Assembly: GCF_003096675.1 (NCBI RefSeq) | Contig: NZ_QEKW01000001.1 | Location: 806,001-870,000, forward strand | Direction: 5' to 3' | From: Actinomycetospora cinnamomea | GTDB taxonomy: Bacteria > Actinomycetota > Actinomycetes > Mycobacteriales > Pseudonocardiaceae | DNA: 64,000 bases | Shown here: piece after piece, positions 1 through 64,000 of the stretch | How positions within the stretch are numbered: the stretch's first letter is position 1 | How the letters are laid out: each line of letters opens with the position of its first letter | Made by a program: the position numbers and the translations under genes | Notes under the pieces: generated by a model | What the model was told of the DNA's origin: nothing | Database searches by the model: none | Seen by the model: only the letters and a program-made list of their open reading frames with translations

Positions 1-111
1 CCCCGTCCCGTCGCCGACGACGGTGGTCTCGAAGCCCTCGCCCTGCAGGACGATCGTCAGCATCTCCGCCAGGGAGGCATCGTCGTCCACCACGAGGATC
101 CGCGCGCTCAT
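1..111 (-). CDS. mtrA: Response regulator MtrA, N-terminal part only
   Basis: The reverse strand from 111 encodes the first 37 residues of a receiver domain, beginning MSARILVVDDDASLAEMLTI. The DDD cluster at residues 9-11 forms the acidic pocket; the phosphoacceptor aspartate lies beyond the window edge. The text matches mycobacterial MtrA almost residue for residue, the essential regulator paired with MtrB that controls cell-wall and division genes. The ATG overlaps the tmk stop (ATGA, 108-111), so the two are probably translationally coupled, the same tmk-mtrA order as in mycobacteria. The gene is cut by the window edge, not broken. Confidence 0.93.
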   Translation of the reverse strand, partial: MSARILVVDDDASLAEMLTIVLQGEGFETTVVGDGTG

Positions 112-824
112 GTCTCAATGGTGTCACTTCTCACCGACGATCCGGAGGCGACGTCGCACCTGGAGGACCCGGAGAGCCAGAACTCCACCATCGCTTCCGC
201 CGTTCGGGTGACCTCCGCGCGGTCGCCCTCGGCCCCGACGACCGACCAGGGGGCGAGCCACGAGCGCTCGACCAGCTGGTCGTAGACCGCGGCGCAGCGG
301 GCCTGCAGCGCCGCATCGGCCTCGTACCCGTCCGGCGTGCGGGTCGGGTCGGCGGCGGCACGGTCGCGCACGCGCTGCGCGGCGAGCTCGCCCGGCACGC
401 GCACGAGCACCTGGGCGTCGGGCACCGGCACCCCGAGACGCTCCACCTCGAGCGCGTGCACCCACGCCACGAACGGCCCGTCGACGTCCTCGCCACGCCG
501 GGCCGCGCCGTAGGCGGCGTTGGAGGCGACGTAGCGGTCGACGAGCACGAGGTCCTGGGTCGCGCGGGCCCGGCGGACGTCCTCGGCGGCGCCGGCCCGG
601 TCGAGCGCGAAGAGCACGGCCATCGCGTGCACCGAGTCGCGCAGGTCGCCGTGCGCGCCGTGCAGCGCCTCGCCCGCGAGCCCCGCGTGGACGTCGGCGT
701 CGTAGCGGGGGAACGCGAGCGTCTCGACGACCGCGCCCCGGCGGAGGGCGGCGTCGGCGAGCGCCCCGACCAGCGTCGCCTTGCCCGCCCCGTCGAGCCC
801 CTCGACGGCCACCACCACACCCAC
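108..824 (-). CDS. tmk: Thymidylate kinase (dTMP kinase)
   Basis: This 238-residue protein phosphorylates dTMP to dTDP in the cytoplasm for DNA synthesis. The P-loop GLDGAGKAT is at residues 9-17, and a VDRY motif follows near residue 96, typical of the family. Length is slightly above the usual 205-215 residues because of a serine-rich C-terminal tail that runs into the mtrA overlap. The GTG start at 824 has no ribosome site, but TAGGGT sits 6 nt upstream (831-836), suggesting leaderless transcription. It lies downstream of ahcY, separated by a terminator hairpin, and couples to mtrA through ATGA. Confidence 0.93.
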   Translation of the reverse strand: MGVVVAVEGLDGAGKATLVGALADAALRRGAVVETLAFPRYDADVHAGLAGEALHGAHGDLRDSVHAMAVLFALDRAGAAEDVRRARATQDLVLVDRYVASNAAYGAARRGEDVDGPFVAWVHALEVERLGVPVPDAQVLVRVPGELAAQRVRDRAAADPTRTPDGYEADAALQARCAAVYDQLVERSWLAPWSVVGAEGDRAEVTRTAEAMVEFWLSGSSRCDVASGSSVRSDTIET

Positions 825-830
825 GACAGC

Positions 831-836
831 ACCCTA
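831..836 (-). promoter_or_regulatory. -10 element for leaderless tmk
   Basis: TAGGGT on the minus strand lies 6 nt before the GTG of tmk, with no purine-rich ribosome site between. This spacing would put the transcript start on the start codon. Confidence 0.55.
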
Positions 837-859
837 TGCGCGCTCCCGGGAACGACCGA

Positions 860-898
860 AGGGCCCCGCCGCTCGAACGATCCGAGCGACGGGGCCCC
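860..898 (-). terminator. Hairpin terminator after ahcY
   Basis: Sixteen-base arms (860-875 and 883-898) pair with one mismatch around a 7-nt loop, just past the ahcY stop. No clear U-tract is seen, as is usual in high-GC actinomycetes. Confidence 0.7.
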
Positions 899-932
899 TG
901 GTGATTCAGCCCGCGATGATCAGCCGGTCATC

Positions 933-2420
933 TCAGTAGCGGTAGTGATCGGGCTTGTACGGGCCCTCGACGTCGACGCCGATGTACTCCGCCTGGTCCT
1001 TGGTGAGCTTGGTCAGCTCGCCGCCCAGGGCCTCGACGTGCACCTTCGCGACCTTCTCGTCGAGGTGCTTGGGCAGGCGGTAGACGCCGAGCGGGTACTC
1101 GTCGTTCTTCGTGAACAGCTCGATCTGGGCGATCGTCTGGTTCGAGAACGAGTTCGACATGACGAAGCTCGGGTGCCCGGTGGCGTTGCCGAGGTTCAGC
1201 AGCCGGCCCTCGGACAGGATGATCACCGAGTGGCCGTCGGAGAAACGCCACTCGTCGACCTGCGGCTTGACGTTGAGCCGCTGCGCCTCCCCCGACTTCT
1301 CCAGCTTCTCCATCTGGATCTCGTTGTCGAAGTGCCCGATGTTGCCCAGGATCGCCTGGTGCTTCATCCGGCGCATGTGGTCCAGGGTGACGATGTCCTT
1401 GTTGCCGGTCGTCGTGATGACGATGTCGGCGGACTCGATGACGTTGTCGAGCGTGTCGACGTCGTAGCCCTCCATGAGGGCCTGCAGCGCGCAGATCGGG
1501 TCCGCCTCGGTGACGGTCACGCGGGCGCCCTGGCCGCGCAGCGACTCGGCCGAGCCCTTGCCGACGTCACCGAAGCCGCAGATCACGGCCTTCTTGCCGG
1601 AGATGAGCACGTCCACGGCACGGTTGATGCCGTCGACGAGCGAGTGCCGGCAGCCGTACTTGTTGTCGAACTTCGACTTCGTGACCGAGTCGTTGACGTT
1701 GATCGCCGGGAAGAGGAGCTTGTCCTCGTTGAAGAACTCGTAGAGCCGGTGGACGCCGGTCGTCGTCTCCTCGGTGACGCCGCGGATGCCCGACGCGACC
1801 TTGGTCCAGTGCTGCGGGTCCTCCTCGAGCGAGCGGCGCAGGGTGGCGAGCACGACCTGGTACTCGGCGGGGTCGTCGTCGGTGGCCGAGGGGACGACGC
1901 CGGCCTTCTCGAACTCGACGCCCTTGTGCACGAGCATCGTGGCGTCGCCGCCGTCGTCGAGGATCATGTTGGGCCCGCGGGTGTCGCTGTCACGCCACGC
2001 GAGCATCTGCTCCATGCACCACCAGTACTCCTCCAGCGTCTCGCCCTTCCAGGCGAAGCAGGCGATGCCCTGGGGGTTCTCGGGGGTGCCGTGCGGGCCG
2101 ACGACGACCGCGGCGGCGGCGTGGTCCTGGGTGGAGAAGATGTTGCAGGAGGCCCAGCGGACCTCGGCACCGAGCTCGACCAGCGTCTCGATGAGCACGG
2201 CGGTCTGGACCGTCATGTGCAGCGAGCCGGAGACGCGCGCGCCGTGCAGCGGCTTCGCCTCCGCGTACTCGCGGCGCAGCGCCATCAGGCCGGGCATCTC
2301 GTGCTCGGCGAGCCGGATCTCGCGGCGCCCGAAGTCGGCCTCCGAGAGGTCGGCGACGGCGAAGTCGATGCCGTTCCGTTCCGTGTACTTGTCGTTGACG
2401 GTGCCCACTGCGTTCGTCAT
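933..2420 (-). CDS. ahcY: S-adenosylhomocysteine hydrolase
   Basis: This 495-residue enzyme splits S-adenosylhomocysteine into adenosine and homocysteine, relieving product inhibition of methyltransferases. The NAD-binding GFGDVGKG is at residues 282-289, the substrate segment [16 protein letters not shown] at 241-256, and the C-terminus KPDHYRY is the family signature that reaches into the partner subunit. Length equals the M. tuberculosis SahH. ATG 2420 was chosen because GAGGAG lies just before it, although spacing is short; GTG at 2408 is an alternative. An upstream open frame to 2861 is not homologous and was dropped. A strong hairpin lies 70-115 nt upstream. Confidence 0.97.
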
Positions 2421-2489
2421 GACTCCTCGTCTTCTCGGGTCGTCTTCTCGGGGTCGCGGCGGTGGACCGTGGGGCCCCACCCGTGCCGA

Positions 2490-2535
2490 GGCGTGTCTCG
2501 ACCGAGAGCTCTCGACCGGCGGGTCGGGACACGCC
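2490..2535 (-). promoter_or_regulatory. Stem-loop in the ahcY leader
   Basis: GGCGTGTC (2490-2497) and GACACGCC (2528-2535) pair perfectly and enclose the 12-bp palindrome CGAGAGCTCTCG (2503-2514). It would lie in the 5' leader of ahcY, 70 nt before the ATG. It could be a regulatory RNA element or an operator. I could not match it to the known SAH riboswitch core. Confidence 0.4.
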
Positions 2536-2673
2536 GGGAGGTCACGGGAGCGGGAGCACGGTTCACCACCATCCACAGGCGCCCTTGCGATGGTGCGGAC
2601 CACTGACGAGCGTGGCGGACGGTCCGGGGTGGCCCCGGGGCGTCCGTTGCAGCGCCACTCGCCAGCTTCCGTT

Positions 2674-2688
2674 CGCACGTGACGTGCG
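2674..2688. promoter_or_regulatory. Perfect 15-nt palindrome, candidate operator
   Basis: CGCACGT and ACGTGCG flank a single G. It sits mid-way between divergent ahcY and the acyl-CoA synthetase gene, as expected of a transcription-factor site. Confidence 0.4.
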
Positions 2689-2901
2689 ATCGATGCCGTG
2701 CACCAAGTGCAGCACAGGCCCCATACCCGGTCAACCGTGCCGGGCCGGTGTCGGCGTCCGGACCTGCGACGACGTGCCGCGTCCCCGCAGGTCGTCGACA
2801 TCGGCGCCGCTTCGGCGTCAGCCCGGTCACACCGCTCGGTCGGGCGGCCACCCGCCGTCACCGGTCGTACGACGACACGGCGACGACACGCGCCGGAGCC
2901 G

Positions 2902-2907
2902 TAGGAT
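2902..2907 (+). promoter_or_regulatory. Candidate -10 for the acyl-CoA synthetase gene
   Basis: TAGGAT fits TANNNT and lies about 37 nt before the GTG start, leaving room for the GGAGG ribosome site at 2931-2935. No convincing -35 is seen. Confidence 0.35.
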
Positions 2908-2943
2908 CAGTGACCGGAACCACACGACAGGGAGGCCCCGCCA

Positions 2944-4566
2944 GTGCTCGGACAGATGCAGGACTACCCCCTCGCCCTGCCCCACGTCTTCCACCGCGCG
3001 GAGCAGCTGTTCGCCCACAAGCCGATCGTCGGCGTCGGCGCCGGCGGCACGGTGCACCGCACCGACTACCGGGCCTGGGCCGAGCGCGTGCGCCGCGCCG
3101 CCGCCGCCCTCGACGCCCTCGGGGTGTCCGCGGAGGGCCGCGTCGGCACGTTCTGCTGGAACACCCCGGCCCACCTCGAGCTCTACTTCGCCGTGCCGTG
3201 CAGCGGACGCGTGCTGCACACGCTGAACATCCGCCTGTTCACCGAACAGCTCGTCTACATCGCGAACCACGCCGAGGACGAGGTCGTCTTCGTCGACCGC
3301 TCCCTGTTCGGCCAGTTCTGGCCGCACGTGGACCAGATGACCACGGTCCGCAAGGTGATCGTCATCGACGACGGCTCGGACACCGCGATCCCCGACGACG
3401 AGCGCATCACCCGCTACGACGCGCTGCTCGACTCCGTGGAGCCGTTCCCGGGCCGCTTCGAGATCGCGGACGAGAACCAGGCCGCCGCGATGTGCTACAC
3501 GTCGGGCACCACCGGCAACCCGAAGGGCGTCGTCTACTCGCACCGCTCGACGGTGCTGCACTCCATCGCGGTGCTCATGGCCGACGTCGCCGGCCTCGTC
3601 GAGCGCGACGTGCTGCTGCCGGTCGTGCCGATGTTCCACGCCAACGCGTGGGGCACGCCCTACGCCGCGGTCTTCGCCGGCTCGTCGCTCGTCATGCCCG
3701 GCCCGAACATGACCCCGCCGGCCATCGCCGGCATCCTGCGCGACCACCACGTCACGGTCACCGCCGGCGTCCCGACGATCTGGATGGGCGTGCTGCCCGA
3801 GCTCTCGGAGGGCGACCTGCCGGACCTGCGCCTGCTGCTCTGCGGCGGCTCGGCGGTGCCGAAGTCCCTGTCGGAGGGCTGGCGGAAGAAGATCGGCCTG
3901 CCCATCACCCAGGCGTGGGGCATGACCGAGACCAGCCCGATCGCCACCACCGGCGTGCTGAAGAGCGTCCACGACGGGTTGTCCGACGACGAGCTCGCCG
4001 ACGTGCGCGCCACGGCGGGCACCCCGTCGCCGCTGGTCGACCTGCGCATCTGCGACCCCGACACCGGCGAGGTCCTGCCCTGGGACGGCGAGACCTCCGG
4101 CGAGCTCCAGTCCGCCGGCCCCTGGATCGCGGCCTCGTACTACCGCAACGAGGACGGCGGAAAGCAGTTCACCGAGGACGGCTGGCTGAAGACCGGTGAC
4201 GTCGCCGTCATCGACCCGTACGGCTACGTCAAGCTCGTCGACCGCACCAAGGATCTGGTGAAGTCCGGCGGCGAGTGGATCTCCTCGGTCGACCTGGAGA
4301 ACGAGATCATGGCGATGGACGGGGTCGCCGAGGCCGCGGTCATCGCGATCCCCGACGAGAAGTGGTCGGAGCGTCCGCTCGCCTGCGTGGTGCCCGAGGA
4401 GGGCGTGGAGCTCACCCGCGAGGCGGTGCTCGAGCACGTCGCCACGCGCGTGGCGAAGTGGCAGGTGCCCGACGACGTCGTGTTCATCGACGAGGTGCCC
4501 AAGACCTCGACCGGCAAGTTCTCGAAGAAGACCCTGCGGGAGAAGTTCGCGGGCCACCAGGCCTGA
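2944..4566 (+). CDS. Medium/long-chain acyl-CoA synthetase (FadD/AlkK type)
   Basis: This 540-residue adenylate-forming enzyme would activate fatty acids to acyl-CoA through an acyl-AMP. The phosphate-binding loop YTSGTTGNPKG is at residues 185-195, a WGMTETSP motif lies near residue 325, the hinge GDVAVIDPYGYVKLVDRTKD is near 420-438, and the catalytic-lysine region PKTSTGKFSKK is near the end. The GTG start is supported by GGAGG at 2931-2935. It is transcribed alone, divergent from ahcY, and ends in a strong terminator shared with the facing permease gene. Chain-length preference cannot be read from the sequence. Confidence 0.92.
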   Translation: MLGQMQDYPLALPHVFHRAEQLFAHKPIVGVGAGGTVHRTDYRAWAERVRRAAAALDALGVSAEGRVGTFCWNTPAHLELYFAVPCSGRVLHTLNIRLFTEQLVYIANHAEDEVVFVDRSLFGQFWPHVDQMTTVRKVIVIDDGSDTAIPDDERITRYDALLDSVEPFPGRFEIADENQAAAMCYTSGTTGNPKGVVYSHRSTVLHSIAVLMADVAGLVERDVLLPVVPMFHANAWGTPYAAVFAGSSLVMPGPNMTPPAIAGILRDHHVTVTAGVPTIWMGVLPELSEGDLPDLRLLLCGGSAVPKSLSEGWRKKIGLPITQAWGMTETSPIATTGVLKSVHDGLSDDELADVRATAGTPSPLVDLRICDPDTGEVLPWDGETSGELQSAGPWIAASYYRNEDGGKQFTEDGWLKTGDVAVIDPYGYVKLVDRTKDLVKSGGEWISSVDLENEIMAMDGVAEAAVIAIPDEKWSERPLACVVPEEGVELTREAVLEHVATRVAKWQVPDDVVFIDEVPKTSTGKFSKKTLREKFAGHQA

Positions 4567-4609
4567 CGGTGACGGCGGGGGCGCCGCGTCGGCGCCCCCG
4601 CCGCACCGT
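4566..4609. terminator. Bidirectional terminator between convergent genes
   Basis: ACGGTG plus a 13-base GC arm pair with their complements across a 4-5 nt loop, giving a 19-bp stem with one bulged A at 4572. It fills the gap between the acyl-CoA synthetase stop and the permease stop and can serve both strands. Confidence 0.85.
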
Positions 4610-6147
4610 CACTGCGGCTGGGTGGGCGCGGGGGTCGGGCCCGTCTCGCCGCGCTCCCGGCGCCCGAGCACCGAGTTCCGCCGCGAGTACACGAAGAAGA
4701 TCACGACTCCGAGCACCATCCAGACGACGAACCGGATCCACGTCTCGACGGTCAGGTTGATCATCAACCACACGCAGCTGAGCACCGCGAGCGCGGCGAC
4801 GACGGGCAGCCCCCGGACGGTGAAGCTGCGCGGCAGGTCGGGGCGGGCGCGGCGCAGGTAGACCGTGCCGGCGGCCACGAGCACGAACGCGAACAGCGTG
4901 CCGATGTTGACCATCGACTCGAGCTCGTCGGCGGGGAAGAAGCCGGCCAGCACCGCGCAGAACGTCCCGATGATGACCGTGATCTTCACGGGCGTGCCCC
5001 GCGATCCCACGCGCGCGAGGGTGCGCGGGAGCAGGCCGTCGCGGCTCATCGCGAAGAACACCCGGCTCTGGCCGAGCATGAGCACGAGGACGACGGTGGT
5101 GAGGCCGGCGATGGCGCCGATCGAGATGATCGTGGACGCCCAGTCCGCCCCGACCAGCGAGAACGCGGTGGCGAGCGTGGCGGTGTCACCGGTGGCGGGG
5201 TCGGTCGCCAGCTCGGTGTAGGGCACCATCCCCACGACGACCAGCGACGTCGCGACGTAGAGGACCGTGACGACCCCGAGCGAGCCGAGGATGCCGCGCG
5301 GCAGGTCCTTCTGCGGGTTGCGCGTCTCCTCGGCGGTGGTGGACACCGCGTCGAAGCCGATGAACGCGAAGAAGACCAGCGACGCACCCGCGAGCAGGCC
5401 GTAGATCCCGAAGGTCGAGCCCTCGCTGCCCGCCACCAGCGAGAGCAGCGAGGCGTCGAGCCCGCCCTCCGACGCCCGCTCGCCGCCCGACGGCGGGATG
5501 AACGGCGAGTAGTTCTGCGCCTGCACGTAGGCCAGACCCACGCCGATGACGAGCAGGACGACGAGCACCTTGATGCCGGTGACGACGGCGCTCACCCGGC
5601 TCGAGAGCTTGATGCCCGCCACGAGCACGGCCGTGAGCACCGCGATGACGAGGATCGCGCCCCAGTCGAACGTGAGCGGTCCCAGCTCGACCGACGCCCG
5701 CTCGGGCAGCCCGACCAGCGCGAAGATCTCGCCGAGGTAGGACGACCACGCCTTCGACACCACCGCGGCCCCGAGCGCGTACTCCAGGATGAGGTCCCAG
5801 CCGATGATCCACGCGATGAACTCGCCGAACGTGGCGTAGGAGAACGTGTACGCGCTGCCGGCCACCGGCACCGTCGAGGCGAACTCGGCGTAGCACAGAC
5901 CGGCGAACCCGCAGGCGATCGCGGCGATGACGAACGAGATCGCGATCGAGGGACCGGTGATGTCCCCGGCGACCCGCGCGGTGATGGTGAAGATGCCGGC
6001 GCCGATGAGCACCGAGACACCGAAGATCGTGAGGTCCAGTGCGCCGAGGTCGCGCCGGAGCTTGCTGTCCGGCTCGTCGGTGTCGGCGATGGACTGCTCG
6101 ACCGACTTCGTCCGGAAGATCCCGGATCGTGGGGTGGTCGCCGTCAT
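4609..6147 (-). CDS. APC-family amino-acid permease (cationic amino-acid transporter type)
   Basis: This 512-residue inner-membrane protein has about twelve hydrophobic segments. The first carries GVSVLIGAGIFTITA, the substrate-binding signature of APC transporters, and FIGFDAVSTTAEETRNPQKDLP in the middle is characteristic of the CAT subgroup. It probably imports basic amino acids by coupling to protons. ATG 6147 was chosen over an upstream in-frame start because GGGGAG lies 6-7 nt before it. The position after ahcY and before manA matches Rv3253c in M. tuberculosis. Substrate is inferred from the family only. Confidence 0.88.
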   Translation of the reverse strand: MTATTPRSGIFRTKSVEQSIADTDEPDSKLRRDLGALDLTIFGVSVLIGAGIFTITARVAGDITGPSIAISFVIAAIACGFAGLCYAEFASTVPVAGSAYTFSYATFGEFIAWIIGWDLILEYALGAAVVSKAWSSYLGEIFALVGLPERASVELGPLTFDWGAILVIAVLTAVLVAGIKLSSRVSAVVTGIKVLVVLLVIGVGLAYVQAQNYSPFIPPSGGERASEGGLDASLLSLVAGSEGSTFGIYGLLAGASLVFFAFIGFDAVSTTAEETRNPQKDLPRGILGSLGVVTVLYVATSLVVVGMVPYTELATDPATGDTATLATAFSLVGADWASTIISIGAIAGLTTVVLVLMLGQSRVFFAMSRDGLLPRTLARVGSRGTPVKITVIIGTFCAVLAGFFPADELESMVNIGTLFAFVLVAAGTVYLRRARPDLPRSFTVRGLPVVAALAVLSCVWLMINLTVETWIRFVVWMVLGVVIFFVYSRRNSVLGRRERGETGPTPAPTQPQ

Positions 6148-6310
6148 GCCCGCTCCCCCGCTCCCGCGTGCCCGCACGCGGCCGCCACCCCCTGTGGCGA
6201 CGGCGGGGACGTTACGCCCGGCAGGGCTCCCGCGAGGTCACCGAGGCCACCTTGCGTGGCGGAATCGTCACGCTGCGTGGGTGATTTGGGCGGATTCCCC
6301 CGCGGCGCCC

Positions 6311-6400
6311 GGACTCAGCTCGGCGTCGGGACTCAGCTCGGCGTCGGGACTCAGCTCGGCGTCGGGACTCAGCTCGGCGTCGGGACTCAGCTCGGCGTCG
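6311..6400. repeat. Five tandem copies of an 18-bp unit
   Basis: GGACTCAGCTCGGCGTCG is repeated five times without a mismatch (6311, 6329, 6347, 6365 and 6383). The last copy contains the stop and final codons of the CDF gene on the minus strand. As 18 is divisible by three, every copy presents the same in-frame stop. Confidence 0.97.
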
Positions 6401-7340
6401 GGTCCAGGGCGTCGTCGAGACCTGCCTCGGAGCCGGTGCGGTCGAGGTCGGGCTCCAGGTACACGATCCGGGCCTCGGGCATCGCCGAGCGCAGCCGTTC
6501 CTCGGCGTCGTCGATCGCCCGCGCCACGTCGGCCGTGGACAGCGAGGCGGGCACCGCGATCTTCGCCGCGACCAGCAGCTCCTCCGGACCGATGTACTGG
6601 GTCCGCAGGTGGATCACCCGCTCGACGGGCCCGCCGACCAGCGCGTCGGTGATCGCGTGGGCCCGCCGGTCGCTCACGCCCTCGCCGAGGAGCAGGCTCT
6701 TCGTCTCGATGATGAGGATGATCGCGATGACGCCGAGCAGGACACCGATGCAGATCGTGCCGATCGCGTCCCAGATGACGTCACCGGTCAGGACGGACAG
6801 GCCCACGCCGCCGAGGGCCAGGATCAGACCGACGAGCGCCCCGAGGTCCTCGAGCAGGACGACCGGCAGCTCGGGGTTGACCGAGTTCCGGATGAAGCCC
6901 CACCACGACTGGTCGCCCTTGAGCTCGCGCGACTCCTTGACCGCCGTGCGGAAGCTGTAGGTCTCCAGCGCGATCGCGACGACGAGGATCACGACGGCGA
7001 CGATCGGGCTGGTCAGCTCGTCGGAGCCGGAGAGCTTGTGGATGCCCTCGTACAGCGCGAACACGGAGCCGAGCGTGAAGATCAGCAGGGCGACGACGAA
7101 CGCGTAGAAGAACCGGTCGCGCCCGTAGCCGAACGGATGCTCGCGGTCGGCGGACCGCCGGGCCCGCTTGCGCCCGAGCAGCAGCAGGCCCTGGTTGCTC
7201 GTGTCGGCCACCGAGTGCACGCCCTCGGCGAGCATCGACGACGAACCGGTGATCGCGAAGCCGATGAACTTGGCCACGGCGATGCCGGCGTTGGCCGCGA
7301 GCGCGGCGAGGATCGCCTTGCCGCCTCCGGATGCGGACAC
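6387..7340 (-). CDS. Cation diffusion facilitator (CDF) metal-efflux transporter
   Basis: This 317-residue membrane protein should export a divalent metal such as zinc, manganese or iron against protons. It has the CDF pattern: a first helix with GSSSMLAEGVHSVADTSNQGLLLLG, a basic loop with the HPFGYG signature, several further helices, then a cytoplasmic C-terminal domain ending in an acidic stretch. The long form with this loop resembles the SLC30A9-like branch. A GGAGG ribosome site precedes the GTG start by 6 nt. The stop codon lies inside the fifth copy of an 18-bp tandem repeat. Metal specificity cannot be told. Confidence 0.9.
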   Translation of the reverse strand: MSASGGGKAILAALAANAGIAVAKFIGFAITGSSSMLAEGVHSVADTSNQGLLLLGRKRARRSADREHPFGYGRDRFFYAFVVALLIFTLGSVFALYEGIHKLSGSDELTSPIVAVVILVVAIALETYSFRTAVKESRELKGDQSWWGFIRNSVNPELPVVLLEDLGALVGLILALGGVGLSVLTGDVIWDAIGTICIGVLLGVIAIILIIETKSLLLGEGVSDRRAHAITDALVGGPVERVIHLRTQYIGPEELLVAAKIAVPASLSTADVARAIDDAEERLRSAMPEARIVYLEPDLDRTGSEAGLDDALDPTPS

Positions 7341-7423
7341 GGGCCCTCCAGGTGGACCGGTCGGGGTGTGGTGCCCGTGAAGGTAGCGCGAGCAGCGGCG
7401 CGGGGGTCAGGCGCGCCCGGGAC

Positions 7424-8680
7424 TCACGGGCAGAGGCCGTCGGCGGCGACGAACGCCAGCGCCGGGCGCTCGACCGGCTCGACCGTGACGGGCCCGTCGC
7501 AGGCCGGCACCCACGCCGCCGTGCCGCGCGCGACGACGTGCTCCTGCCCCCGCGCCGAGCGCAGGCGCACGCTGCCCGCCACCGCGATCGCGATGCGCGG
7601 GCCCTCCACGCCGAGGGCGACGGGGTCGGGCGGCGCGTCGTCGTCGGCGTCGTCGAACGCGCACCGCGCCAGGCTGAAGTACTCCGACGGCGCGTACCGC
7701 GTCACCGCGCCGGTCCCGTCCCCCTGCAGCAGCGGCGGCTCGCCCGGCGCGAAGTCCAGCACGCGGAGCAGCTCGGGCACGTCGACGTGCTTGGGTGTCA
7801 GGCCGCAGCGCAGGACGTTGTCGGAGTTGGCCATGAGCTCGACGCCGCAGCCCGACAGGTACGAGTGCGGCGAGCCCGCCGGTTGGTAGAGGCACTGTCC
7901 CGGCGCCAGGGACACGCGGTTGAGCAGCAGCGCGGCGAGCACGCCGGCGTCGCCGGGATAGCGCTCGCCGAGGTCGAGCAGCGTGCGGGCCTCGGCCGTG
8001 AAATCCCCCCGCTCGCGCACGTGCGCCACGCAGCCCTCGAGCAGCGCGGGCACGAGCTCGTCCACCGCGCGCTGGGGCAGCGTGATCCACGTGGTGAACA
8101 GCGCGCGCAGCCCGTCGGCGTCGGGCTGGGCCGCGAGCAGCTCGGTGTGGTGGTCGAGCGCACGCACGTCGAGGGCGCGCAGCAGCCGCACCGTGCCGTC
8201 CGCAGGCCGGAAGCCCGCGAGCGCGTGGAACTCGGTGAGCGCGCAGAGGATCTCCGGCTTGGGCAGCGGGTCGGGGTAGTTCCGCTCCGCCGCGGTGCGC
8301 GGCACGCCCGCGGCCTCCTCGCGCGCGTAGCCCGCCGCGGCCTGCTCGGCCGACGGGTGGGCCTGCAGGCTCAGCGGTTCCTCGGCGGCGAGCACCTTGA
8401 GCAGGTAGGGCAGCCGGCCCGACCAGCGCTCGCGGCGCGCCGGGCCGAGCGTGCCGAGGGGATCGGCCGCCAGGACGTCGGTCAGCGTCCGCACGCCGTC
8501 GGTGCCACCCGTGCCGCCGTCGGTGCCGTGCCCGTTCAGGCGCGAGGGCTCGTCGCGGTGCGCGCCGAGCCAGAGCTCGGCCTGCGGGTGCGGCGACGGG
8601 ACCTCCTCGCCCAGCAGCTCGGCGAGGTGCGTCCGTGAGCCCCACGTGTACGTGCGCACGCTGCCCCTGAGGACCTCCAC
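7424..8680 (-). CDS. manA: Mannose-6-phosphate isomerase, class I
   Basis: This 418-residue cupin enzyme interconverts fructose-6-phosphate and mannose-6-phosphate, feeding GDP-mannose for mannosylated envelope lipids and glycans. Zinc ligands are visible in QAHPS (residues 106-110) and KPEILCALTEF (141-151), and the active-site strand YQPAGSPHSYLSGCGVELMANSDNVLRCGLT fits type I PMI in two short pieces. The GTG start at 8680 was chosen by homology (EVLRGSVRTYTWGSRTHLA); AGAGG lies about 10 nt upstream. It is last in a minus-strand run manB, Trm112-like, SIS, manA, the order of Rv3257c-Rv3255c. Confidence 0.93.
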   Translation of the reverse strand: MEVLRGSVRTYTWGSRTHLAELLGEEVPSPHPQAELWLGAHRDEPSRLNGHGTDGGTGGTDGVRTLTDVLAADPLGTLGPARRERWSGRLPYLLKVLAAEEPLSLQAHPSAEQAAAGYAREEAAGVPRTAAERNYPDPLPKPEILCALTEFHALAGFRPADGTVRLLRALDVRALDHHTELLAAQPDADGLRALFTTWITLPQRAVDELVPALLEGCVAHVRERGDFTAEARTLLDLGERYPGDAGVLAALLLNRVSLAPGQCLYQPAGSPHSYLSGCGVELMANSDNVLRCGLTPKHVDVPELLRVLDFAPGEPPLLQGDGTGAVTRYAPSEYFSLARCAFDDADDDAPPDPVALGVEGPRIAIAVAGSVRLRSARGQEHVVARGTAAWVPACDGPVTVEPVERPALAFVAADGLCP

Positions 8681-8709
8681 GTCACAGTGCCTCTCTCGAG
8701 TACGGGTGT

Positions 8710-9843
8710 CTAACCCGTGCGGACACCCGGCACGCGGGCCCCGAGGGCCAGGCCGAGGTAGACCGCGGTGAAGTCGAGGCGGGTGGCCAGCACGGCCGCG
8801 CGCAGCGCGTCGGCGACCGGTCCCTCCCCGGCCAGGTCGACGTCGTCGATCTCCACGACATCCGCGCCCGGGTGTCGGGCACCGACGTCCGCGACCAGTC
8901 GCCGCACCGCGAGGTCCTCGCGCACGGCGAGCAGCACCAGCCGGGGCGGCGGGGCCGCCGGGGCCGGGTCGTCGAAGGGGTCGGCGAAGATGGACGCCTC
9001 CCCGGAACTCTCCTGCAGGCGGGCCCGCAGCGCCGGCTGCATCGCCGCGGCCGCGATGGTGCTGGCCTGGGCCACGACCCCCGCGTGGGTGGCCAGCACG
9101 GTGGCCCCGTAACCCGCGACCAGTCCCGCGATCGGGTCGGCGCCCCACAGCAACGGCGTGCGCTCGGCCAGGCGCAGCGCCAGGCTCTTGGCCGGGTTGA
9201 CGAACGCCTCGCCGCGGGGGCCGTCGCGCTCGGCCTCGGCGTCGAGACGGTCGGCCAGCACGTCGGGGTCGAGGCCGAGCAGGTCCAGCGACCGGGCCAC
9301 GACCAGCCCGGTGGCGAGAACGGTGGCGGTGTCGAGGCCGTCGAGGTCCTCGCCGGGGACCCCGACGCTCAGCCGCGGTACGACGGCCAGCGCGCGCCCG
9401 GCGCCCGCGGCGGCGGCCGGTCCGTCGCCGGGGCCGGTGAGCACGACGTGGGCCCCGCGGCGCACCGCGCGGTCCACCGAGTCGGCCACCTCCGCCTCGA
9501 CCGGGTCGCCCTCCCGGCCGCGGTGGGTGGCGACGACGACGTCGAGCGGGCCGAGCCACGGCGGCGCCACGGTCGTGACGATCACCGGCAGCGGCGCCGT
9601 CGGCGTGAGCAGGGCGGCCATCAGGCGGCACGCGGACTCGGTGGTGCCCGGGCGCGTCAGGAGGATCAGGGCGCGGGGGCGCAGGCCGGCGAGGTCGCCG
9701 GGGACGCCGGCGTCCTGCGCGGCCGACCACGTGGCCCGGACCTGGGCGCCCGCGGTGGCCACCGCGCGCAGCGTGCCGTCACGGTCGGCGGCGATCAGGC
9801 GCGGCTCGTCGGAGAGCAGGGCGTCGTCGAGCACGCGACTCAC
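8710..9843 (-). CDS. SIS-domain sugar-phosphate isomerase-like protein (TobH/Rv3256c type)
   Basis: This 377-residue protein has two alpha/beta SIS-like halves and resembles the C-terminal phosphoglucose/phosphomannose isomerase family. A nucleotide/sugar-phosphate-like stretch LLWGADPIAGLVAGYGATVLATHAG lies near residues 225-250. It sits between manA and manB, as Rv3256c does in M. tuberculosis, so a role in mannose phosphate metabolism is likely but unproven. The GTG start at 9843 overlaps the stop of the preceding Trm112-like gene (GTGA, 9840-9843), which argues for translational coupling and against the longer upstream frame. Catalytic residues were not identified with confidence. Confidence 0.8.
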   Translation of the reverse strand: MSRVLDDALLSDEPRLIAADRDGTLRAVATAGAQVRATWSAAQDAGVPGDLAGLRPRALILLTRPGTTESACRLMAALLTPTAPLPVIVTTVAPPWLGPLDVVVATHRGREGDPVEAEVADSVDRAVRRGAHVVLTGPGDGPAAAAGAGRALAVVPRLSVGVPGEDLDGLDTATVLATGLVVARSLDLLGLDPDVLADRLDAEAERDGPRGEAFVNPAKSLALRLAERTPLLWGADPIAGLVAGYGATVLATHAGVVAQASTIAAAAMQPALRARLQESSGEASIFADPFDDPAPAAPPPRLVLLAVREDLAVRRLVADVGARHPGADVVEIDDVDLAGEGPVADALRAAVLATRLDFTAVYLGLALGARVPGVRTG

Positions 9844-10067
9844 CCCTTCTGGAGGTCCGGCTCCGCGGCGTCCTCCGGGGGTCCCCCGGTGGCCTCGGAC
9901 AGCAGGAGCACCGGGATGCCGTCCGTGACCGGGTAGCGCCGGCCGCAGACGGTGCACGTCAGCGCCGCCGCCTCGGGGTCGTCGGGCGTGCCGGGGCGCA
10001 GCGCCCCGTGATCGGGCGCGGGGCACGCCAGGATCTCGAGCAGGTCGGCGTCCAGACCGAGCGGCAC
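9840..10067 (-). CDS. Trm112-like zinc-ribbon protein
   Basis: This 75-residue protein has the Trm112/UPF0434 pattern: LLEILACP at the start, TCTVCGRRYPV with cysteines 38 and 41, and DGIPVLL. Cys15, Cys38 and Cys41 probably bind zinc. Family members activate methyltransferases in eukaryotes; the bacterial role is not settled. GAGGAG lies 7 nt before the GTG start. It is sandwiched between manB and the SIS gene and overlaps the latter by four bases, so it is a member of the mannose operon. Confidence 0.85.
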   Translation of the reverse strand: MPLGLDADLLEILACPAPDHGALRPGTPDDPEAAALTCTVCGRRYPVTDGIPVLLLSEATGGPPEDAAEPDLQKG

Positions 10068-10090
10068 GGTGGGTCTCCTCTCGGTCTCGA

Positions 10091-11533
10091 TCAGCGGCGC
10101 ACGAGCGCGAGGACCTCGTCGCGCAGCGCCGCGACGGCGTCCTCGTCGGCCGCCTCGACGTTGAGCCGCAGCAGCGGCTCGGTGTTCGACGGCCGCAGGT
10201 TGAACCAGGCCCCGTCGGGCAGCACGACCGTCAGGCCGTCGAGGTCGTCGGTGGTGACGCCCTCGCGGGCACCGTACGTCTGCTCGACCTCGGCCATCAC
10301 CGCCTGCGCGTCGTCCACCGTCGAGTTGATCTCGCCGGAGGCCGCGTAGCGGGAGTACTGCGCCATGAGCTCGGACAGCGGGCGGTCCTGCTCGCCGAGC
10401 GCGGCGAGGATGTGCAGCGCGGCGAGCATGCCGGAGTCGGCGCGCCAGAAGTCGCGGAAGTAGTAGTGCGCCGAGTGCTCGCCGCCGAAGACGGCGTCGG
10501 TCTCGGCCATGGTCGCCTTGATGAACGAGTGGCCCACGCGGCTGCGGCGCGGCGTACCCCCGGCCTCGGTGATGATCTCCGGCACGGCGCGGGAGGTGAT
10601 CAGATTGTGGATCACCGTGGAGCCCGGGTGCTTGCCCAGCTCGCGGGTGGCGACCAGCGCGGTGATGGCGCTCGGGCTGACCGCGTCGCCCTTCTCGTCG
10701 ACGAGGAACACGCGGTCGGCGTCGCCGTCGAAGGCGAGCCCTGCGTCGACGCGGCCGAGGGTGATGACCTTGCGCTGGAGGTCCTGGAGGTTGTCCGGGT
10801 CCAGCGGGTTGGCCTCGTGGTTGGGGAAGGTGCCGTCGAGCTCGAAGAACAGGGGCTCGACCTCGATCGGGAGCGGGTCGAGTACCGCGGGCACGGTGTG
10901 CCCGGCCATACCGTTGCCCGCGTCGACCACGATCGACAGCGAGCGGATGCCCGACAGGTCGACCAACGAGCGCAGGAACGCCGCGTAGTCGTCGAGCAGG
11001 TCGCGGTGGGTGACGCCGCCGCGCTCACCGCCGCCGACGTCGGGGGTGGCCTCGCCGGGTCCGCGGTCGAGCATCGCGGCGATCTCGTCGAGCCCGGAGT
11101 CCTGCCCCACCGGCGACGCGCCGGCGCGGCAGAGCTTGATGCCGTTGTAGGTCGCGGGGTTGTGGCTCGCGGTGAACATCGCGCCGGGCATCTCGAGTGC
11201 CCCGGAGGCGTAGTACAGCATGTCGGTGCTGGCGAGGCCGATGTGCACGACGTCGACACCCAGCGCCGTGACGCCGTCGGCGAACGCTCCGGCGAGCTTC
11301 GGCGACGACTCGCGCATGTCGTGCGCGACCACGACGCCCTCGCCCCCGCCGAGACCGGAGCCCGGGCCATCCCGCTCGTCGAGCAGCAGGCGCGCGAACG
11401 CCGCACCGACGTCGCGCACGAACGTCTCGTCGAGCTGGGAACCGACGAGGCCGCGGATGTCGTAGGCCTTGATGACCTGGTCGATCACCTGGGCACGGTC
11501 GGGCGCCGTGGCGGCGGACGGTGTGCTGGACAC
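10091..11533 (-). CDS. manB: Phosphomannomutase/phosphoglucomutase
   Basis: This 480-residue enzyme converts mannose-6-phosphate to mannose-1-phosphate for ManC. The phosphoserine loop TASHNP has Ser123; the metal loop DGDADR is at residues 269-274; EHSAHYYF, the sugar-binding segment, lies near 355; and RPSNTEP near the C-terminus binds phosphate. All four domains of the alpha-D-phosphohexomutase fold are present. The GTG start has no ribosome site but TAGGCT lies 6 nt upstream (11540-11545), so the transcript is probably leaderless. It heads the manB-Trm112-SIS-manA run. Confidence 0.95.
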   Translation of the reverse strand: MSSTPSAATAPDRAQVIDQVIKAYDIRGLVGSQLDETFVRDVGAAFARLLLDERDGPGSGLGGGEGVVVAHDMRESSPKLAGAFADGVTALGVDVVHIGLASTDMLYYASGALEMPGAMFTASHNPATYNGIKLCRAGASPVGQDSGLDEIAAMLDRGPGEATPDVGGGERGGVTHRDLLDDYAAFLRSLVDLSGIRSLSIVVDAGNGMAGHTVPAVLDPLPIEVEPLFFELDGTFPNHEANPLDPDNLQDLQRKVITLGRVDAGLAFDGDADRVFLVDEKGDAVSPSAITALVATRELGKHPGSTVIHNLITSRAVPEIITEAGGTPRRSRVGHSFIKATMAETDAVFGGEHSAHYYFRDFWRADSGMLAALHILAALGEQDRPLSELMAQYSRYAASGEINSTVDDAQAVMAEVEQTYGAREGVTTDDLDGLTVVLPDGAWFNLRPSNTEPLLRLNVEAADEDAVAALRDEVLALVRR

Positions 11534-11539
11534 GACACC

Positions 11540-11545
11540 AGCCTA
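11540..11545 (-). promoter_or_regulatory. -10 element for leaderless manB
   Basis: TAGGCT on the minus strand lies 6 nt before the manB GTG. No ribosome site intervenes. Confidence 0.5.
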
Positions 11546-11616
11546 TCGGCCGGGCCCACGGGGGTGTGCCCGACGGGACGGCGCGTCCGCCGAACGGTGG
11601 GTCGCCCTCGGGCGTG

Positions 11617-12063
11617 TCAGGAGGACGCGGGATCGGGCAGGACCCGCAGGTGGCCGCGGCGTCCGGTGGGGGCGCCGGTCATGCCCGCGGCCACGCCCGG
11701 CGAGGCCACGGGCGGCAGGCCCGCGGACGACGCGGTCGCGGCACCGTGGCCCGCGGTGATGCGCCGGCCCTCGGTGGTCCCCAGCGGGCGGTCGGCCCGC
11801 CCGGCCTCGCGGACGGCCTCGGCCAGGGCGGTGAGATCGTCGGCCGACGGCTCGGCCGGGAAGTCGCCCTCGTAGCGCACGACCTCCCATCCGCGCGGAG
11901 CGGTGAGGCGTACGGCGTGACGCTCGCAGAGGTCGTAGGAGTGCGGCTCGGCGCTCGTCGCCAGCGGACCGACCACGGCGGTCGAGTCCGAGTAGACATA
12001 GGTCAGGGTGGCCACGGCCGCATGACCACACCCGGTCCGTGAGCACTTCCGCACTCCTCGCAC
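11617..12063 (-). CDS. DUF3499 protein
   Basis: This 148-residue protein of unknown function belongs to the actinobacterial DUF3499 family (Rv3258c in M. tuberculosis). It begins close to a cysteine-rich segment RKCSRTGCGHAAVATLTYVY and continues DSTAVVGPLA and YDLCERHAVRLTAPRGWEVV, which look like a small zinc-binding fold with Cys and His ligands. The C-terminal third is low-complexity and Gly/Pro-rich. GTG 12063 was chosen because TATCGT lies 7 nt upstream, the local leaderless pattern; GTG at 12054 and 12072 are alternatives. It is divergent from the zincin-like gene, as in related genomes. Confidence 0.85.
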   Translation of the reverse strand: MRGVRKCSRTGCGHAAVATLTYVYSDSTAVVGPLATSAEPHSYDLCERHAVRLTAPRGWEVVRYEGDFPAEPSADDLTALAEAVREAGRADRPLGTTEGRRITAGHGAATASSAGLPPVASPGVAAGMTGAPTGRRGHLRVLPDPASS

Positions 12064-12070
12064 ATCGCGC

Positions 12071-12076
12071 ACGATA
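12071..12076 (-). promoter_or_regulatory. -10 element for leaderless DUF3499 gene
   Basis: TATCGT on the minus strand is 7 nt before GTG 12063 and supports that start over the neighbouring GTG codons. Confidence 0.45.
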
Positions 12077-12143
12077 GCCCGGACGGACGCGTGGACCGCG
12101 CAGGCGCGCGGGGCGCGTCGGTCCGCGGGGGTCCCGCCGCGCG

Positions 12144-12149
12144 TACGCT
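12144..12149 (+). promoter_or_regulatory. -10 element for leaderless zincin-like gene
   Basis: TACGCT lies 8 nt before GTG 12158 with no ribosome site between. Confidence 0.5.
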
Positions 12150-12157
12150 TCCCGGTC

Positions 12158-12655
12158 GTGACGAGGAGCGCGAGCCGCCGCAGCGGCACGCCCGCCGCCC
12201 GGCCGCGCCGGCGGCGCCGCGACCGCCGCGGGCGGGGTCTGCGGATGCCGCTCTACCCGTCAGGATCCCCGGCCGCGCGCACGCGCGCCGAACGCTTCGA
12301 CGCCCTCGTCCTCGAGGCCCTGGAGCCGATCGAGGAGCGCTGGAGCGCCGAGCTCGCCGACCTCGACGTCGCCGTCGACGACGTGCCCGAGGTGCCCGCC
12401 GCCACCGACCACTCCCCGGTGGACGACGACGCCGTCCTGGGCGACGGCGAGGTGCCGCTCGCGCGCCTCGTGCCCGCGGGCATGGACCGCCGCGGCGCGG
12501 TGACCCGGGCGCGCATCGTGCTCTACCGCCGCCCGCTGGAGGCGCGCGCCCTCGACGGTGAGGACCTCGCCGACCTCCTGCACGACGTGCTCGTCGAGCA
12601 GGTCGCGGGCTACCTCGGCGTCGAGCCCGACACCATCGCGGGCGACGAGGACTAG
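12158..12655 (+). CDS. Zincin-like metallopeptidase family protein (Rv3259 type)
   Basis: This 165-residue protein starts with a very basic segment (residues 5-30) and then shows FDALVLEALEPIEERWSAELADLDVAVDDVP, the conserved front of the actinobacterial metallopeptidase_6 family. Where the HExxH zinc helix is expected, it reads LLHDVLVEQVAGYLG near residue 145, so the catalytic glutamate and second histidine are not both present; activity is doubtful. It is divergent from DUF3499, the same pairing as Rv3258c/Rv3259. Its TAG stop shares the palindrome CTAG (12652-12655) with the stop of the facing VOC gene. Confidence 0.8.
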   Translation: MTRSASRRSGTPAARPRRRRRDRRGRGLRMPLYPSGSPAARTRAERFDALVLEALEPIEERWSAELADLDVAVDDVPEVPAATDHSPVDDDAVLGDGEVPLARLVPAGMDRRGAVTRARIVLYRRPLEARALDGEDLADLLHDVLVEQVAGYLGVEPDTIAGDED

Positions 12656-13050
12656 GGGCCCACGCCCTCGAAGGTGTGGTGGACGGCCTCGACGTTGTGG
12701 CCGTCGGGGTCGCGCAGGAAGACGCCGTAGTAGCCCGGGTGGTACTCGGGCCAGACCCGCGGGGCGTGGAGCACCTCCGCCCCGTGGGCGAGGGCGGCGT
12801 CGTGCACCGCGTCGACGGCGGCCCGGTCGGGCGCGCGGAAGGCGATGTGCAGCTCCTGCTCGACGGCGTGGCCCGGCGCGAGCCAGAACGACGGGTGGCC
12901 GTCGGCACCGAGCCCGACGACCTCGGGCGCGCCGGGCGGGCCCGTGGGGATGCGCAGGCCGACGGCCATGCCGAGCGGCGCGAACACCGCGGTGTAGAAG
13001 GCGACGGAGGTCTCGACGTCGCGACAGGGGAAACCGACGTGGTCGAACAC
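12652..13050 (-). CDS. VOC (glyoxalase/dioxygenase superfamily) protein
   Basis: This 132-residue protein has a two-module VOC fold: FDHVGFPCRDVETSVAFYTAVFAPLGM at the N-terminus and YHPGYYGVFLRDPDGHNVEAVHH at the C-terminus. Metal-ligand candidates are His4 near the start, His in the middle ELHIAF strand and Glu in NVEAV. The substrate is unknown. GTG 13050 was chosen because TACGGT sits 7 nt upstream (13058-13063) and the longer upstream frame shows no family similarity. Its stop shares CTAG with the convergent zincin-like gene. Confidence 0.82.
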   Translation of the reverse strand: MFDHVGFPCRDVETSVAFYTAVFAPLGMAVGLRIPTGPPGAPEVVGLGADGHPSFWLAPGHAVEQELHIAFRAPDRAAVDAVHDAALAHGAEVLHAPRVWPEYHPGYYGVFLRDPDGHNVEAVHHTFEGVGP

Positions 13051-13057
13051 GTCGCCG

Positions 13058-13063
13058 ACCGTA
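13058..13063 (-). promoter_or_regulatory. -10 element for leaderless VOC gene
   Basis: TACGGT on the minus strand is 7 nt before GTG 13050. Confidence 0.45.
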
Positions 13064-13088
13064 GGGCCGACCCCTGACGGCGCACCCT

Positions 13089-13892
13089 CTAGCTGCCGGT
13101 CACCGACCTGCTGTGCTCCGGCCCGTCGGACGCGAGGCCCGCCAGGACCCGACCGACGAACTCGTCGACGGGCACCGCGTGGGCACCGAACCGCTCGAAC
13201 GACGGCCTCACCAGCCCGACGTCGACCAGCTGCCACCGCAGCCCGTCGCCGACCTGGTTCACCATGGCGATGAGCGCCATCGAACCGGCGTGGTCGACCC
13301 GGTGGAACACGCTCAAGAGCCCGAAGCTGCTGCCGACCTCGATCCCCCACAGCCCACCGACGAGCTCATCGCCCTGGTAGACGGCGATGGACGACGCGAA
13401 CCCCAGCTCGTGCAGGCGCAGGTACGCCGCCTTGATCTCGTCGGTGATCCACGTGTCCTCCCGCCGCGTGGCCTCGAGCACCGCTTCGAAGTCATGGTCG
13501 TACCGCACGTCGAAGCCCAGGCGCCGCTCGATGGTGCGGATGCGCTTCGGGATCCGCTTCGACTGCTCGTCGATCACGCCGCGCTCGGGATCCCAGCGGT
13601 AGTGGAACCGCACGTCCTGACGGCCGGGCAGGCCCAACAGCACCCCACCCCGCAGATAGTTGGCCACGACGTTGGCCGGCTCGGGCGGTATCAGAGCATC
13701 GATCTCCGGCAGGACGCGGGCGGAGGCCTCTGCCGGGTTCCGCGCACCGCGCATGAGCCAGATCGCGATCGGGCCCGGGTCGACCACCCGGGCGACGACG
13801 CGTGCGGCGCCGAGCATCACGGTCCGGACGGCAACGACCGCGACCCTCCGGGCACGCTTGGTCACGGCGGCACGAGTCGCTGAGCTCGTCAC
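13089..13892 (-). CDS. Divergent leucyl/phenylalanyl-tRNA-protein transferase-like protein
   Basis: Residues 90-250 align by eye with Aat, the N-end-rule enzyme that adds Leu or Phe to proteins: DTWITDEIKAAYLRLHELG (146-164), LVGGLWGIEVGSSFGLLSVF (178-196), and LVDVGLVRPSFERFGAHAVP (222-241), where Asp224 matches the conserved LIDCQ aspartate. The usual WWSPDPR motif is reduced to HYRWDPERGVI (98-107) and the ESMFSR serine/glutamate is LLSVFHR, so the substrate may differ. An extra N-terminal 70 residues are basic and hydrophobic. TAGCGT lies 8 nt before the GTG start. The gene stands alone between the VOC and GT2 genes. Confidence 0.75.
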   Translation of the reverse strand: MTSSATRAAVTKRARRVAVVAVRTVMLGAARVVARVVDPGPIAIWLMRGARNPAEASARVLPEIDALIPPEPANVVANYLRGGVLLGLPGRQDVRFHYRWDPERGVIDEQSKRIPKRIRTIERRLGFDVRYDHDFEAVLEATRREDTWITDEIKAAYLRLHELGFASSIAVYQGDELVGGLWGIEVGSSFGLLSVFHRVDHAGSMALIAMVNQVGDGLRWQLVDVGLVRPSFERFGAHAVPVDEFVGRVLAGLASDGPEHSRSVTGS

Positions 13893-13900
13893 GACCCCGG

Positions 13901-13906
13901 ACGCTA
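13901..13906 (-). promoter_or_regulatory. -10 element for leaderless Aat-like gene
   Basis: TAGCGT on the minus strand lies 8 nt before GTG 13892; no ribosome site is present. Confidence 0.5.
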
Positions 13907-14010
13907 CCGAACCGTGGCTGTCGCCCCGGCCCGACCGGGCATGCCCTGGTGGGGCTGGTCAGGGGCTCCGCGCCACCCGGCCCTGGACCCCACGGCCCGT
14001 CGGACCCGCT

Positions 14011-17000
14011 CTAGTCCAGCCGCGTCCGCGACGGCAGGGCCGAGATCGCGGTGAAGAGCACCAGCGCGAGCTGCAGGAGCAGGAGCAACAGGCGGGTGGT
14101 GCTGTCGCGGTCGACGACCACCGGGCCGCCCTCGGGCCCGACGGTGACGCCGACGAGGTGGCCCCAGGCCGGCACGATCGGGGCGGGTGCGCCGCCGACC
14201 GTGGCGCTCCAGCCGGACTCGAGCTCCGCGGCCACGACGAGCAGGCGCCGGTCCGCGCCCGGGGACACGCGCGCTGCGACCGTGGGCAGATCGGAGGGGA
14301 CCGGGGTGATGCCGGCGGCCCGTCGCGGCGCGGCGCGGGCCTCGGTGGCGTCGTCGGAGATCGGGGGCTCGAGCAGCACCGCGCTCGCGACCGGCAGCGC
14401 GACCCGGACCACGGGGCGTCCGTCGGAGACCGGCGGGGCGTCGGCGAGCAGCGGGCCGGCCGCCGCGCGCACGGCGCGGGCGGTGGCCGCGTCGGGAAGC
14501 ACGACGGCGCCGGTGCCGGCCGTCGCGAGCTCGGCCACACCCGCCTGCACCGTGGCCGGGTCGCCCGACAGCAGGGCCCGCACGTCGCGCTGCAGCCGGG
14601 CCGGCGCCGCGCCGACCGGGGCGTGGTCGTCGTCGCCGTAGCGGGGCAGGCCGGGCCCGGCGCGGCGGGTGGTGTCGGCGTCGCGGGTGACCACGGCGAC
14701 GCCGGCCCCACTGCGCGCCAGCTCGTCGGCCAGCGGTGCCGCCAGGGTCGGCGCGCGGGTGTCGGCGAGCGGGCCCGCCCCGCCGCCCAGCACCGTCACG
14801 ACGGCGAGCGTCGCGACGGCCACCGCGAGCACCGGTACGGCGACGCCGCGGGCCCGGCGGGCGCTGCGGTCCCGCTCGCCGGTCTCGCTCCGCCGGGGTC
14901 GCAGTCGCCGGGCCAGCCCGGAGGCCCCGGCGCCGACCCGTTCGGCCGCGCCGGCCAGGCGTCCGGTCAGGCCCGCGCCCCCGAGGTCGAGCTCCGACTC
15001 GCCCCGGCGCAGTGGCGCGCGCTCGGGTCGGTCCCGGCGGCCGAGCAGCTGCCCGAGCGGCTCGGTGCGCGCCGCGGCGACCTGGGCCAGCACGCTCCAC
15101 AGCGCGCCGGCGGTCGCCAGGGCGAGGGCCGGGCCGGTCCAGCCCGGGCGCGGGTCGCCGCCCGGGAGCGGGGGTAGCGCGAACGACCCCACGACGCCGG
15201 CGGCGACGATGCCCAGCACGAGCAGCGCCAGACCGGGGATCGCCGCACGTCGGGGGGCGATCAGCGCGCCGCCGACGGCCGCGACGACGAGGGCGAGCCC
15301 CGCCCAGGGCACCGTGCCGGGCCCGCCGGGGTCGAGGGCGAGGACGTCGAGGGCGGCGACGTAGCGCTCGGGTACCGGGGCGCCGGTGCCGTGCAGCAGC
15401 ACCTCGGGTGAGGTGAGCAGCACGGTCGGCCAGGGCAGGAGCAGCAGCACCGGCAGCACGACGATCACGGCCAGCGACATGGCCCGCCGCCCCGCGGCCT
15501 TCGGCGGCGCGGGGACCAGCACGAAGCCGACGACCACGACGACGAGCACCAGGGCGTGCACGAGCGGCGCGAACGCGCTGACGACCCCGAGGGCGAGCGC
15601 GGTGCCGGCCGCGGTGCTCCACCACGAGCCGCGCCGGCCGGACGTGCGGACGCCGCGCAGCACGGCGACGACGCCGGCGAGCACGAGCGGGAGGAGCACC
15701 GCCGCCACGACCCCGTCGAGCCGGCCCTGCGCGACCGCCCCCGCCGGCACGCCGAGCAGGGCGTAGGCCGCGCCGGCGAGCGCGCGCAGCACGCGCCCGA
15801 CGCGCAGCTCGCGGGTGGCGAGGTAAGCGCTCAGCCCGGCCAGGGGCAGGGCCGCGACGAGCAGGATCGACACGGCGGCGGGCGGGCCGCCCAGGGGCAC
15901 CGCCGGCCCGCCGAGGGCCCCGACCACGGCCAGCGCGGCGGGTGCGGGCGCCCCGGTGCCGCCGGCCGCGGGGTGCCAGGCCGCGAGGTAGGACGACCAG
16001 AGCTCGCGCAGCCCCGGGACCTCCGCGATCCGCCCGCCCGCGAGCCCCAGGCCGAGCCGCGCGCGCTGGGTGGCGAGCGAGACCAGGGTCAGGCCGATGA
16101 CGAGCAGCAGCGGCGGGGCGAGCAGCAGCTCACGGGCGACCCGGCCCGCCGTGATCGGGACGACGACCACGCGCTCACCCGGCGCGGTGGGGGGCTCCGA
16201 CGTGGCCGGGGTCGCCGAGGTCGCCGAGGTCGCGCCGATGAGCTCGGTGGCGTCGCCGGCGGCGGAGGTGTCGTCCGCGGGCGTCCGCGGCCCGGGCAGC
16301 GCGACGGCCAGGGACTCGCCGGGGCGACGCAGGCCCGCGGTGCGACGCGTGCGGCGCACGCCCGCGCCCGCCCCCGCCGCGAGGGCCTCGGGACCCACGG
16401 CCCGCCGCGGCGCGGCCCCGTCCCCGCTCCCGGCCGTCCCGGGCCGGGAGCCGCGCTCGGCCCACTCGGGCAGGCGGCCGAGGTCGAGCTCCTCGCGCAG
16501 GCGTCCGCGCACCAGCGAGGTCAGCCCGCCACGCACGGCGTTGCGCAGCCGCGTCGTGCGGCTGGTCAAGAGTCCGCGCAGCTCGCGGGGCAGGGCGGTG
16601 GCGCCGGTGCTGCGCCGGCGCCGGGCGTCGGCGAGGTCCGCGACGCCCGGTCCGGAACCGAGGACCCGGGCCACGCCGGCCAGCTCGGCGCCCGCCGCGC
16701 GGGCCCGGCGCACCAGCAGCAGGCCCAGGGCGCGCAGGACGGCGAGCACGGGCAGGCGCACGAGGCCCAGCACGAACGCCGGCGTCGAGCAGTTGGCCAG
16801 GAACGTCCGGACGCCATGGGCGCGGTCGGTGGCGCGGTAGCGGGGGTCGACGCCCGCGGTGTCGAGGGTCCGCGCACGCACCGAGAGCGCGCGGGCGTGG
16901 CGCAGCCGGGCCGAGGGGGTGCACAGGACCAGGCCGCCGGCGCGGTTGACCCGCCAGCCGTAGTCGACGTCCTCGCGCAGCAGGCCCAGCGCGGTGTCGA

Positions 17001-17592
17001 AGCCGCCCAGGGAGTCCCACTCGCGGCGCCGCACGAGCGAGCCCGCCGAGCCGACGGCGAGCACCTCGGAGTTGGTGGCGAACTGGCCGAGGTCGAGCTC
17101 GTCGGCACCGATGCCGGTCTGCCGCGAGCCCGAGGCGTCGATCGACACCCCGGCCTCGACGACGAGGCGGGGCTCGTCCCAGTCGAGGACGAGCGGTCCG
17201 AGCACGGCCGCGGACGGGGAGGCGTCGGCGACCGAGAGCAGGACCTGGAGGCAGTCCGGGGCGGGCGCCGCGTCGTCGTGGAGGACCCAGATCCAGTCGC
17301 CGGAGCCCGAGGAGCCGGCACCGCGTCCCCAGCGGCGGTCGGCGTCGTCGACGGCGGTGTGCACCGCCTCGGCGAACCCGGTGTCGTGGGGCATGCGCAG
17401 CACCACGTCGACCTGGTTGCTGGCCGCGAGGAGGCCGGCGGTGCCGTCCGTGGAGCCCGTGTCGACCGCGATCACCCGGCGCGGGCGCCGTGTCTGGCGC
17501 GCGAGGGCCGCGAGGGTCTCGGGCAGCCAGGTCTCGCCGTCGTGGCACACCAGCACGCCGAGCACCGGCGCCACCGGGGAGGCTCCAGCCAC
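14011..17592 (-). CDS. Large membrane-bound family 2 glycosyltransferase
   Basis: This is the longest protein here (1193 residues). Residues 1-300 form a GT2 domain with the nucleotide-binding VDTGSTDG (43-50), a DXD-like HDD (105-107), and LREDVDYGWRVNRAG further on, as in rhamnosyl- and galactofuranosyl-type transferases. After a Pro/Arg linker (about 300-490) the rest is a polytopic membrane region with roughly a dozen hydrophobic segments and a periplasmic-looking end. Such giant GT2 proteins sit next to whiB in Streptomyces and its relatives, and probably add sugar to a lipid-linked or surface polymer. GGAAGGA lies about 10 nt before the GTG start. Confidence 0.85.
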   Translation of the reverse strand: MAGASPVAPVLGVLVCHDGETWLPETLAALARQTRRPRRVIAVDTGSTDGTAGLLAASNQVDVVLRMPHDTGFAEAVHTAVDDADRRWGRGAGSSGSGDWIWVLHDDAAPAPDCLQVLLSVADASPSAAVLGPLVLDWDEPRLVVEAGVSIDASGSRQTGIGADELDLGQFATNSEVLAVGSAGSLVRRREWDSLGGFDTALGLLREDVDYGWRVNRAGGLVLCTPSARLRHARALSVRARTLDTAGVDPRYRATDRAHGVRTFLANCSTPAFVLGLVRLPVLAVLRALGLLLVRRARAAGAELAGVARVLGSGPGVADLADARRRRSTGATALPRELRGLLTSRTTRLRNAVRGGLTSLVRGRLREELDLGRLPEWAERGSRPGTAGSGDGAAPRRAVGPEALAAGAGAGVRRTRRTAGLRRPGESLAVALPGPRTPADDTSAAGDATELIGATSATSATPATSEPPTAPGERVVVVPITAGRVARELLLAPPLLLVIGLTLVSLATQRARLGLGLAGGRIAEVPGLRELWSSYLAAWHPAAGGTGAPAPAALAVVGALGGPAVPLGGPPAAVSILLVAALPLAGLSAYLATRELRVGRVLRALAGAAYALLGVPAGAVAQGRLDGVVAAVLLPLVLAGVVAVLRGVRTSGRRGSWWSTAAGTALALGVVSAFAPLVHALVLVVVVVGFVLVPAPPKAAGRRAMSLAVIVVLPVLLLLPWPTVLLTSPEVLLHGTGAPVPERYVAALDVLALDPGGPGTVPWAGLALVVAAVGGALIAPRRAAIPGLALLVLGIVAAGVVGSFALPPLPGGDPRPGWTGPALALATAGALWSVLAQVAAARTEPLGQLLGRRDRPERAPLRRGESELDLGGAGLTGRLAGAAERVGAGASGLARRLRPRRSETGERDRSARRARGVAVPVLAVAVATLAVVTVLGGGAGPLADTRAPTLAAPLADELARSGAGVAVVTRDADTTRRAGPGLPRYGDDDHAPVGAAPARLQRDVRALLSGDPATVQAGVAELATAGTGAVVLPDAATARAVRAAAGPLLADAPPVSDGRPVVRVALPVASAVLLEPPISDDATEARAAPRRAAGITPVPSDLPTVAARVSPGADRRLLVVAAELESGWSATVGGAPAPIVPAWGHLVGVTVGPEGGPVVVDRDSTTRLLLLLLQLALVLFTAISALPSRTRLD

Positions 17593-17701
17593 GGGCGCGT
17601 CGTCCTTCCCCCTCGGGTCGCCACCCGAGGGGCGCCCACGCTCCGATCAGGCGGCCGACGATAGCCGCCGGGATCGCGCGGCCCGGCCCGGGGCGGGGCG
17701 C

Positions 17702-18034
17702 TCAGACCACGCGACGCTTGAGGCGACGGCGCTCGCGCTCGGAGAGCCCGCCCCAGATCCCGAAACGCTCGTCGTGCCCGAGCGCGTACTCGAGGCACTC
17801 GGTGCGGACCTCACAGCTGTTGCAGATCTGCTTGGCCTCCCGGGTGCTGCCGCCCTTCTCCGGGAAGAACGCCTCGGGGTCGGTCTGCGCGCACAGCGCG
17901 CGCTCCTGCCACTCCTGCTCGTCCTCGGTCACCATGGCCAGCTCGGACAGGACGTCCCTCAGCCCCGTCTGTGGCCCGCGTCCTGCCTGCCCTGTACCGC
18001 CCAGCACCACCGACCCGCTCTCCGCACCGTTCAC
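17702..18034 (-). CDS. whiB2: WhiB2/WhmD-type iron-sulfur regulator
   Basis: This 110-residue protein carries the four cluster cysteines at 48, 71, 74 and 80, the G-(I/V)-W-G-G turn GIWGG at 92-96, and a basic tail ERRRLKRRVV. CAQTDPEAFFPEKGGSTREAK is nearly identical to WhiB of Streptomyces and WhiB2 of mycobacteria, which governs septation with partner WhiA. The GTG start at 18034 has GGGGAG a few bases upstream; an internal ATG at residue 34 has no ribosome site. The first 40 residues are therefore longer than usual. A convincing promoter is at 18120-18149. Confidence 0.94.
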   Translation of the reverse strand: MNGAESGSVVLGGTGQAGRGPQTGLRDVLSELAMVTEDEQEWQERALCAQTDPEAFFPEKGGSTREAKQICNSCEVRTECLEYALGHDERFGIWGGLSERERRRLKRRVV

Positions 18035-18119
18035 GACGCTCCCCTCGCCTCCGACTCCCCCCGGCCCCCACTGAGACGGACGAGGCGCCGGCCCCGCACC
18101 GACGTGTCATCGCGTACGA

Positions 18120-18149
18120 ATTACACCGGTGTCGTTCCATCCGGGTCAA
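18120..18149 (-). promoter_or_regulatory. Promoter of whiB2
   Basis: On the minus strand TTGACC (18144-18149) is followed after exactly 18 nt by TGTAAT (18120-18125). Transcription would start near 18113, giving a leader of about 80 nt. The patch is clearly less GC-rich than its surroundings. Confidence 0.65.
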
Positions 18150-18245
18150 GGCGGGGGCCCCGTGTGGCCGCATGTCGCGACGGACGGTCGTCACGTGCGG
18201 TGAACGTCATGCGCTGTCCGTAGCAACGCACTGGTGCCGCACCGT

Positions 18246-18280
18246 CGGGGCGGGCGGGCGGGGCACGCCCGCCCGCGGGG
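18246..18280. promoter_or_regulatory. GC-rich hairpin ahead of the M50 protease gene
   Basis: Runs of GGGCGGGC and GCCCGCCC pair across a short spacer between whiB2 and the M50 gene. It may insulate the M50 operon from upstream transcription. GACACT follows, 9-10 nt before the M50 start, as a weak -10. Confidence 0.35.
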
Positions 18281-18292
18281 ACACTGGAGCCC

Positions 18293-19057
18293 GTGGCTCC
18301 CCCCGTCTCCCGGCTGCGCTCCCCGGTCAGCCCCATCTTCCTGGTCCTCGTGGCGCTGACCGTCGCGGGGGGCGCGCTGACACTCGTGCCCGCGCGGGGC
18401 GCCGTCGTCGGCGGGACCGTGCTGCTCGTGCTCGCCGGGTGGGCGGTGTCGCTGTGCCTGCACGAGTTCTCCCACGCGCTGACCGCCGACCGTTGCGGCG
18501 ACCACTCGGTGCGCGACCGCGGCTACCTCACGCTGGACATCCGCCGCTACGCCAACATCGGGCTGACGCTGGTCCTGCCGCTGCTCTTCCTGCTCATCGG
18601 GGGTATCCCCCTGCCCGGCGGCGCGGTCTGGATCCAGCGCGCGGCGCTGCGCTCGCGGGTGGCGATCAGCGCGGTGTCGCTGGCCGGGCCGCTGGCGAAC
18701 CTCCTGCTCGCCGCCGTGATCGCGATCGGGATCGCGCTCACCGCCCCGCCGCTGCCGCTCGCCGCCGCCCTGGCGTTCCTCGGCATCATCCAGGTCCTGA
18801 CGTTCGTGCTGAACGTGCTGCCGATCCCGGGCCTCGACGGCTGGGGCGTCATCGACCCGTACCTGCCGTGGGGCACGCGCACGACCGCGGCGCGGGTCGC
18901 GCCCTACGCCCCGTTCGCGATCATCCTGCTGATCTTCCTGCTCCCCGGCGCCTCCGCGCTGCTCTTCGCGGTGTCCGAGTCGCTGTGGTCGCTCGTCGGC
19001 GGCGACGGGACGCTCGCGCGGCTGGGCAACGTGCAGTTCGCCCGCCTGCTGGGCTGA
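18293..19057 (+). CDS. M50-family site-2-type membrane metalloprotease
   Basis: This 254-residue protein has about six hydrophobic segments. HEFSHAL (residues 58-64) supplies the HExxH zinc motif in a membrane helix, and NVLPIPGLDGWGVIDP near 178-193 gives the third ligand Asp of the NPDG box. Short M50 proteins of this kind lack PDZ domains. The substrate is unknown; relatives cut membrane-bound anti-sigma factors or similar. It is the first gene of a run followed by cofD after 26 nt, fbiB and a NUDIX gene. GTG 18293 is the chosen start with GGAG close upstream. Confidence 0.87.
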   Translation: MAPPVSRLRSPVSPIFLVLVALTVAGGALTLVPARGAVVGGTVLLVLAGWAVSLCLHEFSHALTADRCGDHSVRDRGYLTLDIRRYANIGLTLVLPLLFLLIGGIPLPGGAVWIQRAALRSRVAISAVSLAGPLANLLLAAVIAIGIALTAPPLPLAAALAFLGIIQVLTFVLNVLPIPGLDGWGVIDPYLPWGTRTTAARVAPYAPFAIILLIFLLPGASALLFAVSESLWSLVGGDGTLARLGNVQFARLLG

Positions 19058-19083
19058 GCCGGCGCGGAGAGGACGATGGCACC

Positions 19084-20040
19084 GTGAAGGTCACCGTTCT
19101 GGTCGGGGGCGTCGGCGGCGCCCGGTTCCTGCAGGGCGTCAAGGCCGCCGCGGCGCCCGGCGACGCCATCCGCGCGGTGGTCAACATCGGCGACGACATC
19201 TGGCTGCACGGCCTGCGCGTCTGCCCCGACCTCGACACGTGCATGTACACGCTCGGTGCGGGCATCGACCCGGAGCGGGGCTGGGGCCGGGCCAAGGAGA
19301 CCTGGTCGGTGCGCGAGGAGCTCGAGGCCTACGGCGCCGACCCGACGTGGTTCGGCCTCGGCGACCGCGACGTCGCCACCCACCTCGTGCGCACGCGGAT
19401 GCTGCGCGCGGGCTACCCGCTCTCGCAGGTCACCGCCGCGCTGTGCCACCGCTGGGCCCCGGGGGTCGACCTGATCCCCGCCAGCGACGACCGGATCGAG
19501 ACCCACGTCGTGGTGGACACCGGCGACGACCCCCCTCAGCGCAAGGCCATCCACTTCCAGGAGTGGTGGGTGCGCCACCGCGCGGCGCTGCCCGCGCACT
19601 CGTTCGCCTCGGTCGGGCGCGACCAGGCGACGGCGTGCCCCGACGCGCTCGCCGCCGTCGCCGACGCCGACGTCGTGCTCGTCGCGCCGTCGAACCCGGT
19701 GGTCAGCATCCACACGATCGTCGACGTGCCGGGCATGCGGCCGGCGCTGGCCGCGGCGCCGGGGAGGATCGTGGGCGTGTCGCCGATCGTCGGCGGACAG
19801 GCGGTGCGCGGGATGGCCGAGGCCTGCCTCGCGGCGGTGGAGGTGCCGGTCAGCGCCGAGGGCGTCGGCCGCTGGTACGGCGCGCGGAGCACCGGCGGGC
19901 TGCTGGACGGGTGGCTCGTGGCCCCGGGCGACGGGGCGGACGTGCCCGGGGTCGAGGTCCGCGAGGTGCCGCTGATGATGACCGACCCCGACACCACCGC
20001 GGCGATGGTCCGCGCGGCGTACGAGGTCGCGGGTGTCTGA
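19084..20040 (+). CDS. cofD: 2-phospho-L-lactate/PEP transferase of F420 synthesis (CofD/FbiA)
   Basis: This 318-residue enzyme transfers a phospho-three-carbon unit from an activated guanosine diphosphate to the deazaflavin Fo, giving F420-0 or its dehydro form. GGVGGARF (8-15) is the nucleotide-binding start, NIGDD (near 38) binds metal, and APSNPVVSI (near 205) is the conserved ligand loop. The GTG start at 19084 was chosen by homology, with GAGAGG upstream. The stop overlaps the fbiB start by 8 nt, so the products are made in step, as for Rv3261-Rv3262. Confidence 0.95.
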
Positions 20041-21469
20041 CGGACCCGCCGACGCAGCGAGGGGCGCCCCCGCGGCGTCGCACGCGGTCAGGGCGTCCCT
20101 CGCTCCCCCGCACCCGGACCACGCCGCCGGCGGGCTGACGCTCTGGGGCGTCACGGGGCTGCCCGAGTTCCGCCCCGGCGACGACCTCGCCGCGGCGCTG
20201 GCCGCCGCGCTCGACGGCACGATCGCCGACGGCGACGTGGTGGTGGTCACGTCGAAGGTGCTCTCGAAGATCGAGGGCCGGCTGGTGCGCGTGCCCGCCG
20301 ACCCCGAGGACCGCGACGCGGCCCGTCGCGCGCTGGTCGACCGGGAGACCGTGCGCCTGCTCGCCACCAAGGGCCGCACCAAGATCGTCGCCAACCGGTT
20401 GGGGATCGTGCAGGCCGCGGCCGGGATCGACGCGTCGAACGTGGCCGGCGACGAGGTGGCGCTGCTGCCCGAGGACCCGGACGCGTCGGCCGCGGCGCTG
20501 CGCACGGCGCTGCGGGCGCGGCTCGGGGTCGACGTCGCCGTGGTCGTGACCGACACCATGGGCCGGACGTGGCGGACGGGCCAGACCGACGCGGCGATCG
20601 GCGCGGCGGGCCTGGAGGTCGTGCACGCCTACGCCGGGGCGGTCGACGCGCAGGGCAACGAGCTCGTCGTCACCGAGGTCGCCGTGGCCGACGAGGTGGC
20701 CGCGGCCGCCGACCTCGTCAAGGGCAAGCTCGGCGGCGTCCCGGTCGCGGTCGTGCGCGGGCTGCCGGCGACCCTGCGCTCGGAGACCGCCCGGGGTGCC
20801 GACCTCGTCCGCCCGGTCGAGGAGGACCTGTTCCGGCTGGGCACCGCGGAGGCCCTGGCGCAGGGGCGCCGTGACGCCGTCCCCGCGCGGCGCTCGATCC
20901 GGGAGTTCGCCGACACGCCCGTCGACCCCGACGCGCTGCGCCGGGCCGGGGCCGCCGCGCTCACCGCGCCGGCGCCGCACCACACCCGGCCCGTGCGGTT
21001 CGTCCGCCTGGTCTCGGCGGAGGTGCGCACCCGCCTGCTCGACGCGATGGCCGACGCGTGGCGCGCGGACCTGCGGGGGGACGGCCTGTCCGAGGAGGCC
21101 GTGGCCCGGCGGGTGGCCCGCGGCGACCTGCTGCGCACCGCGCCCGAGGTCGTGCTGCCGTTCCTCGTCGCCTCTCCCGCAGCCGGTGCCCACGCCTACC
21201 CCGACGCGCGCCGGACGGCGGCCGAGCACACGATGTTCACCGTCGCCGGCGGTGCGGCGGTGCAGGGCCTGCTGGTCGCGCTGGCCGCCGAGGGGCTCGG
21301 CTCGTGCTGGGTCTCCTCGACCATCTTCGCCCCGGACGTCGTCCGCGCGGTGCTCGCGCTGCCCACCGACTGGGAGCCGCTCGGCGCCGTCGCCGTCGGG
21401 CACCCCACGACCGCACCGCCGCCCCGCGGCGAGCTGACCGTCGACGACCGGTGGGTGGAGATCCCGTGA
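20033..21469 (+). CDS. fbiB: Bifunctional F420:gamma-glutamyl ligase FbiB
   Basis: Residues 38-275 are the CofE-type gamma-glutamyl ligase ([31 protein letters not shown]), and 283-478 a nitroreductase-like FMN domain ([32 protein letters not shown]). Together they reduce dehydro-F420 and add the poly-glutamate tail, as in mycobacterial FbiB. The N-terminus is about 25 residues longer than Rv3262: residues 7-25 ([19 protein letters not shown]) match the translated palindromic repeat at 57548-57675, so a repeat has entered the gene in frame. The GTG start overlaps cofD by 8 nt. Confidence 0.95.
20045..20107. repeat. Palindromic repeat copy inside fbiB
   Basis: GACGCAGCGAGGG near the left end and AGGGCGTCCCTCGCT near the right end are the two arms of the repeat found at 57578-57600 and 57653-57675, here held apart by about 24 nt. 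The element is read in frame as part of FbiB. Confidence 0.7.
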
Positions 21470-22032
21470 CCCACGAGCCGACCCTGGCCGCCGCCACCCG
21501 CGCCGCCGTGCGCACGGCCGCGGTGCACGCCGACGCCCGCGCCGTCCTCGCCGGCTGGCGTCCCGCCGCGCGCGAGCTCGACTCGGTGCGCCAGGCCCTG
21601 TTGGCCTACCTGGACGCGCGGCCCGACGCGTGCGCCCGGGCCTGCGTGCCCGGCCACCTCACCGCGTCCGCACTGGTGCTGGACGCCGCGGGCGAGCACG
21701 CCCTGCTCACGCTGCACCCGCGCATCGGTACCTGGGTGCAGCTCGGCGGGCACATCGAGCCCGACGACACGACGCTCGCCGGCGCCGCGCTCCGCGAGGC
21801 GACCGAGGAGTCGGGCATCGAGGGCCTCGTCGTCGACCCCGAGCCCGTGCACGCCGAGGTCCACCCGCTGACGTGCTCGCTGGGTGTGCCCACCCGCCAT
21901 CTCGACGTGCGGTTCCTGGTCCGCGCCCCCGCCGGCGCCGTCGAGACGATCAGCGAGGAGTCCCTCGACCTGCGCTGGTGGCCGCTCGCCGAGCTGCCCG
22001 ACAGCGTCGCCTTCGGGCGGGCGCCGGCCTGA
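21466..22032 (+). CDS. NUDIX hydrolase
   Basis: This 188-residue protein carries a NUDIX box with GGHIEPDD followed by [12 protein letters not shown], which keeps the REXXEE-like core that binds magnesium and the diphosphate of a nucleoside-diphosphate-X substrate; spacing is one residue longer than the consensus. The first 60 residues form a helical extension that is common in actinobacterial relatives. The GTG start overlaps the fbiB stop (GTGA), so it belongs to the F420 operon. What it hydrolyses is unknown. Confidence 0.88.
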
Positions 22033-22041
22033 GACGGCCGG

Positions 22042-22995
22042 TCACCAGCTCCGGTAGTCCTTGGGCGAGAACCGCGGGCCGAAGCGCGGGCGCCGGAAAC
22101 CCGAGGCCTCGATGTAGCGCACGGCGCGCTGGCGCTGCGGCGCGTAGCAGGCGAGCACCTCGAGCATCCCGTCGTCGTCGAGCTTGCGGCCCACGAGGGC
22201 CCAGCCGACCGTCGCGGGGATGTGGAAGTCGCCGACGCTCACCGCGTCGGGGTCGCCCCAGGACCGCTGGGCCACCTCCGCGGCGGTCCACACACCGATC
22301 CCCGGCACCTTCTGCAGCAGCGCGCGCCCGGCCTCGCCGCGCAGCTCGGCGGCCTTCTCCAGGCGGTGGGCCACGGCGGCCGCGGCGAGGATCGCCCGGC
22401 GGCGGGCCTGGTCGACGCCGGCGCGGTGCCACTCCCAGTCGGGGACGGCCCGGATCTGCCGCGGGGTCGGCGGCAGCTTCATCCCGCGCGGGACGGGACC
22501 GGGCGCGTCGTCGCCGAAGCGCCGGCACAGCTCGCGGAACGACCGCCGCGCCTCCACGCCGGTCACCTTCTGCTCGAGGATCGCGGGCAGGAGCACGTCC
22601 CACACCGTGCGCGTCGCCCCGAGGCGCAGGCCCGGCATGCGCCGGCGCGTCTCGGCGACCAGCGGGTGGTGCCCGACGAAGCCGGCGTCGTCGTCCTCGG
22701 CACCGAGCAGCGCCGGCACCCCGTCGAGCACCCACGCCGCACCGGGCCCCCAGGCCCGGGCGTGCACCTCGCCGTCGCGCCGCGACAGCGCGAGCGTGCC
22801 CGGCCCGTCCGGGGTGTGCGTCGCGCGCCAGAGCACCCCGGCCCCGCCGGAGGCGTCGGTGCCGGTACGGAACGTGGGATCGCCCTTCCCGCGGCGCAGC
22901 GGCGCGAGCAGGGCGCGGACGTCGAGCACGAAGTCGGGGCGCCAGGTCCGCTCGGCGACCGGTGGGACCGGAGCAGCACCGACCTCAGGCACCAC
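22042..22995 (-). CDS. HhH-GPD DNA glycosylase (3-methyladenine/8-oxoG-type)
   Basis: This 317-residue base-excision enzyme has a helix-hairpin-helix LLQKVPGIGVWTAAEVAQ (near 225-242) and the following VGDFHIPA that holds the catalytic aspartate. The N-terminal 120 residues resemble the AlkA-like beta domain. It would remove alkylated or oxidised bases. The start overlaps the manC stop by 8-11 nt depending on which of two adjacent GTG codons (22995 or 22992) is used. It is convergent with the NUDIX gene, with only 9 nt between the stops. Confidence 0.87.
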   Translation of the reverse strand: MVPEVGAAPVPPVAERTWRPDFVLDVRALLAPLRRGKGDPTFRTGTDASGGAGVLWRATHTPDGPGTLALSRRDGEVHARAWGPGAAWVLDGVPALLGAEDDDAGFVGHHPLVAETRRRMPGLRLGATRTVWDVLLPAILEQKVTGVEARRSFRELCRRFGDDAPGPVPRGMKLPPTPRQIRAVPDWEWHRAGVDQARRRAILAAAAVAHRLEKAAELRGEAGRALLQKVPGIGVWTAAEVAQRSWGDPDAVSVGDFHIPATVGWALVGRKLDDDGMLEVLACYAPQRQRAVRYIEASGFRRPRFGPRFSPKDYRSW

Positions 22996-24139
22996 CCGAG
23001 AATCGCAGACCGCCGTCGGGGACGACGAGGCCGGGCCAGACCCGCAGGCCGGCGAGCAGCTCGCACGACGCGCCGATCGCGGCACCCTCGGCGACGACGG
23101 CGTCGCGCACCACCGTGTCGTCGCCGATGGACGCGCCCGGCCCGATCACCGAGCGCTCGACGAGGGCGCCGTCGCCGATCCGCGCGCCGTCCATGAGCAC
23201 CGAGCCCGAGACGCGGCTGCCCTCCCCGATCTGCACCTCGGCGCCGACGGTGGTGCCGTCGGTGAGCGACGCCGACGCCGCGACCTTCGCGCCGGGCAGC
23301 AGCAGCGCCGTGCCGACGGGCCCGGGCAGCGCCGCGGTGGGGGCCGCGCCCTGGACGAGGTCGGCGCTGCCGCGCACGAAGGAGGCCGGGGTGCCGAGGT
23401 CGAGCCAGTAGGAGGACTCGACGTGGCCCTGCAGCCGCGCGCCGCCCTCGAGCAGGCCGGGAAAGGTCTCGCGCTCCACCGACACCGCCCGCCCGGCGGG
23501 GATCGTGTCGAGGACGTCCCGGCGGAAGACGTAGCAACCGGCGTTGACCTGGTCGGTCGGCGGCGCGAGCGTCTTCTCGAGGAACGCGGTGACCCGCCCG
23601 TCGTCGTCGGTGGGCACGCAGCCGAAGGCGGTGGGGTCGGGCACGCGGACGAGGTGCAGCGTCGCGTCGGCGCTCGCGGCCCGGTGCTCGCCGACCACGG
23701 CGCGGACGTCGACACCGGAGAGGATGTCGCCGTTGAACACGACGACCTCGTCGTAGTCGGGTCCCAGGGCCTCCGCGGCGTAGCGGATGCCGCCGCCGGT
23801 GCCCATCGGCTCGGGCTCCTCGCGGCACTCCAGGTCGAGGCCCTCGAGGCCGCCGGGGACGCCCCCGCCGAGGAACGCCTCGAACACCTCCGCGCGGTAG
23901 GCCGTGCCGAGCACGACCCGCCGGATGCCGGCCGCCGCGATACGCGAGAGCAGGTGGGCCAGGAACGGCACCCCGGCCGTCGGCAGCATCGGCTTCGGCG
24001 TGCGGAGCGTGAGCGGGCGCAGCCTGCTGCCCTGCCCGCCGACCAGCACGACCGCGGCGGTCCCCGCCGGGTCGATGACCGCCGTGTCCCCGGCCGTGTC
24101 CCCCGCGGTGTCCCCCGCCGTGTCCCCTGTGAGCACCAC
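22985..24139 (-). CDS. manC: Mannose-1-phosphate guanylyltransferase / sugar nucleotidyltransferase
   Basis: This 384-residue enzyme makes GDP-mannose from GTP and mannose-1-phosphate. The nucleotide loop VGGQGSRLRPLT spans residues 33-44, Lys49 lies in RTPKPMLP, and EPMGTGGGIRYA and FNGDIL continue the NTP-transferase fold. The C-terminal third is a left-handed beta-helix of hexapeptide repeats (GARIGDGALVERSVIGPG). The N-terminus has four GDTA repeats (residues 5-20). The GTG start has GAGGGGG 7 nt upstream, so the repeats are probably translated. It matches Rv3264c. Confidence 0.92.
   Translation of the reverse strand: MVLTGDTAGDTAGDTAGDTAVIDPAGTAAVVLVGGQGSRLRPLTLRTPKPMLPTAGVPFLAHLLSRIAAAGIRRVVLGTAYRAEVFEAFLGGGVPGGLEGLDLECREEPEPMGTGGGIRYAAEALGPDYDEVVVFNGDILSGVDVRAVVGEHRAASADATLHLVRVPDPTAFGCVPTDDDGRVTAFLEKTLAPPTDQVNAGCYVFRRDVLDTIPAGRAVSVERETFPGLLEGGARLQGHVESSYWLDLGTPASFVRGSADLVQGAAPTAALPGPVGTALLLPGAKVAASASLTDGTTVGAEVQIGEGSRVSGSVLMDGARIGDGALVERSVIGPGASIGDDTVVRDAVVAEGAAIGASCELLAGLRVWPGLVVPDGGLRFSGGA
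24081..24128. repeat. Four 12-bp repeats encoding GDTA
   Basis: GCCGTGTCCCCG-type units begin at 24081, 24093, 24105 and 24117 and differ by only one or two bases. On the minus strand they give four GDTA copies at the N-terminus of ManC. Confidence 0.92.
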
Positions 24140-24180
24140 CCGTGACCCCCTCGTCGATGACGAATCGTGACCGCGGGCGA

Positions 24181-24186
24181 TAGTGT
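24181..24186 (+). promoter_or_regulatory. Candidate -10 for the 24262 gene
   Basis: TAGTGT fits TANNNT and lies 75 nt before the GTG start, in the divergent gap with manC. Confidence 0.35.
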
Positions 24187-24261
24187 GGACCCTCCCCGGG
24201 GGCCGGACGGCGCTGACCGGGGACGGACCCGCCCGTCGGGGGAACGAGCAGGAGGGTCGTG

Positions 24262-24696
24262 GTGGCCTCGAACGCGTGGGAGCGTGCCCAGGAAGCCATC
24301 GCGCACGCGTCCCAGCGCGCCACGGAGCGTGACGAGGACGTGATCACGCCCGACACCGCCGTCTCCCCCTTCGACGCCTCGATGACCACCGTCCTGCCGC
24401 ACGCCACGGCGTCGGGGTACCGCGGCGGTACCGACCCCGACCTCACCCAGCGCCTGCCCCAGGACGGCCGGCGCCCGGCCAACGGGCACCACCGGACGCC
24501 GCCGGACGGGCCGGACGGGCAGGACCCGGCCACGGTGCGCCTCGGCGCCCAGCGCGGACCGGCCCACCCCGGCACCTCGCCGTTCCCCGCCAGCCCCTTC
24601 CCCGCCGACGAGGCCCGCCCCGAGGACGGGCGCGACGGCCGGGACGACACCCCCGCGCCCCGCCGGTCCTGGTGGCGCCGGCTCTTCGGCCGCTAG
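24262..24696 (+). CDS. Hypothetical protein with acidic-to-basic, Pro/Asp-rich composition
   Basis: I do not recognise this 144-residue protein. It begins MASNAWERAQEAIAHASQRATERDEDVITPDTA, a short amphipathic helix, continues as a Pro/Gly/Asp-rich disordered region, and ends in a strongly basic aromatic tail RRSWWRRLFGR that could bind membrane or nucleic acid. GTG 24262 was preferred to GTG 24259 because GGAGG at 24251-24255 is then 6 nt away. It is divergent from manC and followed by a 186-nt gap. The good ribosome site and TAGTGT upstream argue that it is a real gene. Confidence 0.7.
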   Translation: MASNAWERAQEAIAHASQRATERDEDVITPDTAVSPFDASMTTVLPHATASGYRGGTDPDLTQRLPQDGRRPANGHHRTPPDGPDGQDPATVRLGAQRGPAHPGTSPFPASPFPADEARPEDGRDGRDDTPAPRRSWWRRLFGR

Positions 24697-24882
24697 CCGA
24701 ACAACCAGCTCCCGGTGCACCGGGCGGCGCAGCAGCACCTGGGTGACCACCTGCAGGACCACCAGCAGCACCACTCGGCCCCGGGCCGTGGTCACGGGCA
24801 CCACGTCGACGGGCGCCGAGTAGGCGAGGACGACGCCCAGCACGGCGTCGAGCAGCAGACCCGCGCCCCCGGCGCGCCGGGG
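24697..24882. other. 186-bp gap with a possible gene remnant on the minus strand
   Basis: No complete gene is seen. On the minus strand, in the frame just past the stop of the hydrolase, LLLDAVLGVVLAYSAPVDVV and further hydrophobic residues read like a membrane segment, but there is no ribosome site and no stop before it runs antisense to other genes. Confidence 0.35.
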
Positions 24883-25755
24883 TCACCGGTCCGCCCGCGC
24901 GTGGAAGGCGGCCAGCCGCTCGTCGACGCGCTCGGCGTGCGAGCTCGGCAGCGCGTGCGTCGCCTCCGGCCACACCTCGACCTCGACGTCGGCGATCAGC
25001 GCCCGCGCCCGTCGGGCACCGCGCGCCGCGTGCCCGACGGTGCTGCGCCCGCCGAGCAGCGCCAGCACCGGCATCCCCAGCGAGCGCAGCGCCGCGTCGG
25101 ACGGGTAGCCGGGCGGGGCGAGTCGCAGCCGGTAGGCCGTGCCGCCGAGCACCAGGACCGGGGTGAGCGGGTCGTCCGCGGGCGGTGACCCGCCGCCGGC
25201 GTGGCGCAGGACGAGCCCGTGCAGTCCCGGCACCGCCGCGAGGAGCGACGTCGCCACGAACCCGGGCCGCAGGCGGGAGAGGGTGTGCGCCGGTTCGAGC
25301 AGGGCGAGCGAAGCCACCCCGGCCGGGTGGCGCACGGCCAGCTCGAGGCCCCACCGCGCACCCAGTGACGCCCCGACGACGTGCAGCGGGCCGCCGAGGG
25401 CACCCACGACCTCGGCCAGCCAGGCGGCCTGGTCGGCGTCCCCGGTGATCGGCGCGGTCTGCTCGCTCGCGCCGGGCTCGCCGAGCGGATCGAGCGCCCA
25501 CACCGGCCGGCGCGCGACGAGGGCGGGCAGGTTCGGCGCCCACATCGCCGTCGTGCCGAGGCGTCCGGGCAGCAGGAGCACCGGCCGCCCGGGACCGCCG
25601 TCGGAGTGGTGGCCGCCGAAGCGGTGGACGCGCACGATGCCGAACACCGTCGGGACGTCGTGGGACGCGTGCGGCGGCAGCACCGCCATGGCCGCGTCCA
25701 GCGCGCTGCGGTGGCGCGTGCGCGCCGCTTCGTCGACGAACCCGCCGATCCCCAT
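24883..25755 (-). CDS. Alpha/beta-hydrolase
   Basis: This 290-residue protein has the alpha/beta-hydrolase signature: an oxyanion strand VLLLPGRLGTTAMW (near 61-74), the nucleophile elbow VGASLGARWG (near 147-156), and a C-terminal VWPEATHALPSSHAERV with the catalytic histidine. It is probably an esterase or lactonase; the substrate is unknown. ATG 25755 has GGGGAGG 4-5 nt upstream. It is divergent from a TetR gene through a 74-nt gap containing a 12-bp direct repeat, so the TetR protein is its likely regulator. Confidence 0.85.
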   Translation of the reverse strand: MGIGGFVDEAARTRHRSALDAAMAVLPPHASHDVPTVFGIVRVHRFGGHHSDGGPGRPVLLLPGRLGTTAMWAPNLPALVARRPVWALDPLGEPGASEQTAPITGDADQAAWLAEVVGALGGPLHVVGASLGARWGLELAVRHPAGVASLALLEPAHTLSRLRPGFVATSLLAAVPGLHGLVLRHAGGGSPPADDPLTPVLVLGGTAYRLRLAPPGYPSDAALRSLGMPVLALLGGRSTVGHAARGARRARALIADVEVEVWPEATHALPSSHAERVDERLAAFHARADR

Positions 25756-25772
25756 CGCGCCTCCCCGCTTCA

Positions 25773-25778
25773 CGATAC
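25773..25778 (-). promoter_or_regulatory. Candidate -10 for the hydrolase gene
   Basis: TATCGT on the minus strand is 17 nt before the ATG and abuts the first copy of the direct repeat at 25778-25789. Confidence 0.4.
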
Positions 25779-25828
25779 GATCGGACCGTAAAGAAGGGTC
25801 CACGCTCGTCGCAAGCCGATCGGACCGT
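25778..25828. promoter_or_regulatory. Paired 12-bp direct repeats, candidate TetR operator
   Basis: CGATCGGACCGT occurs at 25778-25789 and again at 25817-25828, without a mismatch. The first touches the hydrolase -10 and the second overlaps the tetR start, the expected layout for a regulator controlling both genes. Confidence 0.55.
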
Positions 25829-25829
25829 G

Positions 25830-26417
25830 ATGCCGAAGATCGTCGACCACGACGCGCGCCGGCACGAGATCGCGGCGGCGCTGTGGCGCCTCGCCGCGCG
25901 CGAGGGTCTGGAGGCGGCGAGCCTGGCCTCCGTCGCCACGGAGGCCGGGGTGTCGAAGGGCCGCGTGCAGCACTACTTCGGCAGCCGCGAGGAGCTGCTG
26001 GCCTTCGCCGCGACGGCGCTGCGCGAGCGCCTCGGCGAGCGGGTGCGGGCGCGCGTGCTCGCCGCCGGGAGCGAGCCGCTCGCCGTCGTCCGCGCCCTGC
26101 TCGCGGGCCTGCTGCCGCTCGACGACGACGCCCGGGCGGACGCCCTGGTGGGGTCCGCGTTCCTGGTCCGCGCGGTGGTCGACCCGGTCGCGCGCGAGCG
26201 CCTGCGCACCGGCGAGGAGGAGATCCTCGCCGCGCTCGCCGACGGGCTGGCGCGCGCCCGGGACACCGGCGCGCTGGCGGCCTCGGTCGACCCGGTGGGG
26301 GAGGCCGAGGTGCTGCACGCGCTGGTCGGGGGCCTGGCCGACTCGCTGCTCGTCGACCGGCACACGCCCGACTCGGCGCTGGCCGCGCTCGACCGGTACC
26401 TCGAGCGTCTGGCCTAG
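25830..26417 (+). CDS. TetR-family transcriptional regulator
   Basis: This 195-residue protein has an N-terminal helix-turn-helix: EIAAALWRLAAREGLEAASLASVATEAGVSKGRVQHYFGSREELLAFA, with VSKGRVQHYF as the recognition helix. The ligand domain is helical and unremarkable, nearest the BetI-like TetR_C_6 group. ATG 25830 or GTG 25827 may start it; neither has a ribosome site. It is divergent from an alpha/beta-hydrolase and probably regulates it and itself. The TAG stop shares CTAG (26414-26417) with the wbbL stop on the other strand. Confidence 0.88.
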   Translation: MPKIVDHDARRHEIAAALWRLAAREGLEAASLASVATEAGVSKGRVQHYFGSREELLAFAATALRERLGERVRARVLAAGSEPLAVVRALLAGLLPLDDDARADALVGSAFLVRAVVDPVARERLRTGEEEILAALADGLARARDTGALAASVDPVGEAEVLHALVGGLADSLLVDRHTPDSALAALDRYLERLA

Positions 26418-27292
26418 GGGCTCGCCCGCACCCCGGTGCGCGCCCGCAGCCCCAGCCCCGCACGCAGTGCGACGCGCAGCGGGGCCCAGCGGGCGCCGCG
26501 GTAGCGGTCGGCGAGGAAGCGGTAGGCGCTGCGATGGTGCTCGGCGAGCATCCGCGCCGAGGTCGGGGCGTCGCGCTCGGTGGCGTGCCCGCCGGTGTGC
26601 ACGACCTCGGCGTCCGGCACGTAGACGTTCAGCCAGCCCGCGTGCCCGAGGCGGTCGCCGAGGTCGACGTCCTCGAAGTACATGAAGTAGCGCGGGTCGA
26701 AGCCGTCGACGGACTCCCAGGCCTCGCGACGCAGCAGCACGCAGGACCCCGACAGCCAGCCGGCGGCGCGCTCGGCCACCGCGCCCTCCTGGCGGTACGA
26801 GCGCGTCCACGGGTTGGCGGGCCACACCGCGGCGAACAGCGCGTGGCCCAGCCCGCGACCCAGCGAGGGCTGCAGGCGCGCGGAGGGGTAGACGTCGCCG
26901 CCCGTGCGGATGAGCGGCCCGAGGCTCCCCGCACGCGGCCACCGCTCGCCGGCCGCGAGCAGCGCGTCGAGCGCCCCCGGCCCGCAGACGATGTCGGGGT
27001 TGGCGACGAGCACCCACCCGACGTCGGCGGGCAGCCCCGCCACCGCCCGGTTCGCGGCCGCCCCGTAGCCGACGTTCTCGCCGATCCGGAGCAGCTCCAC
27101 GCGCTCGTCGGCGGCCGCGGCGGCCTCCGGAGCACCGTCGACCGAGCCGTTGTCGGCCAGCACCACGCGGTACGGGCGTGTCGTGGCCTTGTCCAGCGAC
27201 GTGAGGAACTCGCCGAGCGACTCGCCCGGCGAGTAGGTCACGCAGACGACGGCCAGACCGGGTCCGTAGGCGGGAGGGGTCACGGCCCGCAT
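26414..27292 (-). CDS. wbbL: dTDP-rhamnose:GlcNAc-PP-polyprenol rhamnosyltransferase
   Basis: This 292-residue family 2 glycosyltransferase attaches rhamnose to the GlcNAc-diphosphoryl-decaprenol linker of arabinogalactan. GLAVVCVTYSPGE, LADNGSVDG and VANPDI form the nucleotide fold; GWLSGSCVLLRREAW and RYFMYFEDVDLGDRLGHAGW match mycobacterial WbbL1 closely. ATG 27292 has AGG directly before it; GTG 27283 is better spaced from the same AGG and is an alternative start. It lies with rmlD and manC, whose products supply sugar nucleotides, as Rv3265c does beside Rv3264c and Rv3266c. Confidence 0.93.
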   Translation of the reverse strand: MRAVTPPAYGPGLAVVCVTYSPGESLGEFLTSLDKATTRPYRVVLADNGSVDGAPEAAAAADERVELLRIGENVGYGAAANRAVAGLPADVGWVLVANPDIVCGPGALDALLAAGERWPRAGSLGPLIRTGGDVYPSARLQPSLGRGLGHALFAAVWPANPWTRSYRQEGAVAERAAGWLSGSCVLLRREAWESVDGFDPRYFMYFEDVDLGDRLGHAGWLNVYVPDAEVVHTGGHATERDAPTSARMLAEHHRSAYRFLADRYRGARWAPLRVALRAGLGLRARTGVRASP

Positions 27293-27301
27293 CCTGCACG
27301 T

Positions 27302-28171
27302 TCAGTCGTCGTACTGGTCCACCAGCCCGCGGTACTCGGCCTCGAGCACGGCGACGGCGTCCGGGTCGCCGTGCCAGGCCGCCTCCTCGAAGTAGGGCGC
27401 CGCCTCGTCCGGGCGGCCGTGGTCGAACAGGAAGCGTCCGAGGTGGAAGGCCGCGCCCGGCTCGCCGACCTCGTGGGCCCGGCGCAGCTGCTCCTCCGCG
27501 CCGGCGAGGTCGTCACGGCGGTCGCGCAGGAACCAGCCGTAGTAGATGTGCGCGCACGCCCCGCCGCCCTCGGCCGCGCGGCGGTACAGCTCGCCGGCCT
27601 CGTCGATCTCGCCGGCCGCGAGGCGGCAGTCGGCCAGCGCGACGAGCGTCGAGGGCTTGGCCTCGTCGTGCAGACGCTCGGCGAGCTCGGTCGCCGTCAC
27701 CGGGTCCTCGAACTCCTCGAGATGGAGCGCGACGAGGTTGAGCGCGGCCAGGTCGTCCCCGGCACGCACCGCGCGGTCGAGGACGTAGAGCGCCTCCTGG
27801 GTGCGGCCTCGGTCGCGCAGGAAGACCCCGTAGTCGTTCATCGCCGCCGCGTCGCCGCCGTCGAGCCCGACGAGGAAGGCCTGCTCGGCACCGTCGTGGT
27901 CACCCATCGCGGCCAGGGTCTCGCCGAGCAGGCCCGCGAGCCCGGCCCGGCGCTGCCCCAGGACGAGGGGGCCGAGCAGGTCGACGGCATCGCGACGCTC
28001 GCCGTGGTCGAGGTGCACGGCGGCGAGCAGGCCCGGGGCCGACGGCTCGCCGCTGGCCAGCGCCCGCCGCAGCAGGGTGACGAGCTCCTCGTGGTGCTCG
28101 TCCGTCCCGGCGACCGGGGACTCCCGCAGCCGGCGGGCCTCGTCGCACAGGGGCTCGGCGTCCTCCGCCAT
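27302..28171 (-). CDS. Tetratricopeptide (Sel1-like) repeat protein
   Basis: This 289-residue soluble protein is made of helical pairs with the Sel1/TPR rhythm: DYGVFLRDRGRTQEALYVLDRAVRAGD, YYGWFLRDRRDDLAGAEEQLRRAHEVGE and LGRFLFDHGRPDEAAPYFEEAAWHGD are three clear repeats about 35 residues apart. It probably acts as a scaffold. It ends 9 nt before wbbL starts and is likely co-transcribed. No enzymatic motif is seen. The ATG start at 28171 lacks a strong ribosome site. Confidence 0.82.
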   Translation of the reverse strand: MAEDAEPLCDEARRLRESPVAGTDEHHEELVTLLRRALASGEPSAPGLLAAVHLDHGERRDAVDLLGPLVLGQRRAGLAGLLGETLAAMGDHDGAEQAFLVGLDGGDAAAMNDYGVFLRDRGRTQEALYVLDRAVRAGDDLAALNLVALHLEEFEDPVTATELAERLHDEAKPSTLVALADCRLAAGEIDEAGELYRRAAEGGGACAHIYYGWFLRDRRDDLAGAEEQLRRAHEVGEPGAAFHLGRFLFDHGRPDEAAPYFEEAAWHGDPDAVAVLEAEYRGLVDQYDD

Positions 28172-28207
28172 CGCGCCAGCCTGCCAGGTGGCGTGCCGGA
28201 AGGGCAG

Positions 28208-28447
28208 CTACAGGCGCGGCCCGCGGGACGTGTCGTCGACCGAGGGCAGGGTCAGCGGCCAGTAGCGCCAGGCGTCCGGGCCCGCCGCGGCCTGCGCCGC
28301 CCGGCGTGCGCTGCGGCGCCGCTCGGCCCGCCACCGCTCGTCGCGCGCCACGCGGGCCCGCAGGCGATGGCGTTCCCGCCCGGCGTCGATCACGAGCCAC
28401 ACGGCGACGAGCCCGAGCAGCGCGAGGAGCACCGTCTCCACAGCCAT
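28208..28447 (-). CDS. Small single-span membrane protein
   Basis: This 79-residue protein has one hydrophobic helix at residues 4-22 (ETVLLALLGLVAVWLVIDAG) followed by a very basic, arginine-rich cytoplasmic segment and a polar tail. It is not recognised. It lies 36 nt before the TPR gene on the same strand, and no ribosome site precedes its ATG. The codon pattern and the membrane helix suggest it is real, but the call rests on composition. Confidence 0.62.
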   Translation of the reverse strand: MAVETVLLALLGLVAVWLVIDAGRERHRLRARVARDERWRAERRRSARRAAQAAAGPDAWRYWPLTLPSVDDTSRGPRL

Positions 28448-28517
28448 GACCGTTCAACGCGCGACGGTGCGCCGAGGACACGCGAATGACACCGATGGGA
28501 TTACGAGACTGCTCCGA

Positions 28518-29432
28518 TCAGCCCTGCAGTAGCTCCGGGTGACGGGTCACGGCCGCGTGCAGGGCCTCGCGCCACGGTGGTAGGGGCCGCAGGCCCGCGG
28601 CGCGCCACGACGCGTCGGAGAGCACCGACCACGCCGGGCGCGGCGCCGGGCGCGGGAAGGACGCGGTGTCGCAGGGGCGCACGCGCCCGGGATCGGCGCC
28701 CAGTTCGGCGAACACCGCCCGCGCCAGGCCGCACCAGGTCGTCGCCCCGCCGCCCGCCGCGTGTCGCGTCCCGGGCGGGGCGGACGAGCGGGCCAACGCG
28801 ACGAGCCCGTCGGCGAGGTCGGCGGACCACGTCGGCGACCCGTGCTGGTCGTCGACGACGTCGACGGTCTCGCGCTCGCGGGCGAGGCGGGCCATCGTGC
28901 GCACGAAGTTGGCCCCGACCGAGCCGTAGACCCAGGCGGTGCGCACGACGTGGTGGGCGCCGGGCAGCGCGGCGCGCACGGCCTGCTCCCCGGCGAGCTT
29001 GCTGCGCGCATAGACCCCGGCCGGCGCGGTGGGGTCCTCCGGCTCGAGGGGACGCGTCTCGCCGCCGGGCAGCGGGCCCAGCACGTAGTCGGTGGAGACG
29101 TGGACCATCGTCGCGCCGACCTCGGCGCACGCGGCCGCGAGCAGCCCGGGCGCCTCGGCGTTGACCGCCCACGCTGCCGCGGCCGCCTCCGGGTCGGTCT
29201 CGGCCCGGTCGACGGCCGTGTACGCGGCGGCGTTGAGCAGCACCGCGGGGCCCTCGCCCGGCGCCGCCGCCCACGCGTGCACCGCCTCGCGCACCGCGCC
29301 CGCGTCGGTGACGTCGAGCCCGGCGCGATCGTGGACACGCACGGTGTCGCTCGGCGGGACGTCCTCGGCGGCGAGGCGCGCCACCAGGTCCGACCCGAGC
29401 GCGCCCCCCGCCCCGGTCACCATCCACCGCAC
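28518..29432 (-). CDS. rmlD: dTDP-4-dehydrorhamnose reductase
   Basis: This 304-residue SDR enzyme performs the last step of dTDP-L-rhamnose synthesis. VTGAGGALGSD is the NAD(P) loop, NAAAYTAVDRAETD follows, STDYVLG and the YxxxK motif in VYARSKLAGEQ are the catalytic elements. The product feeds WbbL next door. GTG 29432 was chosen for length and similarity to Rv3266c; ATG 29423 is an alternative. It is divergent from the LCP gene across a 336-nt gap. Confidence 0.94.
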   Translation of the reverse strand: MRWMVTGAGGALGSDLVARLAAEDVPPSDTVRVHDRAGLDVTDAGAVREAVHAWAAAPGEGPAVLLNAAAYTAVDRAETDPEAAAAAWAVNAEAPGLLAAACAEVGATMVHVSTDYVLGPLPGGETRPLEPEDPTAPAGVYARSKLAGEQAVRAALPGAHHVVRTAWVYGSVGANFVRTMARLARERETVDVVDDQHGSPTWSADLADGLVALARSSAPPGTRHAAGGGATTWCGLARAVFAELGADPGRVRPCDTASFPRPAPRPAWSVLSDASWRAAGLRPLPPWREALHAAVTRHPELLQG

Positions 29433-29768
29433 CGGACCCCACCCCCCATCGATCACGGTCCGCAGTGTCGCACCGCCGCGCCCCACGGCTCCCCCGGCCG
29501 TGATCACCGTCCACCTCGGTGACGCGCAGGTCGCGGCCGGGTTCCTCACCCGGCGTGGCCGCGACGCGCCGACGAGCCGTCGGACGGGTGAGAAGCCCCG
29601 ACGGCGTCGGAGTCGGTCTAGCCTGCGAGGTACGACGATCTCCGCGCCGGCGGGTACCCAGCGGGAGCGCCGCGGCGGGCGGGATCGCACGGAGACCGAG
29701 GACGAGCGCCACGACGGGGACGGGTGCGGCCCGTGGCGGCCCCGGACGGGCGGAGGGGGGTGGGACCG
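29433..29768. other. 336-bp divergent intergenic region between rmlD and the LCP gene
   Basis: No gene is credible. It should hold promoters for both sides; a TAGCCT hexamer near 29617-29622 is the only -10-like match on the plus strand, and it has no clear -35. GGAGG for the LCP gene is at 29752-29756. Confidence 0.55.
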
Positions 29769-31784
29769 GTGGACGTCGACGACGCGGACCGGTCGCGCCG
29801 CGATCCCGCCCGCCGCTACGGCCCCTCGACAGCGCGGCGCAGCCCGGGCCGCGCCGGCGGCCCGCCGCTCGACGACGGCCCCACCCCCGCCCCGGCCCGC
29901 GGCCGCGCGCCCGACGCGGGCCGCGACGGCGCCGCCGACGCGCGCCTGCGCCGCCGCGACCTCGCCGAGCTCTCCGCCGTCCCGGCCGGGGCCCGCGGCC
30001 CCGCGGCCCGTCGCCGGGAGCCGCCACCCGGCGAGCGGCCCCGCCGCCCCGCCCCGCCGCGGGGGCGTGACGACCCGCGCGACTCCTTCCGCGACGACCA
30101 CCGCGACGGCCCGCGTGACGGACCCCGCGACCGCCCGCTCCGCGACCCCCGACCCGGCCGCCGACCCGCGGACCGGGACCGCGACCGTGCCCGGGACCGG
30201 GACCGGGACCGGGACCGGGACCGGGACCGTCCGCCCGGCCCACCGCCACGGCCACCCCGCCCGCCCCGGCCCGCACGGGAGCCCTGGCCCGACGACGGCA
30301 CACCCCGGCGCCGGTTCGCGCGCACGCTGCGCCTGGGCGTCATCGTGCTCTCGGTGCTGGTGTTCGCCCTGAGCGGCACGGCCTGGGCGGCGCTGTCCGG
30401 CAGCGTCGGCACCATGTCCGGGGCCCTCGGCAGCGGCCCGGTCGGCAACGCCGCGGACGGGGCCACCGACATCCTGCTCGTCGGCGTCGACAGCCGCACC
30501 GATGCGCAGGGCCGGCCGCTGCCCGCGGAGGCCCTCGCGGCGCTCGGCGCCGGCGCGGCCGACGGCGTCGTCAACACCGACACCATGATCCTCGTGCGGG
30601 TGCCCAACGACGGCAGCCGCGCGGTCGCGTTCTCCATCCCCCGCGACAGCTACGTCTCCATCCCCGGCGCCTTCCGGCGCGACAAGATCAACTCGGCGTA
30701 CCCGGGCGCGAAGTCCGAGGAGGCCGTGCGGCTGGTGCAGTCCGGGGTCACCGACCCGCACGAGGTGGACGTCCGCTCGTCCGAGGCCGGCCGCCAGGAA
30801 CTGGTGCGCGCCGTCGCCGACCTCACCGGCCTGACGGTCGACCATTACGCCGAGGTCAACCTCATGGGCTTCTTCACGCTGACCAACGCCATCGGCGGCG
30901 TCGACGTCTGCCTGAAGAACCCGGTCGACGACGAGCTCTCGGGCGCCCGGTTCCCGGCCGGACCGCGCACGGTCGCCGGCCACGACGCGCTCGCGTTCGT
31001 CCGCCAGCGCCACGGGCTCCCGGGCGGCGACCTCGACCGCATCCGCCGCCAACAGGCCTTCCTCGCCTCCATGTCGCGCAAGGTGCTCTCCAGCGGCACC
31101 CTCGCCGACCCGGTCACGCTGACGCGGCTGCTCGACGCCGTGCGGCAGTCGGTGGTGCTCGACGGCAACTGGGACCTCCTGCGCTTCGGCCAGCAGATGC
31201 AGGACGTCAGCGCCGGCGCGGTCGCGTTCCTGACGATCCCCACCAACGGGACGCGGTTCGTCGAGGGCCGCGGCGAGGTGGTCGACGTCGACCCCGGCGC
31301 GGTGCAGCGCTTCGTCGACGACGCCATCGGTCCCGAGGAGTCGTCGGCCGCCGACGACGGCCCGCCGCCGGGGACGATCCCGGTCGACGTGCGCAACGCG
31401 TCGGGCGCCGAGGGCGCGGCCGCCCGCGTCGTGGCCGTGCTGTCGGCCCAGGGCTACGCGCAGACCGTCGCCGGCAACGCGGAGGATCCGGCCCCGCGCT
31501 CGGAGGTGCTCTTCGGCCCCGCGGGCGACGCCGCGGGCGCGCGGGTCGCCGGCAGCCTCGGGAACCTGCCCGCGCGCTTCGATCCGACCGTCCCCCCGCA
31601 CAGCGTGCGCGTCCTGCTCGCCGCGGACTACACCGGTCCCGGCGCCGCGCCGCCGCCCTCGCCGTTCGAGCGCGCGAGCGAGAACACCGGGAGCCCGACG
31701 AGCGCGGCCGGCGCCGAGGTGTCCTCGCCGGCGCCGCCGCCCCCGCCCGCCATCACCGCCCAGGGCGTCCCCTGCGTCGATTAG
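29769..31784 (+). CDS. LytR-CpsA-Psr (LCP) cell-wall glycopolymer ligase
   Basis: This 671-residue protein should attach arabinogalactan or another polymer to peptidoglycan. Residues 1-185 are a cytoplasmic, very charged region with a run of alternating Arg-Asp; a helix near 190-212 (GVIVLSVLVFALSGTAWAA) spans the membrane; the LCP domain follows with DILLVGVDSRTD, FSIPRDSYVSIPG, DKINSAYPG and LDRIRRQQAFL, containing the conserved Arg/Asp pocket; a LytR_C domain (VDVRNASGAEGAAARVV) and a Pro-rich tail end it. GTG 29769 follows GGAGGGGGG. Position matches Rv3267 (Lcp1). Confidence 0.92.
   Translation: MDVDDADRSRRDPARRYGPSTARRSPGRAGGPPLDDGPTPAPARGRAPDAGRDGAADARLRRRDLAELSAVPAGARGPAARRREPPPGERPRRPAPPRGRDDPRDSFRDDHRDGPRDGPRDRPLRDPRPGRRPADRDRDRARDRDRDRDRDRDRPPGPPPRPPRPPRPAREPWPDDGTPRRRFARTLRLGVIVLSVLVFALSGTAWAALSGSVGTMSGALGSGPVGNAADGATDILLVGVDSRTDAQGRPLPAEALAALGAGAADGVVNTDTMILVRVPNDGSRAVAFSIPRDSYVSIPGAFRRDKINSAYPGAKSEEAVRLVQSGVTDPHEVDVRSSEAGRQELVRAVADLTGLTVDHYAEVNLMGFFTLTNAIGGVDVCLKNPVDDELSGARFPAGPRTVAGHDALAFVRQRHGLPGGDLDRIRRQQAFLASMSRKVLSSGTLADPVTLTRLLDAVRQSVVLDGNWDLLRFGQQMQDVSAGAVAFLTIPTNGTRFVEGRGEVVDVDPGAVQRFVDDAIGPEESSAADDGPPPGTIPVDVRNASGAEGAAARVVAVLSAQGYAQTVAGNAEDPAPRSEVLFGPAGDAAGARVAGSLGNLPARFDPTVPPHSVRVLLAADYTGPGAAPPPSPFERASENTGSPTSAAGAEVSSPAPPPPPAITAQGVPCVD
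30193..30228. repeat. Six tandem GGGACC hexamers
   Basis: GGGACC is repeated six times and encodes alternating Arg-Asp in the cytoplasmic tail of the LCP protein. Hexamer units keep the frame when copy number changes. Confidence 0.95.
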
Positions 31785-31787
31785 CGT
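31782..31787 (+). promoter_or_regulatory. -10 element overlapping the LCP stop codon
   Basis: TAGCGT begins with the TAG stop of the LCP gene and lies 8 nt before ATG 31796, which has no ribosome site. The TIGR03089 gene can thus be transcribed leaderless from the very end of its neighbour. Confidence 0.5.
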
Positions 31788-31795
31788 TCGCCACG

Positions 31796-32533
31796 ATGAC
31801 CGTCACCGACGCCCTGCTCGGACCCCTGCTCGCCGACGATCCCGCCCGCCCCCTCATCACGTTCTACGACGACGTGACCGGTGAGCGCATCGAGCTCTCC
31901 GGGGCCACGTTCGCCAACTGGGTGGCCAAGACCGCGAACCTGCTCCGCGACGAGTGCGACGTCGAGCCGGGCACCCCGGTGGCAGTGCTGCTGCCGGCGC
32001 ACTGGCAGACGGCGGCCGCGCTGCTCGGGCTGTGGTGGTGCGGCGCCGAGGCCGTCGCCGACCCGGCCGGCGCCGAGGTCGCGCTCGCCACGGAGGACGC
32101 CCTCGACGCCGCGAGCGGCGCCGGGCTCGTCGTCGGCTTCTCCCTCGACGCCTTCGGCCGCGGGCTCGACAGGGCGGCCTCCGGCGGGGCCCTGCCCGGC
32201 GACGCCGTCGACTACGCGACCGAGGTGCGGGTGCACGGCGACCACTTCGCCCCGCTCGCCCCGGTCCCCGACGACGCCCCCGCGCTCGCGGGCACCGACG
32301 TCGCCGGCGTCGTGGCCGCCGCCCGCTCCCGGGCCGCCGAGCTGGGGCTGGCCGCCGGCGACCGGGTGCTCTCCACCCTCGACTGGCCCCTGGCGACGAC
32401 CGGCGGCCTGGTCGACGGCCTGCTCGCGGTGCTCGCCGCCGGCGCCTCACTGGTGCACGTGCGCCACCCCGCCGGCGACCAGGAGCGCCGCGCCGGCACC
32501 GAGAAGGTCACCCGCGTCCTCGGCCCGACGTGA
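31796..32533 (+). CDS. TIGR03089 family protein
   Basis: This 245-residue protein belongs to the actinobacterial TIGR03089 family (Rv3268), a shortened relative of the AMP-binding N-terminal region without the phosphate loop. LITFYDDVTGERIELSGATFANWVAKTANLL at the start and TLDWPLATTGGLVDGLLAVLAAGASLVHVRH near the end are its signature stretches. No catalytic motif remains, and its function is unknown. It lies between the LCP gene and a GDSL hydrolase, overlapping the latter by GTGA. A leaderless -10 overlaps the LCP stop. Confidence 0.87.
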   Translation: MTVTDALLGPLLADDPARPLITFYDDVTGERIELSGATFANWVAKTANLLRDECDVEPGTPVAVLLPAHWQTAAALLGLWWCGAEAVADPAGAEVALATEDALDAASGAGLVVGFSLDAFGRGLDRAASGGALPGDAVDYATEVRVHGDHFAPLAPVPDDAPALAGTDVAGVVAAARSRAAELGLAAGDRVLSTLDWPLATTGGLVDGLLAVLAAGASLVHVRHPAGDQERRAGTEKVTRVLGPT

Positions 32534-33690
32534 GCATCGACCTGCGCGTCACCCCGATCACGCCGGACCTCGTGCGCGGGGCCCTGACGCTGGAACCGAC
32601 GGAGCACGGGCTGGCGCCGCACCGCCTGCCGGCGCGGGCGCGGGCGCAGGGCGACGGCCAGCTCGCGATGGCCGAGGCGCAGCCCTCGGGCGTCCGGCTC
32701 GTGCTGCGCACGGCGGCGACCGTCGTCGAGCTGGACACGCTGCGCACCCGCGTCGGCTACCGCGACCTGCCGCTGCGCCCCGACGGCGTGTACGACCTGC
32801 TCGTCGACGGTGTCCTCACCGCCCGCGCGAGCACGACGGGCGGGCGGGTCCTGCGCCTCGACCCCGCGACCGGTGTCGCCGAGACCGAGCCGGGGCCCCT
32901 CGGCACCGTCCGCTTCGAGGGGCTGCCGGCGCGGGACAAGGAGCTCGCGATCTGGCTGCCCCACACCGAGATCACCGAGCTGGTCGCGTTGCGGACCGAC
33001 GCGCCCGTCGCGGCCGCGCCCCGCGGCGACCGACCCGTCTGGGCGCACCACGGCAGCTCGATCAGCCACGGGTCGAACGCCGCGAGCCCGTCGACGACCT
33101 GGCCCGCGCTCGCCGCGGCGACGGGCGGCGCCGAGCTGGTCAACCTCGGGTTCGGCGGCAGCGCGATGCTCGACCCGTTCACCGCCCGGGCCCTGCGCGA
33201 CACCCCCGCCGACCTCATCAGCGTCAAGATCGGCATCAACCTGGTCAACGGTGACGTCATGCGCCGGCGCGCCCTCGGACCGGCCGTGCACGGCTTCCTC
33301 GACACGATCCGCGAGGGGCGGCCGACGACACCGCTGCTCGTCGTCTCGCCGATCCTCTGCCCGATCCACGAGGACACCCCGGGCCCGGGCGCCGTGGACC
33401 TCGACGGCGTCGGCGCGATGCGCTTCCGCGCCACCGGCGACCCGGGTGACGTGCCCGCCGGGCGGCTGACATTGCGGGTGGTGCGCGAGGAGCTCGCGCG
33501 GATCGTGGCGCAGCGCGCCGCCGACGATCCCTGGTTGTCCCACGTCGACGGCCTCGAGCTCTACGGCGAGTCCGACGCGGCGGACCTGCCGCTGCCCGAC
33601 CGGCTGCATCCCGACGCCGCCACCCACGCCCGGATCGCCGAGCGCTTCGCCGCGCGGGTCTTCGGCCCCGGCGGGCCGTTCGCCGCGTGA
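32530..33690 (+). CDS. GDSL/SGNH esterase with N-terminal beta-domain
   Basis: This 386-residue protein has an N-terminal domain of about 165 residues, probably a beta-sandwich, followed by an SGNH hydrolase. Block I is GSSIS (175-179) with the likely nucleophile Ser177; GFGGSAM is block II, KIGINLVNGD block III and DRLHPDA the Asp-x-x-His. Similar two-domain proteins are carbohydrate deacetylases. It overlaps the TIGR03089 gene (GTGA), so both may be made together. No signal peptide is seen. It ends at a strong bidirectional terminator. Confidence 0.86.
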   Translation: MSIDLRVTPITPDLVRGALTLEPTEHGLAPHRLPARARAQGDGQLAMAEAQPSGVRLVLRTAATVVELDTLRTRVGYRDLPLRPDGVYDLLVDGVLTARASTTGGRVLRLDPATGVAETEPGPLGTVRFEGLPARDKELAIWLPHTEITELVALRTDAPVAAAPRGDRPVWAHHGSSISHGSNAASPSTTWPALAAATGGAELVNLGFGGSAMLDPFTARALRDTPADLISVKIGINLVNGDVMRRRALGPAVHGFLDTIREGRPTTPLLVVSPILCPIHEDTPGPGAVDLDGVGAMRFRATGDPGDVPAGRLTLRVVREELARIVAQRAADDPWLSHVDGLELYGESDAADLPLPDRLHPDAATHARIAERFAARVFGPGGPFAA

Positions 33691-33730
33691 GTGAGGACGG
33701 CGCTCACCCGGTCGCCGACCCCCGGGAGGA

Positions 33731-33777
33731 ACGAACGGCGCCCTCGCTGCTTCGGGAGCAGCGAGAGCGCCGTTCGT
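33731..33777. terminator. Bidirectional terminator between GDSL and DUF805 genes
   Basis: An 11-bp outer stem (33731-33741 and 33767-33777) continues, after one C/A mismatch, into an 8-bp inner stem with loop TTCGGGA. It sits between two convergent genes. The inner arm CCCTCGCTGC/GCAGCGAG is also found in the palindromic repeat at 57578-57675. Confidence 0.88.
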
Positions 33778-33797
33778 GTCAGAGCTGAGGGCTCGGC

Positions 33798-34310
33798 TCA
33801 GGCCTGCGGCTGCTGCGGGCCCTGCTGCGGCTGCTGCGGGTAGCCGGCCTGCGGGTAGCCGCCCTGCTGCGGGTAGCCACCCTGCTGCGGGTAGCCGCCC
33901 TGCGGGTAGCCGCCGCCGGCCATCGCGTCCTGCTTGGGGTCCGGGCCGTACTGGTTCGGGCCGGGCGTGCCGGCGATGCAGTAGAACACCAGCAGGACAA
34001 TGCCGCCCACGATCGGGACGAGGCCGATGAGGATCCACCAGCCGGTGCGGTCGGTGTCGTGCAGACGGCGCACGGCGACCGCCAGGGACGGGATCAGCAC
34101 GGCGAGCGAGTAGAGACCGCTCAGCAGGCCGCCACCGAACTGGAAGCCCGTGCCCGTGGTGGTGAAGCTGGCCGTCCCGATCAGCACGTCGATCAGGGCG
34201 AGCACGATGTACGCGATCGCGTTGAACAGCACGAACATCCAGAACTCGGTGCGCCGGGCACGCCCCTTGAAGTCGGCGTACTGCTTGAGCACCTTCAGGT
34301 ACCACTGCAT
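33798..34310 (-). CDS. DUF805 membrane protein with Gln/Gly/Tyr/Pro-rich tail
   Basis: This 170-residue protein begins [24 protein letters not shown], the DUF805 signature, and has four hydrophobic segments with [14 protein letters not shown] between. The last 40 residues are Gly-Tyr-Pro-Gln repeats (QGGYPQ), a flexible tail common in actinobacterial membrane proteins. Function is unknown. GAGG lies 8 nt before the ATG. A perfect 13-bp inverted repeat lies upstream (34322-34400). Confidence 0.87.
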
Positions 34311-34321
34311 GGCGAGGACCT

Positions 34322-34400
34322 CTCACGGAGCGTGTGGCGAGACCGCTCCCGTCGCGGTCCCTGTCGCCCGAGGAGGCTAGCGCCCCGCACGCTCCGTGAG
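34322..34400. repeat. 13-bp perfect inverted repeat between DUF805 and fadE25
   Basis: CTCACGGAGCGTG (34322-34334) and CACGCTCCGTGAG (34388-34400) are exact complements 53 nt apart. They occupy the gap between the fadE25 stop and the DUF805 start. It could terminate fadE25 transcription or bind a regulator of DUF805. Confidence 0.75.
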
Positions 34401-34416
34401 CATTAGGCCGAACGGG

Positions 34417-35574
34417 TCACTTCTTCAGCAGGCTGCGCGCCATGACCATGCGCTGGATCTGGTTGGTGCCCTCGTAGATCTGCGTGATCTTGGCGTCACG
34501 CATCATCCGCTCGACCGGGAAGTCGACGGTGTAGCCGGCGCCGCCGAAGAGCTGCACGGCGTCGGTGGTCACCTGCATGGCCGTGTCCGACGCGAAGCAC
34601 TTCGACGCCGAGGCGATGAGCCCCATCCGCTTCACGCCCCGCTCGGCCCGGGCCGCAGCCGCGTACACCAGGTGCCGCGACGCCTCGGTCTTCATGGCCA
34701 TGTCGGCGAGCATGAACTGCACGCCCTGGAAGTCGGCGACGGCCTTGCCGAACTGCCTGCGCTCCCGGACGTAGTCGACCGCGGCGTCGAGGGCCCCCTG
34801 CGCGATGCCGACGGCCTGCGCCCCGATGGTCGGACGCGTGTGGTCGAGGGTGGCGAACGCGGTCTTGAGACCGGTGCCGGGCTCGCCGATGATCCGGTCG
34901 CCGGGGATGCGGCAGTTCTCGAAGTAGATCTCGGTGGTCGGCGAGCCCTTGATGCCGAGCTTGTGCTCCTTCGGGCCCACCGAGAAGCCCGGGTCGTCGC
35001 GGTGCACCACGAACGCCGAGATGCCGTTGGCGCCCTGGTCCGGGTCGGTCTTCGCCATGACCGTGTACCAGTCGGAGACGCCCCCGTTGGTGATCCAGGC
35101 CTTGGTGCCGTTGAGCACCCAGCCGTCTCCGTCCCGCTCGGCCCGCGTGCGCATCGAGACCGTGTCCGAGCCGGCCTCCCGCTCCGAGAGCGCGTAGCTG
35201 ATCATGGACTCGCCGGAGGCGATCGACGGCAGCACCTTCTGCTTCAGCTCCTCGGAGCCGGACAGGATGATGGGCATCGACCCGAGCTTGTTCACCGCCG
35301 GGATCAGCGACGCCGACGCGTCGACGCGCGCGACCTCCTCGATGACCATGCAGGCGACGATCGAGTCACCGCCCTCGCCGCCGTACTGCTCGGGGATGTG
35401 GATCGCGTGGAAGCCGGCCTGCGTCAGGGCGGTGCGCGCCTCCTGCGGGAACCGCGACTGCTGGTCGACGTCGAACGCGTGCGGCGCGATCTCCTTCTCC
35501 GCGAGCGCGCGGACCGACTCGCGCAGCGCGTCGCGCTCCTCGCCGAGGCTGTACAGGTCGAACTCCGGATCCAC
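34417..35574 (-). CDS. fadE25: Acyl-CoA dehydrogenase (FadE25 type)
   Basis: This 385-residue FAD enzyme oxidises an acyl-CoA to the trans-2-enoyl form. YALSEREAGSD binds FAD, AWITNGG and TRPTIGAQAVGIAQGALDAA are typical, and the catalytic base Glu368 lies in IYEGTNQIQR. GTG 35574 was chosen because GGAGG is 8 nt upstream; the short N-terminal addition seen in the longer frame lacks such support. It lies downstream of purE as in Rv3274c-Rv3275c. Chain-length preference is not evident. Confidence 0.95.
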   Translation of the reverse strand: MDPEFDLYSLGEERDALRESVRALAEKEIAPHAFDVDQQSRFPQEARTALTQAGFHAIHIPEQYGGEGGDSIVACMVIEEVARVDASASLIPAVNKLGSMPIILSGSEELKQKVLPSIASGESMISYALSEREAGSDTVSMRTRAERDGDGWVLNGTKAWITNGGVSDWYTVMAKTDPDQGANGISAFVVHRDDPGFSVGPKEHKLGIKGSPTTEIYFENCRIPGDRIIGEPGTGLKTAFATLDHTRPTIGAQAVGIAQGALDAAVDYVRERRQFGKAVADFQGVQFMLADMAMKTEASRHLVYAAAARAERGVKRMGLIASASKCFASDTAMQVTTDAVQLFGGAGYTVDFPVERMMRDAKITQIYEGTNQIQRMVMARSLLKK

Positions 35575-35710
35575 GGCGGTCCCTCCACACACGACGGCGT
35601 TGCGCCCTCACGATACTCGGACGTCCGACCATCGGGGGCGTCCACGGTCCGCGGGGAGTGTGGTCCCGGCGACGGCCGCTCGGCGCCGGCGCGGGGTGGC
35701 ACCCCGGGGG

Positions 35711-36238
35711 TCAGCCCCCGGCGGCGTCCTCCCGGGCGCGTGCGGCGAGCGCGGCGTCCTTCGTGGCGACGGTCTCGGCCAGGCCGCTCTGGAACCGCTC
35801 CATCGCCCGTGCGAGCGCGGGGTCGGACGCCGCGAGGATGCGCACCGCGAGCAGGCCCGCGTTGCGCGCCCCGCCGATCGACACCGTCGCCACCGGGACG
35901 CCGGCAGGCATCTGCACGATCGAGAGCAGGGAGTCCATCCCGTCGAGGTGGGCCAGTGGCACGGGCACGCCGATCACCGGCAGCACCGTCGCCGAGGCGA
36001 CCATCCCCGGCAGGTGCGCCGCCCCGCCCGCGCCGGCGACCACGACCCGCACGCCACGACCCGCCGCCGCGCCGGCCCAGTCGAGCATCGCGCGCGGGGT
36101 GCGGTGCGCGGAGAGCACGCGCGCCTCCCAGCGCACGCCGAACTCGTCGAGCGCCACCGCGGCCGCACGCATCGTCGGCCAGTCGGAGTCACTGCCCATG
36201 ACGATCCCCACCGGCGGGGCGGGCTCCGGGCTGCTCAT
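35711..36238 (-). CDS. purE: N5-carboxyaminoimidazole ribonucleotide mutase
   Basis: This 175-residue enzyme converts N5-CAIR to CAIR in purine synthesis. [13 protein letters not shown] near the N-terminus and SAHRTP (in [11 protein letters not shown]) are the substrate-binding motifs; [14 protein letters not shown] follows. ATG 36238 overlaps the purK stop (ATGA), so PurK and PurE are made in step, as they act in sequence. The start at 36265 in the longer frame was rejected. Confidence 0.96.
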
Positions 36239-37422
36239 GAGTGCGGGTCCCATCCGTCGCTCCACACGCCGGTGGAGAGGTGGTCGGCGGCCATGCGGGC
36301 GCGGGAGCGCACCGCGTCGAGGTCGTCACCGCGCACCGTCACGTGGCCGATCTTGCGCCCGGGCCGCTCGCCCTTGCCGTAGAGGTGCACCCGCGCATCG
36401 GGGAAGCGGGCGAAGGTGTGGTGCAGGCGCTCGTCGAGCTTCGTCGCCGGCACGGGGTCGCCCCCGAGCACGTTGGCCATCACGGTCACGGGCGCGGTGG
36501 TCGTCGTCGCGCCCAGGGGGTAGTCGAGCACGGCCCGCAGGTGCTGCTCGAACTGCGAGGTCACCGACCCCTCGATCGTCCAGTGCGCCGAGTTGTGGGG
36601 GCGCATCGCGAGCTCGTTGACCACCAGCCCGTCGGCGGTCTCGAACAGCTCGACGGCCAGCAGCCCGACGACGCCCAGCGCCTCGGCGATGCGCAGGGCG
36701 AGCTGGTCGGCCTCCTCGCCCCGCCCCGGGTCCAGGCCGGGGGCGGGCGCCAGCACCTCGGTGCAGATGCCCTGCTCCTGCACCGTCTCGACCACCGGCC
36801 ACACCGCGGCCTGCCCGAACGGCGAGCGGGCGAGGACGGTGGCCAGCTCGCGCCGCAACGGCACCCGCTGCTCGACCATGAGCGGGGTGCCCGCGGCGAG
36901 CAGCTCGGTCACGGTGGCCCGGGCGGCCTCGGCGTCGTCGAGCATCCACACCCCGCGCCCGTCGTAGCCGCCGCGCACCGCCTTGAGCACGACCGGCCAG
37001 CCGTGGTCGGCGGCGAAGGCGGTGACGTCGTCGACGCCCTGCACCGCGGCGAACGGCGGCACCGGCTCGCCGAGCTCCGCGAGGCGTGTGCGCATCGCGA
37101 GCTTGTCCTGGGCGTGGTGCAGGGCGTCGGGGCCCGGGTGGACGGTGTGGCCCTCGGCGACGAGCGCGCGCAGGTGCTCGCCGGGCACGTGCTCGTGGTC
37201 GAACGTCAGGGCCTCGGCGCCCGCGGCCGCGCGGCGCAACGCGTCGAGGTCGCGGTGATCGCCCAGCACGACGTCCGGAGCGACGAGCGCGGCGGGCTCG
37301 TCCGGGCCGGTCGCCAGCACCCGCAGCGACTGCCCGAGCGCGACGGCGGCCTGGTGCGTCATCCGCGCGAGCTGGCCGCCGCCGACCATCGTCACCACGG
37401 GCAGACCGGTGCGCTCGTCCAC
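36235..37422 (-). CDS. purK: N5-carboxyaminoimidazole ribonucleotide synthase
   Basis: This 395-residue ATP-grasp enzyme adds bicarbonate to AIR using ATP. The N-terminal Rossmann part has [10 protein letters not shown], the ATP-grasp part [16 protein letters not shown], and the metal and ATP site is in [16 protein letters not shown]. The GTG start at 37422 follows TACCGT by 9 nt (37432-37437), suggesting leaderless transcription. It precedes and overlaps purE. The degenerate GGDEF gene is upstream on the same strand. Confidence 0.96.
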
Positions 37423-37431
37423 GGTGGGGAG

Positions 37432-37437
37432 ACGGTA
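37432..37437 (-). promoter_or_regulatory. -10 element for purK
   Basis: TACCGT on the minus strand lies 9 nt before the purK GTG, in the 28-nt gap after the GGDEF-like gene. Confidence 0.4.
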
Positions 37438-37450
37438 CGCGTCCTGGTGA

Positions 37451-38374
37451 TCAGGGGTGCGACGCGGCCGGGTCGGGCGCCGGCACCTCGTCACGCAGCC
37501 GCTCGAGCAGCGCGCACGCCTCGTCATGGGTGGCCGGCAGGGGCTCGATCCGCACCGACGGGGGCCCGGCGAGGCCCTCCGCGGCGGCCAGCCGGCGCTC
37601 GGCGAGGCGGCGCAGCACCCCGACGCGCTCGATGAGCCCCTCGCGCGGGGCGAGCACGACGAGGGTGCCGCGACCGACCACCGCGACCGACTCGCCCGCG
37701 TCGAACACGACGCGAGCGGCGTCGCCGGCGATCGTCAGCGGTGCGACCCGGCGCCAGTCCCGGACGTCGAGCGTGAGCACCACGAGCGCCCGTCCCTCGC
37801 CCGCGTCGCGGCCGTGGGCGCGCGCGGCGCGGTAGACCTCGGCGAGGCGGGTGCGCAGGTAGCGGACGCTCGCCAGCCCGGAGAGCGGGTCGACCGCGGC
37901 GGTCTCGGCCAGGTCGCCGCACGCCACGTCGGTCCACGCGAGCGACACCGCGCGCAGCAGCCGGACGCCGTCGGGACCGCGGCCGGCGCCCGCCGGGTCG
38001 GCGCCGCGCCCGGGGAGGGCGACCGCGGTGGCGACGCCGGCGCCGCCGCAGACGGCCGTGTTGAGCGCGGCGAGGTCGGTGAGCGTCTCGGCGAGCCCCA
38101 CCCCCGCGCCGGCCCGGGCACCCGCCCAGCCCGCGAGCGCCCGCTCGACCGCGCGGTCGCGGGCCTCCCGGTCCTCGTACCGGGCGGTGACGACCTCGCA
38201 CACCGCGTCGACGGACGGGTCCGGCCAGTCCGCGGCCGAGGCCCAGCCCAGCGCGCTGCTGCAGGCGAACCACCGCTCCCGCAGCGCCGCGGCCCTCTCG
38301 GCCCCACCTGGCCCGCCCACCAGGTGCGGCCTCCTCCCGGTGGCCCGCGTGTCCTGCTCGGTACTCACGTCCAT
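37451..38374 (-). CDS. Degenerate GGDEF-domain protein
   Basis: This 307-residue protein has a C-terminal domain starting DPLSGLASVRYLRTRLAEVYR (162-182), the typical front of a diguanylate cyclase, but the GGDEF loop is VGRGTLVVL (233-241), so it should not make cyclic di-GMP. The first 150 residues are helical and unrecognised. It may be a sensor or nucleotide-binding regulator. ATG 38374 has GGAGGTG about 11 nt upstream; GTG 38368 is an alternative. It is divergent from the sigma-factor fusion, with a GTGAC palindrome in the gap. Confidence 0.72.
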   Translation of the reverse strand: MDVSTEQDTRATGRRPHLVGGPGGAERAAALRERWFACSSALGWASAADWPDPSVDAVCEVVTARYEDREARDRAVERALAGWAGARAGAGVGLAETLTDLAALNTAVCGGAGVATAVALPGRGADPAGAGRGPDGVRLLRAVSLAWTDVACGDLAETAAVDPLSGLASVRYLRTRLAEVYRAARAHGRDAGEGRALVVLTLDVRDWRRVAPLTIAGDAARVVFDAGESVAVVGRGTLVVLAPREGLIERVGVLRRLAERRLAAAEGLAGPPSVRIEPLPATHDEACALLERLRDEVPAPDPAASHP

Positions 38375-38464
38375 CCGGCTGGCCCACCTCCGGCGTCGCA
38401 TGGTGCCCGTTGCCCGCGGGGACGTGCGTCCCGGGCCGGAGACGCGCGACGGCGTCATCCATGA

Positions 38465-38479
38465 CGGTGACGGTCACCG
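38465..38479. promoter_or_regulatory. Palindrome CGGTGAC-G-GTCACCG
   Basis: Seven-base arms flank one G. The site lies between the divergent GGDEF-like and sigma-factor genes, 57 nt before the latter. The core GTGACGGTCAC recurs at 55441-55451 upstream of the MFS gene. Confidence 0.45.
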
Positions 38480-38535
38480 GTTCGGCCGTACGGGCGAGAG
38501 AAACTCCGCCGACGGGTGGGGAGGTGGTCGGGGCG

Positions 38536-40158
38536 ATGACGGCCGACGAGGGCGGACACCCCGGCGCCCGCGACGGCGGCACGGGCGGGGGCACCGGGGG
38601 CTCCGGGGGTGCTGACCCGCGCAGCGACGCCGACCTCATCGCCCGCCTGCGCGGCCGCGGGGCCGACCACGACTCCACCGCCGCCTTCGCCGCCCTCTAC
38701 GCCCGCCACCACGACGCCGCGCGGGCCCTGGCCCGCCAGCTCGCCCGCTCCCCCGCCGACGCGGACGACCTCGTCGCCGGCGCCTTCATGCGCATGCTCG
38801 AGGTCCTGCGGGCCGGACGAGGGCCGACCGAGGCGTTCCGGGCGTACCTGCTGACGTCGGTGCGCCACCTCGCCTACGACCGCAGCCGCGCCGAGCGACG
38901 CCTCGACCTCACCGACGAGATCGCCGACGTCCACGGTGTCGACCCCGACGGCACCGTCGTCCCGTTCACCGACCCGGCCCTCGCGGGCCTGGAGCGCACC
39001 CTCGCTGCCCGTGCCTTCGCGACGCTGCCCGAGCGCTGGCAGGCGGTGCTCTGGCACCTCGAGGTCGAGGGGGACACGCCCGCCGACATCGCGCCCCTGT
39101 TCGGGCTGTCGGCCAATGCCGTCTCGGCCCTGGGGTACCGGGCACGCGAGGGCCTGCGTCAGGCCTACCTGCAGGAGCACCTCGCCGCCGGTTCCGGACG
39201 CTGGGACCGGCGCCACCGCGACACCGGCGAGCGGCTCGGCGCCTACACCCGCGGCGGTCTGTCCCGCCGCGACGCCCAGCGCGTCGAGGCCCACCTCGCG
39301 GAGTGCGCCGAGTGCCGCGCCCTGGCCGACGAGCTCCGCGAGGTCAACTCCGGGATGGTCCGCGCCGTCGTCGCGCCGCTCGTGCTCGGCGGCGGCCTCG
39401 TCGGCTACCTCGCCTCGCGGGGCGGGACCGGCAGCCTGGCCCTCGACGCGAGCACCGGCGAGCTGGCGGTCGTCGGCGGCGGGGCGCTGGGCGTGCTCGG
39501 CGCACTCAGCGGCCTGACCGGCGCCGTACGGCCCACCCTCCCGAACCGGCTGGGCACCGTCGGCGCCCTCGGCCTCGCCGGCGCGGCGGGGATCGCGGCG
39601 TTCGTCCTCGGCGACGCCCTCGAGCCGCCGCCCGTGCCGCCGGTGGCGGGCCCCGCGTGGCCGGCCGGCCTCCCGCCGGTGGGGAGCCCGGCGCCGCCGT
39701 CCCCGGGTCCGCCCGCTCCGCCCCCGACCCCGTCGCCCGTGGCCCCGTCGCCCTCCGCCGCGCCGGTCCCGGCCGCGCCGCCCCTGGCCGCGCCGGCCCC
39801 CGGTGCGTCCGTCCGGGGCACACCGAGGTCCGCCCGTACCGAGGCCGCCCTCGACGTCCCCGGCCTCTTCGGCCCCGGGGCCGTGCCCCGGGGCGCGTCC
39901 GCCGAGGGTCCGGAGGAGACCGGACGGGAATCGCGGGCCACGCGCGCCGGGTCGGTCGACGACCGCCGCGCCCCGCAGGAGGACGACCGGTGGGGCCAGG
40001 CGCCCGCCGAGCGGTCCCGCGCGACCGGCCGGGACACCACGGGGTGGGCGGCGGACACCGGCCCGGTCCCGTCCGGCATGTCTCGAGACTGTGCGCTCAC
40101 CGTGCGCCTTCCCGTCCTGGGTGCGGCCGCGGCACTCTGCCCGACCGGCCCGCGCTGA
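38536..40158 (+). CDS. Sigma-70 factor fused to zinc-finger and membrane region
   Basis: This 540-residue protein starts as an ECF-like sigma factor: region 2 at about residues 48-125 (FMRMLEVLRAG, AYLLTSVRHLAYDRSRAERR) and region 4 at 160-215 (LPERWQAVLWHLEVEGDTPADIAPLFGLSANAVSALGYRAREGLRQAY). It continues with a zf-HC2 anti-sigma motif, His253, Cys257 and Cys260 (HLAECAEC), hydrophobic segments near 275-295, 313-330 and 341-360, and a Pro-rich tail with an outer stretch to 540. This is one polypeptide with sigma and anti-sigma features. A cytoplasm-to-membrane route of release is inference. Confidence 0.88.
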   Translation: MTADEGGHPGARDGGTGGGTGGSGGADPRSDADLIARLRGRGADHDSTAAFAALYARHHDAARALARQLARSPADADDLVAGAFMRMLEVLRAGRGPTEAFRAYLLTSVRHLAYDRSRAERRLDLTDEIADVHGVDPDGTVVPFTDPALAGLERTLAARAFATLPERWQAVLWHLEVEGDTPADIAPLFGLSANAVSALGYRAREGLRQAYLQEHLAAGSGRWDRRHRDTGERLGAYTRGGLSRRDAQRVEAHLAECAECRALADELREVNSGMVRAVVAPLVLGGGLVGYLASRGGTGSLALDASTGELAVVGGGALGVLGALSGLTGAVRPTLPNRLGTVGALGLAGAAGIAAFVLGDALEPPPVPPVAGPAWPAGLPPVGSPAPPSPGPPAPPPTPSPVAPSPSAAPVPAAPPLAAPAPGASVRGTPRSARTEAALDVPGLFGPGAVPRGASAEGPEETGRESRATRAGSVDDRRAPQEDDRWGQAPAERSRATGRDTTGWAADTGPVPSGMSRDCALTVRLPVLGAAAALCPTGPR

Positions 40159-40171
40159 GCGCGCCCGTCAC

Positions 40172-40177
40172 TACACT
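40172..40177 (+). promoter_or_regulatory. -10 element for leaderless GtrA gene
   Basis: TACACT lies 7 nt before GTG 40185 with no ribosome site. Confidence 0.5.
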
Positions 40178-40184
40178 GCGCGCG

Positions 40185-40700
40185 GTGACCGATCGCCGCG
40201 CAGCCGTCGGGGCGGATCCCGTCCCGTCCGGGCCGTGGGGCCGGGCAGCGCGGCTGGCCGACCGGCACGGCGAGCTGGTCAAGTTCGCCACGGTCGGGGC
40301 GATCACGTTCGTGGTGGACACGGCGGTGTTCGTCACCGCCAAGTCCACCGTGCTCGAGCCGAAGCCGGTCACCGCGAAGGTCCTCGCGGTGCTCATCGCC
40401 ACGATCGTCGGGTACGTGCTCAACCGCGAGTGGTCGTTCCGGCTGCGCGGGGGCCGGGGCCGGCCGCACGAGGCGCTGCTGTACTTCGCGGTGTCGGGTG
40501 TCGCGCTGGCGGTCAACGCCGCCCCGCTGGGGGTCTCGCGCTACGTGCTCGACCTCGCCCAGCCCGCGGTGTCCTCGCTGACCGAGCACGTGGCCGACCT
40601 CGTCAGCGCGCAGGTCGTGGGCACGCTGCTGGCGATGGTGTTCCGGTGGTGGGCGTTCCGCCGGTGGGTGTTCCCCGACGAGGTCGGCCCGCTGCGCTGA
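40185..40700 (+). CDS. GtrA-family membrane protein
   Basis: This 171-residue protein has four membrane helices of the GtrA family: FATVGAITFVVDTAVFVTAK, VLAVLIATIVGYVLNREWSF, LLYFAVSGVALAVNAAPLG and VVGTLLAMVFRWWAFRRWVF. GtrA proteins help move lipid-linked sugars across the membrane for cell-surface polymers. It matches Rv3277 in position next to purK. GTG 40185 was chosen for the leaderless -10 TACACT; the long upstream frame is antisense or out of frame to the sigma gene. Confidence 0.88.
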   Translation: MTDRRAAVGADPVPSGPWGRAARLADRHGELVKFATVGAITFVVDTAVFVTAKSTVLEPKPVTAKVLAVLIATIVGYVLNREWSFRLRGGRGRPHEALLYFAVSGVALAVNAAPLGVSRYVLDLAQPAVSSLTEHVADLVSAQVVGTLLAMVFRWWAFRRWVFPDEVGPLR

Positions 40701-40970
40701 GCCGCACGCGGGCCCCGGACGTGCCGGACCAGGGACGATGCGATCCGGCCGCCCGCCGTCACCGCGTCGCAACCCGAACGGGCGACGCAACTGCCCCGTC
40801 GGAGGCGGCACGGCGCGCCCGGTCGGGGCCACGACGACCGCCGGTCTCCGACCGTGCGCCGGTCGTCGCCCGAACGCGCTGTCAGAAGCAGGGTTCTTGA
40901 TACTTTCGGGCCCGCCTGGCCGGCCGGTCGGAGAGGTCGGGAGCGCACCGGACGCGGAGGAGGACCTGCT
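40701..40970. other. 270-bp intergenic stretch
   Basis: No gene is seen. A less GC-rich patch with TACTTT (40901-40906) is a likely -10 for the gene at 40971. Confidence 0.5.
40901..40906 (+). promoter_or_regulatory. Candidate -10 for the 40971 gene
   Basis: TACTTT in the sequence TTCTTGATACTTTCGG fits TANNNT in an AT-richer patch. No strong -35 is evident. Confidence 0.35.
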
Positions 40971-41222
40971 GTGCCCAAGCTGCCGTGCCCCCACCGACAC
41001 CCCGGCCGAGCCACGCGCGCCGCGCGCGAGCCCGACGAGCTCGAGCACTGCGACGGCCTGATGGTCCTCGTGCTCGACCCCGTCACCGGGGCCGCCGACA
41101 CCTACGGGCCCTACCCGGCCGGGCGTGCCCGCGCCGAGGCCGACGGGCGCCGCCAGGAACTCGACGCCGAGGACCTCACGGACGTCACCGTCGCGCTCGT
41201 CCGCCACCACCGACCCCGCTGA
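40971..41222 (+). CDS. Hypothetical 83-residue protein
   Basis: This small protein begins MPKLPCPHRHPGRATRAAREPDELEHCDGLMVLVLDPVTG and ends VTVALVRHHRPR. GGAGGAGG sits 6-8 nt before the GTG start, which is the best reason to accept it. Cys and His residues near the N-terminus might bind metal. I do not recognise a family. It ends 16 nt before the facing histidine kinase gene. Most of the protein is acidic and soluble. Confidence 0.65.
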   Translation: MPKLPCPHRHPGRATRAAREPDELEHCDGLMVLVLDPVTGAADTYGPYPAGRARAEADGRRQELDAEDLTDVTVALVRHHRPR

Positions 41223-41238
41223 CCGGCGCCCGACCGCC

Positions 41239-42516
41239 TCACCGCGGGGTGCTCGGCAGGGGGCGCGCGGCGGCCACGGTCCGGTCGGTGCGCGGGACGG
41301 GGAGGAAGACGGCGAAGACGGCGGGGCGCGTGCGCGCGAGCTCGAGGCGTCCCCCGTCGGCCTCGATCAGCGCGCGGGCGAGGGCGAGGCCGACACCGGT
41401 GGACGCGGCGCCGGACACCCCGCGGTCGAAGACGTGCGGCGCGAGCTCGGGCGGCACGCCGTCGCCGTGGTCGCCGACCTCGACGACGATCGTGTCGTTG
41501 TCCGACAGCCGTGCGGTGAGCGTGACCGTGCCCCGGCCGTGACGCAGCGCGTTGTCGACGAGCACGCCCAGCGCCTCGCGCAGACGTCCCGACGTGGCCC
41601 GCGCGACGAGCCCCTCGGGCGCCCGCACGCGCACCGCCCGGCTCTCGGCGTGCAGCGGGTCGTGCCACTCGGCCGCGACGGCCTCCAGCTCGCCCGCGAC
41701 CTCGACCGGTGCCGCACCCGACGCGCGGGCCTCCCGGGCCGAGGCGAGCAGCTCGTCGAGCACCTCGGCCAGGCGCTCGGCCTGCTCGAGCGCCGCGGCA
41801 CCCTCGGCGGACACGTGCTCGTCGGGGTTCGCCGCGAGCTCGTCGAGGCGCAGCTGCAGCGCGGTGAGACGGCTGCGCAGCTGGTGGGACACGTCGCCGA
41901 CGAGGTCGCGCTCGCGCTGCAGCAGCTCCGCGAGCGCGGTGGCCGAGGAGTCGAGCACGTCGGAGACGCGGTCGAGCTCCGGGATGCCGTGGCGGTGCGG
42001 AGCGGGCCGGAAGTCGCCGGCGCCCAGCCGGGCGGCCCGCCCGGCGACCTGCTGGAGCGGGACGGCGAGCCGCCGGGCGGTCAGCGTCGCCACCACCGCG
42101 CCCACGGCCACCGACAGCAGCACCGCGGCGACCACCAGCGCCGTCGCCTGCAGCTGGCGCGCCCGCATCTCGGCGGTCGGCTCGGAGAGCACCGCGGTGC
42201 CCGACAGCCCGAAGGGCAGCGTCTCGCTCACCGTCGGGCCCGGCTCCTGCTCGCCCAGCGTGCTCGTCCCGCGCGGCGTCCGGACCACCAGCGACCCACC
42301 GGGCGGGACCGCGATCCCGACGGCGCTGAGGTCGACGGGGCGGTCCGACGAGGCCTGCGCGTCGAGCGTGGCGACCACCTGTCGGAGCCGGGAGTTGATG
42401 TCGGCGCGCGTGAAGTCCTCGACGAGCTGCCATGTCGTGAGTGCCAGCGGCCCGCCCAGCACCGCGACGGTGATCGTCACGACGATGAGCGTGGAGACGA
42501 GGATCCGGCGCCGCAC
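41239..42516 (-). CDS. Two-component sensor histidine kinase
   Basis: This 425-residue membrane kinase has two helices (5-22 and 126-145) around a periplasmic sensor region, a HAMP linker (RRLAVPLQQVAGRAARLGAGDF), the phosphoacceptor His211 in DVSHQLRSRL, the N box LVDNALRHG (Asn322) and the G box VGDHGDGVP. It presumably phosphorylates the response regulator encoded just upstream. The GTG start at 42516 has AGGAG 7 nt upstream. The signal cannot be told. The two genes are separated by 10 nt. Confidence 0.93.
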   Translation of the reverse strand: MRRRILVSTLIVVTITVAVLGGPLALTTWQLVEDFTRADINSRLRQVVATLDAQASSDRPVDLSAVGIAVPPGGSLVVRTPRGTSTLGEQEPGPTVSETLPFGLSGTAVLSEPTAEMRARQLQATALVVAAVLLSVAVGAVVATLTARRLAVPLQQVAGRAARLGAGDFRPAPHRHGIPELDRVSDVLDSSATALAELLQRERDLVGDVSHQLRSRLTALQLRLDELAANPDEHVSAEGAAALEQAERLAEVLDELLASAREARASGAAPVEVAGELEAVAAEWHDPLHAESRAVRVRAPEGLVARATSGRLREALGVLVDNALRHGRGTVTLTARLSDNDTIVVEVGDHGDGVPPELAPHVFDRGVSGAASTGVGLALARALIEADGGRLELARTRPAVFAVFLPVPRTDRTVAAARPLPSTPR

Positions 42517-42526
42517 CCGCGCGCTC

Positions 42527-43195
42527 CTAGGTGTTGAAGCGGAAGCCGACCCCGCGCACCGTGCTGATGCGCTTGCCGTTGCCGCCGCCCTCATCGACGA
42601 GCTTGCGACGCAGCCACGACATGTGCATGTCGAGCGTCTTCGAGGTCTTCATCTCGGGGTCGTTCCAGACCTCGCGCAGGATCTCCTCGCGCGAGACGAC
42701 CTGCCCGGCGTGGGCCATGAGCACGCGCAGGAGCTCGAACTCCTTGTTGGCCAGCCCGACCTCGACGCCGTCGACGGTGACCCGGCGCGCCGAGGGCTCG
42801 AGCCGCACCCCGCCCGCGTCGAGCACCTCCGGCGCCCGCCGGCGCAGCAGCGCCCGCACCCGCGCCAGGAGCTCTGCCAGCCGGAACGGCTTGCCCACGT
42901 AGTCGTCGGCGCCCGCGTCGAGGCCGACGACGAAGTCCACCTCGTCGGTGCGGGCGGTCAGCATGAGCACCGGCAGGTCGGGCTGCTCGGCGCGCACCCG
43001 CCGGCACACCTCCAGCCCGTCCATCCCGGGCAGGCCGAGATCGAGCACCATGAGGTCCGGCCCGGCCGCCCCCGCCCGGGTCAGCGCGGCCGGCCCGTCG
43101 CCGACGACGTCGACCCGGTAGCCCTCGCGCTGGAGCGCCCGCGACAGGGGACCGGCGATCGCCGCGTCGTCCTCGACGAGCAGCACCGTGGTCAC
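42527..43195 (-). CDS. OmpR/PhoB-family response regulator
   Basis: This 222-residue protein has a receiver domain with acidic pocket EDD (8-10), phosphoacceptor Asp52 (LDLGLPGMDG) and the KPF lysine near 102, then a winged-helix DNA-binding domain (EILREVWNDPEMKTSKTLDMHMSWLRRKL, TVRGVGFRFNT). It pairs with the downstream histidine kinase. GTG 43195 was chosen for the TACTGT -10 located 6 nt upstream (43202-43207); the long upstream frame has no family match. It is divergent from hisN. Confidence 0.95.
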   Translation of the reverse strand: MTTVLLVEDDAAIAGPLSRALQREGYRVDVVGDGPAALTRAGAAGPDLMVLDLGLPGMDGLEVCRRVRAEQPDLPVLMLTARTDEVDFVVGLDAGADDYVGKPFRLAELLARVRALLRRRAPEVLDAGGVRLEPSARRVTVDGVEVGLANKEFELLRVLMAHAGQVVSREEILREVWNDPEMKTSKTLDMHMSWLRRKLVDEGGGNGKRISTVRGVGFRFNT

Positions 43196-43201
43196 GACGC
43201 C

Positions 43202-43207
43202 ACAGTA
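43202..43207 (-). promoter_or_regulatory. -10 element for leaderless response-regulator gene
   Basis: TACTGT on the minus strand lies 6 nt before GTG 43195. Confidence 0.5.
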
Positions 43208-43227
43208 GACCTGGGGGACACGGCCCC

Positions 43228-43237
43228 TGGCACGATC
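43228..43237 (+). promoter_or_regulatory. TGGCACGATC, candidate extended -10 for hisN
   Basis: TGG followed by CACGAT resembles an extended -10, 8 nt before ATG 43245. The same ten bases precede the MaoC gene (44366-44375) at nearly the same distance. Confidence 0.4.
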
Positions 43238-43244
43238 GCCGCCC

Positions 43245-44057
43245 ATGAGCCCCGGGACCCCCGCGACCGGGCGCGCCGCCGACCTCGCGCTCGCCCTGGC
43301 CCTCGCCGACGCCGCCGACGCGGTGACCCTGCCCCGCTTCCGCGCGGTCGACCTGCGCGTGGAGCGCAAGCCCGACCGCACCCCGGTCACCGACGCCGAC
43401 ACCGCCTGCGAGGACCGGCTGCGCGCCGTGCTCGCCGAGCGTCGCGCCGGCGACGCCGTGCTCGGCGAGGAGCGCGGCGGGCACCTCGGCACCGGGCGGG
43501 TGTGGGTGATCGACCCGATCGACGGCACCAAGAACTTCTCCCGCGGGGTGCCGGTGTGGGCGAGCCTCGTCGCCCTGGTGGACGACGGGCGGCCCGTCGT
43601 CGGCGTGGTCAGCGCCCCCGCCCTGGGCCGGCGGTGGTGGGCCGCGCAGGGCGAGGGCGCGTTCACGCGCGACCCCGCCCGCGGGGTCGAGGAGGGGCGG
43701 CTCGCCGTGTCGGGCGTCGGCGACCTCGCCGACGCCTACGCCTCGACCACCGACCTGGACCACTGGCGGGCCCTCGACCGTCAGGAGCAGTGGCTCGCGC
43801 TGACCCGGGCGTGCTGGGAGAGCCGCGCGTTCGGCGACTTCTGGCACCACTGCCTCGTCGCCGAGGGCGTGCTCGACGTCGCCGTGGAGCCGGCGGCCAA
43901 CACCTGGGACCTCGCCGCGACCCAGGTGCTCGTCGAGGAGGCCGGCGGGCGGCTCACCGACCTCACCGGCGCCGTGCGCCCCGACGGCGGGGACTCCCTG
44001 ACCAGCAACGGCCTGCTGCACGACGCGGCCCTGGCCCTGGTCGCGCGTCAGGGCTGA
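43245..44057 (+). CDS. hisN: Inositol-monophosphatase-family phosphatase, probably histidinol-phosphatase
   Basis: This 270-residue metal-dependent phosphatase has the IMP family motifs: GEERGG (metal Glu), WVIDPIDGTKNF (two metal Asp residues) and WDLAATQVLVEEAGG. The stretch RAFGDFWHHCLVAEGVLDVAVEP is close to HisN of actinobacteria, which removes phosphate from histidinol phosphate, so that role is most likely, though inositol phosphatase cannot be ruled out. The ATG start has no ribosome site; an extended -10 lies 8 nt upstream. Its 3' end overlaps the facing small gene by 10 nt. Confidence 0.88.
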   Translation: MSPGTPATGRAADLALALALADAADAVTLPRFRAVDLRVERKPDRTPVTDADTACEDRLRAVLAERRAGDAVLGEERGGHLGTGRVWVIDPIDGTKNFSRGVPVWASLVALVDDGRPVVGVVSAPALGRRWWAAQGEGAFTRDPARGVEEGRLAVSGVGDLADAYASTTDLDHWRALDRQEQWLALTRACWESRAFGDFWHHCLVAEGVLDVAVEPAANTWDLAATQVLVEEAGGRLTDLTGAVRPDGGDSLTSNGLLHDAALALVARQG

Positions 44058-44308
44058 CCGGCCCCGGCGAGCCGCGCCCACACCAGCCGGCCGAACAGCG
44101 AGAAGCAGGCGGCCGACTCGTCGTCGAACCGCGTCCACTCGAAGCGACCACCACCGTCGCACCAGAACACCTCCCACTCCCCCGTCCCGTCGGGGCCGTC
44201 GGGCACGGCACGCACGCACCACGCCCGGTCGGCCTCCGCTCCCACGCTGACCGCCGCGTCCGGCACACCGGCCGCGGCCAGCCAGCCCGCCAGCTCACCG
44301 GCCCGCAC
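44048..44308 (-). CDS. Hypothetical 86-residue protein
   Basis: This small acidic protein begins MRAGELAGWLAAAGVPDAAVSVG and has EWEVFWCDGGGRFEWTRFDDE and ACFSLFGRLVWARL. The pattern of aromatic and acidic residues resembles small actinobacterial proteins of unknown function. GTG 44308 is the chosen start, without a strong ribosome site; GTG codons farther upstream are possible. Its 3' end overlaps hisN by 10 nt (44048-44057). I do not recognise a family. Confidence 0.6.
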   Translation of the reverse strand: MRAGELAGWLAAAGVPDAAVSVGAEADRAWCVRAVPDGPDGTGEWEVFWCDGGGRFEWTRFDDESAACFSLFGRLVWARLAGAGQP

Positions 44309-44365
44309 ACCGGTTCCGACGCAGCCGGGTCCCGCACGGTTCCCTCCGGCCGCCGCGGGACGGGC

Positions 44366-44375
44366 TGGCACGATC
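44366..44375 (+). promoter_or_regulatory. TGGCACGATC, candidate extended -10 for the MaoC gene
   Basis: The same ten bases as at 43228-43237, here 7 nt before GTG 44382 when counted from CACGAT. Confidence 0.4.
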
Positions 44376-44381
44376 ACCGCC

Positions 44382-44867
44382 GTGACCACCCCCGAGGTCT
44401 GCTTCGAGGACCTGCCCGCCGGCCGGCGCATCGCGCTGGGCACGGTGGTCGTCGACCGGGACGAGATGCTCGCGTTCAACCGCCGTTTCGACCCGCAGCC
44501 CTTCCACGTCGACGAGGACGCGGCGCGCGCCTCGCTGTTCGGGGGGCTGTGCGCGTCGGGGTGGTTCACCGCCTCGCTGTGGATGCGCTGCTACGTCGAC
44601 GGGCTGCTGTCGCGGGCCGCGTCGCTGGGCTCGCCGGGCGGCGACGAGATCGCCTGGCCGGCACCGGTGTTCGCCGGGGACCGGCTGGACGCGGCGATGG
44701 AGGTCGTGGCCGCGCGGGTGTCGGCGAGCCGCCCGCAGCTCGGCCTGGTGACGCTCGTCGGGACCCTGACCCGGGGCGCGGGCACCGACGAGGCCGTCGA
44801 CGTCTACCGCGGGCGCTTCACCGGGATGTTCGGGCGGCGCGGGTCCGACGGAACCGCCGGCGTCTGA
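44382..44867 (+). CDS. MaoC-like dehydratase/hydratase
   Basis: This 161-residue hot-dog protein has the R-specific enoyl-CoA hydratase pattern: CFEDLPAGRRIALGTVVVDRDEMLAFNRRFDPQPFHVDEDAAR with Asp and His in FDPQPFHVD, then FGGLCASGWFTASLWMR. It probably hydrates enoyl-CoA or dehydrates hydroxyacyl-CoA; the true substrate is unknown. The 3' end overlaps the facing PH-domain gene by 50 nt. A shared extended -10 suggests co-regulation with hisN. Confidence 0.87.
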   Translation: MTTPEVCFEDLPAGRRIALGTVVVDRDEMLAFNRRFDPQPFHVDEDAARASLFGGLCASGWFTASLWMRCYVDGLLSRAASLGSPGGDEIAWPAPVFAGDRLDAAMEVVAARVSASRPQLGLVTLVGTLTRGAGTDEAVDVYRGRFTGMFGRRGSDGTAGV

Positions 44868-45525
44868 CGCGCCCGGCCCGCCCCGGCCCGGGGTCGTCCG
44901 CCGGCTCCTCGTCGTCCGGGTCGTCCGGGTCGTCCGGGTCGTCCGGGTCGTCGTCCCGGTCCTCCGGCCCGTCCTCGGCCGACCACGCGCCCCAGTCGTC
45001 GTCGCCGGTCCGCTCCTCCCGGTCGAGCCCGCCGCGCTCGGCGGCGACCCCCTCGACCATCGTGGCCAGCCGCTCGACGCCTCCGAGCCCCGCGAACTCC
45101 CAGGGCTCCTCGGTGCCCACCGTCGACACGACCAGCGTGCCCGCGCCCAGGGCGCGCTCGAGCGCGGTACGCCGGGTGCGCACGCCGGTGATCGTCGAGC
45201 CGGCCAGGTCGACGCTCTCGCGCGTGAGCACGCCCTCGCGCACGAGCAGGCGGCGGTCGGTGACGACGAGGTGGGTGCAGCGCCAGCGCACCAGCGGCAG
45301 CACCGCGAGCCACACGACCGCGATCACCGCGAGCAGGACGAGCGCCAGCCGCAGCGCGGTGCGGGTGCCCTCGGCGGGCACGGCGGTCGCCAGCGCGGCG
45401 AGGAAGGCGGCGAGGAACGCCGCGACCGGCGGGACCAGGGCGGGCACGACGAGCATCCGCCAGTGCGGGCGCCTGTGGGCGAGCACGTGCTCGCCGCGGC
45501 GCAGGACGGCGTCGGGGTAGGCCAC
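44818..45525 (-). CDS. PH-domain membrane protein
   Basis: This 235-residue protein has two helices at about residues 24-45 and 58-79, then a bacterial PH domain (RCTHLVVTDRRLLVREGVLTRESVDLAGSTITGVRTRRT) and an acidic tail with DPD repeats. It matches Rv3278c beside birA. GTG 45525 was chosen because GAGGAG is 6 nt upstream; GTG 45531 directly abuts the same site. It likely anchors a PH fold on the inner face of the membrane. Function is unknown. Confidence 0.87.
   Translation of the reverse strand: MAYPDAVLRRGEHVLAHRRPHWRMLVVPALVPPVAAFLAAFLAALATAVPAEGTRTALRLALVLLAVIAVVWLAVLPLVRWRCTHLVVTDRRLLVREGVLTRESVDLAGSTITGVRTRRTALERALGAGTLVVSTVGTEEPWEFAGLGGVERLATMVEGVAAERGGLDREERTGDDDWGAWSAEDGPEDRDDDPDDPDDPDDPDDEEPADDPGPGRAGRVRRRRFRRTRAARTSR
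44911..44952. repeat. Tandem 9-bp repeats encoding Asp-Asp-Pro
   Basis: GTCGTCCGG is repeated exactly four times from 44911 and followed by GTCGTC. On the minus strand it encodes a DDP-type acidic run in the tail of the PH-domain protein. Confidence 0.95.
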
Positions 45526-45557
45526 GGGCACCTCCTCGACCGCCGACCCCGGCGAGG

Positions 45558-46388
45558 CTAGCGACCCGCGGGCCGCACGTGGACCACGTCGCCCGCCGAC
45601 ACGACGGTCGTGTCCCCGCCCGTGTCACGGACGGCGAGCCGCCCGTCGCGGTCGACGTCCACCGCACGGCCCTCGAGCACGCGCCCCCCGGGCAGCGTCA
45701 CCGTCACCTCCCGGCCGAGCGTGGCGCAGCGGGCGCGGTAGTCGTCGACGAGCCCGGCCGCGGCGACGTCCCCGTACGCCGAGCGCCAGCGGCCGTCGAG
45801 GTCGGCGAGCGCGCGCAGAACGGCGACCAGCACGGTCTCCCGCCCGAGGTGCCCCGCGCCCTCCGCGGCCAGCGACGTCCCCCCGGCCGGCAGGTCGGCG
45901 GCGGCCGTGCCGACGTTGAGCCCGATGCCGACCACCAGCGCGCGCTCGTCCCCGCCCTCCGCGACCTCGGCGAGCACGCCCGCGCCCTTGCCCTGCCCGG
46001 GACCGAGCAGCAGGTCGTTCGGCCACTTCAGGGCCGCCGGGACGTCACCGCCGGTCACCTCGCCGACCGCCTCCACCAGCGCCAGCCCGGCCAGCAGCGG
46101 CGCCCACCCCCAGCGTTCGACGGCCACCTCGCGCGGGCGCAGGAGCACCGAGAACGTCAGGCCCTCCCCCGCCCGGTCGGACCACACCCGGTCGCGGCGG
46201 CCCCGCCCGGCGTCCTGGTGCTCGGCGACCAGCACGGTGCGGTCGGGGGTGGCCGGGTCGGCGGCCCGGGCGGCGAGGTCGGCGTTGGTCGAGCCGGTGC
46301 GCGTCACGACCTCCAGCGACGCCCACGGCCCCGACGGCGGGGCCAGGGCACGTCGCAGGGCGTCGCGGTCCAGGGGTGCGGCCTCCAC
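45558..46388 (-). CDS. birA: Biotin-[acyl-CoA carboxylase] ligase
   Basis: This 276-residue enzyme activates biotin with ATP and joins it to the lysine of Acc[26 protein letters not shown] is the biotinyl-AMP loop and KWPNDLLL the lysine motif; a short C-terminal SH3-like domain follows. There is no N-terminal DNA-binding domain, so it is the non-regulatory (class I) type. GTG 46388 has TACGGT 8 nt upstream (46397-46402). It is divergent from accD, which its product serves indirectly. Confidence 0.95.
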
Positions 46389-46396
46389 GCCCGCGC

Positions 46397-46402
46397 ACCG
46401 TA
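46397..46402 (-). promoter_or_regulatory. -10 element for leaderless birA
   Basis: TACGGT on the minus strand lies 8 nt before the birA GTG. Confidence 0.55.
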
Positions 46403-46459
46403 GTAGTGCCCCTGATCACCTCCCCTCCCACGAACCCGGGCGGTGTCGGGGCCGGTCGC

Positions 46460-46465
46460 TACAGT
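46460..46465 (+). promoter_or_regulatory. -10 element for leaderless accD
   Basis: TACAGT lies exactly 8 nt before ATG 46474, no ribosome site. With the birA element, the 85-nt gap carries two opposed leaderless promoters. Confidence 0.6.
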
Positions 46466-46473
46466 GCCGCTCC

Positions 46474-48129
46474 ATGACCGCCGCGACGGAGCCGTTGCCG
46501 GAGCCCGACAGCCCTGCCGGTGGGGCTGCCGGGGAGCCCGACATCCACACCTCGGCCGGCAAGCTGGCCGACTGGTACCGGCGCCAGGACGACGTCGTGC
46601 ACGCGGGCAGCGAGCGGGCCGTCGAGCGGCAGCACGCCAAGGGCCGCAAGACCGCGCGCGAGCGCATCGACCTGCTGCTCGACGAGGGCTCGTTCCTCGA
46701 GTTCGACGCGATGGCGCGGCACCGGTCCACCAACTTCGGCCTCGAGCAGAACCGCCCCTACGGCGACGGGGTGGTCACCGGTCAGGGCACGGTCGACGGG
46801 CGCCCGGTCTGCGTGTTCTCCCAGGACGCGACGGTGTTCGGCGGCGCGCTCGGCGAGGTCTACGGCGAGAAGATCGTCAAGGTCATGGACGTGGCCATGA
46901 AGATCGGCTGCCCGGTCGTCGGCATCAACGACGGCGGCGGTGCGCGCATCCAGGAGGGCGTGGTCGCGCTCGGCCTCTACGGCGAGATCTTCCGGCGCAA
47001 CGTGCACGCCTCGGGCGTGGTCCCGCAGATCTCGCTGGTGATGGGTCCCGCGGCCGGCGGCGCGGTGTACTCCCCCGCGCTCACCGACTTCACGGTGATG
47101 GTCGACGAGACCTCGTTCATGTTCATCACCGGGCCCGACGTCATCAAGACCGTCACCGGTGAGGACGTGGAGTTCGAGGCGCTGGGCGGGGCGCGCACCC
47201 ACAACACCACCTCGGGCAACGCCCACTACCTGGCCTCCGACGAGGAGGACGCGATCTCGTTCGTGCAGGAGCTCCTGGGCTACCTGCCGTCGAACAACCT
47301 CACCGACCCGCCGCGCATCGCCGGCGAGGAGGAGTCCGGCTCGGTACCGGAGGGCATCGGCGAGACCGACCTCGAGCTCGACACCCTCGTGCCCGACTCG
47401 CCCAACCAGCCCTACGACATCCGCGAGGCCATCACGCGGGTCGTCGACGACGGCGAGTTCCTCGAGATCCAGGCGCTCTACGCGTCCAACATCGTCACCG
47501 GCTACGGCCGGGTCGAGGGGCGCCCGGTGGGCATCGTCGCGAACCAGCCCACCCAGCTGGCCGGCTGCCTCGACATCGGCGCCAGCGAGAAGGCCGCGCG
47601 CTTCGTGCGCACCTGCGACACGTTCAACATCCCGGTGCTCACCTTCGTCGACGTGCCGGGGTTCCTGCCGGGCACCGACCAGGAGTACAACGGCATCATC
47701 CGCCGCGGCGCCAAGCTGATCTACGCCTACGCGGAGGCGACGGTCCCGCTGGTCACCGTCATCTGCCGCAAGGCCTACGGCGGCGCGTACGACGTCATGG
47801 GCTCCAAGCACCTGGGCGCCGACGTCAACATCGCCTGGCCCACCGCGCAGATCGCGGTCACCGGGGCGTCCGGCGCGGTGAGCATCCTCTACCGCAAGGA
47901 GCTGGCGAAGGTGGCCGAGGAGGGCGGCGACGTGGAGGCCCGGCGCGCCGAGCTCCAGCAGGAGTACGAGGACACGCTGGCCAACCCCTACATCGCCGCC
48001 GAGCGCGGCTACGTGGACGCCGTGGTCCCCCCGTCGCACACCCGCGGCTACGTCGCCCGCTCCCTGCGGATGCTCGAGACCAAGCGCGAGACGTTGCCGC
48101 CGCGCAAGCACGGGAACGTGCCCCTGTGA
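46474..48129 (+). CDS. accD5: Acyl-CoA (propionyl/acetyl) carboxylase carboxyltransferase beta subunit
   Basis: This 551-residue subunit transfers the carboxyl group from biotin to acyl-CoA, probably making methylmalonyl- and malonyl-CoA for lipid synthesis. The N-half has [27 protein letters not shown], and the C-half [32 protein letters not shown] and [21 protein letters not shown], the oxyanion and CoA elements of AccD5-type enzymes. Leaderless start, TACAGT 8 nt upstream. It is followed by a chain of tiny overlapping frames and then accE5. Order matches Rv3279c-Rv3281. Confidence 0.96.
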
Positions 48130-48213
48130 GCGCAGCGAACGACGAGGTGACGCTGTGAGCGCAGGCGAACGACGAGGTGACGCTGTGAGCGCAGCGAACG
48201 ACGAGGTGACGCT
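48126..48213 (+). repeat. Three tandem stop-start modules between accD5 and accE5
   Basis: Units of 29, 30 and 29 bp (48126-48154, 48155-48184, 48185-48213) repeat the start of accE5. Each begins GTGAGCGCAG and ends GAGGTGACGCT, which is a ribosome site 5 nt before the next GTG. Tiny frames [10 protein letters not shown] or its longer form end in TGA overlapping the next GTG, giving a chain from the accD5 stop to accE5. The second unit carries one extra base. Confidence 0.97.
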
Positions 48214-48456
48214 GTGAGCGCAGCGAACGACGAGGAGTCGGCCCGCCCGGTGCTGCGCATCGTGCGCGGCGAGCCCGACGCCGTGGAGATCGCGGCGCTC
48301 ACGGCCGTGCTCGCCGCGGCGGGAGGCGGGGGTGACCCCGAGGGCGAGGCCGTCGCGCCGGTCGCGCCGTCGACCTGGGCGCGCCCGGTCGACCTCGTGC
48401 GTGGCCCCGTCCACCCCGGCCCCGGCGGCTGGCGGGCCTCGGCCCGTCCCCGCTGA
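48214..48456 (+). CDS. accE5: Acyl-CoA carboxylase epsilon subunit
   Basis: This 80-residue protein stabilises the actinobacterial acyl-CoA carboxylase complex. VLRIVRGEPDAVEIAALTAVLAA and WARP.. then PGPGGWRASARPR are the epsilon signature. GTG 48214 was chosen because GAGGTG lies 5 nt upstream and the start is in a copy of the tandem module. It is coupled to accD5 through overlapping GTGA sites, so it is made with its partner. Confidence 0.95.
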   Translation: MSAANDEESARPVLRIVRGEPDAVEIAALTAVLAAAGGGGDPEGEAVAPVAPSTWARPVDLVRGPVHPGPGGWRASARPR

Positions 48457-48482
48457 CCGCCTCGAGCTCCCCAGGTGACCTG

Positions 48483-49373
48483 ATGGCCCTGTTGCGCCGA
48501 CGTCGTCGCACGCTCGTGGGTGGCGAGTCCTACCGGGACGCCGACCACGCCCTCATGCCGATCCCGCCGACGGGCGGGCTCGTCAGCGCGCAGCTCCGCA
48601 ACGTCGAGGGCCGGCCGCTGCCCGGCGTCAGCGTCGCGATCGTGGAGACCGAGGGGCTGCGGCGGGTGGTCACCCAGTCGCCCACCGACCCCTTCGGTTT
48701 CTACACCTCGGCCGTGCCCAGCGGCTCCTACACGCTGCGCGCCTCCCTCGGCGGCTACCGCACGCTGACCCGGGAGCTCGCCGTGGGCCGCGGCGACCAC
48801 GCCGCCCTCGGCGCGCTCACGATGACCGCCGACCAGGGCACCACCCGCCCGCCGCCCGGGGAGTGGGTGATCGACGACGCCCACAGCCGGCTGGGGTTCG
48901 TCGCGCGCCACATCGCGCTCTCCCGGGTGTACGGCGAGTTCACCCGGTTCCGCGGGTCGATCGTCATCGCCGAGGAGCTCGAGGACTCCAGCATCGATGT
49001 CGTCATCGACGCGGCCAGTATCGAGACCCACAACGCCCAGCGCGACGCCCACCTGCGCTCGCAGGACTTCCTGGCCGTCGACGACCACCCGCAGCTGCAG
49101 TTCTCCAGCACGCGCTTCGCGGTGCGGGCGGGCAACTCGTGGACGATCGACGGCGACCTGACGATCCGGGGGCGCACCAACGACGTCCGGCTCGACACCA
49201 CCTACCTCGGCACCCAGACGTGGAACGGCACGCGCGTGGGGGCGACGGCCACCACCTCGCTGCACCGGGAGCACTTCACGCTCAACTGGCAGCAGATGGT
49301 CGCCCGCGGCATCCCCGTCGTCGGCTCCACGATCCAGATCCACCTGGACGTCCAGGCGGTCCTCCAGCTCTGA
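48483..49373 (+). CDS. YceI-family protein with N-terminal carboxypeptidase-regulatory-like domain
   Basis: This 296-residue protein begins with a small beta-domain (QLRNVEGRPLPGVSVAIVETEG..YTLRASLGGYRTL, about 35-105) followed by a YceI lipocalin-like domain (WVIDDAHSRLGFVARHI, FRGSIVIAEELEDSSIDVVIDAASIETHNAQRDAHLRSQDFLAVDDHP, GDLTIRGRTNDVRLD). YceI proteins bind a polyprenoid or similar ligand. No signal peptide is seen. AGGTG lies 6 nt before the ATG. It stops 4 nt from the facing TetR gene. This gene is not in the M. tuberculosis order as recalled. Confidence 0.88.
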   Translation: MALLRRRRRTLVGGESYRDADHALMPIPPTGGLVSAQLRNVEGRPLPGVSVAIVETEGLRRVVTQSPTDPFGFYTSAVPSGSYTLRASLGGYRTLTRELAVGRGDHAALGALTMTADQGTTRPPPGEWVIDDAHSRLGFVARHIALSRVYGEFTRFRGSIVIAEELEDSSIDVVIDAASIETHNAQRDAHLRSQDFLAVDDHPQLQFSSTRFAVRAGNSWTIDGDLTIRGRTNDVRLDTTYLGTQTWNGTRVGATATTSLHREHFTLNWQQMVARGIPVVGSTIQIHLDVQAVLQL

Positions 49374-49377
49374 CGCG

Positions 49378-50022
49378 TCACTCGCCGGCGTCGACCAGCG
49401 CGGCCGTCCAGAGCTGTCCGAGCCAGGTGGCGTAGGCCTCATCGGACCAGCCGCGCCGGTCGACGAGGGTGAGCCACAGCGAGCCGTCGGTGGTGGCGAA
49501 GAGGACGTCGCGGCAGGTGTCCGCGGGCACCGCCAGCCGGCCGGTGGCCTCGGCGGCCCGGGCGTGCTCGCCCATGCTCGCCAGCCGCGCCTCGTCGATC
49601 TCGGCGAGGAGGGCGGCGGCCGCGGGGTCGGCGCCGGCGGCGCCCTGGATGACCAGGCGAAGCCGTGCCGTGCGACGCATGATCGTCGTGTTGACGACGG
49701 CGAAGCGCAGGAGCCGGGCCCGGAGGTCCGGCTCGGCGAAGACCGCGCGCAGCTCCGGCCGGTCCAGGAGGTGGACGTCGCGGTCGTCGCCCCCGACGGC
49801 GACGTCCCAGACGCGGTGCAGCACGGTAACCTTGTTCCGGAACGCCGCGTAGATCGTCGGCGTCGCGAGCCCGGCGGCATCGGCGATGTCGGCCAGCGTC
49901 GTGGCGCCGTAGCCGCGGGTCACGAACAGCTCGTGCGCGGCGGTCAGCGCGCGCGACCGGGTCTCCCGCGCCTGCTCCTGCCGGCGCGTGGAGTCGTAGC
50001 GCCTCTTGACGCCGTCCGACAT
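49378..50022 (-). CDS. TetR-family transcriptional regulator
   Basis: This 214-residue regulator has the DNA-binding helices RSRALTAAHELFVTRGYGATTLADIADAAGLATPTIYAAFRNKVTVL (about 20-68) and a longer helical ligand domain. GAAAGG lies about 9 nt before ATG 50022. It is divergent from the SnoaL-like gene through 54 nt of unusually AT-rich DNA that holds a short inverted repeat (50054-50070), so it probably controls both. Confidence 0.9.
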   Translation of the reverse strand: MSDGVKRRYDSTRRQEQARETRSRALTAAHELFVTRGYGATTLADIADAAGLATPTIYAAFRNKVTVLHRVWDVAVGGDDRDVHLLDRPELRAVFAEPDLRARLLRFAVVNTTIMRRTARLRLVIQGAAGADPAAAALLAEIDEARLASMGEHARAAEATGRLAVPADTCRDVLFATTDGSLWLTLVDRRGWSDEAYATWLGQLWTAALVDAGE

Positions 50023-50053
50023 CGGGTAGAGCCTTTCTCTATTCGATCCACCA

Positions 50054-50070
50054 CAACTATATCGGAGTTG
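50054..50070. promoter_or_regulatory. Short inverted repeat CAACT-N7-AGTTG, candidate TetR operator
   Basis: The site lies in the AT-rich gap between the divergent TetR and SnoaL genes, 6 nt before the SnoaL ATG, and overlaps a TATAT-type -10 region. Confidence 0.4.
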
Positions 50071-50076
50071 AGGACG

Positions 50077-50547
50077 ATGGCGGCGACGACCGAGGTCGAG
50101 GAGTTCCTCGCGACGATGCTGCCGCGGCAGCGGGACGCCGAGCAGGCGCTCTGCCGTGGTGACGCGCGGGCGCGCACGGCGACGTGGTCGCGGCACGACC
50201 CGGTGACCCTGTTCGGTGCCGCCGTCACGCTGCGGCAGGGCTGGGACGCGGTCGACGCGACCTCCCGCGCGATCGCCGAGCGGGTCGCGGACAAGCACCT
50301 GCGCGACTACGAGCTCCAGGTCGTCGCGGCCGGGGCCGACGCCGACCTGGCCTACACGGTGGCCTTCGAGCACAAGACGTTCGTGGTCGACGGCGAGCCC
50401 GTGTCCTACACGCTCCGGGTCACGCACGTGTACCGGCGAGAGGACGGCGAGTGGCGCATCGTGCACCGGCACGGGGACTTCCCACCGCCCGGCCAGGACG
50501 CTCGGTCGCCGGTGACCTCGCGAGAATGGCCGGCCTCACTACGGTGA
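50077..50547 (+). CDS. SnoaL/NTF2-like small protein
   Basis: This 156-residue protein has the NTF2-like cone fold: EVEEFLATMLPRQRDAEQALCRGDARARTATWSRHDPVTLFGA and then VTHVYRREDGEWRIVHRHGDFPP at the end. Members include isomerases, dehydratases and accessory proteins of polyketide pathways; no specific catalytic residues could be assigned. ATG 50077 has GAGG 4-5 nt upstream. It is divergent from a TetR gene, its likely regulator. Confidence 0.82.
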   Translation: MAATTEVEEFLATMLPRQRDAEQALCRGDARARTATWSRHDPVTLFGAAVTLRQGWDAVDATSRAIAERVADKHLRDYELQVVAAGADADLAYTVAFEHKTFVVDGEPVSYTLRVTHVYRREDGEWRIVHRHGDFPPPGQDARSPVTSREWPASLR

Positions 50548-50568
50548 CGCCGTGCACGGGGGCCGACG

Positions 50569-51372
50569 GTGACCGACGGGTTCGACAGCGACGTGCCCTC
50601 CCCCGCGCGGATGTACGACTACTACCTCGGGGGCCGGGACAACTTCGCCGCCGACCGCGAGGCCGCTGAGGCGGTCATCGCCAGCCACCCCGAGCAGCGC
50701 CAGCTCGCCCGCAACAACCGGGCGTTCCTCGTGCGCGCCGTCGAGCACCTCGCCGCGGCCGGGATCACGCAGTTCGTCGACGTGGGCACCGGCATCCCCA
50801 CGTCGCCGACCGTGCACGAGGTCGCCCGGCGCACCGCCCCGGACGCGCGCGTGGTGTACGTCGATGACGATCCCGTGGTGCTCGCGCACGCGCGGGCCCT
50901 GCTCGCCGAGGACCCCACGCGCGCCGTGGTCGAGGCCGACATGCACGACCCGGCGGCGATCACCACGCACCCGGACGTGGTGCGGCTGATCGACCCGGAG
51001 CGCCCGGTCGCGGTGCTGTTCGTCGCGGTCCTGCACTTCTCCGCGGGCGACGAGCCCCGCCGGATCGTCGAGCACTTCCGGCGCCGCATGGCCCGCGGCT
51101 CCTACCTGGTGATCTCGGCGGGCAGCTCCGAGGGGCTCTCCGAGGGCGAGCTCGCCGAGCTCCGCGCGGCCTACGCGCGCACCCCGCGCGGCGGGCACCT
51201 GCGCACGCGGGACGAGATCGCGGCGCTCTTCGACGGCTTCGAGCTGGTCGAGCCGGGCCTCGTCGACGTCTGCCGCTGGCGGGGCCTCGAGCGGCCGACG
51301 CACGTGTCGATCCTCGCGGGTGTGGGCCGTCTCGAGGACGGCCACGCGGACGGGACGCCGACCCCGACGTAG
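50569..51372 (+). CDS. DUF574-type SAM-dependent methyltransferase
   Basis: This 267-residue protein begins DSDVPSPARMYDYYLGGRDNFAADREAAE, the hallmark of the actinobacterial DUF574 (Methyltransf_19) family, and has the SAM-binding loop VDVGTGIPTSPTVHEVAR with VVYVDDDPVVLAHARALL next. The substrate is unknown. CGGGGG lies about 8 nt before GTG 50569. Its TAG stop forms the start of the -10 TAGGGT of maf (51370-51375). Confidence 0.9.
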   Translation: MTDGFDSDVPSPARMYDYYLGGRDNFAADREAAEAVIASHPEQRQLARNNRAFLVRAVEHLAAAGITQFVDVGTGIPTSPTVHEVARRTAPDARVVYVDDDPVVLAHARALLAEDPTRAVVEADMHDPAAITTHPDVVRLIDPERPVAVLFVAVLHFSAGDEPRRIVEHFRRRMARGSYLVISAGSSEGLSEGELAELRAAYARTPRGGHLRTRDEIAALFDGFELVEPGLVDVCRWRGLERPTHVSILAGVGRLEDGHADGTPTPT

Positions 51373-51375
51373 GGT
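51370..51375 (+). promoter_or_regulatory. -10 element of maf overlapping a stop codon
   Basis: TAGGGT begins with the TAG stop of the methyltransferase gene and lies exactly 8 nt before GTG 51384. No ribosome site is present. Confidence 0.5.
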
Positions 51376-51383
51376 GCCCCATC

Positions 51384-52049
51384 GTGCGTCTGGTGCTCGC
51401 GTCCGCGTCCCCCGCCCGCCTGGCGATCCTGCGGGGCGCCGGGGTCGAACCCCTGGTCGAGGTGTCCGAGATCGACGAGGACGCGCTGCTCGCCGAGCTC
51501 GGCCCCGACGCGACGGCGGTGGACACGGTCACGGCGCTCGCGCTGGCCAAGGCGCGCACCGTCGCCGCGCGCGTCGCCGCGGTGGAGCCGGAGTGCGTGG
51601 TGATCGGGGCGGACTCGATGCTGCTGCTCGACGGCGAGCTGGTGGGCAAACCGGGTTCGGTGGACGCGGCGCGCGGGCGGTGGGACCAGATGTCCGACAG
51701 CTCCGCCGAGCTCTTCACCGGCCACGCCCTCGTCCGCGTCAGCGGTGGAGCGCCGGGGCAGGAGGTCGCCGGGCACGCCCGGACCGTCGTCGCCTTCTCG
51801 TCCCCCACCCCCGACGAGCTCGAGGCCTACCTGGCCAGCGGCGAGCCGCTCGCCGTCGCCGGCGCGTTCACGCTCGACGGGCGGGGTGGCTGGTTCGTCG
51901 AGGGCGTCGAGGGCGACCCGTCGAACGTCGTCGGCCTGAGCCTGCCCCTGACCCGCCGGCTGCTCGCCGAGATCGGCCTCGGCGTCGACGCGCTGTGGGC
52001 CGCCTCGGCGACCGTCCCGACGGCGATCCCGGGACCGGCCGCGCGCTGA
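51384..52049 (+). CDS. maf: Maf nucleoside triphosphate pyrophosphatase
   Basis: This 221-residue protein hydrolyses dTTP, UTP or modified nucleotides to monophosphates and is linked to septum arrest. LVLASASPARLAILRGAG is the Maf signature, VIGADSMLLLDGELVGKP the conserved metal-binding stretch. Start GTG 51384 is supported by the leaderless -10 at 51370-51375. It lies between accE5 and accA3 as Rv3282 does. Confidence 0.93.
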   Translation: MRLVLASASPARLAILRGAGVEPLVEVSEIDEDALLAELGPDATAVDTVTALALAKARTVAARVAAVEPECVVIGADSMLLLDGELVGKPGSVDAARGRWDQMSDSSAELFTGHALVRVSGGAPGQEVAGHARTVVAFSSPTPDELEAYLASGEPLAVAGAFTLDGRGGWFVEGVEGDPSNVVGLSLPLTRRLLAEIGLGVDALWAASATVPTAIPGPAAR

Positions 52050-52095
52050 GGCGACCCCGTCCCGTGGGGGCCCAGCTCGCCGGTGCCCGGAGTCG

Positions 52096-52818
52096 TCAGG
52101 GCGCGGGCTCGAGGCGCAGCGAGCGCACCAGCGCGTCGGCGGCGTCACCCTCGGCGTCGATGTCCGGGGCGGGCCGTGCGACGGCGAGCACCGCGACCGT
52201 GCGCCCCGGCGCCGCCAGCGTGCTGACGCGCACGAGGGCTCCGTCGAGGCCGCCGCCCTCCACCTCGCGCACCGAGGTGCGCGTCGGCAGCTCCGCGATC
52301 GCCTCCGCGTTGTCGGTCAGCGCGGCGGTGTCGGCGCCCGGCGCGAGCAGGTCGGCGTAAGCGTCGGCCAGCCGCCGCGCCTCTGCGTCCAGCGCCTCGT
52401 CCAGCGCCCCGTCCTGCGCCGGATCGGGCACGGGCGCGGCGCGCGGCGACACCCGGGCCGGGTCGGCGAGGCCCACGAGCACCACCGTGCCCGCGCCGCG
52501 CTGCAGGATCGTCGCGCCCTCGAAGCGGCCCGGCGGCACCTCGACGACGTCCTGGGACGGCACGGTCCGCCAGCCGGGCAGCAGCGCGAGCGAGGTGGCC
52601 GACACCGCGTCCGGGATGCGTGCCTCGGCGGGAGCGGGCTCCGGGGCGGGGGCGGGCTCCGGCGTCGCGGGGGCGTCCGCGGTCCCGGACCGCGGGGCGG
52701 CGGTCGCCCGGTCGGCTGCCCGGTCCGCCCCGACAGCGCCGGCGAACGCCGCGACGAGGCCGGCGAGCACCAGCACGGACGCGCACGCGGCCACCGACCG
52801 CCACCACCAAGGCTGCAT
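52096..52818 (-). CDS. Membrane-anchored or secreted protein of unknown function
   Basis: This 240-residue protein has a basic start MQPWWWRS followed by a hydrophobic helix (VAACASVLVLAGLVAAFAGAVGA, about 9-31), then a Pro/Ala-rich linker and a soluble domain of about 150 residues (ISLALLPGWRTVPSQDVVEVPPGRFEGATILQRGAGTVVLVGLADP). It is not recognised. TACGGT lies 9 nt before ATG 52818 (52828-52833). It is convergent with maf and divergent from accA3. A lipobox is not seen. Confidence 0.75.
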   Translation of the reverse strand: MQPWWWRSVAACASVLVLAGLVAAFAGAVGADRAADRATAAPRSGTADAPATPEPAPAPEPAPAEARIPDAVSATSLALLPGWRTVPSQDVVEVPPGRFEGATILQRGAGTVVLVGLADPARVSPRAAPVPDPAQDGALDEALDAEARRLADAYADLLAPGADTAALTDNAEAIAELPTRTSVREVEGGGLDGALVRVSTLAAPGRTVAVLAVARPAPDIDAEGDAADALVRSLRLEPAP

Positions 52819-52827
52819 CGGTCGCCG

Positions 52828-52833
52828 ACCGTA
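52828..52833 (-). promoter_or_regulatory. -10 element for the 52818 gene
   Basis: TACGGT on the minus strand lies 9 nt before ATG 52818. Confidence 0.4.
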
Positions 52834-52973
52834 GCCGCGGGCTCCGTGGGGCCTGCACCGGGGCGACCTCGAGCGCTCCTCGTCGTGCGTGTGGTCATGA
52901 CCACGCCGCCGCCCGCGACGGGCCACGGTCGAGTACGAGAGAGTGACCGCGCCGGACCTCCGTCCGGCCGCAC

Positions 52974-52979
52974 CTACAC
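52974..52979 (+). promoter_or_regulatory. -10 element of accA3
   Basis: TACACT lies 47 nt before the ATG, leaving a short leader with the strong AGGAGG site at 53014-53019. No clear -35 was found. Confidence 0.45.
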
Positions 52980-53026
52980 TGCCCCGACCGTCCCGGTTCA
53001 GCGAGGATCCCCCAGGAGGTCAATCC

Positions 53027-54832
53027 ATGGCCGCGTCCGCCCCGACGGGGTTCGACCCGCTGCACACCGTCCTGATCGCCAACCGGGGCGAGATCGCGGT
53101 GCGGGTGGTGCGCGCGTGCGCCGACGCCGGCCTGACGAGCGTGGCCGTGTACGCCGACCCCGACCGAGACGCCCCGCACGTGCGCCTCGCCGACCAGGCG
53201 TTCGGCCTCGGCGGGGAGACGGCGGCCGAGTCGTACCTCGACATCGAGAAGATCCTGGAAGCGGCGCGGGAGAGCGGCGCGAACGCCGTGCACCCCGGTT
53301 ACGGGTTCCTGTCGGAGAACGCCGACTTCGCCCAGGCCGTCATCGACGCCGGGCTGATCTGGATCGGGCCGTCGCCGCAGGCCATCCGCGACCTGGGCGA
53401 CAAGGTCACGGCCCGCAAGATCGCCGAGCGCTCCGGGGCACCCCTGGTGCCGGGCACGAAGGACCCGGTCGCCGACGCCGACGAGGTCGTCGCCTTCGCC
53501 GACGAGCACGGGCTGCCGGTGGCCATCAAGGCGGCGTTCGGCGGCGGCGGGCGCGGCATGCGGGTCGCCCGCGAGCGCGACGAGATCCCCGAGATGTTCG
53601 ACGCCGCGGTCCGCGAGGCCGTCTCGGCGTTCGGGCGCGGCGAGTCGTTCGTCGAGCGCTACCTCGACCGGCCGCGCCACGTCGAGGCGCAGGTGCTCGC
53701 CGACCAGCACGGCAACTGCGTCGTCGTCGGCACCCGCGACTGCTCGCTGCAGCGGCGCCACCAGAAGCTCGTCGAGGAGGCCCCGGCGCCGTTCCTGTCC
53801 GACGAGCAGCGCAAGCGCATCCACACCTCCGCCCGCGACATCTGCCTGGAGGCCGGCTACTCCGGCGCCGGCACCGTGGAGTTCCTCGTCGGCGAGGACG
53901 GGACGATCTCGTTCCTCGAGGTCAACACCCGCCTGCAGGTCGAGCACCCCGTCTCCGAGGAGACCAGCGGCGTCGACCTCGTGCTCGAGCAGTTCCGCAT
54001 CGCCGCGGGCCAGCACCTGCGGTTCTCCGAGGACCCGGCACCGCGCGGGCACTCGATCGAATTCCGGATCAACGGCGAGGACGCCGGCCGCGGTTTCCTG
54101 CCCGCGCCCGGCACCGTCACCCGCTTCGTGGCCCCGGACGGCCCGGGCGTGCGCGTCGACTCGGGCGTCGAGACCGGGACGGTGATCGGCGGGCAGTTCG
54201 ACTCGATGGTCGGCAAGCTCATCGTCACCGGCGAGGACCGCGAGCAGGCGATGGCCCGCTCCCGGCGCGCGCTGGCCGAGCTCGTCGTCGAGGGCCTGCC
54301 GACGGTCGTCCCCTTCCACCGGGCCGTCCTCGACGACCCCGCCTTCACCGCCCCGGACGGCGCCGAGTCGTTCACGGTGCACACCCGGTGGATCGAGACG
54401 GAGTTCGACAACCAGATCGCGCCGTACGAGGCCGCGCCCGCGGAGGACGACGAGGAGGTCGCGCCCCGCCAGACCGTCGTCGTCGAGGTCGGCGGCAAGC
54501 GCCTCGAGGTCTCGCTGCCCGGCGACCTGGTGCTGGGCGGGGGCGGCGGCGGGAGGCCCGCGGCACCGAAGAAGAAGCGCAAGCGCTCCGGCGGCGGGGC
54601 CAAGGTCTCGGGCGACGCCGTGACCGCGCCGATGCAGGGCACCGTGGTCAAGGTCGCGGTGTCCGAGGGCGACACGGTCTCCGCCGGCGACCTCGTCGTG
54701 GTCGTCGAGGCCATGAAGATGGAGAACCCCGTGACCGCCCACAAGGACGGCGTGGTCACCGGCCTGACCCTCGAGCCCGGCGCGAGCGTGAACCAGGGCG
54801 CGGTGATCTGCGAGATCCCCGACGCGGGCTAG
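53027..54832 (+). CDS. accA3: Acyl-CoA carboxylase biotin carboxylase/biotin carrier subunit
   Basis: This 601-residue protein carboxylates its own biotin using ATP and bicarbonate for AccD5. Residues 13-460 form biotin carboxylase ([26 protein letters not shown] as ATP loop, [26 protein letters not shown]), and the last 80 a biotinyl domain with the biotin lysine Lys564 in [11 protein letters not shown] 53027 has AGGAGG 7-8 nt upstream. The linker contains a Lys/Arg patch (KKKRKRS). It matches AccA3 in size. Confidence 0.96.
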
Positions 54833-54851
54833 TCGGCGCATACTGGGCCCC

Positions 54852-55289
54852 ATGGCGGACGTGGGGGCGCACGAGCGCGAGCTGGCCATGGAGGCCCTCG
54901 ACGCCCACCGCCGCGACGGGCGGCTCGAGCGCGGCGAGCACGCCGACCGCTGCGCCGCGGCCTCCCGGGCCACCACGCGGGCAGAGCTCGACGTGCTGTT
55001 CCGCGACCTGCCCGAGCCGCACCCGGTCTACCCGAGCCCTGTCCGCTCGGCGCCCTCGCCGTCGGCGCGTCCCGAGCCGGCCGGCCCGCCCGCCGCGCCC
55101 GACCTCCCCGAGCTCGTCGGCCCCTCCGGTGCCGCGATCGCCCGGCACGCCGGGCTGATCTCGCTGCTGACGCCCGCGGTCGCCGCGGTGCTGTTCGCCG
55201 TCAGCGGTGGCCGGTTCCCGTGGATCTTCGTGCTCGTGCCCGTCGTGATCGCGGGCGTGGCCTGGATCTCACATCGTCACCAGCCCTGA
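54852..55289 (+). CDS. DUF1707 membrane protein
   Basis: This 145-residue protein begins with a DUF1707 domain (RELAMEALDAHRRDGRLERGEHADRCAAASRATTRAELDVLFRDLP, about 8-55), then a Pro-rich linker and two hydrophobic segments (105-120 and 125-141). Function is unknown. The -10-like CATACT lies 7 nt before the ATG. It follows accA3 by 19 nt. Confidence 0.85.
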   Translation: MADVGAHERELAMEALDAHRRDGRLERGEHADRCAAASRATTRAELDVLFRDLPEPHPVYPSPVRSAPSPSARPEPAGPPAAPDLPELVGPSGAAIARHAGLISLLTPAVAAVLFAVSGGRFPWIFVLVPVVIAGVAWISHRHQP

Positions 55290-55437
55290 GCGATCACGGG
55301 AATAGGCGGCCCGGCCCGCGCGCTGCGCCCCAGGTCCGGCCGGGTGCGCGACGGCGCGTGCCCGGCCACACCGGTGGTACGCCCGGAGCGGAACTCGCTC
55401 GCCTGTCGGGGGTCGGTGTGATGCTCTGGAGATCGCC

Positions 55438-55454
55438 CCGTGACGGTCACGGGT
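55438..55454. promoter_or_regulatory. Palindrome CCCGTGAC-G-GTCACGGG
   Basis: Eight-base arms flank one G, 19 nt before the MFS ATG. The core GTGACGGTCAC is shared with the site at 38465-38479. A repressor site for the exporter gene is likely. Confidence 0.5.
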
Positions 55455-55473
55455 GCCGCCGTGAGGGAGAACG

Positions 55474-56979
55474 ATGACCGCCCCGAGCACTGCCGGAACC
55501 GACCGGGGGGACACGTCGTCGGCGCGTCCCATGGTGATCATCGCGATGCTCGTCGTGTCGGCGTTCGTGATGATCCTGAACGAGACGATCCTGTCCGTGG
55601 CGCTGCCGCACCTCACGGGCGACCTCGGGGTCAGCGCCACCACCGTGCAGTGGCTGACCAGCGGGTTCCTGCTCACGATGGGCGTGGTCATCCCGACCAC
55701 GGGGTTCCTGCTCGACCGCTTCACGCCGCGACAGATCTTCCTCGCGGCGATGACGCTGTTCAGCGCGGGCACGCTGGTCTGCGCGCTCTCGCCGGGCTTC
55801 CCGCTGCTGCTCACCGGCCGGGTGGTCCAGGCCTCGGGCACCGCGGTGATGATCCCGCTGCTCATGACGTCGGTGATGCGTCTGATCCCCGCCGACCGGC
55901 GCGGGGCGACCATGGGGACGATCTCAATCGTCATCGCCGTGGCGCCCGCCATCGGCCCGACGATCGGCGGCCTGATCCTCTCCTCGCTCGACTGGCGGTG
56001 GATGTTCTGGAGCGTCCTGCCGCTGTCGATCGCGGCCCTGGTGGTCGGCTCCGTCGTGTTCCGGTTGTCGGACGAGAAGCGTCGCTCCCCGCTCGACCTG
56101 CTGTCGGTGCTGCTGTCCGCCCTGGGCTTCGGCGGCATCGTCTACGGGTTCTCCACCCTGGGCCACGGCGGCGACGCCGTCGTCCCGCCGTGGGCGGCCC
56201 TGGTCGTCGGCGTGGTCGCGCTGGCCGTGTTCATCGCGCGCCAGCTGCAGCTCCAGCGCTCCGAGTCCGCGCTGCTCGACCTGCGCCCGTTCGGTCACCG
56301 CCCCTTCGTCGTGGCCGTCGTGCTCGCCGCGCTGCTGTTCATGACGCTGCTCGGCGCCGGCGCGATCCTGCTGCCGATCTACCTGCAGAACGTGTTGGGG
56401 GTCAGCGCGGCGGCCACCGGCCTCGCGGTCCTGCCCGGCGGGCTGGTCCTCGGCTTCATGGGCCGTCCCGTGGGCCGCGTGTTCGACCGCGTCGGCGCAC
56501 GCCCGCTGGTCATCCCGGGCGCGATCGGCATGGCCGTGTCGATGTGGCTCTTCGCCGCGCTCGGCGCTTCCGCGGCGCTGTGGATGGTGGTCGTCGTCCA
56601 CGTGCTGCTCATGGCCTCGCTCGGCCTGATGATGACGCCGCTGCTCACCGAGGGCCTCGCGGTCCTGCCCGAGCGGCTGTACTCCCACGGCAGCGCGATC
56701 ATGGCCACGCTGCAGCAGGTGGCCGGGGCAGCCGGCACGGCCGGGTTCGTCACCGTCGCCGCGATCGGGTCGGCCGCGGCGGGCGGCACGCCCGACGCCG
56801 CGGGCCTGCGGCTGGCGTTCATGGTCGCCGGGGTCATCGGGGTGATCGCGGTCGGCGTCGCCTTCATGATGCGGCGCCGGCCCGCCGGCGACGCCCCGGG
56901 CGGCGGGAGCGGTCCCGAGGCCGACCAGGCCGAGCCGGCCGGCGAGGTCCCCTCCTCCACGCCGGTCGCCGGTCACTGA
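55474..56979 (+). CDS. DHA2-type MFS exporter
   Basis: This 501-residue protein has about 14 membrane helices and belongs to the EmrB/QacA drug-efflux group. MTAPSTAGTDRGDTSSARPMVIIAMLV leads into ETILSVALPHL and WLTSGFLLTMGVVIPTTGFLLDRFTPRQIF, which carries the A-loop motif; the second half has GRPVGRVFDRVGARPL. It probably exports a drug or metabolite using proton force. GAGGGAGA lies close before ATG 55474, and a palindrome lies upstream (55438-55454). Confidence 0.92.
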   Translation: MTAPSTAGTDRGDTSSARPMVIIAMLVVSAFVMILNETILSVALPHLTGDLGVSATTVQWLTSGFLLTMGVVIPTTGFLLDRFTPRQIFLAAMTLFSAGTLVCALSPGFPLLLTGRVVQASGTAVMIPLLMTSVMRLIPADRRGATMGTISIVIAVAPAIGPTIGGLILSSLDWRWMFWSVLPLSIAALVVGSVVFRLSDEKRRSPLDLLSVLLSALGFGGIVYGFSTLGHGGDAVVPPWAALVVGVVALAVFIARQLQLQRSESALLDLRPFGHRPFVVAVVLAALLFMTLLGAGAILLPIYLQNVLGVSAAATGLAVLPGGLVLGFMGRPVGRVFDRVGARPLVIPGAIGMAVSMWLFAALGASAALWMVVVVHVLLMASLGLMMTPLLTEGLAVLPERLYSHGSAIMATLQQVAGAAGTAGFVTVAAIGSAAAGGTPDAAGLRLAFMVAGVIGVIAVGVAFMMRRRPAGDAPGGGSGPEADQAEPAGEVPSSTPVAGH

Positions 56980-56990
56980 CCCGCGGGACC

Positions 56991-57464
56991 TCACGCCGCC
57001 AGCAGGGCCAGCGCGCCCATGGTCGTGATCGTCGCTCGTACCCGGTGAGCCCGGGTCCACGGGCGCTCGAAGGCCTCGCGGGCCCGGACGACGTCGTCGG
57101 CGTCGTCCGGGTCCGCGCGGTCGAGGGCTTCGTTGCGGGGCACGTGCACCACGACCGTCATCACCAGCGACGCCACCTGGAGCACACCGCCGACACCTGC
57201 GAGCACCACGGAGGTCGCGGGCGCTCCGTGCACGAGCAGCAGCACCACGGCCGCCACCGCGGTCAGCGGGGCGCCGAGGAACAACAGCAGGAAGGCCGGC
57301 CGCAGGATGACGCGGTTGACCGCCTGCATGACGGTGACCAGCACCCGGTCGGGCATGCGGGCCAGCGCCGGCATGATCGTCAGAGAGAACGCGAGGTAGA
57401 GACCCGCCAGGAGGGCGGAGAGCGCGCCCGCCACCAGCACCACCGCGGGGACCAGGACCGTCAT
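56991..57464 (-). CDS. DUF1772 (anthrone-oxygenase-like) membrane protein
   Basis: This 157-residue protein has four hydrophobic segments and ends with VPRNEALDRAD and PWTRAHRVRATITTMGALAL, the DUF1772 pattern (VPxN and W..xHxxR). Relatives include anthrone oxygenase and proteins of unknown function. It is convergent with the MFS gene by 11 nt. The repeat cluster lies just upstream of its ATG (57464). Confidence 0.82.
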   Translation of the reverse strand: MTVLVPAVVLVAGALSALLAGLYLAFSLTIMPALARMPDRVLVTVMQAVNRVILRPAFLLLFLGAPLTAVAAVVLLLVHGAPATSVVLAGVGGVLQVASLVMTVVVHVPRNEALDRADPDDADDVVRAREAFERPWTRAHRVRATITTMGALALLAA

Positions 57465-57547
57465 GGGTCCAGCGCAGCGCCCGGCTGGGCCCGCGACCAG
57501 TGCCGGACGTCCGGCGTCCCTGCCCGCCCGTCCGAGGCTCGCCCTGC

Positions 57548-57600
57548 GGAGCGAGGGTCACCCTGGCTGCGCCTGACGCAGCGAGGGCGTCCCTCGCTGC
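57548..57600. repeat. Palindromic repeat, copy 1
   Basis: A 53-bp unit starts GGAGCGAGGGTCACCCTGG and ends in a 23-nt palindrome with arms GCAGCGAGGG and CCCTCGCTGC around CGT (57578-57600). It matches copy 2 except for a four-base variant in the middle. Confidence 0.95.
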
Positions 57601-57622
57601 CCCGACGCGCCACCCCTCCTAC

Positions 57623-57675
57623 GGAGCGAGGGTCACCCTGGCTGCGTCCCACGCAGCGAGGGCGTCCCTCGCTGC
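57623..57675. repeat. Palindromic repeat, copy 2
   Basis: Same 53-bp unit, palindrome at 57653-57675. Read on the plus strand, the pair gives ARVTLAASHAARASLAAP, close to the N-terminal insert of FbiB. Confidence 0.95.
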
Positions 57676-57688
57676 ACCCTGCCGCGGG

Positions 57689-59512
57689 TCAGCCCGTGCC
57701 GAGGGCCGCCAGGCGCGGGGCGCGGGGGTCGGGCGCGGCGAGGCGGCGCTTGTCGGCCTCGACGTCGGTGTCGACCGACTGCGAGTCCCGCTCGGCCTGG
57801 ACGCGCTCGATGTAGGAGCGCACCTCGTACTCGCGCTGCTCGTCGGTCCAGCCCAGCAGCTCGGCCATCTGTGCGCCGACCGCCGCGGCCGAGTCGACGC
57901 CGCGGTGGGCGTACTCGATGGAGATGCGGGTGCGGCGTGCCAGCACGTCGTCGAGGTGCAGCGCGCCCTCGTAGGCCACCGCGTAGGCGATCTCCGCCCG
58001 CAGGTAGTCCGGGGCGGCCTCCACCGGCTCGAGCAGCGAGGGGTCCCCCCCGTTGGCACGGTCGCCCATGGCCAGCAGGCCGTGCAGCAGGGAGCCGTAG
58101 CGGTCGAGCAGGTGGCGCACGCGGTGCGGGTGCAGGCCGTGGCGCAGGCCGAGCTGCTCGGCCTGGTTGACCAGCGCGTAGTACCCGTCGGCGCCGACGA
58201 GCGGCACGCGGTCGGTGACCGACGGCGCGACCCGCGTGGGGATGTCCTCGGCCGCCGCGTCGATCGCGTCGGCGGCCATCACGCGGTAGGTCGTGTACTT
58301 GCCGCCCGCGATCGCGACGAGCCCGGGCATCACGCGCGACACGGCGTGCTCGCGGGAGAGCTTCGAGGTCTCCTCGCTCTCGCCGGCCAGCAGCGGGCGC
58401 AGGCCCGCGTACACGCCCTCGATGTCGTCGTGGGTCAGCGGCGTGACGAGCACGCGGTTGATGTGCTCGAGCAGGTAGTCGAGGTCCTGGCGGGTGGCCG
58501 CGGGGTGGGCCAGGTCGAGGTTCCAGTCGGTGTCGGTGGTGCCCACGATCCAGTGGTTGCGCCACGGGATGACGAACAGCACCGACTTCTCGGTCCGCAG
58601 GATCATGCCGGTGTCGGACGGGATCTTGTCGCGGGCGACGAGGAAGTGGACGCCCTTCGACGCCTTCACGCGGAACCGTCCGCGGGTGCCGGCCGCGTGC
58701 TGCATCTGGTCGGTCCAGACCCCGGTGCAGTTGACGACCACCGACGCGCGGACGTCGGTCTCCCGACCCGTCTCCACATCGCGCACGCGCACGCCGGCCA
58801 CCCGGTCGACCTCGTGGAGGAAGTCGACGACCTGGGTGGAGGTGCGGACCACGGCCCCGTACTGGGCGGCCGTGCGCCCCACCATCATCGTGTGCCGGGC
58901 GTCGTCGGCCTGGGCGTCGTAGTAGCGGATCGCGCCGACCAGGGCGCTGCGCTTGAGCGCCGGCGCCATGCGCAGCGCGCCGGAGCGGGTGAGCTGCTTC
59001 TGGTGGGGGAGCGAGCTCTTGCCGCCCATCGTGTCGTAGAGCGTCACGCCGGCGGTGACGTACGGGCGCTCCCAGTGCGCGGTGAGCGGGTAGAGGAAGC
59101 TGACCGGCTTGATCAGGTGCGGTGCGAGGCGCGTCATGTTGAGTTCGCGCTCGCGAAGCGCCTCGCGCACCAGCCCGAAGTCGAGCTGCTCGAGGTAGCG
59201 CAGCCCGCCGTGGAACAGCTTCGACGAGCGGCTCGACGTCCCCGACGCCAGGTCGCGCGCCTCGACCAGGGCCACCTTGAGCCCTCGGGTCGCCGCGTCC
59301 AGCGCCGCCCCGGTGCCGACCACGCCGCCGCCCACCACGACGACGTCGAACTGCTCGGAGGCCAGCCGGTCCCACGCCCGCGCCCGCGAGGCCGGCCCGA
59401 GACGCGACGGCTCGGCGGCCGCGTCCAGCGCCTCCGCCTCGGCCTGTGTCCCGGCGTCCGGACGCGCCGCGCCGTCGCCGGTGTTGCCGTCGCCGCCTCG
59501 TCCAGCACCCAC
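57689..59512 (-). CDS. glpD: Glycerol-3-phosphate dehydrogenase (FAD)
   Basis: This 607-residue membrane-associated FAD enzyme oxidises glycerol-3-phosphate to dihydroxyacetone phosphate. VVVVGGGVVGTGAALDAATRGLKVALVEA binds FAD, SSRSSKLFHGGLRYLEQ and NHWIVGTTDTDW are typical, and AIAGGKYTTYRVMA near the end is conserved. GTG 59512 was chosen because GAGGGG is 6 nt upstream; GTG 59530 is possible. A -10 TAGCGT at 59543-59548 drives it. It is divergent from glpF, and a LacI-type operator lies between. Confidence 0.93.
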   Translation of the reverse strand: MGAGRGGDGNTGDGAARPDAGTQAEAEALDAAAEPSRLGPASRARAWDRLASEQFDVVVVGGGVVGTGAALDAATRGLKVALVEARDLASGTSSRSSKLFHGGLRYLEQLDFGLVREALRERELNMTRLAPHLIKPVSFLYPLTAHWERPYVTAGVTLYDTMGGKSSLPHQKQLTRSGALRMAPALKRSALVGAIRYYDAQADDARHTMMVGRTAAQYGAVVRTSTQVVDFLHEVDRVAGVRVRDVETGRETDVRASVVVNCTGVWTDQMQHAAGTRGRFRVKASKGVHFLVARDKIPSDTGMILRTEKSVLFVIPWRNHWIVGTTDTDWNLDLAHPAATRQDLDYLLEHINRVLVTPLTHDDIEGVYAGLRPLLAGESEETSKLSREHAVSRVMPGLVAIAGGKYTTYRVMAADAIDAAAEDIPTRVAPSVTDRVPLVGADGYYALVNQAEQLGLRHGLHPHRVRHLLDRYGSLLHGLLAMGDRANGGDPSLLEPVEAAPDYLRAEIAYAVAYEGALHLDDVLARRTRISIEYAHRGVDSAAAVGAQMAELLGWTDEQREYEVRSYIERVQAERDSQSVDTDVEADKRRLAAPDPRAPRLAALGTG

Positions 59513-59542
59513 GTCCGACCCCTCTCTCACGTGTCCGTCACC

Positions 59543-59548
59543 ACGCTA
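59543..59548 (-). promoter_or_regulatory. -10 element of glpD
   Basis: TAGCGT on the minus strand, about 31 nt before GTG 59512, consistent with a short leader carrying the ribosome site. Confidence 0.5.
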
Positions 59549-59580
59549 ACCCCCGGCACCAGCCCGCACCCGATCACGCG

Positions 59581-59596
59581 GCGCAAGCGATTGCGC
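59581..59596. promoter_or_regulatory. LacI-family-type operator GCGCAAGCGATTGCGC
   Basis: Arms GCGCAA and TTGCGC flank GCGA, so the centre reads AAGCGATT, fitting the LacI-family core AANCGNTT. It is placed between the glpD -10 and the glpF promoter and could repress or activate both. No LacI-family gene lies in the window. Confidence 0.6.
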
Positions 59597-59657
59597 TCCC
59601 CGCGGTGACCGATCGACCGGTGGGCGACCCGCCACGCCCGGATCCACCCGCAGAGCG

Positions 59658-59687
59658 TGGACACGCCGTGAGGCACGCCACTACCGT
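59658..59687 (+). promoter_or_regulatory. Promoter of glpF-glpK
   Basis: TGGACA (59658-59663) and TACCGT (59682-59687) are 18 nt apart, a good fit to an actinobacterial housekeeping promoter. The leader to glpF is about 80 nt. Confidence 0.55.
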
Positions 59688-59772
59688 CCTGCCCGATCAC
59701 GTCCGTTCCGGATCACCGCGGCCCGCGGGCGGACGCGTCGCAGGGGCCGGGTCATCGTCGACGGGAGTCCTC

Positions 59773-60495
59773 GTGAGCGCGTGGAGCATCATCTTCTCGG
59801 AGTTCCTCGGCACCGCCGTGCTGCTCCTGTTCGGTTGCGGTGTCGTGGCCACGGTCCTGCTGCCACGCACCAACTCCGACGGGGACACGGCGTCGTGGGT
59901 GCTGATCACCTTCGGCTGGGGCCTGGGCGTGTTCGCCGGCGCCAGCATCGCCGACGCCTCGGGCGGCAACATCAACCCCGCGGTCACGATCGGCGCGGCC
60001 CTGTCGGGCGCGACGCCGTGGTCGCAGGTGCCGTGGTACCTCATCGGCCAGTTCGCCGGGGCGTTCGTGGGCGCGGTGCTGGCGTGGCTGGCCTACAAAC
60101 TGCAGTTCGACGCCAACGAGGACAACAGCGGCACGCTGAACATCTTCTCCACCAACCCGCCGATCAAGCGCTACGGGTGGAACATGGTCACCGAGATCAT
60201 CGCGACCTTCGCGCTGGTCCTGTTCCTCCTGGTGGCGCCCTACGGCGACAGCCCCGCGATCTACGCCGCCGCGGCGGCGGTCGTCGTCGGCATCGGGCAG
60301 GTGCTGGGCGGCCCCACGGGGTACGCCATCAACCCCGCCCGCGACCTCGGTCCGCGCATCGCCTACGCGATCCTGCCGATCCGCGGCAAGGGCTCCCCCG
60401 ACTGGGGCTACTCCTGGGTCCCGGTCGTCGGCCCGCTCATCGGCGCCGCCCTCGCCGCCCTGGTCGCCGCCGGCGCCCCGGTCGCCGCGCCGTGA
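59773..60495 (+). CDS. glpF: Glycerol facilitator
   Basis: This 240-residue aquaporin-family channel carries glycerol across the membrane. The two NPA boxes are [12 protein letters not shown] and [11 protein letters not shown], with hydrophobic helices between and an N-terminal [23 protein letters not shown] 59773 has GGGAG 5 nt upstream. The next gene is glpK. It is divergent from glpD. Confidence 0.94.
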
Positions 60496-60565
60496 CCCCC
60501 TCGTCGCCGGCGCGCGACGACACCGTCCGTCCCGTCCCACCCCGTCCCGCGAGGAGCGTCCCCGC

Positions 60566-62064
<1,499 letters not shown>

Positions 62065-62068
<4 letters not shown>

Positions 62069-62778
62069 CCGACCTGGCCCGTGGGGGCGCCGCCGCCTCC
62101 GCGGGCCTGGTCCGCTGCGTCGGGGTGCCCTGGCTCGCCGGGCGTGAGGCTGTGCCACGTGTGCAGCGCGATCGCGGCCGCGCCGTCCACGTCGCCGCCG
62201 GCGCACCGCCGGATGAGCTCGTCGTGGCGTCGGAGGGACTCCTGCGCCTCGGGGGACGCGAAGCGTAGCCGCACCGCGCGCCGCAGCACGGGCGTGAACT
62301 GGTCGAGCACGGTCACGACCGCGCGGTTCCCCGCGACGACGACGGGGATCCGGTGGAGCTCGGCGTCGGCCCGGAGCGCGGCGCGGAGGTCGCGGGCCTC
62401 GATCGCCGCCGCGAACCGGTCGTTCGCCTCCCGCATCTCGCGCAGGTGCGCCTCCGTGAGGGCCGGCACCGCGTCGCGGACGGCGAGCTGGTGCATCGCG
62501 GCGACGACGGCGGCGGCGTCCCGGACGGCCTGCAGGTCGAGAGCGCTGACGCTGGTCGAGCGGCCCGGCTGCGCCACGACGAGTCCTGCCTGCGCGAGCC
62601 GCAGGACCGCCTCCCGCACCGGCGTGCGGCTCACACCGAGCCACGCCGCCAGCTCGGCGTCCCTGAGCTGCTCGCCCGGCGCGAACGTGCCGTCGACGAT
62701 CGCGTCGCACAGCCGCTCGTAGACGTCGTCGCGCAGCAGCGTGCGGTCGACCGTCGGGCCGTCGGTAGGCACCGGCAC
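62065..62778 (-). CDS. GntR-family (FCD) regulator
   Basis: This 237-residue protein has a winged-helix domain with [53 protein letters not shown] (about 15-70), and an FCD ligand domain with metal-type His residues (HREL-like [15 protein letters not shown] and [14 protein letters not shown]). GTG 62778 has GGAG 6 nt upstream. It is divergent from an alpha/beta-hydrolase gene across a strong palindrome (62837-62850), so it likely controls that pair rather than glpK. Confidence 0.9.
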
Positions 62779-62815
62779 TGCGTGCTCCTCTCGCCTGTTC
62801 CCGCGGTGGACGCCC

Positions 62816-62844
62816 TTGACCCTACACCATGCAGAGTGCAATAT
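62816..62844 (+). promoter_or_regulatory. Promoter of the 62907 hydrolase gene
   Basis: TTGACC (62816-62821), 17-nt spacer, CAATAT (62839-62844). The -10 lies inside the palindrome, so repressor binding would block it. Confidence 0.55.
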
Positions 62845-62850
62845 ATTGCA
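62837..62850. promoter_or_regulatory. Perfect palindrome TGCAATATATTGCA, likely GntR operator
   Basis: A 14-nt perfect palindrome, strikingly AT-rich in this genome, centred between the divergent GntR and hydrolase genes and overlapping the hydrolase -10. Confidence 0.7.
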
Positions 62851-62906
62851 TGCTCCGAACCGGAGCGCATCGGTCGGGCGAGTCGCCCGCGGAGAGAGGG
62901 ATGAAC

Positions 62907-63632
62907 ATGAGCGACACCGGGAAGCAGACCGTCGTCCTCGTCCACGGCGCCTTCGCCGACTCGTCGAGCTGGAACGACGTCATCGCGCCGCTCACCCGCG
63001 CGGGCCACACCGTGATCGCCGCCGCCAACCCGCTGCGCGGGCTGCAGGGCGACGCCGCCTACGTGCGCAGCGTCCTCGAGAGCATCGACGGCCCGATCGT
63101 CGTCGCCGGGCACTCCTACGGCGGGACCGTCATGACCGTTGCCGCCGAGGGCAACCCGAACGTCACCGCGCTCGTCTATATCGCGAGCTTCCTCCCGGAG
63201 GTCGGCGAGAGCACGGGAGAGCTGGCGAACAAGTTCCCCGGCAACCAGCTCGGCACGGCGTTGAAGGCCGTCCCGTACCCCCTCCCCGACGGCGGGACCG
63301 CGACGGACCTCTACGTCGAGCAGGACCAGTTCAACGAGATCTTCATCGGCGATGTCACGCCCGACGTGGCCGCGCGACTGGCCGTGATCCAGCGCCCGAT
63401 CGCCCAGCACGCCCTCGCCGACCCGGCCACAGCGTCGGCGTGGAGGTCGATCGAGTCGTGGAGCCTGCTCGCCCGGCAGGACCTCGCGGTCCCCGCCGAG
63501 GCCGTGCGCTTCATGTCCGAGCGTGCGGGGGCCCACCTCGTCGAGGTCGACGCGTCCCACGGCGTGACCGTCTCGCAGCCCGGCGCGGTCGCCGACCTCA
63601 TCCTCGAGGCGGCCGACGCGACGGCGCGGTGA
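62907..63632 (+). CDS. Alpha/beta-hydrolase (esterase/perhydrolase-like)
   Basis: This 241-residue enzyme has VVLVHGAFADSSSWNDVIAPL, nucleophile GHSYGG (near 78-83) and the catalytic histidine in DASHGVTVSQP at the end. It resembles haloperoxidase-like esterases that cleave small esters or lactones. ATG 62907 was chosen because GAGGG is then about 6 nt away; ATG 62901 abuts it. It is divergent from the GntR regulator and has a TTGACC/CAATAT promoter overlapped by the palindrome. Confidence 0.87.
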   Translation: MSDTGKQTVVLVHGAFADSSSWNDVIAPLTRAGHTVIAAANPLRGLQGDAAYVRSVLESIDGPIVVAGHSYGGTVMTVAAEGNPNVTALVYIASFLPEVGESTGELANKFPGNQLGTALKAVPYPLPDGGTATDLYVEQDQFNEIFIGDVTPDVAARLAVIQRPIAQHALADPATASAWRSIESWSLLARQDLAVPAEAVRFMSERAGAHLVEVDASHGVTVSQPGAVADLILEAADATAR

Positions 63633-63645
63633 GCACGGCCCGGCC

Positions 63646-64000
63646 CTAGTCCAGGTCGTCGTGCTGCATGAGGCGCCGGCCCGCCTCGGTCACCGACCCC
63701 GACAGGGAGGGGTAGATCGAGAACGTGTGGGCGAGGTCGTCCACCGTGAGGTTGTTCTGCACGGCCATGGCCAGCGGGAGGATCAGCTCGCTGGCCACGG
63801 GGGCGACGATCACGCCGCCGATGACGACACCGGTCGCCGGCCGACAGAAGATCTTCACGAAGCCCTCGCGGAGCCCCGACATCTTCGCCCGCGGGTTGGT
63901 CCCCAGCGGGAGGATCACCTCGCGGGCGGAGAACTCGCCCGACTCGACCTGCGCATGGCTGATGCCCACCGTGGCGACCTCGGGTCGGGTGAACACCGCC
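63646..64000 (-). CDS. lpdA: LpdA-type flavoprotein disulfide reductase-like protein, C-terminal part
   Basis: The reverse strand encodes the last 117 residues, the dimerisation domain: VFTRPEVATVGISHAQVESGE, KIFCRPATGVVIGGVIVAPVASELILPLAMAVQN, and FSIYPSLSGSVTEAGRRLMQHDDLD. The His-x-x-x-x-Glu pair of true lipoamide dehydrogenase is replaced by SGSVTEA, as in mycobacterial LpdA, a quinone reductase. In M. tuberculosis it lies next to glpD2. The N-terminal part is beyond the window edge. Confidence 0.9.
   Translation of the reverse strand, partial: AVFTRPEVATVGISHAQVESGEFSAREVILPLGTNPRAKMSGLREGFVKIFCRPATGVVIGGVIVAPVASELILPLAMAVQNNLTVDDLAHTFSIYPSLSGSVTEAGRRLMQHDDLD

Follow-up and report, generated by a model that had tools for sequence, protein, structure and literature searches.

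A tandem array of MIRU-like candidate coupling modules at the accD5-accE5 junction of Actinomycetospora cinnamomea

The closest described counterparts of the repeat considered here are the mycobacterial MIRUs, apparently mobile repeats that, in the accessible part of a review (PMC12548453, J Bacteriol 2025, citing Supply et al. 1997), insert at start codons and carry an internal ORF coupled at -4 nt. Tandem MIRUs of 77 and 53 bp lie between senX3 and regX3 according to the accessible text of PMC4213456. Short coupled upstream ORFs and bicistronic designs also rely on a short ORF that delivers ribosomes to the next start; as the same part of the review presents them (PMC12548453), they have a single short ORF, whereas a tandem array is found at our locus. 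Structural variants of accE5 are reported in PMC12663572, and PMC12817950 lists accE5 among the genes that vary structurally between two M. tuberculosis strains.

Our locus lies in a window of 64,000 nucleotides (the whole stretch of DNA analysed) from Actinomycetospora cinnamomea, in which an array built on a 29-bp unit separates accD5 from accE5. As in the MIRUs, so far as their accessible descriptions go, there is a short repeat at a start codon with an ORF leading into the next gene at -4 nt (GTGA occurs at every step in the 12 unit-bearing junctions of the genus, a likeness of geometry only), and the copies are in tandem and variable in number, for the 29-bp unit between species. The 77 and 53 bp of the described MIRUs are moreover lengths of the form 3k+2, like the 29 and 38 bp of the units in this genus. 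The two differ in size (53-77 bp versus 29 bp) and in host (Mycobacterium versus Actinomycetospora), in its own genome the 29-bp unit has exact copies at one junction only, and the likening was made by description and geometry. The preliminary description of the locus had regarded such a coupling repeat as a device not yet described, a view that cannot be upheld, because the MIRUs in the accessible part of the review are small repeats inserted at start codons with a coupled ORF (PMC12548453). The kind is already known; what is new, judging from sequence, is a minimal multistep version outside mycobacteria, with its own putative Shine-Dalgarno (SD) sequence and with a related module occupying this junction in another family. 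No description of a tandem relay outside mycobacteria was found in the literature searched, which was accessible in part and left most subscription journals outside its coverage.

Anatomy of the junction

The features of the junction are as follows.

46474..48129, + strand: accD5, acyl-CoA carboxylase beta (carboxyltransferase) subunit (PF01039, E 5e-202; stop read directly)
48126..48154, + strand: unit 1 (29 bp), with a GTG overlapping the accD5 stop and a 10-codon mini-frame (sequence read, TRF)
48155..48184, + strand: unit 2 (30 bp, one extra G), with a 20-codon frame that extends past the unit 3 start to its stop at 48215-48217
48185..48213, + strand: unit 3 (29 bp), with a 10-codon mini-frame whose TGA at 48215-48217 overlaps the accE5 GTG
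48203..48208, + strand: SD-like GAGGTG in unit 3, separated from the accE5 GTG by 5 nt
48214..48456, + strand: accE5, acyl-CoA carboxylase epsilon subunit, 80 aa (PF13822, E 1.6e-18)
48214..48235, + strand: partial fourth copy (the first 22 nt of the unit), here the head of accE5 (read directly; the TRF array ends at 48235)

The start of accD5 at 46474 is a choice among in-frame start codons. The two genes represent an accD-accE operon, a carboxyltransferase domain being followed by an epsilon subunit, with both Pfam matches above the cut-off. Most of the anatomy claimed in the preliminary description was confirmed by direct reading: tandem copies of 29, 30 and 29 bp occupy 48126-48213 between the accD5 stop and accE5, every copy closes with GAGGTG 5 nt before the next GTG (the other two sites are 48144-48149 and 48174-48179), and the tiny frames, of 10 codons or of 20 in the read-through form, end at a TGA overlapping a following GTG. 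The 20-codon frame, which runs from 48155, is in frame with the start of unit 3. A sequencing error could account for the extra G of unit 2, and the chain is intact either way. At the first link the GTGA is nearly automatic, because the last accD5 codon CTG followed by TGA always makes GTGA.

TRF reported the array at 48124-48235, with 3.8 copies, 97% matches and a score of 215, the highest among the matches listed (150 of 172). When both strands of the 64 kb were searched for relay chains, defined as two or more frames no longer than 30 codons that are linked by DTGA overlaps and preceded by an open frame of 100 codons or longer, this was the only one found. Two other tandem repeats were recorded in the window, an 18-bp repeat at 6303-6402 (5.6 copies, 97% matches, unit CGGCGTCGGGACTCAGCT) and a 24-bp repeat (a 3k length) at 30065-30151, whose consensus unit contains GTGA.

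Copy number and relay geometry in the genus

The accD5 locus was obtained from 17 of 18 genomes of the genus and not from the remaining one (G014, 83% complete); on the contigs of A. callitridis, A. straminea and A. lemnae, the AccD5 tails were 96-98% identical to that of A. cinnamomea. Six of the 17 junctions contained the 29-bp unit (2 or 3 copies), six a 38-bp unit (1 or 2 copies), and five no unit. With one genome per species, the 29-bp unit thus varied between species, as the comparison of relatives proposed in the preliminary description would have it, occurring 0, 2 or 3 times: three copies in A. cinnamomea, G011, G003 and G006, two in G001 and G015, and none in G012, G016 and G007, which belong to the same accD5 clade. 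In the sister clade, six of the eight genomes carried the 38-bp unit, G005 in two copies, while G017 and G004 had no unit. One of these six, G008, has a 38-nt insert that was counted as the 38-bp unit by its place, its length and the 22-25 of 38 letters it has in common with the other five; its junction is likewise an unbroken chain of open mini-frames with GTGA links. The presence of 29-bp arrays in six separate assemblies contradicts the alternative that the array is an artefact against single-copy junctions in all relatives. The unit is not essential, because five of the 17 genomes do without any.

Copies within a genome were mostly alike and differed between genomes: ACGAGGTGACGCT closes all three full units of A. 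cinnamomea, and ACGAGGTGTGGCT all three of G011. There were a few exceptions: in G003 and G006 the middle unit deviated, in G015 the second unit differed in its last letter, and in A. cinnamomea unit 2 had its extra G. Such likeness looks like concerted turnover of the repeats. The counts of 2 and 3 copies alternate inside both supported array-bearing subclades, and the history of the unit may have been one gain followed by losses, or may have included later gains; the forks among the unit-less genomes of the first clade are compatible with both. A plain duplication of the accE head and the accD tail was also considered as the source of the unit and was rejected, since the shuffle fractions in three unit-less relatives of the clade (0.27, 0.047 and 0.65) made it marginal in one and unsupported in two.

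The units had been taken in the preliminary description for copies of the beginning of accE5. We found that accE5 begins with a partial copy in A. cinnamomea and begins differently in the five relatives with the same 29-bp unit, so the unit does not correspond to the ancestral accE5 start. The geometry suited to a hand-over of ribosomes from AccD to AccE fared better. In all 12 occupied junctions the accD TGA overlaps a GTG, and open mini-frames (10 or 13 codons, and 20 for unit 2 of A. cinnamomea) are chained by GTGA up to accE5; most units would also give the next start an SD. The native overlap start has a predicted duplex energy with the anti-SD tail of -4.3 to -5.5 kcal/mol in 17 of 17 genomes. 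Before accE the energy was -9.7 to -15.2 kcal/mol in all six 29-bp genomes and -9.5 to -10.3 kcal/mol in four of the six 38-bp genomes, being weak in G010 (-6.6) and G005 (-3.0); one inner unit of G003 also had a weak SD (-6.4 kcal/mol). For A. cinnamomea itself the values were -10.2 kcal/mol before accE5 versus -5.5 at the native overlap start. The unit would therefore usually supply accE5 with an SD that is absent from the bare accD5-accE5 overlap. On this anatomy, ribosomes could reach accE5 by reinitiating step by step along the chain, or could enter anew at any of the SDs.

Related modules elsewhere in the genomes and beyond the genus

No exact copy (15-mer of the 29-bp unit) was found outside accD5-accE5 in the A. 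cinnamomea genome, so that a dispersal over many loci, as in MIRUs, was not seen there. When a 16-mer was searched with at most 2 mismatches, this genome gave 16 matches versus 5 for the reversed control, and the 18 genomes of the genus gave 14 to 39 versus 1 to 8. Among the matches listed, all of those in A. cinnamomea outside the junction were two mismatches off. Since genes commonly begin with GTGAGCG, and the reversed control does not keep this sequence, some of the excess is to be expected; remote kin of the 29-bp unit may exist elsewhere.

With up to 3 mismatches allowed, a dispersed Actinomycetospora element with the core GGGAGACGCAGCGGAGCGGAGCTCGACC had between 4 and 131 places in each genome (10 in A. 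cinnamomea), the reversed pattern giving 0 to 2. The 38-bp unit of the sister clade resembles or contains this core and belongs to the dispersed family, which extends to GTGA overlaps of other gene pairs, at two of them in tandem (38 or 39 bp). An exact search for the form beginning with RTGA located 19 places in 10 of the 18 genomes, six at accD5-accE5 and the other 13 at 11 loci. Four of these loci (L192, L193, L199 and L206) have Pfam domains on both sides of the overlap, namely deaminase and 2OG oxygenase, DUF218 and HD domain, ABC ATPase and permease, and YcaO and TIM barrel. At the second (L193, 1501-1617, G004), three in-frame 39-bp copies lengthen the N-terminus of the HD-domain protein at the stop of the DUF218 gene. 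Radical_SAM and BATS domains occur in the upstream gene of the overlap at L205; reading frames are long on both sides of the element at L198; two 38-bp copies follow a hydrolase gene at L204, without a clear downstream gene; and the element at L194-L197 is not at clear overlaps. The 29-bp unit aligns to the first 21 nt of the core GAGACGCAGCGGAGCGGAGCTCGACC with two single-base gaps. In alignments with eight copies of the element, the fraction of shuffles that did as well lay between 0 and 0.076 for seven copies and was 0.75 for the G008 copy, and kinship of unit and element is only suggestive.

Outside the genus, 174 AccE-bearing junctions were compared, four loci without a recognised AccE core having been dropped before the count. 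In 84 of them accE starts directly at the overlap, and 24 of 49 other overlapping-start junctions have a single mini-frame relay (5 to 65 codons) into an accE-frame start. Relay-compatible frames numbered 29 versus 16 (one-sided p 0.036, uncorrected for relatedness), a mild hint only of a general excess at accD-accE. In one family (f8, probably Mycobacteriaceae), 14 junctions were read: four contain clearly related modules, two (G298 and G286) resemble them, and in the remaining eight a likeness is absent or unclear. Three of the four modules, in G274, G239 and G310 (the last with four 27-bp copies), are in frame, while that of G304 is a 21-codon relay. The module GTGAGCG-GCGAACGA of these other Mycobacteriales occupies the same accD5-accE5 junction, and in G274, which belongs to another family, it matches the 29-bp unit at 14 of the 15 nt that follow GTGAGCG. 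Of the 35 RTGAGCG sites in our window, none outside the array fits at more than 9 of 15. The difference is that the module is in frame and extends AccE, whereas the 29-bp unit forms a relay.

When 121 genomes of the order were searched, GTGAGCGVAGCGARCGA was matched exactly at 30 places, spread over 18 of the genomes, and its reversed pattern at none; five of the 30 were at accD5-accE5 (three in A. cinnamomea, the others in G274 and G239) and 25 elsewhere. G272 has 57-bp in-frame tandem modules beginning GTGAGCGGAGCGAACGA at three loci (L331, L349 and L352), followed by a gene that presumably resembles acyl-CoA dehydrogenases, and one of the places away from accD5-accE5, in G299, forms a single relay. 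Several other repeats were recorded in passing. In G227, 81-bp tandem units (L326, 632-800) each hold a 15-codon mini-frame ending in a GTGA overlap; ATGAGTGAGCGCAGCGAACGAATC, read from its ATG as MSERSERI, occurs in G233 and G282 (L334 and L345), a protein start of a type presumably common in Micromonospora. Downstream of accD, Phycicoccus jejuensis has 1.9 copies of 42 bp at its accD-accE junction, and Actinophytocola gossypii has 2.9 copies of a 22-bp (3k+1) repeat, each unit without a start.

RTGA-beginning arrays at overlaps had lengths of 29, 38 and 38 bp (3k+2) or 39, 27 and 57 bp (3k), and none was 3k+1, a length that would break both outcomes, relay and extension. This set is hand-picked and small ((2/3)^6 = 0.09), with the 22-bp repeat of Actinophytocola gossypii left out.

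Interpretation of the array

Considering the anatomy and its conservation, the array is probably a tandem MIRU-like translational-coupling cassette at accD5-accE5, and a hand-over of ribosomes is the best reading of it. In each cassette, a GTG overlapping the preceding TGA would open a frame of about 10 codons, followed by an SD and by a GTGA that is both the stop of the unit and the next start. Ribosomes finishing accD5 would restart at unit 1, travel through the units and restart on accE5, while the SDs of the units would offer additional entry points missing at the bare overlap. We infer that ribosomes may use the tiny frames, that accE5 output may depend on them, and that array length may matter; the tuning of the AccD:AccE ratio proposed in the preliminary description would be one such effect. 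Because the unit length is 3k+2, gain or loss of a 29-bp copy keeps the chain, and copy number therefore drifts. As a counterweight, a 3k+2 length has a 1-in-3 chance per founding event, and later copies inherit it.

A neutral origin, in which a tolerated repeat arose where a 3k or 3k+2 insert keeps the downstream gene translated and its copies drift without effect on AccE, is a real possibility that we nevertheless consider doubtful. It agrees with the alternating copy counts of both subclades and with the five unit-less genomes, with related kinds of modules that are in-frame N-terminal extensions at unrelated genes, and with the accessible part of the J Bacteriol review, which reads MIRUs as insertions with minimal impact (PMC12548453). 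However, accE is preceded by a strong SD in 10 of 12 occupied junctions, and a mini-frame is broken in none of the 12. It is improbable that the array is mainly an RNA structure that keeps the accE5 start hidden as long as the upstream frame is not being translated. The array of A. cinnamomea does fold better than shuffles (z -3.84 and -3.14 in two analyses), and in the predicted fold the accE5 GTG is paired and the SD mostly free. In contrast, the z values of five relatives with the 29-bp unit (-1.73, -0.90, -0.93, +1.42 and -1.27) indicate that the fold is not kept, the accE5 start is unpaired in G006, and the sole Rfam match up to E 1 reached 25.6 bits versus a gathering score of 89.

Structural variants of accE5 of the kind noted above presumably lie in repeats at the N-terminus. 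In agreement with an insert that acts mainly by extending AccE, the modules of family f8 in G274, G310 and G239 are in frame and lengthen AccE, and the AccE of A. cinnamomea begins with a partial unit. Yet in all six 29-bp genomes a TGA closes every full unit before accE5, and in the other five AccE starts without unit sequence, which makes this reading hardly credible for our array. We also regard as very unlikely that accE5 is transcribed from a promoter within the repeats, a role reported for the senX3-regX3 MIRUs, since a scan for sigma-70-like sites found none in 47900-48500 on either strand. A terminator scan of the junction found none of the scanned types.

Returning to the coupling cassette, a much broader proposal, which we put forward speculatively and think unlikely as a whole, is that self-contained hand-over cassettes (GTGA, mini-frame, SD, GTGA) in Mycobacteriales settle and multiply at stop-start overlaps, where, by their length modulo 3, those of 3k+2 would become a relay and those of 3k an N-terminal extension. 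At accD5-accE5, in two families, their number would then be a heritable, slippage-driven setting of the supply of the epsilon subunit. The array is a minimal form of such an insert, with start, frame, SD and stop-start all visible as its functional pieces, and the natural 0-, 2- and 3-copy junctions of the relatives are material for deciding whether chains of tiny frames alter the yield of the next gene. The distinction between a 3k+2 relay and a 3k extension provides a simple rule for finding such inserts in other operons. Our results suggest that MIRU-type inserts are not limited to mycobacteria.
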